Positions 1 through 34,847 of a stretch of DNA of 34,847 bases are shown here, piece after piece. The notes under the pieces are model-generated. The model was not told the DNA's origin. It was given only the letters and a program-made list of their open reading frames with translations, and did not search any database. Numbering within the stretch: the stretch's first letter is position 1; every line of letters begins with the position of its first letter. The position numbers and the translations under genes were made by a program. Location of the stretch: positions 1-34,847 of the forward strand of contig JAFGSM010000183.1 of NCBI GenBank assembly GCA_016934595.1, in the 5' to 3' direction. This stretch comes from a bacterium (lineage in GTDB: Bacteria > SZUA-182 > DTGQ01 > JAFGSM01).

Positions 1-261
1 GTCTTCCTATAATTTTCCATGCATACGATTATACCTCAAGGGATCGCCTAAAGGCGAGGGTTTTTCTCCCAAATTGAGACAATAAATATGCCTTGTATCC
101 TGCTTTTTCGCTTTTCGGTTATATAGATTCACGGATTCAGGATGAAAATAGCATCTATTTCCCAGACAAACCCTCAAGCCGTTTTGCGCGGCGACACGAA
201 GGATGAAAATAAACAACGAGGTTCATTTTCGAGATAAACTGAGATTCAACACATTATCATA

Positions 262-362
262 CAGCAATTCTCATTATGACGCTTTTTAACACAATATATA
301 ATATTTAATCTATCTTAATATACAATATATAGCATGAAAATTGGTCATAATGAGAATTGCTG
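262..362. mobile_element. MITE-like element, family 1 copy A (101 bp, 19-bp perfect terminal inverted repeats)
   Basis: Termini cagcaattctcattatgac / gtcataatgagaattgctg; flanked by perfect 9-bp direct repeat attatcata (253-261 and 363-371); same length and alignable (reverse-complemented) with 34355-34455. Confidence 0.9.
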
Positions 363-366
363 ATTA

Positions 367-1134
367 TCATATTGGAGGAATCGGTGTAGGAGGAACTGGC
401 AGACCTATCGGTGTTGTTGGAGCAGGAAGCGAGGTAATAGGTATAGGTGTTGGCACAGGCCATGTTGTTGGAGGAGGTAAAGGCAATGGCGATGGAGGCG
501 TCACTGGGGTAGGTGGAACTGGTGCAGCGACAATTGGAGGAGTCGGCACAGTGATTGTTACAGGAGAAGGTATGGGCACGGGCACCGTCACTGGTGTTGG
601 TGTTGGAGGAGGAGCTATACCAGGCCATATGACAGGAGCAGGAGCCAAAGTCGCCGTCCAGATAGGCCAGGTTGGCGCTATTACCGGCAAAAGCCCAAAG
701 GTAAATGCAGGAGGCGCTGTTATTACCGGGATAGTGGAAGTTATTGGCGTAACTGTTGTTGCCAGTGGAGCCACAACAGTCAGAGGAGCCAGGGATATCG
801 GAATGGTGGCGGTTGTGGTCAGGGCATTAAATTGTCTAAAAAGTGAAAGCGGTGAAACAATCGGGGATAATAAAGGCGCAGGAGGAAACATCCGAAAAGG
901 CGATATGCCGGGAAATCCCAGCGAATAAAGGCTGCCTGTTTGAAATGGATTAAATAAATTCCCCAAAGCGGGGTTATAGGGTGACATGTAAAAAGCCAAT
1001 TGAGCAGAACGTAATAATGGTGTGAAGTAGGCGTCTGTCACCTGCACTGGCAAGATATTTACACCTATAAAAATAATTATGAATATAGCTAATAATAAAG
1101 GCAGATACCTTTTAGACCTTTTGATTTTATTCAT
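367..1134 (-). CDS. Secreted/membrane-anchored Pro/Thr/Ile-rich low-complexity protein
   Basis: 255-aa ORF with N-terminal basic residues plus hydrophobic segment (MNKIKRSKRYLPLLLAIFIIIFIGVNILP), then Pro-rich tail; AAAGGGGG SD-like sequence upstream of ATG. Confidence 0.65.
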   Translation of the reverse strand: MNKIKRSKRYLPLLLAIFIIIFIGVNILPVQVTDAYFTPLLRSAQLAFYMSPYNPALGNLFNPFQTGSLYSLGFPGISPFRMFPPAPLLSPIVSPLSLFRQFNALTTTATIPISLAPLTVVAPLATTVTPITSTIPVITAPPAFTFGLLPVIAPTWPIWTATLAPAPVIWPGIAPPPTPTPVTVPVPIPSPVTITVPTPPIVAAPVPPTPVTPPSPLPLPPPTTWPVPTPIPITSLPAPTTPIGLPVPPTPIPPI

Positions 1135-1352
1135 AGCCGCGCCCCCTTTAATTTTAAAAAATAGACCGCCTCTTTTAAGACACCAAAGGCTTACTTATTG
1201 ATTCACTAATTTATTAATGATGGGTTGTTCATTCTGTTAATATTATAGCCTCCCTTTAAATTTTTTTTCAAGTGAATAAACCTAAATTGAATAAATCTGA
1301 ATTCCAATTATTTGCCTCTTGCCGCATTTAAAAAATTGCGATAAATTAAGAT

Positions 1353-2522
1353 ATGATCAATGTATTGACACACCTTAAATGGTTGGACCTGATTGATATT
1401 CTGTTAATCACATTCGTGGTCTATCAGATATACATCCTGTTTCATGAAACCAAAGGTTTTCGAATCCTCATAGGTCTGTTTTGTCTGGCTGTAATATATG
1501 TTTTGATAAAATCATGGGGTTTATTCCTTTCGACATGGGTATTCGAGATTTTTTGGCAAGCATTGATAATATTGATAATAATCGTTTTTCAACCTGAAAT
1601 AAGAGACGTCCTGGCAAAATTTAATTTCCTGGATTTTTTTCAAGGGAACAAGGCAATATCACCAGATTCATCTGGAATAGAAGCAATATGCAGGAGTGTA
1701 TTCCGCATGGCCGAAAGCAAAACCGGCGCTATTATCGTTTTCAAACAAAGGGATGATTTGAAGGATCTGATTCGCGATGGTATAAGGCTTGACGGAGAAA
1801 TCAGCGAAACTGTCTTGTTGAGCATATTTCAAAAGTCCTCTTTTATACATGATGGCGCAGTCCTTATTGACGGAGGAAAAATAAAGATGGCGGGCGGTTA
1901 CCTGCCAATGACTGAGAGGGAAAACCTGCCTAAGCAATATGGTTCACGCCACAGGGCGTCTCTTGGCCTTTCTGAAAAAAGCGATGCCTTTATAGTAGTA
2001 GTTTCTGAGGAAAGGGGAGAGGTTTCCGTTGTCCAGAATGACACGATAAAGAAGGTCAGGGATATAGGGACATTGTCAAACATCATCAAGGGGCATTTTA
2101 TTCAAGAACGGAAGAAAAAGCTCCCAATTTTAAAGTCGTTTTTGTCAAAGATGTTGATAGAGGATTGGTCAAAAAAGGCCACTGCATTTTTGTTGGTTTT
2201 TGTCTTCTGGGCATTAATGGCAGGGCAGCAAAATTATTCTCAAGACTTGATAGTGCCCTTTGAATATAAAAAAATCCCTGCTAATATGGAATTGGTGTCA
2301 CCGCCACAAAATGCCAAAATCTCCATAAAAGGCATCCGCAAACTTGTTTCCTCATTAAAAGCCGAGGAAATCCGCATCGAACTGGATGTTTCATTGGCCC
2401 AGTGGGGGAGGCGCACTTACTATATCTCTCAGAAGGATATCAATCTGCCAGCCGGTATACAGTTACTGTACATTGAACCTTCTGTCCTTAAATTAGACTT
2501 TAAGACTACATCCACTATCTGA
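1353..2522 (+). CDS. cdaA: Diadenylate cyclase (CdaA/DisA_N family) fused to C-terminal YbbR (CdaR-like) domain
   Basis: N-terminal TM helices, DAC motifs FIHDGAVLI and GSRHRASLGLSE; additional TM (KKATAFLLVFVFWALMAG) followed by YbbR-like sequence. Confidence 0.88.
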   Translation: MINVLTHLKWLDLIDILLITFVVYQIYILFHETKGFRILIGLFCLAVIYVLIKSWGLFLSTWVFEIFWQALIILIIIVFQPEIRDVLAKFNFLDFFQGNKAISPDSSGIEAICRSVFRMAESKTGAIIVFKQRDDLKDLIRDGIRLDGEISETVLLSIFQKSSFIHDGAVLIDGGKIKMAGGYLPMTERENLPKQYGSRHRASLGLSEKSDAFIVVVSEERGEVSVVQNDTIKKVRDIGTLSNIIKGHFIQERKKKLPILKSFLSKMLIEDWSKKATAFLLVFVFWALMAGQQNYSQDLIVPFEYKKIPANMELVSPPQNAKISIKGIRKLVSSLKAEEIRIELDVSLAQWGRRTYYISQKDINLPAGIQLLYIEPSVLKLDFKTTSTI

Positions 2523-2559
2523 AAAAAATTTAAACGCCTTTAGCACAAAATCCTTATAT

Positions 2560-2673
2560 CAGAAATTTAGAAACTCGATAATTGGTATAGATTTATGGGC
2601 GCTCTAATGCATTTTAGACTATCTGTGAAATCGAATATTATTTACTGATTCAAAATGAGTTTCCAAATTTCTG
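2560..2673. mobile_element. MITE-like element, family 2 copy C (~114 bp)
   Basis: TIRs cagaaatttagaaactc / gagtttccaaatttctg; close to 90% alignable by eye with the reverse complement of 32590-32702. Confidence 0.75.
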
Positions 2674-2842
2674 TATAGCAAATTTTCAGTGTTCAGTTGT
2701 CAGTCACAAGTGTATAGTGCCTGAAACCCCATATAAAAAATGTAAACCCCTATGCGATTAATTCCTATGCGATTTAAATGGAAATTCTTATGCGATTTGA
2801 ATTCACCAAACCGCCTTTAAGGAAAACCTGAGTTGATATCGA

Positions 2843-4435
2843 CTATATTTTCGCTATGGCCCGCCTTCCTTTCCCATTTACTATGAGATTGTAAGTCTTC
2901 TCAATTCTGTCCCAATTATGCTCCCGGTCAAGCGCCCAATAACGCCCGATGACGGATACTACCCTGCCTGTGCCCATCTGTTTCGTCTTTTCTTCTATCT
3001 GTCTGACATAATAGGCGCCGCTTTCAGGCCTCTCACCGCGCCTTCCCAGAAAAGAGTGTATGAATACCCTGTCTAAACCCTCGTTTTTGGCCATCTCCAT
3101 TAGCGCAAAAAGATAATCGATGGAACCATGAGAACTATAAAAGGATACAATGCCTATCAGATGGAGGTTTGTACCGTCGTTTATGGCGCCCCTTATCGCC
3201 CAGAGCAGATTATTATTACTGTAAAAGCTCCCATCCTTTATAGAATTTTCTATCCTGACTCTGTCAGATGGCACGATCCTGCCTGCACCCAAATGGAGAT
3301 GCCCTGATTCGGAATTTCCGACGGTGTCAGCCGGAAGGCCTACTGATTCGCCTGAAGCCGAAAGACACATCCAGGGATTCTTTTCCATAAGGCTATTCAT
3401 TACTTTTGTTTGAGCGGCGGCAATCAGATTCCCTTCATTCGATGGATTATAGCCCCATCCATCGACTATTAGCAAAAGGACTTTAAGGCCACTTTGAAAT
3501 GAAGGACAGGAATTTATAAGGCTTTTTCCTGTCATAACATCAGGTTTTGAAAGGCCGAGCATATGCAAAACCGTAGGGGCCACATCAATGAGGCCGCCTT
3601 CTCCATGAATCAATTCCATACTTTGCTTTCCGTCAGGGGATATAATCATAAAAGGGACAGGGCTGTCTGTATGTCCTGTATCTATCTTTCCATCAGGGTA
3701 ATACCATTTCTCCACTGTTCCATGATCTGCAACTACTACGGTGAATATATCCGCTGCCCTTGCCTCTTTGACAATCCTTCCTATATGATGATCCACTGTG
3801 CGCACCGCCTCAATAATGGCATCCCTGTTCTCTATGTGTCCAACTACATCTATATTGGCCAGGTTTGCACAGATCAGGTCATATCCTCCGCCTCTTATGG
3901 CCTCTATTATCTTGTCAGTCACTTCAGCGCAACTCATTTGGGGCGACTGGTCAAAATTCTTTACATCGGCAGGGGATGGTATAAGATCCCTGTCTTCACC
4001 CGGAAATGTATCTTCCCTTTTTCCGTTCATGAAATATGTAATATGTGTGGATTTTTCAGACTCCGTGATTTTAATCTGTCTCATCCCGGCATTACTGACC
4101 ACCTCGCTCAAGGTATCATGAATCAATCCCAAGGGCGGGAAAGCCACTTTAACATTCAGATCAGAATCATACTGTATCATGGTTACCCATTTTGTCCGCA
4201 GATTTATATTTATTGGAAATCTATCAAAACCAGGCGAGGTAAACGCCTGAGTAAGCTCAATCTCGCGTTCCCCCCTGATATCATAAAAGATCACATAGTC
4301 ACCGGAACAAATCCTTCCTATCGGACTATTATCAGATTTCACCAGACATATTGGACCCATGCCCTCTTCTTCTTCTCCGCACCTGTATGCATCTTTGATT
4401 GCAACCGACATGGGAAACGAGTTATTTTCTTCCAT
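2843..4435 (-). CDS. gpmI: Cofactor-independent phosphoglycerate mutase (iPGM family), circularly permuted domain order
   Basis: 530-aa ORF. Aa 1 to ~307 match the canonical C-terminal half (PVGRI.SGDYVIFYDIRGERE, TFPGEDRDLIPSP, ANIDVVGH, VVADHG, DTGHTDSPVP, MTGKSL); aa ~317-530 match the canonical N-terminal half (LLLIVDGWGYNPSNEGN, SGESVGLPADTVGNSESGHLHLGAGR, IGRYWALDREHNWDRIEKTY). AGGAG SD upstream. Confidence 0.88.
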   Translation of the reverse strand: MEENNSFPMSVAIKDAYRCGEEEEGMGPICLVKSDNSPIGRICSGDYVIFYDIRGEREIELTQAFTSPGFDRFPININLRTKWVTMIQYDSDLNVKVAFPPLGLIHDTLSEVVSNAGMRQIKITESEKSTHITYFMNGKREDTFPGEDRDLIPSPADVKNFDQSPQMSCAEVTDKIIEAIRGGGYDLICANLANIDVVGHIENRDAIIEAVRTVDHHIGRIVKEARAADIFTVVVADHGTVEKWYYPDGKIDTGHTDSPVPFMIISPDGKQSMELIHGEGGLIDVAPTVLHMLGLSKPDVMTGKSLINSCPSFQSGLKVLLLIVDGWGYNPSNEGNLIAAAQTKVMNSLMEKNPWMCLSASGESVGLPADTVGNSESGHLHLGAGRIVPSDRVRIENSIKDGSFYSNNNLLWAIRGAINDGTNLHLIGIVSFYSSHGSIDYLFALMEMAKNEGLDRVFIHSFLGRRGERPESGAYYVRQIEEKTKQMGTGRVVSVIGRYWALDREHNWDRIEKTYNLIVNGKGRRAIAKI

Positions 4436-4549
4436 ATAATTTACTCCTATAACTATAATATATCATTATAAAATGTACTCTTTTCTTAAGATCATTGACA
4501 TATAAGATATAAGACATATAACTACATGAACGATAAAGGTTTTTGTTCA

Positions 4550-5662
4550 CTAAAGAAATGCCCTACCCTTCCCTATTAGGCCAAAAGGCCGCACCTCCAA
4601 AAACCTTTCCTGACTTTCCATAGCAAATCCTATCCTGTGAAGCTCAATCTGATGTCGATCGCATATTTCTGCCAAAATATGTATATCGTCAGGGGCGCAG
4701 ACTATACAAAATCCTATACCCATATTAAAGACCCTAAACATCTCCCTGTCCGAAACCCCGCCTTTTTCCTTGATCAGTTTAAATATAGGCGGAGGATCGG
4801 GAAGATGATCGATGATAAAGGCAACCTGTGAATCCACCCTGAGAAGATTAAGCAGGCCGTCGCCAGTGATATGGCAAAATGCCTTTACTCCGGACATCTT
4901 CTCCATAACATCCAGAATAACAGGGACATATATGCGGGTAGGTATAAGTAATTCTTCACCTAAGGTTTTGCCAAGCTCAGGGATCATGCTGTCTATCTTC
5001 AAGCCGCCATCATTAAAAAGAACCCTTCTTGCCAAGGAAAAGCCATTGCTATGGATTCCACTGCTAGACAATCCGAATACAATATCTCCAGGCGCTATAC
5101 CTTTACCCGTAAGGATCCTGTCTGTTTCAACTATGCCTATGGCCATACCTGCAAGGTCAAATCCCTTTCCCTCCTCCAGACCTTTAATAAGATCCCTGAC
5201 CTGAGCGGTTTCGCCTCCTGGAATAGCAACTCCGGACTGTTTTGCCCCCTCATAAAGCCCTTTGGCTATTTCGCTTAGAATATTTTCGTCAATCCTTTGC
5301 AAGGCCAGATAATTCAGCATGGATATAGGCCTGGCTCCCACACACAGAATGTCATTCACGTTCATAGCCACACAGTCAATGCCTATGGTGCTATAATCTC
5401 CCATCATCTGGGCAACAAGCACCTTTGTCCCTACCCCGTCCGCTGATAAGGCGATACCTATATCTTTTTCACCTGTACTAATCTTGATGACATTCGCAAA
5501 ATGTCCCAGATCCAGAATGACCTCGCCAGGCATATTTCTGGTAAAGGAGAAGGTTTCCCGTATCATATCTAAAAACCCCCTCATGCTGACAGTTTCTGCC
5601 GGAGTATCCACACCCGATTCTGCGTAATTATCCCTCGATCTTTTATCCGTTCTAAAATCCAT
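4550..5662 (-). CDS. purM: Phosphoribosylformylglycinamidine cyclo-ligase (AIR synthetase)
   Basis: Motifs NYAESGVD, LSADGVGTKVLVAQ, DCVAMNVNDILCVGARP, PGGETAQ, GLSSSGIHSNGFSL; SD GGAGGGAAAGG upstream. Confidence 0.95.
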   Translation of the reverse strand: MDFRTDKRSRDNYAESGVDTPAETVSMRGFLDMIRETFSFTRNMPGEVILDLGHFANVIKISTGEKDIGIALSADGVGTKVLVAQMMGDYSTIGIDCVAMNVNDILCVGARPISMLNYLALQRIDENILSEIAKGLYEGAKQSGVAIPGGETAQVRDLIKGLEEGKGFDLAGMAIGIVETDRILTGKGIAPGDIVFGLSSSGIHSNGFSLARRVLFNDGGLKIDSMIPELGKTLGEELLIPTRIYVPVILDVMEKMSGVKAFCHITGDGLLNLLRVDSQVAFIIDHLPDPPPIFKLIKEKGGVSDREMFRVFNMGIGFCIVCAPDDIHILAEICDRHQIELHRIGFAMESQERFLEVRPFGLIGKGRAFL

Positions 5663-5718
5663 TTTTCCTTTCCTCCCTGTTCCGGACTTGTTCTCTTTTT
5701 TATTTTATCTTCAACTTT

Positions 5719-5915
5719 GTCTCGAAAATAGATTCTATTTTCATAGTTCGTGGCGGCCTGAAAGGCCATGGGTGTTTGTTCAGAAAATAAAACCATGTTG
5801 TTTATTTTCATGCTTAATGGCAACATTAAGTGGCATGTGGGTCTGTCTCTAAAATAAAACCTCATTGCCTATTTTCATCCTTCATGTCGCCTTAAAACGG
5901 CATGACCATTTGTCT
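5719..5915. repeat. REP-like palindromic intergenic repeat cluster (purM-purD interval)
   Basis: Multiple copies of the tctcgaaaatagattctattttcat..cgtggcggcctgaaaggccatg unit found elsewhere in the window. Confidence 0.75.
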
Positions 5916-5977
5916 ATTGACCACAGGCCATCTTTAAAAGGCGTGCTTCCATAGAATATTGCGCAGTTACAAATCCG

Positions 5978-7261
5978 TCAAAAAAGTCCAAGCCTTCTAA
6001 GTCCTTTTTGAGCAATATCCCTCCTGAAATAAATCCCCTCAAACTGGATGAGATCAATAGCCTTATATGCCTTGTCTACAGCCTGCCTTAGATCGCTGCC
6101 CAAAGCTGTGACTCCCAAAACCCTGCCGCCATTTGTAAGTACCTTTCTACCCTCTTTCCTTGTGCCTGAATGGAAAACTGTAACCCCTTTAATCTTCGAA
6201 ACCTCTTTCAGCCCGGAAATCTCCTTTCCCTTTTCATAAACGTCAGGATAACCTGAAGAAACCGCTACCACGCATACCGCTGCATTATTACTCCATGAAA
6301 GTTTTACACCTGAAAGCTTGACTTTTATAACCGCCTGTATTACAGGCATAAGATCATCCTCCATACGCAGCAGGATAGGCTGGGTCTCAGGGTCTCCAAA
6401 CCTGCAATTAAATTCAAGGACAAATGGCTCGTTATCTTTGATCATAAGACCTGCATAAAGAACCCCCTTATAAGTTATCCCTCTTTTGGTCATCCCACGA
6501 ACAACCGGCAGCATTATTTTATCCATAATCTTCTTGTGTATCTCGGGGGTGATAACTGGCGCGGGAGAATAAGCCCCCATACCTCCGGTATTTGGCCCCT
6601 GATCCTGTTCACGTATTGATTTATGATCTTGGGACGACGCCATTGGCAAGACCGTTTTCCCATCTGTAAACGCCAAGAAAGACGCCTCTTCACCTGTAAG
6701 GAGGTCCTCAAGTATAATCTTATTGCCAGCCGCGCCAAACGCCTTTTCAATGATAATCTTTTGGACCGCCCTTTGAGTATCCCTGAGGTTTTGACATATA
6801 ATTACGCCTTTTCCGGCAGCAATGCCGTCCGCCTTGACTACTATGGGAAAACCCCTATTTTTGGCATATTCAAGGGCAGAACCGCAATCGGTAAAAACTG
6901 CAAAATCTGGCGTGGGAATACCGCTTTCCTTCATCAGTTCTTTGGCAAATGACTTGCTTGATTCAAGTATCGCGGCATCCTTTGAAGGACCGAATATCTT
7001 TAATCCCTTGCTATTAAATGTGTCAACTATGCCTAAACTCAATGGCGCCTCAGGCCCAACTATAGTAATATCAACACCATTTTGTTTTGCAAGATCGGAA
7101 AGTCCCTCGCAATCAGATAAATCCCATGGAACACACTCAGCTATCTCTTCAATGCCCGCATTGCCAGGCACACAAATAATATGGGATACAAGAGGGCTCT
7201 TTTTCAACTTCCAAGCCAGGGCGTGTTCCCTCCCCCCGCCGCCTATAATCATAATTTTCAT
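5978..7261 (-). CDS. purD: Phosphoribosylamine-glycine ligase
   Basis: MKIMIIGGGGREHALAWKL, GPEAPLSLGIVD, KADGIAAGKGVI, DHKSIREQDQGPNTGGMGAYSPAP, EFNCRFGDPETQPIL. Confidence 0.97.
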   Translation of the reverse strand: MKIMIIGGGGREHALAWKLKKSPLVSHIICVPGNAGIEEIAECVPWDLSDCEGLSDLAKQNGVDITIVGPEAPLSLGIVDTFNSKGLKIFGPSKDAAILESSKSFAKELMKESGIPTPDFAVFTDCGSALEYAKNRGFPIVVKADGIAAGKGVIICQNLRDTQRAVQKIIIEKAFGAAGNKIILEDLLTGEEASFLAFTDGKTVLPMASSQDHKSIREQDQGPNTGGMGAYSPAPVITPEIHKKIMDKIMLPVVRGMTKRGITYKGVLYAGLMIKDNEPFVLEFNCRFGDPETQPILLRMEDDLMPVIQAVIKVKLSGVKLSWSNNAAVCVVAVSSGYPDVYEKGKEISGLKEVSKIKGVTVFHSGTRKEGRKVLTNGGRVLGVTALGSDLRQAVDKAYKAIDLIQFEGIYFRRDIAQKGLRRLGLF

Positions 7262-7318
7262 AACACGTTTAAGCTCCTTTCTATTTTTTTTCTATATAAA
7301 CACACATTGCTTATTGAG

Positions 7319-7415
7319 ACCCCGCCACGAATAATGAAAATGAATAATGAAAATGAAACACACATGCCAATAAATTGGCACAAAGGAGGATGAAAATCAT
7401 AAACGATTTTCAGAC
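7319..7415. repeat. REP-like palindromic repeat (diverged copy)
   Basis: ccacgaataatgaaaatga...atgccaataaattggcacaaaggaggatgaaaatcataaacgattttcagacaaa resembles the other units. Confidence 0.5.
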
Positions 7416-8148
7416 AAAAATAAACAAAATTTGCATAGTTATATCTGTCTCCTGCCCATATATGGCTGGCATTCTGGTGTATTTTGAACCAAAATTGTTA
7501 TTATCAGAAACTTGGAAATCCATTTTAGATCGGAAAATAATCTTTAATTTTATACAGACTGAAATACATCAGAGGTCTGATCTTCTTCTTCAGAGGTCTG
7601 ATCTTGTTCTTCTTTAAAGACTCAATTTTTGAGTTTACAAATCTTTGGTTATAATTTATGGCGATAAAAACAGGCATGGGTTTTCAACAATTATTGGACA
7701 TTATTAACTGTTCAGGATATTTATTACATGATTTTTTGAATCAAGGCTATTTATTACCGATCACTTATAATCTTTTTATTGGAACAGACGGGTATGACTG
7801 AATGCCTATATATATTAAGTAGTCCTGCATCCTACCTATTAATTATTAACCTAAGGAGGATGCTTGATTCATTGAAAATAAGGAGCGAATAAAATGAGAA
7901 CAATTGTATGCTTAATAGTATATATTAAAAAATCTCAGCAAACAAATCAAGTATATAATTTTGTCAAGTTAAATTAGAAATGTCCTATTTGTCGTAATAG
8001 TTCACCTATCTTTTTATGGATTCAAGAATAAGGGATTTGCCTCAAAAGGCACATAATTCACAAGATTAACACTTGCCCCACATCTTTTGTGCTTTTTGTA
8101 GCAATCGCTCCGCTTTTTGGGCATGGTGAACGGTTGATGGTCTCGTAT

Positions 8149-8382
8149 TTACTTACTCAAGTAAGAATCTATGTTTGCTTTAAGTCTCTCCAGCAGCCCT
8201 TTCTTTTCTTGTACCTCCTTTATTTTATCCTGAATATTATCTACCTGAGGATCAAACGTGCATACTCCAAACGAACAATCCACATCCAAAATCCCACTGA
8301 GCTTATACGCCAAGATATTAATCTCTTCATTTAATCTGTTAATCTCTTTATCTAATATTTTCTTGTCTTCATTGCTACCCAT
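8149..8382 (-). CDS. Small predicted coiled-coil protein
   Basis: MGSNEDKKILDKEINRLNEEINILAYKLSG...QDKIKEVQEKKGLLERLKANIDSYLSK. Internal ATG at 8382 preferred because GGAGGG lies just upstream; ORF track starts at 8397. Confidence 0.6.
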   Translation of the reverse strand: MGSNEDKKILDKEINRLNEEINILAYKLSGILDVDCSFGVCTFDPQVDNIQDKIKEVQEKKGLLERLKANIDSYLSK

Positions 8383-8570
8383 CTTTATACCCTCCATTTA
8401 TCATGTCAGTTATTTCGTCTGAAAATCCCTTCTGGGTATTTTTATTCCCCTTTGTGAATCGAAGATTCATGGGCGTTTCATTTGTTGAACCATAGATTAT
8501 ATCCGAACTCGCATTCATAGATCTCGAAACTAATCCTGTAATTTTTTGTAAGCATTATATAAAAAATCGA

Positions 8571-11500
8571 TCAAAGGGCCTGCCATAAACCTCCTGGAAT
8601 GGGAGGAAATCCTTGCCTCCCGCTTATTATAAGATAACTCTCTTCATCATCTTCCCTTTCTGCGCACTGTTTGGGAAAAAATAAAACAAAATCCTTAAGT
8701 GAATCAGGCAAGACGGCTAATCTGCCGCTTATATCAACCACAGGGGCGTCGATTTCCACTATTCCATCTATGCCAAGGCGGGAGGAGGCTCTTACAATGC
8801 TTTCAGAAGAAGAAACAAATACGTCACAGACAATATTGATATTCCCCCCCCTTCCAGCCTCTGCATCTGCGATAATCCTACTTTTGTTTAAAATCACAAA
8901 GACAGGATCGATCATTATATTGCCGCCATTTCCGGCGCCACCTTTCACCGAAGTCGTTATTTGGCTATTTTTCAGGTCTACCAAACGTTGAGCATGAATC
9001 TGGATATTGCCGCCATCTGCGCACTTAGCTTCGGTTGTGATGAAACTGCCTTCACAATATATCGCGTCAGCGGCATTTATTATTATGTCTCCGGCATTTC
9101 CTGTATCAGAGCTGTCTGCCATGATATTGGCCCTATCGTATAATTGCAGATCGTCTACAGATATTCGGATCGTGCCCCCTTTCCCTTTTCCCAGTGTTGA
9201 AGCCATTATACAGCTTCCATCTCCGGATAACATTAAATATCCTGCTGACAATGATATACCGCCGGCATCTCCATCTGAAGACGCCAGGCTGCAAATTCCC
9301 GCATAGGAACCTTCACCGCTCATGTTGGATACGTATATATTATCTAAGGCAAGAACCGATATGTTGCCGCCATTCCCTGATCCAAGGCTTGAGCTGTTAA
9401 TCAATCCGTCATCTGTTATTTTCAGATCCTTGACCTTTAACGAGATATTGCCTGCGTTTCCATTGGTGAATTCCCCTGCAAGCGTTTCTATAATACCCCC
9501 ATCAGCGATCACCAGCAGAGGCGTTTCAATATCGATAGATCCTGCTCTGGCATCCCCTCCTGTAATGGCCTTTATCCTGCTTCCGGAAACAAAGACAGAA
9601 TCCTCAGCAACGATCATTATATCCCCTCCGCAGCCATCGCTTTCGTTTGTGCTTGAATCAATCTGAGAGCCATGGGTTATTTCAACAGTCCCTGCCTGCA
9701 CTGTGATTTTGCCTGCCGATCCACTGCCAAAAACCGTTGAGGAGCTTATCTGCCCTCCATTGTGAACAGTTAAATAAGGTGTGGATATAAAGATATTCCC
9801 TGCATTCCCGCTGCCTCCGGTCATGCTGAAAAGCCCAAATACGGAGAAAGGCCCATCCCTTAAATGTGAAATCATTATAGATTCCGAAGCGGAGATTGTT
9901 ATGTCCCCGCCTTCTCCTGATGATCCTTTTAGACAACTTGCGCTTATATAACCATCCAATATTTCCAGGCGATCCAGTTCCATGAGGATATCCCCTCCCC
10001 TGCCTTCAGAATCAGTAACACCGCTGATAATCCCGCCATTTTTGATAGTCAATCTGGACGTTTTTATGGAAACACTTCCGGCATCGCCTTCCCCCCTGGC
10101 TTCAGACCCTATGCCGCTTGTAGATCCCTTTTGGGAGCCGGATATCAGAATAGAGTCCCATGCGCATATCATTATATCACCACTTTGGCCTGAACCGTAA
10201 GCATTAATTGCTATCTCCCCGCCCTTTGTCAAAACCAGATCTTCCACATCTATAACAACATCAGCGCCCCTGCCTTCGGAATCCGGATATGTCTCCCCCG
10301 AAATAATACCCTCGTTGCCAATAATAAGGCATGAACCCTGCACAGAAATAGCGCCTGCATTGCCGCTTCCATTGGCATGAGAATATATACCGCTTTTCTG
10401 CTCCCCTGCGCCCCATATACTTATAGACCCTTTGGCCTTGACCGTAACATCTCCTCCCCTGCCCTGATCAAGGCTTGAATTATCGATATTCCCTCCGCCT
10501 GTGATTTTTAAATTTTCTACATCAACCGAAATATCAGGGGCAAGGCCGGAACCAAAATTCTCACCTGAAATCTTTGCATTGCCTGAAATAGCCAGATTAG
10601 GCGAAGATATCAAAAGATCGCCTGCATCCCCTTCATCCTCCCCCCATAAATACACGCCGCTATGGACACCGCCGGCATCAAAATCCCCTGATATTTCGAT
10701 TGATTCACCGGCTGAAATGTGGATGTCCCCTCCCTGTGAATATCCGCTTGATCCGCTTTTTATTGTGCCGTTATTAGCAAGCGTCAATTTCTCTGTATCA
10801 ATCAAGATATCGCTGCTTTTCCCTTTTTCTATTCCACAGGTTTTAATCTCCCCCCCTCTTGTAACAAGCAACTCATCCCTCATGCCTATGTCAATGCGTC
10901 CTTCCCCTTCTCCTGCTTGTACTGTCGAACTGATATATGAATTTGCGATCTCAAACCTTCCGCCGCGTATGATAATTCTCCCTGCATCTTCACCTGAAAC
11001 TTCGATAGAAGAGTCATTCGACATTCTGATATCTCCAAGCCGGGCGAATGAGTCAAGATTCTTATCGGAATCATCCGGTAAAACCTCGCCTCTGGAGGAG
11101 ACGCTGATCAGATTTATTTGGCCGCTTTTTGCATGACACACTCCATTTACTATTTCCAGATCCCCTCCCACCAGGGATAATGCCTCCCCTTCCTGGGTTT
11201 CAAGAGAGGCCCCATCAATAGAAATACCGGCAGGGTCATCACACAAGAAGCCAAAAGCGCTGGGCGGATCAACACTTAAAAGGCTTTGATCAGGACGGGC
11301 TGCATCAAAACGCCCTTTCTCCCCAAGCCTTATATAGTCGGCAGTGGTTGCATGGAAAGAACCGGAAATATCAATTTGTGCATTGGGGCCGAACAATACG
11401 CCGCTGGGGTTTATCAAATAAAGATCGGCGTTTGTGATTGTTGATCTTATAATGCCGTCGATCCATGAAGCTGTTCCTCCTGTCACGCGGCCAATTATAT

Positions 11501-11807
11501 TCTCTATGCCTGAATGACCTGCAAAGGTTGCGGTTTCACCTGAGCGCACATTGAATTCCCTGAAACTGTGAAACAGGTTAGCTCCGACCTGCTTGCCCAT
11601 CGTATCCATGATTACATAGTCAGGTCCTGAAAGATCGCTGTATAGCCCTAATGTCCCGTCAAATGCAATCTGGGCATAAGCCCTGGCAGAGAATACCCAT
11701 TGATGCGATATCAAGAATATGAATACGAATACAAACACTAATACGGATACGAATTTTATTACAAAGGTAATAATGCGCCTTATGCTTGTAAATATTTCAG
11801 GATACAT
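8571..11807 (-). CDS. Two-partner-secretion exoprotein, filamentous haemagglutinin N-terminal (TPS) domain plus right-handed beta-helix repeats
   Basis: Signal/TM segment then AQIAFDGTLG...FHSFREFNVRSGETATFAG...IIGRVTGG..SWIDGIIRSTITNADLYLINPSGVLFGPNAQIDISGSFHATTADYIRLGE, followed by repeated GGDI.I.A..SI.ISG / GNAG.I.I motifs. Confidence 0.93.
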   Translation of the reverse strand: MYPEIFTSIRRIITFVIKFVSVLVFVFVFIFLISHQWVFSARAYAQIAFDGTLGLYSDLSGPDYVIMDTMGKQVGANLFHSFREFNVRSGETATFAGHSGIENIIGRVTGGTASWIDGIIRSTITNADLYLINPSGVLFGPNAQIDISGSFHATTADYIRLGEKGRFDAARPDQSLLSVDPPSAFGFLCDDPAGISIDGASLETQEGEALSLVGGDLEIVNGVCHAKSGQINLISVSSRGEVLPDDSDKNLDSFARLGDIRMSNDSSIEVSGEDAGRIIIRGGRFEIANSYISSTVQAGEGEGRIDIGMRDELLVTRGGEIKTCGIEKGKSSDILIDTEKLTLANNGTIKSGSSGYSQGGDIHISAGESIEISGDFDAGGVHSGVYLWGEDEGDAGDLLISSPNLAISGNAKISGENFGSGLAPDISVDVENLKITGGGNIDNSSLDQGRGGDVTVKAKGSISIWGAGEQKSGIYSHANGSGNAGAISVQGSCLIIGNEGIISGETYPDSEGRGADVVIDVEDLVLTKGGEIAINAYGSGQSGDIMICAWDSILISGSQKGSTSGIGSEARGEGDAGSVSIKTSRLTIKNGGIISGVTDSEGRGGDILMELDRLEILDGYISASCLKGSSGEGGDITISASESIMISHLRDGPFSVFGLFSMTGGSGNAGNIFISTPYLTVHNGGQISSSTVFGSGSAGKITVQAGTVEITHGSQIDSSTNESDGCGGDIMIVAEDSVFVSGSRIKAITGGDARAGSIDIETPLLVIADGGIIETLAGEFTNGNAGNISLKVKDLKITDDGLINSSSLGSGNGGNISVLALDNIYVSNMSGEGSYAGICSLASSDGDAGGISLSAGYLMLSGDGSCIMASTLGKGKGGTIRISVDDLQLYDRANIMADSSDTGNAGDIIINAADAIYCEGSFITTEAKCADGGNIQIHAQRLVDLKNSQITTSVKGGAGNGGNIMIDPVFVILNKSRIIADAEAGRGGNINIVCDVFVSSSESIVRASSRLGIDGIVEIDAPVVDISGRLAVLPDSLKDFVLFFPKQCAEREDDEESYLIISGRQGFPPIPGGLWQAL

Positions 11808-11888
11808 CTTATTGTCTATGAAGTTAAAGATATCTTTAAAGCGAAAGCCTCTAACACTAAATGGCCGTTTCTAATAATAACGCTTCCA

Positions 11889-12677
11889 TTATTTAATTTT
11901 AAATGAAACACCGTCATCCATCTTACATCCGGTTTCTTTAACGATCGTCTCGCGAATCTTATCCATACCAAGATCAAGCGCTATACTGTGATCAGCCGCA
12001 GAAAGAAGCAGCAGGGGCGGCGAATCTGCAGGCCTGAATCTGAAATCCATTAATCCAAGGCCCCTCAATGCAGACTCAGCAGACTCAAGATTGTTCAGAT
12101 CATTCTCTGATAACCGGTAGCCGAATGGAAAACGTGTTGCCAGACAGGAATCCAAAGGCTTATCCCAAATGGAAAGACCCAAATCCCTGGCCATGTCTCT
12201 TATTTCTATCTTTCCAAGACCTATTTCCATCCATGGACTGAATATACAAAACTCTTTGTTTGCTTTCATACCCGGCCTCAAGAGGGGATCATCACCAAGA
12301 TGGGAACCGTCAATCAAGATGGTATCTTTGCCAATTTTATCGGCAAGCCCTCTGGCAATATAAAACATAAGGCTTTTACAAAGATAACATCTTCGTAAGG
12401 AATTATTACAAATACCGTCAGTTTTCAATGGTGAATAATCGATTATCAAGTGCCTGACGTTAAGCCCTTCGGCCCACGTCTTTGCATCCAGGATATGTTT
12501 TTTGGTCTGTAGAGGAGAGGCAAAGGTAACTGTGTGGACTCGATCTCCGAACAGGGAGTAAACTTCTTTTAATAATAAACAGCTATCCAATCCTCCTGAC
12601 AATAAAACCAAAAAAAACTTATATGATTCTAAAAGGTCTTTCAATTTGGCCCTAAAAAAATGATATCCACCGCTCAT
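11889..12677 (-). CDS. larE: LarE-like ATP-dependent sulfur transferase (PP-loop family)
   Basis: PP-loop VLLSGGLDSCLLL; NNSLRRCYLCKSLMFYIA; DGSHLGDD; PLDSCLATRFPFG (putative sulfur-donor Cys region). Confidence 0.85.
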   Translation of the reverse strand: MSGGYHFFRAKLKDLLESYKFFLVLLSGGLDSCLLLKEVYSLFGDRVHTVTFASPLQTKKHILDAKTWAEGLNVRHLIIDYSPLKTDGICNNSLRRCYLCKSLMFYIARGLADKIGKDTILIDGSHLGDDPLLRPGMKANKEFCIFSPWMEIGLGKIEIRDMARDLGLSIWDKPLDSCLATRFPFGYRLSENDLNNLESAESALRGLGLMDFRFRPADSPPLLLLSAADHSIALDLGMDKIRETIVKETGCKMDDGVSFKIK

Positions 12678-12828
12678 TATTATAAAACTCTAATCCTGAT
12701 AATTATAAAGTGTATTGTGACAAAAACATATATAAGAGACAGTCTATTAATAGCACATAATATGCATAATAACAAAGAATGCAGATGGTATTGAATTGCT
12801 GAAATAAAATATATTGATTATTTTTTAA

Positions 12829-12858
12829 TTGACAATAGTCCAATGAGAAGTCTATACT
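12829..12858 (+). promoter_or_regulatory. Candidate sigma70-type promoter TTGACA-N18-TATACT upstream of the Gly-rich gene
   Basis: TTGACA at 12829-12834, TATACT at 12853-12858; next plus-strand gene starts at 13135. Confidence 0.5.
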
Positions 12859-13134
12859 TATATATAGTATTATGGACTATTTTATTTTGTTAAAGGAATG
12901 CCGTATACAATTCATAATTTGTATGCAGTGCATAAATTAAATAGGGGGTGAAGGGAATTTTTTGCTTTTATGATAGGCAAAAGGAGGTTTGCCTTTCTGA
13001 TAAAGAAACATTGGTTAAGAACAATTAAACACAAAGAAGCGAGGTGATTGCGATAGGAAAGTAAATTTAACATCATTTTTATTTAATTATGTCCTTTAAG
13101 TTTATAAAGATTTACAGACAAGGAGTTTAAGGCT

Positions 13135-13836
13135 ATGAAGAATAAAAAATCCTTTATTTCGATGATTGTTCTAGTTGTAGCATTATTACTTGCAATTACT
13201 ATAACTTCCACGCCTCCAGCCTATTCGTATTATGGAATGTACGGCGGTTTAGCGGGCGGCCTGTATGGCGGCTATGGCCTCAGCGGACTCGGCATGTATG
13301 GCGGCTATGGCCTCAGCGGACTCGGCCTGTATGGCGGCTATGGCCTCAGCGGACTCGGCCGTTATGGAATTTATGGCGGCCTAATGGGCGGACTAGGTGG
13401 TCTAGGCGGTTATGGCCTTGGCGGCCTAATGGGCGGACTAGGCGGTTATGGCCTTGGCGGATTAATGGGCGGCCTTTACGGATTAGGCGGGCTCGGCATG
13501 TATGGCGGATTAATGGGCGGCCTCCTCGGACTAGGCGGCCTCGGCGGCCTCGGTTTTGGCGGCATAGGCAGTCTGCTGGGAAGCAGCATTTACGGACTCG
13601 GCGGCCTAGGATTGATGGGGATGTACGGACTCGGCGGCCTTTATGGAATGGGTATGTATGGCGGCGGATTGTACGGCTCTTCAATCCTCCAGGCTCTGCT
13701 TGGTCAGTCTCCTGCAACCACAACGCCAGCGGTTGCCACACCTGTTGTTGAACCTGTAGCGACACCTGTAGCGACACCTGTAGCAGCCACACCAATTGCA
13801 ACCGCATCTGGTTTCTTATTCCCATTCTTCTGGTAA
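13135..13836 (+). CDS. Secreted Gly/Leu/Tyr-rich repeat protein with Pro/Ala/Thr/Val C-terminal region
   Basis: Signal peptide MKNKKSFISMIVLVVALLLAITITSTPPAYS; LYGGYGLSGLG-type repeats; SD AAGGAG upstream. Confidence 0.8.
   Translation: MKNKKSFISMIVLVVALLLAITITSTPPAYSYYGMYGGLAGGLYGGYGLSGLGMYGGYGLSGLGLYGGYGLSGLGRYGIYGGLMGGLGGLGGYGLGGLMGGLGGYGLGGLMGGLYGLGGLGMYGGLMGGLLGLGGLGGLGFGGIGSLLGSSIYGLGGLGLMGMYGLGGLYGMGMYGGGLYGSSILQALLGQSPATTTPAVATPVVEPVATPVATPVAATPIATASGFLFPFFW
13261..13359 (+). repeat. Three tandem 33-bp coding repeats (LYGGYGLSGLG)
   Basis: ctgtatggcggctatggcctcagcggactcggc repeated nearly perfectly at 13261, 13294 and 13327. Confidence 0.9.
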
Positions 13837-13858
13837 AATAGAAGATATTTTTTGTATA

Positions 13859-13911
13859 AAAAAAGGGACATCTAATCTCCAGATAGCCTGGAGACGGGAT
13901 GTCCCTTTTTA
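13859..13911 (+). terminator. Rho-independent terminator-like hairpin
   Basis: aaaaagggacatc...gatgtcccttttt stem with inner ctccag/ctggag helix and T-run, just after the Gly-rich CDS. Confidence 0.85.
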
Positions 13912-13928
13912 TTAGCTTTATTGATAAC

Positions 13929-14963
13929 ATGGTCTATAAAAAGAATCTAAAAGGGGATAAATTAAAATATTTTTTAGGCATTCTTGTCCTGTCTTTTTTT
14001 ATTGCCTGGCAGGTTGGACAAGCTTCTGGAGAAGGCCATAGACTAAAAGATCCGGTTAAGATTCATGCAGATGGAAAACCCATTAAAATGTTGGGAGGAT
14101 CATTTGTTACAGTATGTGATTGGGACAATGACGGGAAAAAGGATTTGATTGTAAACGACGGGAATATAGGATCTTTTTACATCTATCTAAATCAGGGAAG
14201 CGATTCGCAGCCTGAATTTAAAGAGGCATCCTCTTTGAAAGCCGGAGGATCCGTAATCTTAGGCTGCTGAGGCAGCAAGAATCCACAATGTCCGCAGGTT
14301 GTGGACTGGAACAATGATGGGAAAAAGGACCTGATCACAGGAAGCAAACTGGGCTATATATTGATCTATATTAATGCGGGAACGGACAAGTCACCCCAGT
14401 TAAGAAGTCATGAGATGCTTAAGGTTGAAGGAATAAGATTCAAAAGCGGCTATGAGACAGGAATTGATGTCTTTGATTGGAATAATGACGGCAAAAAGGA
14501 TATCCTTTATGGAAATGATGATGGATATGTATATATCCTGATTAATTCAGGAGACAGGGACTCATCTTTATTTTTGAATAAGGATCATTATACACTTGAA
14601 GTAAATAGGCAAAGGATCAATCTGGGAAGCTATATCCATCCAGTTGCCGCTGATTGGAATGGAGACGGCAAAAAGGATCTTATTGTTGGGGAGGCAAATG
14701 GCTCTCTATATTATTTAGAAAATAAAGGTTCCGATGACAATCCTGTTTTTCAGGAGGCAATGAAATTGCGGGCAGGTGACGAGGAATTAGATATCGGCAT
14801 TCGATCAAGGCCCGAGGTCATAGACTGGAATAATGACGGGGTCCTTGATATCCTCTGCGGAGGTGTTGAATCCTGGAAATCGGCCTTTGGTTTTATCTGG
14901 TATTTCGAGGGGGAAAAGGGAAAAGCCGAATCTTCCCCTGTCAACAGCGCTGAAAGCCATTAG
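13929..14963 (+). CDS. VCBS/FG-GAP repeat secreted protein read through an in-frame TGA at 14268-14270 (selenocysteine or nonsense mutation)
   Basis: Two track ORFs (13899-14270 and 14301-14963) are in the same frame with homologous DWNNDGKKDL repeats on both sides of the TGA; signal-like N-terminus KYFLGILVLSFFIAWQVGQASG. Confidence 0.75.
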
Positions 14964-15134
14964 CTCTCTTAGGATTTTTATATGCCTTTCAAGAAGCAAA
15001 ATCAGATTTAATACTAAAAAATCCAAGGAGACCTTTTTATTTGTAATCCGCTTTATAATACATTTTCAATAAGTTGGACCAGAAAGAGCTCCGTAATTCC
15101 AAGTTTAATATTATTTATATTTATTTTAGTATTC

Positions 15135-15443
15135 ATGGGATGCAATAAATCACAAATATACTTAGAAGGTCCATCACCTGTTTCATCCGGAGTATGTTTT
15201 AGATTATTTTATAAAGACGCGGATACCATTAACATCGCGGGAGACTTTAACAACTGGAATACATTAATGCATCCCCTTTCAGAGGATCAAGCCGGTTGTT
15301 GGTCTATTGTGATACCCCTTCCCAAGGGAAGATACCAGTACCAATTTATTATCAACCAGGAAATATGGATCACTGATCCAGGGGCAGAGATGTTTGCAGA
15401 AGATGGTTTCGGGAGTAAAAATTCTTTATTCATTGCAGACTAA
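15135..15443 (+). CDS. Lipoprotein with a glycogen-binding-like E-set domain (CBM48/AMPK1_CBM family)
   Basis: VCFRLFYKDADTINIAGDFNNWN...WSIVIPLPKGRYQYQFIINQEIWITDPGAEMFAEDGFGSKNS; lipobox LVFMGC with an in-frame hydrophobic signal peptide upstream of the ATG, so the true start is probably upstream. Confidence 0.75.
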   Translation: MGCNKSQIYLEGPSPVSSGVCFRLFYKDADTINIAGDFNNWNTLMHPLSEDQAGCWSIVIPLPKGRYQYQFIINQEIWITDPGAEMFAEDGFGSKNSLFIAD

Positions 15444-15658
15444 ATCCAATTGCTTTAATTATCGTAACTGCTCAATATGTAACTTTTTTTAAATACGCTT
15501 GTATAACATATTGAATATTTAAATATAGAACCATAGGAGTTCAACACGAAAATACGATTTCATTAATGGGGGTGGCCAATGTAAGTTCGGCCATGAGGGT
15601 TTAGTACATATAATGAAATATAATGTAACGGGTTCATTAGTACACTCTGGAAATATTC

Positions 15659-16249
15659 ATGACGGATTCACACGATAATCTTCTTGTGCAAGGTACGTTA
15701 GATGGGGATATGGAATCATTCAGATTGCTTGTTGACCGTTATAGGAATGTCTTGTTTAATTTGGCTTATAGACTTACTCAAGACAGGGAGACAGCAGAGG
15801 ATATGGCACAGGAGACATTTATCAGGGCCTATGAAAATCTTGACAAGTTTGATCAGGAAAGGGGCTTTTTTACCTGGCTGTACACCATTTGTACGAATCT
15901 TACAATTAATGAATTAAAGAAGAAGAGTCGTCTGAAAAAGACTTTTTGCACTGAGGAGATTGACAAAAAAGATGGAGAAAAACTTTCCACATGGACTAAT
16001 GAGCAGTTGGCCGAAGGAGAACGGAATATCGAAAACAAAAGGCAGCAGAAGCTGCTTAACGAGATAATTTGGGCAATCCCGGATGAATATCGTACGGCTG
16101 TTATTTTAAGATATAAGGAAGAATTGTCTTACAGGGAGATCGCTGATATCCTGAAGATATCCGTGAGTCTTGCAAAGGTTCGTGTTCACAGGGGCATTGA
16201 AAAGCTCCGGAACCTTTTTCGGGAAATGGGGTACGAAGGTGAAACATAA
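15659..16249 (+). CDS. ECF (sigma-E-like) RNA polymerase sigma factor
   Basis: FRLLVDRYRNVLFNLAYRLTQDRETAEDMAQETFIRAYENLDKF (sigma2) and IPDEYRTAVILRYKEELSYREIADILKISVSLAKVRVHRGIEKLR (sigma4). Confidence 0.95.
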   Translation: MTDSHDNLLVQGTLDGDMESFRLLVDRYRNVLFNLAYRLTQDRETAEDMAQETFIRAYENLDKFDQERGFFTWLYTICTNLTINELKKKSRLKKTFCTEEIDKKDGEKLSTWTNEQLAEGERNIENKRQQKLLNEIIWAIPDEYRTAVILRYKEELSYREIADILKISVSLAKVRVHRGIEKLRNLFREMGYEGET

Positions 16250-16934
16250 GGATTTTAAAGAACGGATTTTTAATATTATTGATGGAGAGGCATCTGAAGA
16301 GGAGAGGGCCATTCTTGAAAAGGAATGCTCCGAAAACCCTGAAGTTGCAAGGGAAAAAGAGTCTTTGGAAAACATAGTCTCTCTGTTAAAACATACGGAA
16401 AGGTTAGAAATACCTGATGGATTCACGGAAAAAGTGATGGAGCGAATATCAAAGAGGCATGTTCGCCTGAAGCGAAAAATCGCCTGCTGGATCAGGCCAT
16501 TGGTCAATATTCAAATCGACCGGGCATTGAAATGGTCTCTTGCCATTTCCTTTGTTTTATTGATATGCGGGGGGCTAGTCTTTCAGCATTTCCGGTTTAA
16601 ACGGATGTATACGCAAATTGAATACCTGGAAAGGCAGGTTTTGGATCTTAAAAACAGTACGGTTGCGACCCGATTTGTCTTTCACTGTCCAACGGCTAAA
16701 ACTGTTCACCTTTCGGGCACATTCAACGATTGGCAGGTTAATGATGAATCCAGATTAATAAAAACCGGATCCGGAGACACATGGTCTATTACATTGATGA
16801 TCAAGCCAGGAAGATATGAATATATGTTTCTGGTTGATGAAAAGGACTGGGTGATAGATCCAGGGGCAACGGATTTTAGTTCCGATGGATTCGGCAGCAA
16901 AAACAGTATTGTAAATATTTATCAGGAAATATAA
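16239..16934 (+). CDS. Membrane anti-sigma factor with C-terminal extracytoplasmic glycogen-binding-like (CBM48/AMPK1_CBM) domain
   Basis: GTG start overlaps the sigma stop; N-terminal FKERIFNIIDGEASEEERAILEKECSENPEVAREKE; single TM WSLAISFVLLICGGLVFQH; C-terminal VHLSGTFNDWQ...GRYEYMFLVDEKDWVIDPGATDFSSDGFGSKNSIV. Confidence 0.85.
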   Translation: MKHKDFKERIFNIIDGEASEEERAILEKECSENPEVAREKESLENIVSLLKHTERLEIPDGFTEKVMERISKRHVRLKRKIACWIRPLVNIQIDRALKWSLAISFVLLICGGLVFQHFRFKRMYTQIEYLERQVLDLKNSTVATRFVFHCPTAKTVHLSGTFNDWQVNDESRLIKTGSGDTWSITLMIKPGRYEYMFLVDEKDWVIDPGATDFSSDGFGSKNSIVNIYQEI

Positions 16935-16955
16935 AAAATAAATAGGGCAAAGAAA

Positions 16956-17780
16956 ATGAACAAAAAATACCTTAACATAAGATCGATTTTCTCATTTTCT
17001 TTGTTTATCTGCCTTATATGCTACATATATTTTTTAAGACCGATATCCCTTGTTTCCTGTGCCTGGGCAGAAGGGTCCATAATTACAACGGAAAAAGGTA
17101 AAAAACTTGTCGAAATCGCCGCCATACAGAAGATCCCGGATGAGGAATTAAATCAAATATTAGGCGTTATCCAAAAGGCAGGGGATGAAAGATTCCCAAC
17201 CGAACCGTTTCTTAATAAGGCATTGGAAGGGATGTCCAAAAGGGTTTCTCCTACATTAATCCTCAAGGCACTTAAGGATAGGCTTGAGCATTTTAGAACA
17301 TGCCAAAGATTACTGCAGTCAATGCCTGAATCCGAAAAAGAGCCTGAATCCCAAAAGCAACAGGTTTTGACAATAATTACTGAATCTATTATCAGAGGCG
17401 CAAACGAAAAAGAGCTGGAAGAATTGGCCGGCCTTGCCCCAACTCCTCGATCTATCAATCTGGCAAATGCCTCAGAAGACTTGGCTACATTCAAGAATCA
17501 TGGTTTTTCATCAGCCGATGCTATGGAAATTGTGAAGGCCGGACTTAAAAATGGTATCTATGAAGAACGAAGCAGTGAAACTGCCGCTATCATTCAGGAG
17601 GCAAATCAAAAAGGTTTTTCTGTCGACGAACTGAAAGGCATTTTCCTTTCTAATATTCAGAAGGGCAACAGGATGATAAGAAGGGGAATGGTTTATCCCA
17701 AGCCAGGCCAGGGAAATTCAAGCCGTCAACAACCCCAAGTGAGGGGGAACAATTTCAGGGGGAGTCCATCCTCCCGTTAG
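16956..17780 (+). CDS. Secreted predicted alpha-helical protein of unknown function
   Basis: 274-aa ORF with signal-like hydrophobic N-terminus, downstream of the sigma/anti-sigma pair and co-directional with it. Confidence 0.75.
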   Translation: MNKKYLNIRSIFSFSLFICLICYIYFLRPISLVSCAWAEGSIITTEKGKKLVEIAAIQKIPDEELNQILGVIQKAGDERFPTEPFLNKALEGMSKRVSPTLILKALKDRLEHFRTCQRLLQSMPESEKEPESQKQQVLTIITESIIRGANEKELEELAGLAPTPRSINLANASEDLATFKNHGFSSADAMEIVKAGLKNGIYEERSSETAAIIQEANQKGFSVDELKGIFLSNIQKGNRMIRRGMVYPKPGQGNSSRQQPQVRGNNFRGSPSSR

Positions 17781-17790
17781 GATAGATTAT

Positions 17791-18741
17791 ATGAGAAAAA
17801 TACCCATTTTCAATACAATATCTTTTCTTTTACCTGAAAATCCCTTTTGGGTATTTTCATTGTCCATAATAATCTTTATCATGCATATATTAATCCCGAA
17901 TAAAGCCGGATCTTTATCGTTCGATACAGGTTTCCACTATACAAACTGGGAATATGGACCTGGGGAAAAAACCACATATATTTCCGCCCCCTTACATATC
18001 AAAGGACAACCATTCAAGCATTTAGCGCTTGAAATGACAGTTCCATATATATATCAGAAAAATACCGGAATGGTAAGAATCGGAGACAGTATATATCCAG
18101 CGGTTTCAGACAAAGGAAACAGCCCTCCTTACGGTAAAACATGGGGGCTTAAGAAATACCCCTACACGCTTTATTCCGGCAATATTCAAGAGGGTGTCAG
18201 CAATGATGCCTCTTATATAGAAGGTATAAGCGATAGCGAACATGGAATCGGTGACATTTATATCCTTTTTTCATCCGATTTTAACAATATTTTCAAACGG
18301 TTTCCTAATTATGTGCCGGCCGTTGATCTTTATTCAGGCATAAAGCTTCCTGCTGCAAGTTCAAAAAAGGGCCTTGGCACAGGCGAATATGATTATACTA
18401 TTGGCCTGGATATGGTCTGGGAAACTAACAAGATAGCATATTCTTTATATGGTGATTATACATGGGTTGGAGATACTGAATATGAAAATTTCAAAAACAT
18501 CACCTGTTTCGGATGCGGCGCTGATATAGAGATTTCTTCCAATTATCTTCTTATTTTAAATCTATCCGGATGCACGCCTGTATATTCTGACGGATCCAAT
18601 AGCTATTCCCTGGAGTTGGGGATAAAGAGAAAAATCCTTAAAGACCACTGGATTCACTTTTACGGAATGGCCGGACTAAATGAAGAAAGCCCCGACTACG
18701 GTTTTGGCCTATCCATAGGTTTTAATTTTGACAGGCATTAA
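17791..18741 (+). CDS. Predicted outer-membrane beta-barrel protein
   Basis: N-terminal hydrophobic segment, alternating aromatic beta-strand pattern, C-terminal FGLSIGFNFDRH. Confidence 0.65.
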   Translation: MRKIPIFNTISFLLPENPFWVFSLSIIIFIMHILIPNKAGSLSFDTGFHYTNWEYGPGEKTTYISAPLHIKGQPFKHLALEMTVPYIYQKNTGMVRIGDSIYPAVSDKGNSPPYGKTWGLKKYPYTLYSGNIQEGVSNDASYIEGISDSEHGIGDIYILFSSDFNNIFKRFPNYVPAVDLYSGIKLPAASSKKGLGTGEYDYTIGLDMVWETNKIAYSLYGDYTWVGDTEYENFKNITCFGCGADIEISSNYLLILNLSGCTPVYSDGSNSYSLELGIKRKILKDHWIHFYGMAGLNEESPDYGFGLSIGFNFDRH

Positions 18742-18975
18742 ATCCCCATCCCGATAGTCCCGTCCCTATCGGTAACCAAGTTCACCTTTTTTATACCCAT
18801 TTTGTGTTGTAACCTTTTTCCCTGAAAAATGTATATGGTTTAAACCCGTTAATATGTTAATGATTAAACATCTAAAATTATACCCATATAGGTCGAAAGG
18901 AGGTTTTATGTTTTAGGATCGGCATGCTCATTTAGCTTAAATGACAAACTTGATGAATAGAGAAGGAGGATCAAA

Positions 18976-19410
18976 ATGATGTACAGAATTATCAAAAGAT
19001 ATTGTTTAATGTTTTTATGTATTATAGCTTTGATGATATTTTTTATTAATGCCCCGATAGTATGCCATGGTTTTGAAATTATGATAGATGTGGCGCCAAG
19101 CACTCTAAACATACAAAGCCAGGGCACTGTTGTTACAGTACATACAAATATCGCATTTAGTTCTGTAGAAGGCGGATCAGTGACCTTGAATGACATACCA
19201 ATCGATTGGTGGAAAGCAGACAACCAAGGCAATTTCGTTGCAAAATTCCTGATGAGCGAGGTAAAAGCAATGGCTGATGCTGGAGATTTGGTTGTCCCTG
19301 GAGAAAACGAACTCACTTTAATTGGCTATACCAAAGATGGCGCTGAATTTACAGGAACGCAAACGATAACGGTTATAAACGTATTGCCATCAGGCTCAGG
19401 CGGGAAATGA
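18976..19410 (+). CDS. Small secreted protein of unknown function
   Basis: Strong SD AGAAGGAGG, signal peptide, beta-rich mature part, followed by a strong terminator. Confidence 0.75.
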   Translation: MMYRIIKRYCLMFLCIIALMIFFINAPIVCHGFEIMIDVAPSTLNIQSQGTVVTVHTNIAFSSVEGGSVTLNDIPIDWWKADNQGNFVAKFLMSEVKAMADAGDLVVPGENELTLIGYTKDGAEFTGTQTITVINVLPSGSGGK

Positions 19411-19440
19411 AATAACAGGCAGCTTTTATCATGGAAAAGA

Positions 19441-19478
19441 CAAAGCCTTCCTGCATCATTATGCAGGAAGGCTTTATT
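19441..19478 (+). terminator. Strong hairpin terminator (possibly bidirectional)
   Basis: aaagccttcctgcat..atgcaggaaggcttt near-perfect palindrome between convergent genes. Confidence 0.9.
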
Positions 19479-19502
19479 TCTATAAAAGATCAATCCATAT
19501 CC

Positions 19503-20438
19503 TTAATATTTTTTCAGAAATTTATAATAATCGCTATCCGTGCTCAAAACCAATGTGGCATTTTTATCTATTGTATTCTTGTATGTTTCAAGCGTCTGGA
19601 TAAACGAGTAAAAATCAGGGTCTTTTCCAAATGACTCTGCATAAATCTTTGTAGCCTCAGCGTCTGACTTTCCTTTTATTTCCTGGGCTTTTCGGTATGC
19701 CTCTGATGTTATTTTCTGCAATTCCTTTTCCCGTTCGCCATCGATTTCCGCCTTTCTCCCCTGCCCTTCTGAACGAAACTTTTCGGCTATGCGTTTACGT
19801 TCCGAAATCATTCGCTCATAAACCTTATGGCGCACTTCTTCAATATAGTTTACCCTCTTGATTCGCACATCCAAAAGCTCGATCCCATACTGGGGCATCG
19901 CCTCAGCCGCCTTTTGAAAGATAAGTTCCCTGATTTTTTCCCGTCCCTTTTCGATCTGCTGCTGCATCCCTTCCGTGTCGAAACCGGTCTCCTCTTCTAT
20001 GGTACTCTCCATCCTTCGATTGGTATTGCGTACAGCTTCTATAAGCAAATTTTCAGATATGAAATTACGGGTAAAGCTATCAACGATATCATCCAACCGG
20101 CTATGGGCGTTTCTTTCATCCGTGACAGACTGATAATATTTCAATGGATCTACAATACGCCACCTGGCAAACGTATCTACCCATATATACTTTTTATCCG
20201 ATGTAGGGATCTGGTTCTCGTCGCCATCCCATTCAAGTATCCGCTTGTCAAATTTTACCACTGTTTGAACAAATGGAAGCTTGAAATGAAGACCTGGGGC
20301 TTTAACCGATTCCCCAACAGGTTTTCCAAATTGCAAAATTATTGCCTGTTCAGTCTCGTCAACAGTATAAGACGCCCCCATCACCAAAACCGACCCTAAG
20401 ATAATTATTACAAGCGCTGCTGTTAGAAACGACCTCAT
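19503..20438 (-). CDS. hflC: SPFH-family protease modulator HflC
   Basis: TVDETEQAIILQFGKPV...PGLHFKLPFVQTVVKFDKRI; DVRIKRVNYIEEVRHKVYERMISERKRIAEKFRSEGQG; adjacent to hflK. Confidence 0.95.
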   Translation of the reverse strand: MRSFLTAALVIIILGSVLVMGASYTVDETEQAIILQFGKPVGESVKAPGLHFKLPFVQTVVKFDKRILEWDGDENQIPTSDKKYIWVDTFARWRIVDPLKYYQSVTDERNAHSRLDDIVDSFTRNFISENLLIEAVRNTNRRMESTIEEETGFDTEGMQQQIEKGREKIRELIFQKAAEAMPQYGIELLDVRIKRVNYIEEVRHKVYERMISERKRIAEKFRSEGQGRKAEIDGEREKELQKITSEAYRKAQEIKGKSDAEATKIYAESFGKDPDFYSFIQTLETYKNTIDKNATLVLSTDSDYYKFLKKY

Positions 20439-21424
20439 TTTGTCACCCCCTTCTTCGAAAGCTCGAGGAGTGGTAAAAATCCTTTCTGATCCTCGTCCAC
20501 GATATAGATGTTTTCAAATTTAGGCATGATTTCAAGCATAGTTTCAAGATACAATCTGCGGCGTGTGACATCCTTGGCTTTATTATATTCATGCCAAACA
20601 TCTAAAAATCTCTCGGCATCCCCTTTCGCACGGTTTATCCGGTTTGTCGCATAGCCCTCTGCCTGGCGGATCACTTGTTCGGCCTGGCCCTTAGCCTGAG
20701 GAATCACTTTGTTATATGCCTCCAGCGCTTCATTTATGATACGCTCTTTCTCCTGCCTTGCCTCATTGACTTCATTGAATGCCGCCTGCACAGGCTTGGG
20801 AGGATTCACATCCTGAAGCTTGATGGTGATAATATTCAATCCTGTCCCGTAGTAGTCCAATAATTCTTGCGTAAGACGCTGGGCTTCGGTTTCAATCTCC
20901 TGACGGCTCAAAACGATCACTTCATCCACACTTCGATCCCCTACCACTTGCCGCATAACCGCTTCGGACACGTCGCTCAATGTTTCTGTTACGTTTCGAA
21001 CATTGAATAAATACTTTACAGGATCGTTTATTTTATATTGAACAATCCATTCAACATCTGCCGTATTCAAATCCCCTGTAAGCATCAACGATTCGTTAGA
21101 ATAATCTATAAGAGAATATTGTGTGTGTACACCTGCTTTTTCCGTGCGAAAACCAAACTCCGACTTAAATACCCTTTGAACCTTAGGTTTTTCCACTGTT
21201 TCCACTCCAAAGGGTATTTTTAGATGCAATCCGGGCTCAACGGAGCGGACATATTTCCCAAAACGCTGGACAATCCCAACCTCATCTGCATCGACAGTAA
21301 AAAAACCGGACGACAAAATCCAAACCGCCATCACACAAAGAAACCCTATATATATCCATTCCTTACGTATTGGCGGCAGTTTGTTGATCTCATCCCTGAT
21401 GTTCAGTCCCTTTCGATTGTACAT
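20435..21424 (-). CDS. hflK: SPFH-family protease modulator HflK
   Basis: VDADEVGIVQRFGKYVRSVEPGLHLKIPFGVETVEKPKVQRVFKSEFGFRT; QDVNPPKPVQAAFNEVNEARQEKERIINEA; ATGA overlap with hflC. Confidence 0.95.
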   Translation of the reverse strand: MYNRKGLNIRDEINKLPPIRKEWIYIGFLCVMAVWILSSGFFTVDADEVGIVQRFGKYVRSVEPGLHLKIPFGVETVEKPKVQRVFKSEFGFRTEKAGVHTQYSLIDYSNESLMLTGDLNTADVEWIVQYKINDPVKYLFNVRNVTETLSDVSEAVMRQVVGDRSVDEVIVLSRQEIETEAQRLTQELLDYYGTGLNIITIKLQDVNPPKPVQAAFNEVNEARQEKERIINEALEAYNKVIPQAKGQAEQVIRQAEGYATNRINRAKGDAERFLDVWHEYNKAKDVTRRRLYLETMLEIMPKFENIYIVDEDQKGFLPLLELSKKGVTK

Positions 21425-21826
21425 AAATATAAACCCCCTCTTTGTTTGAATTTATTCTAAAATATCAAACATTCTATGCAAAATTTGAATGAATCGCAAG
21501 CATCATGTAAAGCGATATATTCTATCTTTTTGCATCCATATGCCCAAAATCCGCAACCGGTCCCGGATTTTTCCATAGGTTGTGCCTTTTGAGGACGGCC
21601 TCTTTTACCTTTAGGATCAAGGCATATAGTTGAAAAACTCCAAATCCTGGATGAAGGCTGAACCGATCTCGGATTTTGGGATATGTCTGGTGCTTGACAT
21701 ATATGCCCGCCTATACTAATCTTTCAAGATCGAAAATCTATAAAAAGGTCGCTATAAACAAGAGGGGAAATAAATTTTTGTACATGATCCTGACGCCAAT
21801 GTAAAGGAGGTCTATAAATTATTAGA

Positions 21827-22759
21827 ATGATTGCTAAATCATGCTTCAACCTTACTGCAATACTTATCAGCATTGCCTTTATATGTCTGTCTGCAAGGAG
21901 ATCATCTGCGAAAAACTTGAATGTAGTGGCAAGCATCTTCCCTTTACAGGAGTTTGCAAAAGCCGTGGGAGGCAAAAAGGTTAAGGTTGATATGCTTCTT
22001 CCGCCAGGCGCAGAGCCCCATACATGGGAGCCGAGACCCAGCGATATTGTCACAATAACTAAGGCCGATATATTTATATATATAGGGGCCGGGATGGAGC
22101 CATGGATAAAGGATGTGCTTGAAGGCGCTAAACACGATTCGCTGACTATTGTTGAAGCATCGGATTGGATTGACCTGATAGAAGAAAAGGGCCTTTCTCT
22201 ATCGAATCATGACCATCACCACCCAAAGGGCGCTGATCCGCATATCTGGCTTGACTTTTATAACGACCAGATAATCATAGACAAAATCGCTGAGGCATTC
22301 TGCCTGCGTGATCCTGATGACACAAATCTCTACATGCAAAATGCGGCTGACTATAAAAACAAACTATCCGATCTGGATAAAAGATATATCCAGGGATTAG
22401 AGGGTTGCAAGGGGGCATATATGATATTTGGAGGCCATTCAGCCTTTTCCTATTTGACAAAAAGGTATGGCCTGCATCAGGTGACCCTTTATGGAATAAG
22501 CCCTGATTCAGAGCCCAGCCCGAAGAAATTGGCCGAGGTCGTTGACCTGACAAAAAAATTGGGCATCAAAACCGTATTTTTCGAAAAAATGGTCAATGAC
22601 CGTCTGGCAAGGGTAATCGCTGAAGAGACGGGGGCTGCAACCCTGGCGCTGAATCCTGGTCCAAATCTGAGCAAAGAGGAGAGAGAGGCCGGGACCTCTT
22701 TTATCTCGATTATGGATGAAAACCTCAAAAACCTTAGAAAGGGTCTTGGGTGTGAGTGA
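21827..22759 (+). CDS. znuA: Metal ABC transporter substrate-binding protein (ZnuA family)
   Basis: LNVVASIFPLQEFAKAVGG...LLPPGAEPHTWEPRPSDI; short His-rich loop NHDHHHPKGADPHIWLD; FEKMVNDRLARVIAEETGA. Confidence 0.9.
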   Translation: MIAKSCFNLTAILISIAFICLSARRSSAKNLNVVASIFPLQEFAKAVGGKKVKVDMLLPPGAEPHTWEPRPSDIVTITKADIFIYIGAGMEPWIKDVLEGAKHDSLTIVEASDWIDLIEEKGLSLSNHDHHHPKGADPHIWLDFYNDQIIIDKIAEAFCLRDPDDTNLYMQNAADYKNKLSDLDKRYIQGLEGCKGAYMIFGGHSAFSYLTKRYGLHQVTLYGISPDSEPSPKKLAEVVDLTKKLGIKTVFFEKMVNDRLARVIAEETGAATLALNPGPNLSKEEREAGTSFISIMDENLKNLRKGLGCE

Positions 22760-23510
22760 AAAGGACATAGTTCAAATATCAGTCAAAAACGTTTATTACA
22801 GCTATGGCCCAACAAATGTCCTCTCCGACATCTCCTTTGATATTAAAAGGAGCGATTTTCTTGCCATACTTGGACCGAATGGCTCAGGCAAGACTACCCT
22901 CCTGAAACTTATCCTTGGAATCATCCCCCTGTCAAAAGGGGAAATAGAGTTATTCGGCAAGAAGGTGAATGATTTTTCTCAGTGGAACAGGCTGGGATAT
23001 GTCCCTCAAAACGCTACTCATATCGATCCATTCTTCCCTGTCTCTGTAAATGAGATAGTGGCAATGGGTCTTCTGTCAGGTAAGGCATTTCCCAGATTTA
23101 TCTCAAGTAAAGACGCCTCGCTTATTGACCAGGCGCTGGAAAAAGTGGATATGAATGAATTCAAGAAAAAAAGGATCGGTGAACTCTCAGGAGGACAACA
23201 GCAACGGGTCTTTATTGCCCGAGCCATAGTAAACCAGCCGGATGTGCTTTTCCTTGATGAACCAACTACAGGTGTTGACGTTACTACCCAGACCCGTTTT
23301 TATGATATACTAAATTCGCTTAACAAATCTCATGGAATCACCATTGTATTAATAACCCATGATATTGGAGTCGTCACCAAATATGTAACAAAGGTGGCCT
23401 GTCTCAACCAACGTCTTATATATCATGGGTCTCATGATGAATTTTGCAGTTCCTCTTTTATTATGGAATTTTTAAAGGGGGAACATCACCTGGTCTCTCA
23501 CCGGCATTGA
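22752..23510 (+). CDS. znuC: Metal ABC transporter ATP-binding protein (ZnuC family)
   Basis: Walker A GPNGSGKTT, signature LSGGQQQRV, Walker B VLFLDEPTTGVD; GTG start overlapping the znuA end. Confidence 0.92.
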   Translation: MSEKDIVQISVKNVYYSYGPTNVLSDISFDIKRSDFLAILGPNGSGKTTLLKLILGIIPLSKGEIELFGKKVNDFSQWNRLGYVPQNATHIDPFFPVSVNEIVAMGLLSGKAFPRFISSKDASLIDQALEKVDMNEFKKKRIGELSGGQQQRVFIARAIVNQPDVLFLDEPTTGVDVTTQTRFYDILNSLNKSHGITIVLITHDIGVVTKYVTKVACLNQRLIYHGSHDEFCSSSFIMEFLKGEHHLVSHRH

Positions 23511-23524
23511 AGAAAAGGGGGAAT

Positions 23525-24343
23525 TTGGGATTGATCTTTGCCTTTGGTTTTATGCAAAGGGCGCTATTTGCCGGAATCTTCGTCGCCTCCACATGCGCTG
23601 TTCTTGGCGTCTTTTTGGTTTTAAGGAAAGATGCCATGCTGGGCCACGGCCTTGCGCACATAACCTTTTGCGGGGTGGCGTTAGGCCTCCTGCTTAATAT
23701 ACTTCCTATGGCATCCGCCCTTGTTATAGCGGTCTTGTGCGCCTTAGGAATAATCAAACTCAGAGAAAAGGCGGGTGTATATGAAGATACCGCCATAGGC
23801 ATCTTCAGCAGCATTGGCATGGCTCTGGGCATCATTTTGGCGAGTCTGGCGCAAAGTTTCAACGTTGGCCTTATGAGTTATCTCTTCGGAAACATACTTG
23901 CCATATCAAGCGCAGAGGTCTGGATATCCATGGGATTGGCTGTAACAGCATTTTCAATAATACTGATGTTTTACAATGAATTCCTTTTTATTACATTCGA
24001 CCCCGATTCAGCCATGGCCAGCGGCATTAAGGTAAGATATCTGGAAAGCACACTGATAATCCTGACCGCTATTGTGGTTGTCCTGGGGATGAAGATTGTG
24101 GGACTGCTGCTTGTGACAGCCTTAATAGTTATCCCTGCCGCTGCGGGTCTTCAAATATCAAAAAGTTTCTATCAGGCTATATCGATTTCTGTTGTTATAG
24201 CCTGTCTTTCTGTAGTTTTTGGGCTTTTTGTCGCCTTCTATATAAATCTTCCTGCATCGGGCTCGATAATTATGATTTCTGCATTACTATTTTGCGGTCT
24301 ATTTTCCCTTCGTATGCTTAGATCAGGGACACAAACAAATTGA
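23525..24343 (+). CDS. znuB: Metal ABC transporter permease (ZnuB family)
   Basis: FMQRALFAGIFVASTCAVLGVFLVLRKDAMLGHGLAHITFCGVALGLLL; TTG start at 23525 or 23531 likely, as the ORF-track start overlaps znuC. Confidence 0.9.
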   Translation: MGLIFAFGFMQRALFAGIFVASTCAVLGVFLVLRKDAMLGHGLAHITFCGVALGLLLNILPMASALVIAVLCALGIIKLREKAGVYEDTAIGIFSSIGMALGIILASLAQSFNVGLMSYLFGNILAISSAEVWISMGLAVTAFSIILMFYNEFLFITFDPDSAMASGIKVRYLESTLIILTAIVVVLGMKIVGLLLVTALIVIPAAAGLQISKSFYQAISISVVIACLSVVFGLFVAFYINLPASGSIIMISALLFCGLFSLRMLRSGTQTN

Positions 24344-25521
24344 AGCCAACTAAAAGATCTGCAATTATAGTCATTATAATCATAACCGGCCTTGTCGCAG
24401 CAGCAGTATTTTCAGTCAAATGGCTGAACAACGAAAATAATCACAGGATATTCATATCAGGCAATATAGAGCTTACAGAGGTCAACATCGCTTTCAAGAA
24501 CTCTGGAAGGATTATAGAGCTAAATATCGAGGAGGGCGACCCTGTAAAAAAGGGTATGATCATAGCCCGTCTTGATCAGGAACAATTATTGCTTCAGCGT
24601 GACCGCTTTCAGGCCATGCTTGATGCAGCCAGGGTTCAATGCTCTAAAATCCAGACCGAAATACAATATCAGTACGAAACCCTTAAAGGCAACACAGCAT
24701 TGAGAAAAGCCGAAATGAATCAGGCAGGCGCCCGCCTTAAGGAGCTTTTATCCGGTTCAAGGGCTCAGGAGATCGAACAAATGCAGGCGATGACAGAACG
24801 GGCAAAAGCGGAATTTGAAAAGGCAAAAAAAGACTGGGAGAGGGCAAAGATCCTTTATGACAAGGGGGACATCTCTACGGCCAGGTACGATCAGGTCAAA
24901 ACAGCTTATGAAAGCGCAGAAGCGGGTCTAAAACAAGCAAGGGAACAACTGGCGCTCGTTGTTGAGGGACCGAGGGAGGAAAATATCGAAGCTGCCCGCG
25001 CACAGGTTGCGGCAGCGAAGGCTGGCCTGCAGATAACCGAAGCGCAACGATTGGAGATCAAGAGGAAAGAACAGGACCTGGAATTGGCCCAGACTGATAT
25101 AAAACGGGCCATTACCGAACTTGCGCTAATCGAATCTCAATTGAAGGATAATATTGCCGAGTCCCCAATAGACGGAGTTGTGTTAACAAAAGCGGCTGAG
25201 GCAGGCGAGATAATACCCGCAGGCGCACCGATAGTTACAATAGGTGATTTATACCATCCGTGGCTAAGGGGTTACATAAACGAGGAAAACCTGGACCGGG
25301 TGAAACTTGGAGGCAAGGCCAGAATCATTACAGATTCCGGGAAAATATTCTGGGGCCGCATCTCATTCATATCTTCTGAGGCGGAATTTACCCCAAAACA
25401 GATCCAGACGAAACAGGAACGGGTAAAACTTGTCTACAGGATAAAGATCAGCATCGAGAATCCGAATGGGGAGTTAAAATTGAATATGCCCGCAGACGCC
25501 GAAATATTGATGGACTCGTAA
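24340..25521 (+). CDS. HlyD-family periplasmic adaptor (YbhG-like)
   Basis: N-terminal TM, FISGNIELTEVNIAFKNSGRIIELNIEEGDPVKKGMIIARLD, long coiled coil, SPIDGVVLTKAAEAGEIIPAGAPIVTIGDL. Confidence 0.9.
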   Translation: MKPTKRSAIIVIIIITGLVAAAVFSVKWLNNENNHRIFISGNIELTEVNIAFKNSGRIIELNIEEGDPVKKGMIIARLDQEQLLLQRDRFQAMLDAARVQCSKIQTEIQYQYETLKGNTALRKAEMNQAGARLKELLSGSRAQEIEQMQAMTERAKAEFEKAKKDWERAKILYDKGDISTARYDQVKTAYESAEAGLKQAREQLALVVEGPREENIEAARAQVAAAKAGLQITEAQRLEIKRKEQDLELAQTDIKRAITELALIESQLKDNIAESPIDGVVLTKAAEAGEIIPAGAPIVTIGDLYHPWLRGYINEENLDRVKLGGKARIITDSGKIFWGRISFISSEAEFTPKQIQTKQERVKLVYRIKISIENPNGELKLNMPADAEILMDS

Positions 25522-25602
25522 AAAAGTCTCCAAAGCCGTCGCTCCGGCGAAAGCTGAAACCCATAATCATCTGAAAACACAAGGTTCCGAAATCAATTTT
25601 TA

Positions 25603-25740
25603 TCTCGAAAATAGACTTTTATTTTCATGATTCGTGGCGGCCCGAAGGGCCATGAGCGTTTATCTCGAAAATAAACCTCGTTGTTTATTTTTATCCTTCG
25701 TTGCGCCGCGAAGCGGCATGAGCGATTGTCTCGAATATAA
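25603..25740. repeat. REP-like palindromic repeat cluster immediately upstream of ABC ATPase 1
   Basis: tatctcgaaaatagacttttattttcatgattcgtggcggcccgaagggccatgagcgtttatctcgaaaataaacctcg..., same family as 5719-5915. Confidence 0.75.
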
Positions 25741-25742
25741 TC

Positions 25743-26693
25743 ATGAATGATTCAATTATTATCCAGACCAGCAATCTAACCCGTTCCTTTGGCGACTTGA
25801 CAGCGGTATCCAATCTCAATCTGGAAATATCGCGGGGTGAAATCTTCGGGTTGGTAGGGCCTGACGGGGCAGGCAAAACCACCACGCTTAGAATGCTTTG
25901 CGGTTTGATAGATCCGAGCGAGGGTCAGGCCCGTGTGGCTGGATTTGATGTGACAGAAGAGACAGAATCGCTAAAGGACCGCATAGGATACATGGCTCAA
26001 CGTTTTGGTTTGTATGGCGATTTGACGGTTGAAGAAAACATCTTTTTTTACGCAGACCTTTTTGGCATCTCTCATTCCGGGATCGGCAAATCGATGGCCG
26101 CTCTCCTCAAGATGACCCGTATGGAGCCTTTTCAAAAAAGGCAGGCCAGCAAGCTCTCCGGCGGAATGAAGCAAAAATTGGCCCTTATGTGCACACTCCT
26201 GCATCGCCCCCAGATACTTTTTCTTGACGAACCTACAAATGGCGTTGATCCGCTCTCCAGGCGTGACTTTTGGGCCATTCTTTATCAACTGGTAAAGGAA
26301 GGGATGACGGTATTCGTTACCACCTCTTATATGGACGAGGCCGAACGGTGCAGCCGCGTAGGGCTGTTATATAAAGGGAGGCTCATACGGTGCGATTCTC
26401 CGTCCGCTATTAAGAATGACTTTAAGGAGGTGTGTTATGAAATCAAATGCTCTGACCAGCGAAAGGTAAAAGATGGCCTTTATGAGTTTGAAGGGGTAAT
26501 AAGCGTCGAGCTATCGGGTTCCTCTCTTCACCTTTTCATCTCCCCTGATCTTATCTCAATAGCCGAGATTGAACATACCCTGAATGAAAGAGGGCTTGGA
26601 CCTGTGACATCCAAAAAAATCAAACCCTCGCTGGAAGACGTTTTTATAGCTACGATTCACAAAGAACAAAGAATAAGGAGCGATAAGCGATAA
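25743..26693 (+). CDS. ABC-2 exporter ATP-binding protein 1 (like the N-terminal half of YbhF)
   Basis: GPDGAGKTTTLRMLCGL, SKLSGGMKQKLALMCTLLHRPQILFLDEPTNGVDPLSRRDFW. Confidence 0.92.
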   Translation: MNDSIIIQTSNLTRSFGDLTAVSNLNLEISRGEIFGLVGPDGAGKTTTLRMLCGLIDPSEGQARVAGFDVTEETESLKDRIGYMAQRFGLYGDLTVEENIFFYADLFGISHSGIGKSMAALLKMTRMEPFQKRQASKLSGGMKQKLALMCTLLHRPQILFLDEPTNGVDPLSRRDFWAILYQLVKEGMTVFVTTSYMDEAERCSRVGLLYKGRLIRCDSPSAIKNDFKEVCYEIKCSDQRKVKDGLYEFEGVISVELSGSSLHLFISPDLISIAEIEHTLNERGLGPVTSKKIKPSLEDVFIATIHKEQRIRSDKR

Positions 26694-26700
26694 TAAGCAA

Positions 26701-27045
26701 TCACATGAGTGATTCCACCCATGTGCCTTCTTCCCCTTTTGCAAGGGATTTCATTTCAATGCCGTTCAAAGCATGAACCGCACCTGCATGATAAACCATA
26801 ACCCTTTCTTCCACCCAGACTGCTGTTGCCTGAAAATAACTATCCCCTTCTGACATAAGGATATAAGGCAGGAATGTTACCTTAAATTCCTCTGCAATGT
26901 GGTTCATTGGGATGGGAGTATCTTTAAATACTTTTTTCGAAGCCATCATTTTAGGAAAAGATTCTTTTTGTAATACATAATGTACTGCCATGGGTTTTGA
27001 AAATAGTTGTCGATGTTGAAGGTTAAGAAGGATATTTGTCATCAT
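26701..27045 (-). CDS. Hypothetical protein translationally coupled to the MFS gene
   Basis: 114-aa ORF with ATGA overlap with the upstream MFS CDS; no recognised motif. Confidence 0.6.
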   Translation of the reverse strand: MMTNILLNLQHRQLFSKPMAVHYVLQKESFPKMMASKKVFKDTPIPMNHIAEEFKVTFLPYILMSEGDSYFQATAVWVEERVMVYHAGAVHALNGIEMKSLAKGEEGTWVESLM

Positions 27046-28412
27046 GCATTTATTTTTAATGACTTTGATTTATTGCCTTTTTTAAGGATTATGATGTTAT
27101 AGACAAGCCCTCTTGTAGGCATTGTTGTCAATAATTTTAGGAGCAATCTGCTGTAGGAAATCTCTTCCACTATCCTCACCTCTCTTAATTTGGGCAAAAA
27201 GTATAAGGATACACTAAATCTTGTCAAAAAGCTTATGATAAAAACAAAAAAATATTTAGAGGCGAACAGGGTATTGTACTTCACGAGGACCCCGCCCAGA
27301 ATCCCTCCGATTAATATGGCAATCCCATTCAACACATTATAATAAATTACATGGGAAACCCGCTGATGCGGCAGCGTGATATCAAAAAGAAAACTGAATG
27401 AGGCTATCTCGAATCCGGCCCAAACAAAGCCATTGTATATCTGTATCAGAACAAGATATCTTACGGATGATGAAAATATCCACAGTAATGGTATAAGAGG
27501 CAAAAGCAGCCCTGACAATACCAGTATCTTTCTTGTGCCATATTTATCCATAAGTTCTCCCCATACGGGCATTGCCAAAAATTTTATGATAAGGGAAGAG
27601 GCATTTATTATAGTAAATGTCTTATAATCAAGCCTTAGATCATAGAGCATATAGGGGGTAAAAAATGGGCCTGCAATATAAACGGCAAAATTCATGAGGG
27701 ATAAATAAAAAATAAAAAACCTGTAATTCTTGAATCTTTCCTGCCTTAGAAAATCCATAAAATGAATCTTAAATTCTTTGAATATATCGTACATAGGCTC
27801 ATATTTTTTTGTTAAGAAGAAAAAAGAGAGCATCCTGGAGATCAAAGCTAAGATAAAGATTATCATAAATCCTATATACTGCCTTTCCTTACCATTTGAA
27901 AAAGACTGCAGTATATATCCCCCAACCACAAAGGTAAAAAAAGCCACAAAACCTGCGATTTTATTCCTATGGCCGAAATAGGTTCCCCTGACGTTTTCAT
28001 CAACCAGATCGCCCATCCAGCTATTCCATGCGGGTCCCAGAATCATTCCAAATATCCAATAGAGGCATACCAATAATAACAGGGATATGATTCTCAGGCT
28101 GCCCCAAAAAAATACAAGGATGATTGGGATGTACGTCAGCCCCTGAAGAAGCGCAAATATACAAATAAATCTTTTTCTTGATTTAAGTAGTTTTAATAAC
28201 CTGCTGGAGTATATTTGAAATAGAGAACCTAAAGTATGCGGCAAAGAGGCCAGCAACCCTAGATATATATTGTTAGCCTCTAAAAAAACTGCATAAGCGC
28301 TAAAGAAGGATTCGCCAAAACCTACCATAGATGAATAAAAGGCCCCATCCAAGACAGAGTATTTCAGGCTCTTCTTTATCTTAATCCTATAAGAATTACC
28401 AGTATGTTCCAT
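27042..28412 (-). CDS. MFS transporter
   Basis: 456-aa polytopic protein with ~12 hydrophobic segments; GPAWNSWMGDLVDENVRGTYFGHRNKIAGF and MDKYGTRKILVLSG motifs. Confidence 0.85.
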   Translation of the reverse strand: MEHTGNSYRIKIKKSLKYSVLDGAFYSSMVGFGESFFSAYAVFLEANNIYLGLLASLPHTLGSLFQIYSSRLLKLLKSRKRFICIFALLQGLTYIPIILVFFWGSLRIISLLLLVCLYWIFGMILGPAWNSWMGDLVDENVRGTYFGHRNKIAGFVAFFTFVVGGYILQSFSNGKERQYIGFMIIFILALISRMLSFFFLTKKYEPMYDIFKEFKIHFMDFLRQERFKNYRFFIFYLSLMNFAVYIAGPFFTPYMLYDLRLDYKTFTIINASSLIIKFLAMPVWGELMDKYGTRKILVLSGLLLPLIPLLWIFSSSVRYLVLIQIYNGFVWAGFEIASFSFLFDITLPHQRVSHVIYYNVLNGIAILIGGILGGVLVKYNTLFASKYFFVFIISFLTRFSVSLYFLPKLREVRIVEEISYSRLLLKLLTTMPTRGLVYNIIILKKGNKSKSLKINA

Positions 28413-28630
28413 AAACTGCGGTTTTTGTCTTTTTACAGGTTCATTCGATAGTAATCTTTATAAACGCAATCAAGCTTGATGGCTTCTCATTATACTTAGG
28501 CCATGATATAAGTCATCATAATATTATCATAATATTATATTACTATATTCCCTTGCTTCTCCACTTTCATTATTGACTATACTTTATTGACTTTATAGTA
28601 TTGTTTAGCTTATATTTTATTATGAATATA

Positions 28631-28769
28631 AAGACAAACCCTCATGGCCCTTTTGGAACGCCACGAAGCATGAAAATCGAATCTAGTTCCTTGACAAATA
28701 TCATGGCATCTTTTGCCCCTTTTAGCCATCACAAAACATGAAAACAGAATCTATGTCCGAGATAAACGG
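28631..28769. repeat. REP-like palindromic repeat cluster overlapping the start of ABC ATPase 2
   Basis: ctcatggcccttttggaacgccacgaagcatgaaaatcgaatctagttccttgacaaat... and catgaaaacagaatctatgtccgagataaac. Confidence 0.7.
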
Positions 28770-29712
28770 ATTAAATCCCTATACAGTTGAATGTGAGGAC
28801 CTTGTTAAAAGATTCGGCAGTTTCATCGCGGTGGATCATATATCATTCAAGGTTTCCAGGGGCGAGATATTCGGCTTTCTTGGCCCTAACGGCGCTGGCA
28901 AATCCACTACTATTCGAATCATGTGCGGCCTGTTGCTGCCTTCGGAAGGAAAGGCCAGGGTAAACGGATTTGATGTAGCAGCGCAGGCCGAGTCCGTTAA
29001 AAAAAGCATAGGCTATATGTCTCAGAGGTTTTCTCTCTATGATGACCTTACTGTTGAGGAAAACATCGCATTCTTCAGCGGCATTTACAGCATACCGAAA
29101 AAGCTGCGCCGTGAAAGGATGGGATACGTGCTGAAGATGGCCGGACTGGAAGACCGAAAAGATACATTGACCCGGCTCTTGCCTGGCGGCTGGAAACAGC
29201 GTTTGGCGCTTGGCTGTGCTATCCTGCACCAGCCTCCGATCCTTTTTCTGGACGAACCTACATCCGGGGTTGATCCGATTGCCCGCAGGGAATTTTGGGA
29301 TATTATATACCAGCTCTCTGAAGCCAGCCATACCATCTTCGTTACAACACACTATATGGACGAAGCTGAATACTGTCACCGTATCGCCCTGATGTACGGA
29401 GGGAGAATAATATCCATCGGCGCCCCCTCCGCATTAAAAGAGTCTTTCAAAGCCAATATAATCTTGCATCTGGATTCTTCTTCGCCATTAGAAAGCATAA
29501 AGGCGCTCGAAGGAAGGGAGGGCATACTGGATGTAGCAATGTTTGCCGGAAGCATACATATAAGGGTACCTAATCAGGAATCCGAAATACCAAAAATCCA
29601 CCGAATACTGGAAGATCATGAAATTCATGTCAAACGTCTCGAGACAATACAGCCATCGATGGAGGATATATTCGTTGCCATGATTGAAGAGGAGGAAAGA
29701 AAAACAGATTGA
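28738..29712 (+). CDS. ABC-2 exporter ATP-binding protein 2 (like the C-terminal half of YbhF)
   Basis: GPNGAGKSTTIRIMCGLLLPSEG, LLPGGWKQRLALGCAILHQPPILFLDEPTSGVDPIARREFW. Confidence 0.93.
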   Translation: MKTESMSEINGLNPYTVECEDLVKRFGSFIAVDHISFKVSRGEIFGFLGPNGAGKSTTIRIMCGLLLPSEGKARVNGFDVAAQAESVKKSIGYMSQRFSLYDDLTVEENIAFFSGIYSIPKKLRRERMGYVLKMAGLEDRKDTLTRLLPGGWKQRLALGCAILHQPPILFLDEPTSGVDPIARREFWDIIYQLSEASHTIFVTTHYMDEAEYCHRIALMYGGRIISIGAPSALKESFKANIILHLDSSSPLESIKALEGREGILDVAMFAGSIHIRVPNQESEIPKIHRILEDHEIHVKRLETIQPSMEDIFVAMIEEEERKTD

Positions 29713-30845
29713 ATATCCGAAGAACCCGCGCTATAGCAAGAAAGGAGTTTATCCATATAATTCGCGATACACGAAGTCTTATTATGGCCCTCGCATTGCC
29801 GTTCTTATTGCTGTTGCTGTTCAGCTATGCCCTTACCCTCGATGTTGATCGTATCCCCACCGTAATATTAGACTCAGACAAAAGCCCGCAAAGCCGCGAG
29901 TTGATTCAATTATTTCACGGTTCCCGATATTTTCAGATCGTAGGCTTTGCGGATAAATATGAATCAATAGACCCGCAGATCGACAGCGGCAAGTGTCTTC
30001 TTGCAGTCGTTATCCCTTCAGGTTATTCACGCGACCTTCTGTCAGTGGCAGATGCAAAGGTACAAATATTGCTGGATGGCAGTGACTCTAATACTGCATC
30101 TATAGCCCTTGGGTATGCAGAAGGCATTCTAAGTCTGTATAAATTCAGGTTACTGTCCGCCGCCTGCGAACGTAAAGGACAAAAAAGACCGGTTGCCAAT
30201 GCGGTTCAGGCGCATCTCAGGATCTGGTATAACAGCGAATTAAAATCAAAAAACTTTATTGTTCCTGGCCTAGTTGCGGTAATTATGATGATTATCACAT
30301 CCCTTCTTACTTCATTAACAATCGCCAGGGAATGGGAGATGGGGACTATGGAACAATTACTGTCCACACCCCTCAGATCCGCAGAGCTCGTATTGGGAAA
30401 ACTAACCGCCTTCTTCAGCATAGGAATGATCGATACGGTCATAGCAATTGTAACAGGGGTGTTCATTTTTGATGTGCCTCTCAGGGGGAGCACTTTCTTT
30501 GTTTTTGCAACAAGTTGCATATTCCTTTTCGGAGCCCTATGCATGGGGATGATGATTTCCGCCCTGACCCGTCAGCAATTGTTGGCGCATCAGTTGGGGA
30601 TAATATCCTCGTTTCTGCCTGCCTTCCTGCTGTCAGGCTTTATATTCTCGATCGAAAATATGCCCCATGTCATCCAAATAGTAACATATTTTGTGCCTGC
30701 ACGTTATTTCATAACGATCCTAAAAGGGATATTTCTTAAAGGCGTGGGACTGCGTATCCTCTGGATGGAGGTCGTTTTGCTGATCTTATTCGCATGTTCG
30801 GTCTTTATGATTGCAACCAAAAAACTCAAAAGAAAGCTGGTTTGA
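29709..30845 (+). CDS. ABC-2 type permease 1 (YbhS-like)
   Basis: RAIARKEFIHIIRDTRSLIMALALPFLLLLLFSYALTLDVDRIPTVILDSDKSPQSREL; REWEMGTMEQLLSTPLRSAELVLGKL; TTGA overlap with ATPase 2. Confidence 0.93.
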   Translation: MNIRRTRAIARKEFIHIIRDTRSLIMALALPFLLLLLFSYALTLDVDRIPTVILDSDKSPQSRELIQLFHGSRYFQIVGFADKYESIDPQIDSGKCLLAVVIPSGYSRDLLSVADAKVQILLDGSDSNTASIALGYAEGILSLYKFRLLSAACERKGQKRPVANAVQAHLRIWYNSELKSKNFIVPGLVAVIMMIITSLLTSLTIAREWEMGTMEQLLSTPLRSAELVLGKLTAFFSIGMIDTVIAIVTGVFIFDVPLRGSTFFVFATSCIFLFGALCMGMMISALTRQQLLAHQLGIISSFLPAFLLSGFIFSIENMPHVIQIVTYFVPARYFITILKGIFLKGVGLRILWMEVVLLILFACSVFMIATKKLKRKLV

Positions 30846-31966
30846 TGCCTATGTGGGGACGAATCTTTGAAATTGTCAGGAAGGAGTTCAATCAGGCGCT
30901 CAGAGACCCTCGAATGCGTGCCATATTGTTCGTGCCCCCTATCGTGCAAACGATTATCTTCGGCTATGCCATCAACATGGATATCACAGATATTAAAATA
31001 GCCTGGATGGATATGGATTGTACACCTGCAAGCCGTGATTTATACCAGACATTTGATGCATCGCCATATTTTCAGGTGGTTTGCACATTGTCGAAAGAAT
31101 CCGAAATCAGGCATGCACTGGATCAGGGAAAAGCAAAGGCAGTGGTGCGCGTTCTTCCAGGCTTTGGCAGTAAGATCTTGAAAAATAAGCCTGCCGCGGT
31201 TCAATGCCTGATAGACGGCACTGACTCGAATACCGCCTCTATCATATCAAGGTATGTCAATCAGCTTATAGCCCTTTATATCCCTTTATCTTTAGATTTA
31301 AATAGTGGTCACCTGCGAGTTTTGCATCTTGAAACAGAGACAAGGCTATGGTTCAATCCTGATCTCAAAAGCAGGGATTATTTTGTTCCAGGCGTATTGG
31401 TCAATATTATTGCATTAGTGACAATAATGCTGACAGCAATGGCCATAGTAAGAGAAAAAGAGATCGGCACCATGGAGCAGCTTATGGTCACCCCAGTCAG
31501 ACCAATCGAATTAATAATAGGGAAAACCCTGCCATTTGCCGTGGTCGGGCTTATTGATGTAATCTTGATAACAACAGCAGCAATCTTGGTATTTCGTATA
31601 CCATTCAGAGGAAGCGGCATTGTTCTATTAACAGCATCATCACTCTTCCTTCTCACTACACTTGGGACAGGGTTGTTCATCTCTACTATCTCTCAAACTC
31701 AGCAGCAGGCATTGATGTCCACCTTTTTCTTTATGATGCCCGCCCTTCTGCTCAGCGGATTTGCTTTTCCCATCCGCAATATGCCCGTTTTAGTACAATA
31801 TTTGACTTATTTAAATCCGCTGCGCTATTTTATTGAAATTGTCCGCGGTGTCTTTTTAAAGGGGACGGGCATTTCTGTCTTGTGGCCTCAGATGGTTGCG
31901 CTGCTTATATTCGGAATTTCTGTCCTTGGTATGAGTGTATTGAGATTTCACAAACGGCTGGATTAA
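30845..31966 (+). CDS. ABC-2 type permease 2 (YbhR-like)
   Basis: KEFNQALRDPRMRAILFVPPIVQTIIFGYAINMDI; REKEIGTMEQLMVTPVRPIELIIGKTLPF; start overlaps the upstream stop (TGATG). Confidence 0.93.
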   Translation: MPMWGRIFEIVRKEFNQALRDPRMRAILFVPPIVQTIIFGYAINMDITDIKIAWMDMDCTPASRDLYQTFDASPYFQVVCTLSKESEIRHALDQGKAKAVVRVLPGFGSKILKNKPAAVQCLIDGTDSNTASIISRYVNQLIALYIPLSLDLNSGHLRVLHLETETRLWFNPDLKSRDYFVPGVLVNIIALVTIMLTAMAIVREKEIGTMEQLMVTPVRPIELIIGKTLPFAVVGLIDVILITTAAILVFRIPFRGSGIVLLTASSLFLLTTLGTGLFISTISQTQQQALMSTFFFMMPALLLSGFAFPIRNMPVLVQYLTYLNPLRYFIEIVRGVFLKGTGISVLWPQMVALLIFGISVLGMSVLRFHKRLD

Positions 31967-32091
31967 GAATTAAATTTTCAATGCGATAACTTTACGCCAT
32001 CAGGAACACTAAAAAACGCACTATAATACACTATAATAAAAGATGCATAGGAAAAGCACCTCAATGCGATCAAGATAGAGAAAGGAGAAAA

Positions 32092-32511
32092 ATGGAAAAA
32101 ATAATAAGATTCGGTGTCTCAATGGACTCTAAATTACTGAATATGTTTGACAGACACATCCATAAGAAAGGATATACAAACCGGTCTGAAGCTATTCGTG
32201 ACATAATCAGAGATCATTTGGTATCTCAGGAATGGATGAATGCTGATTCAGAAACCATCGGAACGATTACTCTCGTGTATGATCATGAAAAAGGTGACAT
32301 AAGCGAACGTCTAATAGAATCACAACATCATTACTGTGATAACATTATATCTAGCATTCATGTACATCTGGATAAACACAATTGTCTGGAAGTCCTTGTC
32401 GTAAGAGGAAAGGCTAATAAAATCCAGGAAATATCCGACCATCTGATAAGCAACAGGGGCGTAAAACACGGAAAGCTGACAATGACTACTACAGGCAAGA
32501 AATTGGTTTGA
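32092..32511 (+). CDS. nikR: NikR-like nickel-responsive ribbon-helix-helix regulator
   Basis: RFGVSMDSKLLNMFDRHIHKKGYTNRSEAIRDIIRDHL; metal-site-like ESQHHYCDNIISSIHVHLDKHNCLEVLVVRG; SD AAAGGAG. Confidence 0.93.
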   Translation: MEKIIRFGVSMDSKLLNMFDRHIHKKGYTNRSEAIRDIIRDHLVSQEWMNADSETIGTITLVYDHEKGDISERLIESQHHYCDNIISSIHVHLDKHNCLEVLVVRGKANKIQEISDHLISNRGVKHGKLTMTTTGKKLV

Positions 32512-32589
32512 ATCTTTGATTTTTACATTAGTGTTATTAGGGCGTGCTTTTATCAAATGGAAATCCTCATGCCCTTTAAGTCTATTATA

Positions 32590-32702
32590 CAGAAATTTGG
32601 AAACTCATTTTGTATAAGTAAATAATATTCGATTTCACAGATAGTCTAAAATGCAACAGGGCTCATAAAATCTATACCGATTATCGAGTTTCCAAATTTC
32701 TG
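32590..32702. mobile_element. MITE-like element, family 2 copy D (~113 bp), inverted relative to copy C
   Basis: TIRs cagaaatttggaaactc / gagtttccaaatttctg; flanked by attata (32584-32589 and 32703-32708). Confidence 0.8.
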
Positions 32703-32852
32703 ATTATATGCATTTACCTAATCATTTCTATTTGACAAATAATTTTATTTATGTAAAATGCACTCAGCTAATAAAGCTGATTGATAATTCACCACGGATT
32801 TTCACTGAATTGCAGTGGACAATCATTTTCCGTGATATTCCGTGTACTTCCG

Positions 32853-32978
32853 TGGTAAACACCCATGGCCTTTTAGGCTACCACGAATCATGAAAATAGA
32901 AGCTATTTTCGTAATAAACGTTCATGGCCAAACATAAATTGGCCACCCCCGCGAATGAAAATGTATTTTCATGGTAAA
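32853..32978. repeat. REP-like palindromic repeat cluster (contains the empty-site paralogue of MITE B)
   Basis: aacacccatggccttttaggctaccacgaatcatgaaaatagaagctattttcgtaataaacgttcatggccaaacataaattggccacccccgcgaatgaaaatgtattttcatggtaaa. Confidence 0.8.
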
Positions 32979-33127
32979 ATCATGTGGTAACGTAATTTAA
33001 TTGGCTCACGGTGAACGATTGCCAAAAATCAAAACAAGGCCAATAAGAGATACCTGACAAGTATCTTTTTATTATATAAATAGATAGGTATTTCAACTAA
33101 AATTCTTTTTTAGGAAAGGAGACATAA

Positions 33128-34228
33128 ATGTCCCGAAAATTATCTTCACTTTCTTGTCATTTGAAAGGCCTTTTTTATCTTTCTTTTTTATCAATGATCG
33201 CCTTATTCCTTGCTTTGCCATTTTGGGCTAAGACATCTTTTGCTGAATTCGAGCAAGAGGTTGTGGTAAGCGGAGTTATAGAAATAGAGGCCCAAAACTT
33301 CCGCCGAAAATTTAACGATCCCGATATGGCAGAGGAAAAAGGAAATGACCTTGCTCTTGCTACTGTTGAAATAGGTATAGATGCCAAAATACATCCATCC
33401 GTTCAAGGGCATCTATTACTATTATGGGAAGAGAATGAAAGCGAAGATCTGCAGGATTTGCTTGACGAAGGCACCATAACCATCTCCAATCCTGAAAAAT
33501 GCCCTTATTATCTTACCGCAGGGAAGATGTACCTTCCTTTCGGTTCATTTGAATCCGGTTTTGTCACCGATCCCCTTGCCCTGGAACTGGGCGAAATAAA
33601 TGAGACAGCAGTGCAATTAGGATATAAAACTGGGATTGCCGATCTGTCTTTTGGCTTATTTAATGGAGACCGTGACAAGGTTGATGAGTACGATAAGATA
33701 AGGAGCTATTTTGCCAACCTGAGTATGGACTATTCATATGAGCCTTTAAGTTTGAATATGGGCCTTTCATATCTATCAAATATCGCCGACACTGATGGAC
33801 TTGAAGGTGCTACCATAGACCCGAATACAGGGGAACCTATGGATATAACCGAATATGTTCAGGGCCTTGGCGTATATGTAGAAGCAACTATGGGGCAGAT
33901 ATATTTATCAGGCGAGTATATCGGCGCTATTGAAAATTTCGAACCTACGCTATTTGGAGGCAGATCCTGTAGGCCTGCCACCATAAATGTCGAATTTGGC
34001 TGGGACACACCTGAAAAACTATTTCTTGGGTTGAAATATGAAGAGTCAAGCGATATGGAAATCGAAGGCATTGATTTTAATTTTGCCAAGAGGCGGTACG
34101 GAGCCGTGATGTCCTATCCAATTTTAGATGCAGCGTCATTAAATCTTGAATATCTTATTGAAAAGTATAATCTTGTTGACAGCGGGAAAAATAATGTCTT
34201 AACCGCTCAACTGGCTATAGAGTTCTGA
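33128..34228 (+). CDS. LbtU-family outer-membrane porin
   Basis: Signal peptide ending SFAEFEQ; VVVSGVIEIEAQNF, YYLTAGKMYLPFGSFESGFVTDPLALELGEINETAVQLGY, C-terminal AQLAIEF beta-signal; SD AGGAAAGGAG. Confidence 0.8.
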   Translation: MSRKLSSLSCHLKGLFYLSFLSMIALFLALPFWAKTSFAEFEQEVVVSGVIEIEAQNFRRKFNDPDMAEEKGNDLALATVEIGIDAKIHPSVQGHLLLLWEENESEDLQDLLDEGTITISNPEKCPYYLTAGKMYLPFGSFESGFVTDPLALELGEINETAVQLGYKTGIADLSFGLFNGDRDKVDEYDKIRSYFANLSMDYSYEPLSLNMGLSYLSNIADTDGLEGATIDPNTGEPMDITEYVQGLGVYVEATMGQIYLSGEYIGAIENFEPTLFGGRSCRPATINVEFGWDTPEKLFLGLKYEESSDMEIEGIDFNFAKRRYGAVMSYPILDAASLNLEYLIEKYNLVDSGKNNVLTAQLAIEF

Positions 34229-34266
34229 TATATCTTTTTTATTGATATATTATGCCTTATTTTTTC

Positions 34267-34320
34267 AAAGCGTCAGGCAATGAATGATCAATGAACCATT
34301 TGCCTGGCGCTTTTTGTTTT
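34267..34320 (+). terminator. Rho-independent terminator
   Basis: aaagcgtcaggcaa ... ttgcctggcgctttttgttttt stem-loop after the porin. Confidence 0.85.
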
Positions 34321-34325
34321 TTCAT

Positions 34326-34566
34326 ATTAAACGATCATGGCCAAACATACATTACAGCAATTCTCATTTTGACCAATTTCTATTCCATATAAAGCATATG
34401 AAGATGACGAGAATACTATATGCTGCTTTGAAAAACGCCATAATGAGAATTGCTGCATACATTAGCCCCTCCCGTGAATGAAAATGTATTTTCATGGTAA
34501 ACGCCCATGCCGGTTTTAGCGGCACAACGAATCATGAAAATAGAATCTATTTTTCGTAATAAATTT
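34326..34566. repeat. REP-like repeat cluster interrupted by MITE B
   Basis: acgatcatggccaaacatac[...]gtgaatgaaaatgtattttcatggtaaacgcccatgccggttttagcggcacaacgaatcatgaaaatagaatctatttttcgtaataaa. Confidence 0.8.
34355..34455. mobile_element. MITE-like element, family 1 copy B (101 bp)
   Basis: Termini cagcaattctcattttgac / gccataatgagaattgctg; perfect 9-bp TSD catacatta (34346-34354 and 34456-34464). Confidence 0.92.
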
Positions 34567-34847
34567 TTCATGTTGCCTATTGACCCTTGATATGACGACA
34601 TTTCAAATTCGTGTGTCAGGGCTGCATAAAAAGGCAAAAAAAGGCAAAAATTGGACAAAATTTTAAAAAATATTTATAATTAAATAAGAGTCTAATATGG
34701 CTTGTTCTGTGAAACAGTTTATTTTTTATGTATATTATATTTTTTGTATTTTTTTAATTCCTCTACTTTTGCACTTTTTTAAAATAAGTCATATTTATCA
34801 ATAAGATATAGGATCAACCTAAATAGCATGTTTTATCAATATTTTCA

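Follow-up and report, generated by a model that had tools for sequence, protein, structure and literature searches.

Does the open reading frame (ORF) in this window, the whole 34,847-nucleotide stretch of DNA that was analysed, encode one complete cofactor-independent phosphoglycerate mutase (iPGM) whose two parts have exchanged places, as an initial annotation made from the sequence proposed, and what reaction would such a protein perform? Alignments, trees and a predicted structure indicate that the window protein is almost certainly a permuted enzyme of the iPGM family. It departs from the ordinary enzyme in two features, the order of the chain and the residue Asp154.

Results

Rotated order of a complete iPGM

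The 530-residue frame is present where it had been placed; its strand, which the initial annotation left unstated, is minus, and the plus strand over the same positions contains stops throughout. The features of the gene and its neighbours are collected in Table 1.

Table 1. Positions in the window of the permuted gene, its parts and its neighbours
Feature	Position	Strand	Basis
Permuted iPGM-family ORF, 530 aa	2843..4435	minus	frame and homology to iPGM
Canonical C-terminal part, aa 12-307 (B. stearothermophilus iPGM 219-509)	3515..4402	minus	phmmer
Linker, aa 308-316 (from the MTGKSLI end to LKVLLLIVDGWG)	3488..3514	minus	in-frame reading
Canonical N-terminal part, aa 318-523 (B. stearothermophilus iPGM 5-210)	2867..3484	minus	phmmer
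Ser375 (B. stearothermophilus Ser62) in GNSESGH, predicted phosphoserine nucleophile, invariant	3311..3313	minus	alignment
GRRGE, aa 464-468, replacing canonical DGRD(T/V)	3032..3046	minus	family signature
SSHGS, aa 434-438, around conserved His436 (His123), replacing GGVHS	3122..3136	minus	family signature
RGER, aa 54-57, replacing canonical RxDR (Arg261, Asp263, Arg264)	4265..4276	minus	alignment
AGGAG, ribosome-binding-site-like, a short distance before the ATG	4444..4448	minus	sequence
Neighbour, PurM-like AIR synthase	4550..5662	minus	context
Neighbour, CdaA-like diadenylate cyclase, convergent	1353..2522	plus	context

In phmmer searches against the PDB, the protein matched the B. stearothermophilus iPGM (1EJJ) in two pieces, query residues 318-523 with 1EJJ 5-210 (162.8 bits) and query residues 12-307 with 1EJJ 219-509 (203.6 bits), and homology thus extends over the complete chain and both domains. 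The former piece holds the metal/Ser part of the phosphatase domain and the first part of the transferase domain; the latter holds the remainder of the transferase domain and the main part of the phosphatase domain. Every PDB match listed was an iPGM chain and was likewise aligned as two rotated stretches. BLASTP against canonical iPGM ORFs of other genomes gave 24 rows, which represent 22 distinct ORFs once two duplicates are set aside, and the arrangement was rotated in all of them. None of the canonical members compared aligned co-linearly from N to C terminus, the one alignment result that had been named as fatal to a permutation. No off-diagonal self-match was detected by BLASTP within the 530 residues, in agreement with the earlier statement that no segment is duplicated; both parts of one ancestral protein are present, once each and swapped, as in a circular permutant. 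The junction that had been read as MTGKSLI, NSCPSFQSG and LKVLLLIVDGWG was found in frame with its nine-residue linker, which lies between the old C and N termini and varies in both length and sequence across the permuted family.

Both Pfam profiles that had been suggested for a check matched the window protein, Metalloenzyme (aa 102-296) coming before iPGM_N (aa 394-524). Against the NCBIfam model TIGR01307, the whole protein scored 479.4 bits (cut-off 330.65), whereas its single co-linear stretches scored 263 and 220 bits, both below the cut-off. Because TIGR01307 sums the two rotated pieces past its cut-off, automatic annotation would probably call the permuted protein GpmI and hide the rotation.

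Homologues and distribution

A search for homologues with the same domain order had been recommended, and at least 23 other genomes encode this order co-linearly, at 47-56% identity; the assembly junction that had been raised as an objection is therefore excluded. The carriers belong to Chloroflexota, deltaproteobacterial groups, Zixibacteria, Neomarinimicrobiota, Planctomycetota, Armatimonadetes and others, a taxonomy taken from metagenome-assembled genome labels that may individually be imprecise. When each GTDB species was represented by a single genome, the scan yielded 13 contigs with relatives at 51-55% identity; all 13 are co-linear with the permuted query across practically its full length, with one shortened near its end. 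In this contig (L044, candidate division Zixibacteria SM23_81, 4968-6479), the gene stops short near the C terminus after GRRGELPESGA and unrelated residues lie beyond, which suggests a frameshift or sequencing error.

Among 386 genomes drawn mostly from different families, nine carriers were identified by homology (the window's own genome and eight further ones). The DNA pattern for SSHG(S/T)...GRRGE occurred in 10 of the 386, each with a permuted gene and two of them newly found, and the reversed-pattern control gave zero among the rows listed for these genomes. The window's own genome has a single copy. The distribution is patchy, because none of four genomes of the same order as the window's source carries the permuted gene, and this suggests horizontal transfer or repeated loss. 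No permuted relative was found in viral contigs; the plasmid and phage matches listed were all in two pieces, like those of canonical iPGMs.

A single split between permuted and canonical proteins

After the permuted chains had been rearranged to match the ordinary enzymes, the tree placed the 21 permuted proteins and the 23 canonical ones on opposite sides of one branch with an SH-aLRT support of 100 and a length of 1.12 changes per column. The same split, again with a support of 100, was recovered from the N-terminal half alone, from the C-terminal half alone and from the whole protein after removal of the signature columns. Because both halves give the same split, they share one history, that of one protein permuted once and not of two unrelated fragments fused. 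These half trees and the rotated alignment bear out the earlier view of a true circular permutation of one full enzyme, neither tandem fusion nor chimera. The trees point to one ancient permutation, or strictly to one change of order, the tree being unrooted; the wider distribution of the canonical order suggests that it is the ancestral one.

Conserved and altered active-site residues

All 21 permuted proteins carry the equivalents of D12, S62, D403, H407, D444, H445 and H462 without exception, and they accordingly retain the two-metal site and the Ser nucleophile. In the B. stearothermophilus enzyme, the contacts to 2PG/3PG are S62, H123, R153, D154, R185, R191, R261, R264 and K336 (PMC3886921). 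Eight of these nine residues (S62, H123, R153, R185, R191, R261, R264 and K336) are invariant in the permuted clade; the full set is broken at Asp154, which is Asp in 23/23 canonical proteins and Gly in 21/21 permuted ones. Asp154 is presumably the general base in the B. stearothermophilus iPGM. Its position is occupied in the window protein by Gly467, next to a new Glu468 that is invariant in the permuted family.

Four motifs are exchanged in the permuted clade, DGRD for GRRGE, GGVHS for SSHGS, RxDR for RGER (both Arg retained, Asp263 to Glu) and ADHGN for ADHGT. Further fixed or nearly fixed changes comprise D151G, G152R, residue 155 to Glu, S124G, V122S, D263E, M404V, G409E, N447T/S, Q77S and L116I. 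In the samples examined, rotation and pocket change always go together. The initial annotation had regarded the catalytic motifs as all retained; DGWG, GNSESGH, D..GH, ADHG and the His of TGHT are indeed kept, but the canonical DGRD with its Asp154 is absent.

Predicted structure and domain layout

An AlphaFold2 model built with a 15-row family alignment had a pLDDT of 85.9 and a pTM of 0.84. Foldseek, which depends on chain order, returned only iPGMs as significant matches, with about one half superposing (E down to 3e-19, TM 0.37-0.49). The alignment with 4NWJ spans 282 columns at an rmsd of 2.9 and a TM of 0.46-0.49. For this model, such half-only superposition is what would be expected of a permutant. 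The limits commonly given for the B. stearothermophilus iPGM are residues 1-76 and 311-511 for the phosphatase domain and residues 77-310 for the transferase domain. With these limits, both of the original termini lie in the phosphatase domain; they would have been joined through the short variable linker, and the chain would have been reopened in the transferase-domain loop between canonical residues 210 and 219, which agrees with the earlier placement of the new termini inside the phosphotransferase domain. The phosphatase domain would then run without interruption (about aa 102-389), and it would be the transferase domain that is split (about aa 1-101 and 390-530), the reverse of the ordinary enzyme.

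Other mutases and gene context

No canonical GpmI was found in the window's own genome, which encodes a cofactor-dependent GpmA (420 bits, PRK14115; C11:3761-4489), an ApgM of the PRK04135 type (559 bits; C222:7529-8656) and a second ApgM-like protein (536 bits; C199:6451-7533) that matches PRK04200 and 'proposed homoserine kinase' models. An ApgM-type gene scored above the cut-off in 20 of the 24 carriers; the remaining ones are G061, which has a canonical GpmI, the Thermoflexales drafts G068 and G070, and G400, which lay outside the searches for GpmI and GpmA. In the two Thermoflexales drafts, enolase is present and no ApgM, GpmI or full GpmA was found, and the permuted enzyme might be their phosphoglycerate mutase (PGM), unless the drafts are incomplete. 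The permuted enzyme is seldom the sole candidate PGM in its carriers. Because two kinds of PGM occur together in many bacteria, the presence of another PGM beside the permuted gene is weak evidence for a diverged function.

Clustering of the ORFs around 22 family members revealed no conserved neighbourhood that names a substrate; besides the permuted gene itself, only clusters of two or three members were formed. In two lineages (G048 and G341; L047:9919-10944 and L062:8792-9799 (minus strand)), the gene just upstream of the permuted one encodes a lipoprotein-like protein of 335-341 aa. The two proteins are homologous, and the L047 copy overlaps the start of the permuted gene and has no Pfam match. 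A Macro-domain gene lies directly downstream in two deltaproteobacterial contigs (L033:4841-5374 and L045:6591-7142). Elsewhere in the window, positions 8571-11807 (minus strand) encode a protein of 1078 aa that begins with a TPS secretion domain of the two-partner-secretion type and has no further Pfam match.

Discussion

The rotated iPGM lineage is real and old and apparently undescribed; our literature search, which was not exhaustive, found no paper on a natural iPGM permutant. With regard to the name phosphoglycerate mutase given by the initial annotation, the permuted iPGM-family structure stands, but the function label is not established, in view of the Gly at position 154 in 21/21 proteins, the rewritten pocket loops and the second PGM in most carriers. 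If the enzyme acts in an iPGM-like manner, a small phosphorylated hydroxy acid would give up its phosphoryl group to the two-metal site and Ser375, the domains would close, and the group would be handed back. We consider it fairly probable, on sequence grounds, that one ancient permutation and a phosphoserine-type mutase with a diverged substrate or chemistry together describe this lineage. Taken by itself, and granted a permuted iPGM-family enzyme, the divergence in substrate or chemistry is an expectation towards which we lean slightly. A diverged substrate or general-base chemistry seems somewhat likelier than plain 3PG/2PG mutation because the pocket change is coordinated (Asp154 to Gly, GRRGE, SSHGS and RGER) and a second type of PGM occurs in most carriers. 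Rotation and pocket change may also have arisen on one stem branch and produced a separate family that catalyses a new reaction, as a phosphomutase or phosphotransferase acting on a non-phosphoglycerate substrate and hidden under the name GpmI; our judgement of this proposal is evenly balanced.

The main rival is an ordinary mutase interconverting 3PG and 2PG, with merely rotated termini and Glu468 in the role of Asp154, which we regard as possible and somewhat doubtful. All metal ligands and Ser62 are kept, Asp154 is the only one of the nine contact residues to be lost, the new invariant Glu468 adjoins its position, the TIGR01307 score of 479 bits exceeds 330.65, and two drafts have enolase without another recognised PGM. 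This explanation nevertheless has to accommodate the loss of Asp154 in 21/21 proteins together with the joint rewriting of DGRD, GGVHS, RxDR and ADHGN, the long branch of 1.12 changes per column, and the other PGM type in most carriers, with both ApgM and GpmA in the window's own genome. The lost general base Asp154 could also indicate a metal-dependent phosphatase or phosphotransferase that does not perform the re-transfer of a mutase; the changes affect the pocket of the transferase domain and leave the catalytic site of the phosphatase domain intact, and weak Pfam matches to Sulfatase and Phosphodiest, reflecting the common fold, would be compatible with this. It is nonetheless improbable, as the five transferase-side Arg, His123 and Lys336 are invariant and a plain hydrolase would not need them.

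That the rotation itself arose through misassembly or a frameshift, or because parts of two different genes were fused, hardly deserves credence. In favour of such an error, the draft assembly behind the window consists of 272 contigs, and every carrier with a named record is a metagenome-assembled genome. The independent homologues, which are encoded co-linearly in at least 23 other genomes and are 47-56% identical, and the recovery of the same permuted clade from each half separately rule out artefact and chimera, and only one copy is present in the window's own genome.

A natural permutant spread across several bacterial phyla implies that, in a two-domain metalloenzyme, the domain that is split can be exchanged while the catalytic core is kept. 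The permuted iPGM is in this respect an experiment made by nature on the order of folding and the motion of domains, and the signature-linked pocket change predicts a new or altered activity.

Among known systems, GpmI (TIGR01307; 1EJJ) is similar to the permuted protein in its two-domain chain, metal ligands, Ser62, His123, Arg153/185/191/261/264 and Lys336, and canonical members are about 30-45% identical to it in each half. Unlike the permuted protein, GpmI has the canonical order, a split phosphatase domain and a continuous transferase domain, and it carries Asp154, DGRD, GGVHS, RxDR and ADHGN where the permuted clade carries Gly, GRRGE, SSHGS, RGER and ADHGT. The ApgM-type iPGM (TIGR00306, PRK04135), which has a different domain insert, shares the metalloenzyme superfamily and is a separate gene in most carriers; permuted proteins reach only about 27-39 bits against TIGR00306, in the C-terminal metal region, and the window protein, at 34.5 bits against a cut-off of 320, is not an ApgM. 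PhpG, the CMP-5'-phosphonoformate-3-phosphoglycerate phosphonoformyl transferase (NF038358), is a superfamily relative to whose family the window protein, with only 13 bits, does not belong; its NCBIfam name describes a transfer reaction on 3PG, which indicates that this fold can acquire other chemistry.

Follow-up and report, generated by a model that had tools for sequence, protein, structure and literature searches.

A putative transenvelope ECF sigma factor switch with AMPK-type CBM48 domains in a bacterium of the SZUA-182 lineage

The 34,847-nucleotide stretch of DNA analyzed here (hereafter, the window; contig JAFGSM010000183.1 of GenBank assembly GCA_016934595.1) carries a forward-strand cluster of five genes encoding a lipoprotein, an ECF sigma factor, a membrane anti-sigma factor and two further exported proteins, in which the lipoprotein and the predicted periplasmic part of the anti-sigma factor present the same CBM48 domain, of the type found in the glycogen-binding domain (GBD) of the AMPK beta subunit. 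We consider it moderately probable that the cluster encodes a transenvelope ECF switch, combining CBM48 copies at the inner and outer membranes, an anti-sigma factor of the RsiW/RseA type and a regulon of few genes. The frames assigned to the sigma factor, the anti-sigma factor and the CBM48 protein upstream of them are genuine coding sequences. When the five genes were compared across 60 related and distant genomes, a genome from the same order and another family (G001) was found to keep all of them, with order and orientation unchanged; the identities are 50, 55, 45, 46 and 40%, respectively.

The sigma factor gene (15659-16249, forward strand) matches the Pfam families Sigma70_r2 (8e-21) and Sigma70_r4_2 (1.8e-11) and the ECF profile TIGR02937 (7.9e-32; 110.2 bits versus a cut-off of 42.9), and its best-scoring NCBIfam profile is SigW. 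With regions 2 and 4 present and a profile score above cut-off, the product is an ECF sigma factor (sigma-70 group IV). Its assignment to the SigI/RsgI type was considered and rejected, since no SigI family appears among the 25 best profiles shown for it and the top-ranking ones are ECF profiles (SigW, RpoE). The anti-sigma factor gene (16239-16934, forward strand) begins with a GTG codon and overlaps the end of the sigma factor gene, stop codon included, by 11 bases. The original prediction had described its product as a short N-terminal region followed by one transmembrane helix and a CBM48-type domain; the last two elements were borne out, but the N-terminal region spans about 95 residues and contains an anti-sigma domain (residues ~6-75, 16254-16463, forward strand). 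Pfam returned no anti-sigma N-terminal family for this region and the NCBIfam anti-sigma profile NF052375 gave the window protein a sub-threshold score; the similarity to RsiW (5wuq_C, 2.4e-7) and RseA (1or7_C, 6.8e-4) was reached only through a profile (A5) built from twelve related anti-sigma proteins. By this profile similarity, the protein is a predicted class I anti-sigma factor (ASDI), with an N-terminal domain akin to those of RsiW and RseA. Co-encoding with a sigma factor, another mark of the class, is observed directly, in the 11-base overlap here and in sigma factor adjacency at about 40 loci. The Hx3Cx2C zinc motif is missing from the anti-sigma factors of both the window and G001, and an identity as zinc anti-sigma factor (ZAS) was rejected on that basis; ASDIs without zinc are common (PMC7406223).

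The predicted transmembrane helix (residues 97-115, 16527-16583, forward strand) has a mean hydropathy of 2.06 over 19 residues, and the C-terminal domain that follows it (residues 143-228, 16665-16922, forward strand) matches AMPK1_CBM (2.5e-9) and CBM_48 (2.8e-5). Profile A5 aligns this part of the protein with the glycogen-binding domain of AMPK beta1 (1z0n, 1.9e-14) and with a CBM48-like domain from a pullulanase (5ot1, 1.4e-17). The AlphaFold model (mean pLDDT 81) comprises an N-terminal helical domain, a helix at residues 95-138 spanning the transmembrane segment and a C-terminal beta sandwich, and its best PDB fold matches in Foldseek are AMPK beta GBDs, with target TM-scores up to 0.86. 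The arrangement shares with the SigW/RsiW and RpoE/RseA systems a SigW-like sigma factor, an RsiW/RseA-related domain, a single transmembrane helix, overlapping genes, a SigW-like promoter spacing and the site-2 protease RseP, which is encoded in the window genome (at G000:C75; TIGR00054, 1.5e-99). It differs from them in the periplasmic AMPK-type CBM48 domain, the CBM48 partner, the helical partner and an apparently very small regulon. Because the anti-sigma factor is related to RsiW and RseA and the genome encodes RseP, we infer that its signal is transferred by regulated proteolysis.

The gene upstream of the sigma factor had been proposed to encode a lipoprotein made of essentially the same domain, and Pfam agrees, with CBM_48 (1.1e-13) and AMPK1_CBM (5.4e-10) matching the interval 15135-15443; in this protein, as in the anti-sigma factor, both families score above their curated cut-offs. 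The start proposed at 15135 does not stand, however: it would forfeit the signal peptide, and the frame runs on upstream without a stop. The gene must start before 15135, because the signal peptide and its lipobox (LVFMGC, cysteine at 15141) lie only in the upstream frame, where they align with those of the ATG-started G001 orthologue (MNIFQYRSLSYLLCLPLIFMGC). No ATG, GTG or TTG codon precedes the lipobox in this frame (15018-15141), and an ATT codon at 15039 lies 7 nt after a Shine-Dalgarno-like AAGGAGA (15025-15031). Translation thus likely initiates at this AUU, giving a gene at 15039-15443 on the forward strand with an uncertain start, or else the assembly is in error. The missing standard start codon could also mean that, in this organism, the operon is atypical or not active and the CBM48 pairing has no role, an explanation that we regard as highly improbable given the intact frame, the 50% identity to the ATG-started orthologue and the Shine-Dalgarno-like sequence in front of the ATT.

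A further irregular reading frame lies in the neighborhood of the lipoprotein gene. The FG-GAP propeller gene at 13899-14963 is an open frame split by a TGA codon at 14268-14270 (SVILGC-TGA-GSKNPQCPQVVDWNNDG). A SelB gene scoring above cut-off is present in the genome, a hairpin (fold z-score of -2.0) lies about 12 nt after the TGA, and a homologue at locus L269 presents a cysteine-rich GCMGCCP at the equivalent spot. The gene is therefore a selenoprotein candidate, or else a broken gene or a sequencing error.

The distribution of the circuit was assessed by scanning GTDB genomes with the CBM48 part of the anti-sigma factor and sorting the matches by genomic neighborhood, a step by which most matches were dropped as CBM48 proteins unrelated to sigma factors. 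The scan found a sigma factor paired with a CBM48 anti-sigma factor in members of the Gemmatimonadota, Eisenbacteria, Elusimicrobia and Atribacterota (Caldatribacterium), as well as in metagenome-assembled genomes labelled Clostridia and Acidobacteria. Within a spread of 386 genomes, at least 27 contain such a pair. The two sequence-level grounds for doubt named in the original prediction, a missing profile match to CBM48-type domains and a missing linkage in relatives, are thereby removed. A separate CBM48 lipoprotein was identified at seven loci: the window, G001 and five others (L042, L215, L219, L220 and L221), in which it retains a lipobox and lies beside the operon or its helical gene, and one of which (L221) has no sigma factor. 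At 13 loci, mostly in Gemmatimonadota, the second CBM48 instead forms the C-terminus of an exported barrel-like protein of 360-440 residues (one open frame is longer), usually encoded directly downstream of the helical gene. Near roughly half of the operons no second CBM48 was detected. In a poorly resolved tree of 95 CBM columns, too few to date duplications, the second copies do not form a single clade with the window lipoprotein, which groups with anti-sigma domains of other phyla and not with the other lipoproteins. Separately, genome G026 encodes CBM48 lipoproteins without an adjoining sigma factor at three loci (L045, L050 and L051), one of them beside a large gene.

Two other CBM48 architectures were noted. 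In the window genome, L008:5342-6415 encodes a ParA/MinD-like ATPase (AAA_31, 4.9e-59) that ends in a CBM48/AMPK1_CBM domain (1.1e-12), and the same fusion recurs in relatives (L037, L039, L047 and L048) with the same downstream gene, whose product starts with KLGRGLE; this protein is possibly a cytoplasmic, glycogen-linked positioning ATPase. At L231:4362-4883, a helix-turn-helix regulator (HTH_3, 3.5e-16) carries a fused AMPK1_CBM domain (2.6e-14); an apparent glycogen/starch synthase gene lies a few genes away, and the fusion protein could be a transcription factor that senses glycogen directly.

The two secreted or outer-membrane genes that had been noticed downstream of the anti-sigma factor are kept with the operon in G001. 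The first (16956-17780, forward strand) encodes a secreted all-helical protein (AF2 pLDDT 81), here termed g17k, with a disordered C-terminal tail, for which no relative was found in Pfam, NCBIfam or the PDB, by sequence or by fold. The members of its family have in common a short motif around PLxxKALEGxxK, and a profile of nine members identified the family at 24 places in 20 of the 386 genomes (E≤1e-6), four of the 24 matches being among the sequences used to build the profile. All 24 adjoin a CBM48 gene and 23 are in a sigma/anti-sigma operon; the family is hence a marker of this operon, and it appears to be an undescribed protein family. The second gene (17791-18741, forward strand), which closes the conserved cluster, has no Pfam match and encodes a protein that by inspection is a putative outer-membrane beta-barrel, with a 40% identical orthologue at the same place in G001.

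An ECF-type promoter, TGTAAC-N16-TGTATA, is predicted at 15478-15505 (forward strand), 153 bp upstream of the sigma factor gene and downstream of the lipoprotein gene. The SigW consensus, TGAAAC-N16-CGTA, is close to this sequence. The same element, with a T-tract following TGTAAC and a 16-base spacer, precedes the sigma factor gene in the window and in G001 alike, which suggests a cognate promoter and a predicted autoregulated operon; the promoter inference draws on these two genomes. The exact sequence occurs three times in the 3.16-Mb window genome, twice in G001 and not at all in three relatives without a CBM48 anti-sigma match or pair, and the window contains three matches with at most one mismatch versus 0.13 expected. 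Matches with two mismatches were no more frequent than in a reversed control and were dropped, and the ECF-like patterns found upstream of the sigma factor in other phyla are weak, unaligned matches. A second copy with no mismatches (18808-18835, forward strand) lies 141 bp upstream of a gene for a secreted 144-aa protein (18976-19410, forward strand), a predicted regulon member found only in the window genome and G001 among the 60 genomes; in G001, the 245 bases available upstream of this gene do not contain the promoter. The other promoter matches precede small secreted proteins, Gln/Thr-rich in the window genome and Gln/Ser/Arg-rich in G001. In both genomes the autoregulated promoter follows the lipoprotein gene, which therefore lies outside the sigma operon transcript. 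Other secreted or secreted-like proteins encoded in the window include two low-complexity proteins near the cluster, at 13135-13836 (Gly/Leu/Tyr-rich) and 367-1134 (Pro/Val/Ile/Thr-rich repeats), whose genes lack the ECF promoter, and a 1078-residue protein on the minus strand (8571-11807) that by inspection resembles a filamentous haemagglutinin-type secreted beta-helix.

Residues corresponding to the sugar site were scored by position against AMPK beta1 (1z0n) in 41 anti-sigma domains. The tryptophan equivalent to W100 and an aromatic residue at the position of L146 are present in all 41, W133 and N150 are each present in 27, and the K126 equivalent is present in none. Both tryptophans are found in all 13 barrel-fused copies, and among the seven lipoprotein copies W100 is kept in four and W133 in two. 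In the window, the alignment to 1z0n confirmed the earlier claim that the AMPK-GBD-like tryptophan positions are kept in both the anti-sigma factor and the lipoprotein; both proteins also present the asparagine and lack K126. The domain shares with the AMPK beta GBD its fold, the FN[D/N]W and W..DP motifs and a G-x-x-N near the end, and differs from it in being periplasmic and fused to an anti-sigma factor, in not keeping the K126 equivalent and in presenting a DGFG motif. These residues are compatible with glycan binding by many members of the family, and the carbohydrate-sensing system of the original prediction is partly supported; by sequence, the ligand sharing, competition or dimerization that it envisaged for the two proteins all look alike.

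The pattern of conserved residues bears on two further explanations. The anti-sigma factor could be a direct glycan sensor, in which binding of a periplasmic or surface alpha-glucan or exopolysaccharide by its CBM48 releases the sigma factor and the lipoprotein is an independent glycan-binding protein of the surface. The CBM48/AMPK fold and the invariant W100 and aromatic L146 positions are in line with this explanation, as are two loci without the helical gene that adjoin CpsB-like phosphatase genes, one of them together with a Wzc-like gene. There is also a precedent in C. thermocellum, whose RsgI anti-sigma factors expose carbohydrate-binding modules at their C-termini, outside the cell (PMC4711584). 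The SigI/RsgI systems share with the present one a membrane anti-sigma factor ending in an extracytoplasmic CBM-type module and an autoregulated sigma operon, but here the sigma factor is of the ECF type, the module is CBM48 rather than CBM3, PA14 or GH10, a second CBM48 partner is present and the system was found largely in phyla that have an outer membrane. The absence of K126, the loss of W133 and N150 in about one third of the anti-sigma domains, the scarcity of carbohydrate genes among operon neighbors and the recurrent second CBM48, which is left unexplained, make a direct sensor of this kind rather unlikely. Alternatively, the CBM48 domains could be Ig-like protein-protein modules, reporting on the assembly of outer-membrane proteins, lipoproteins or secreted proteins in the way that RseB and DegS report envelope state for sigma-E. 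Several lipoprotein copies keep the sugar-site residues poorly, the predicted regulon consists of secreted and outer-membrane proteins, and many proteins that are not enzymes contain CBM48-like domains. However, the invariance of W100 in anti-sigma and barrel-fused domains and of W133 in the 13 barrel-fused copies exceeds what a scaffold would need, and a sensor with no glycan is considered the less likely of these two explanations.

In the transenvelope switch that we prefer, the anti-sigma factor would hold the sigma factor at the inner membrane in the resting state, with its CBM48 domain engaged by the CBM48 anchored at the outer membrane, either directly or via a shared glycan. If a glycan of the envelope or the cell exterior changed, or the state of the outer membrane did, this engagement would be altered and the anti-sigma factor exposed to site-1 cleavage and subsequently to RseP. 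The freed sigma factor would then act at TGTAAC-N16-TGTATA promoters to transcribe its own operon, comprising the sigma factor, the anti-sigma factor, the helical protein and the barrel, together with genes for a few small secreted proteins. Several observations speak against this model: the many operons in which no second CBM48 was detected, the incomplete conservation of the sugar-site residues, the position of the lipoprotein gene outside the sigma operon transcript, the assignment of the barrel by inspection, the scattering of the second copies in the CBM tree and the derivation of the promoter from two genomes. In the Fox and Pup systems, the anti-sigma factors FoxR and PupR meet their transducers FoxA and PupB via STN domains of homologous structure; in the Fox system, the STN-STN contact shields the anti-sigma factor from proteolysis (PMC11637429). 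By analogy, a CBM48-CBM48 contact, with or without a bridging glycan, is favored as the resting state, because the recurrent pairing of CBM48 domains fits the Fox/Pup pattern with a domain suited to glycans. In FecIRA, FoxIRA and PupB-PupR, as in the present system, the anti-sigma factor of the inner membrane and its partner at the outer membrane present structurally homologous periplasmic domains, STN there and CBM48 here; unlike in those systems, the partner here is often a lipoprotein. Neither a TonB-dependent receptor nor an STN domain was detected by Pfam and NCBIfam in the proteins scanned, and cell-surface signaling of the FecIRA type was rejected on these grounds. More broadly, we tentatively suggest that the circuit could represent an undescribed class of cell-surface signaling present in many phyla. 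Matched CBM48 domains, one on the anti-sigma factor at the inner membrane and one on a lipoprotein or barrel at the outer membrane, would jointly read a surface glycan, and the secreted helical family would be a regular third component; we hold this wider proposal to be possible but somewhat doubtful.

Among the papers open to searching, no report of CBM48-type anti-sigma systems was found, although an earlier mention may exist. For most ECF sigma factors, the signal is unknown. The system described here has an input domain related to sugar binding, a copy of it at the outer membrane, a linked protein family and a near-unique promoter, and both its signal and its output are therefore directly testable. 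If this pairing holds, the use of matched domains at the inner and outer membranes would be a repeated way of signaling across the envelope, realized with STN domains in iron signaling and with CBM48 domains here.
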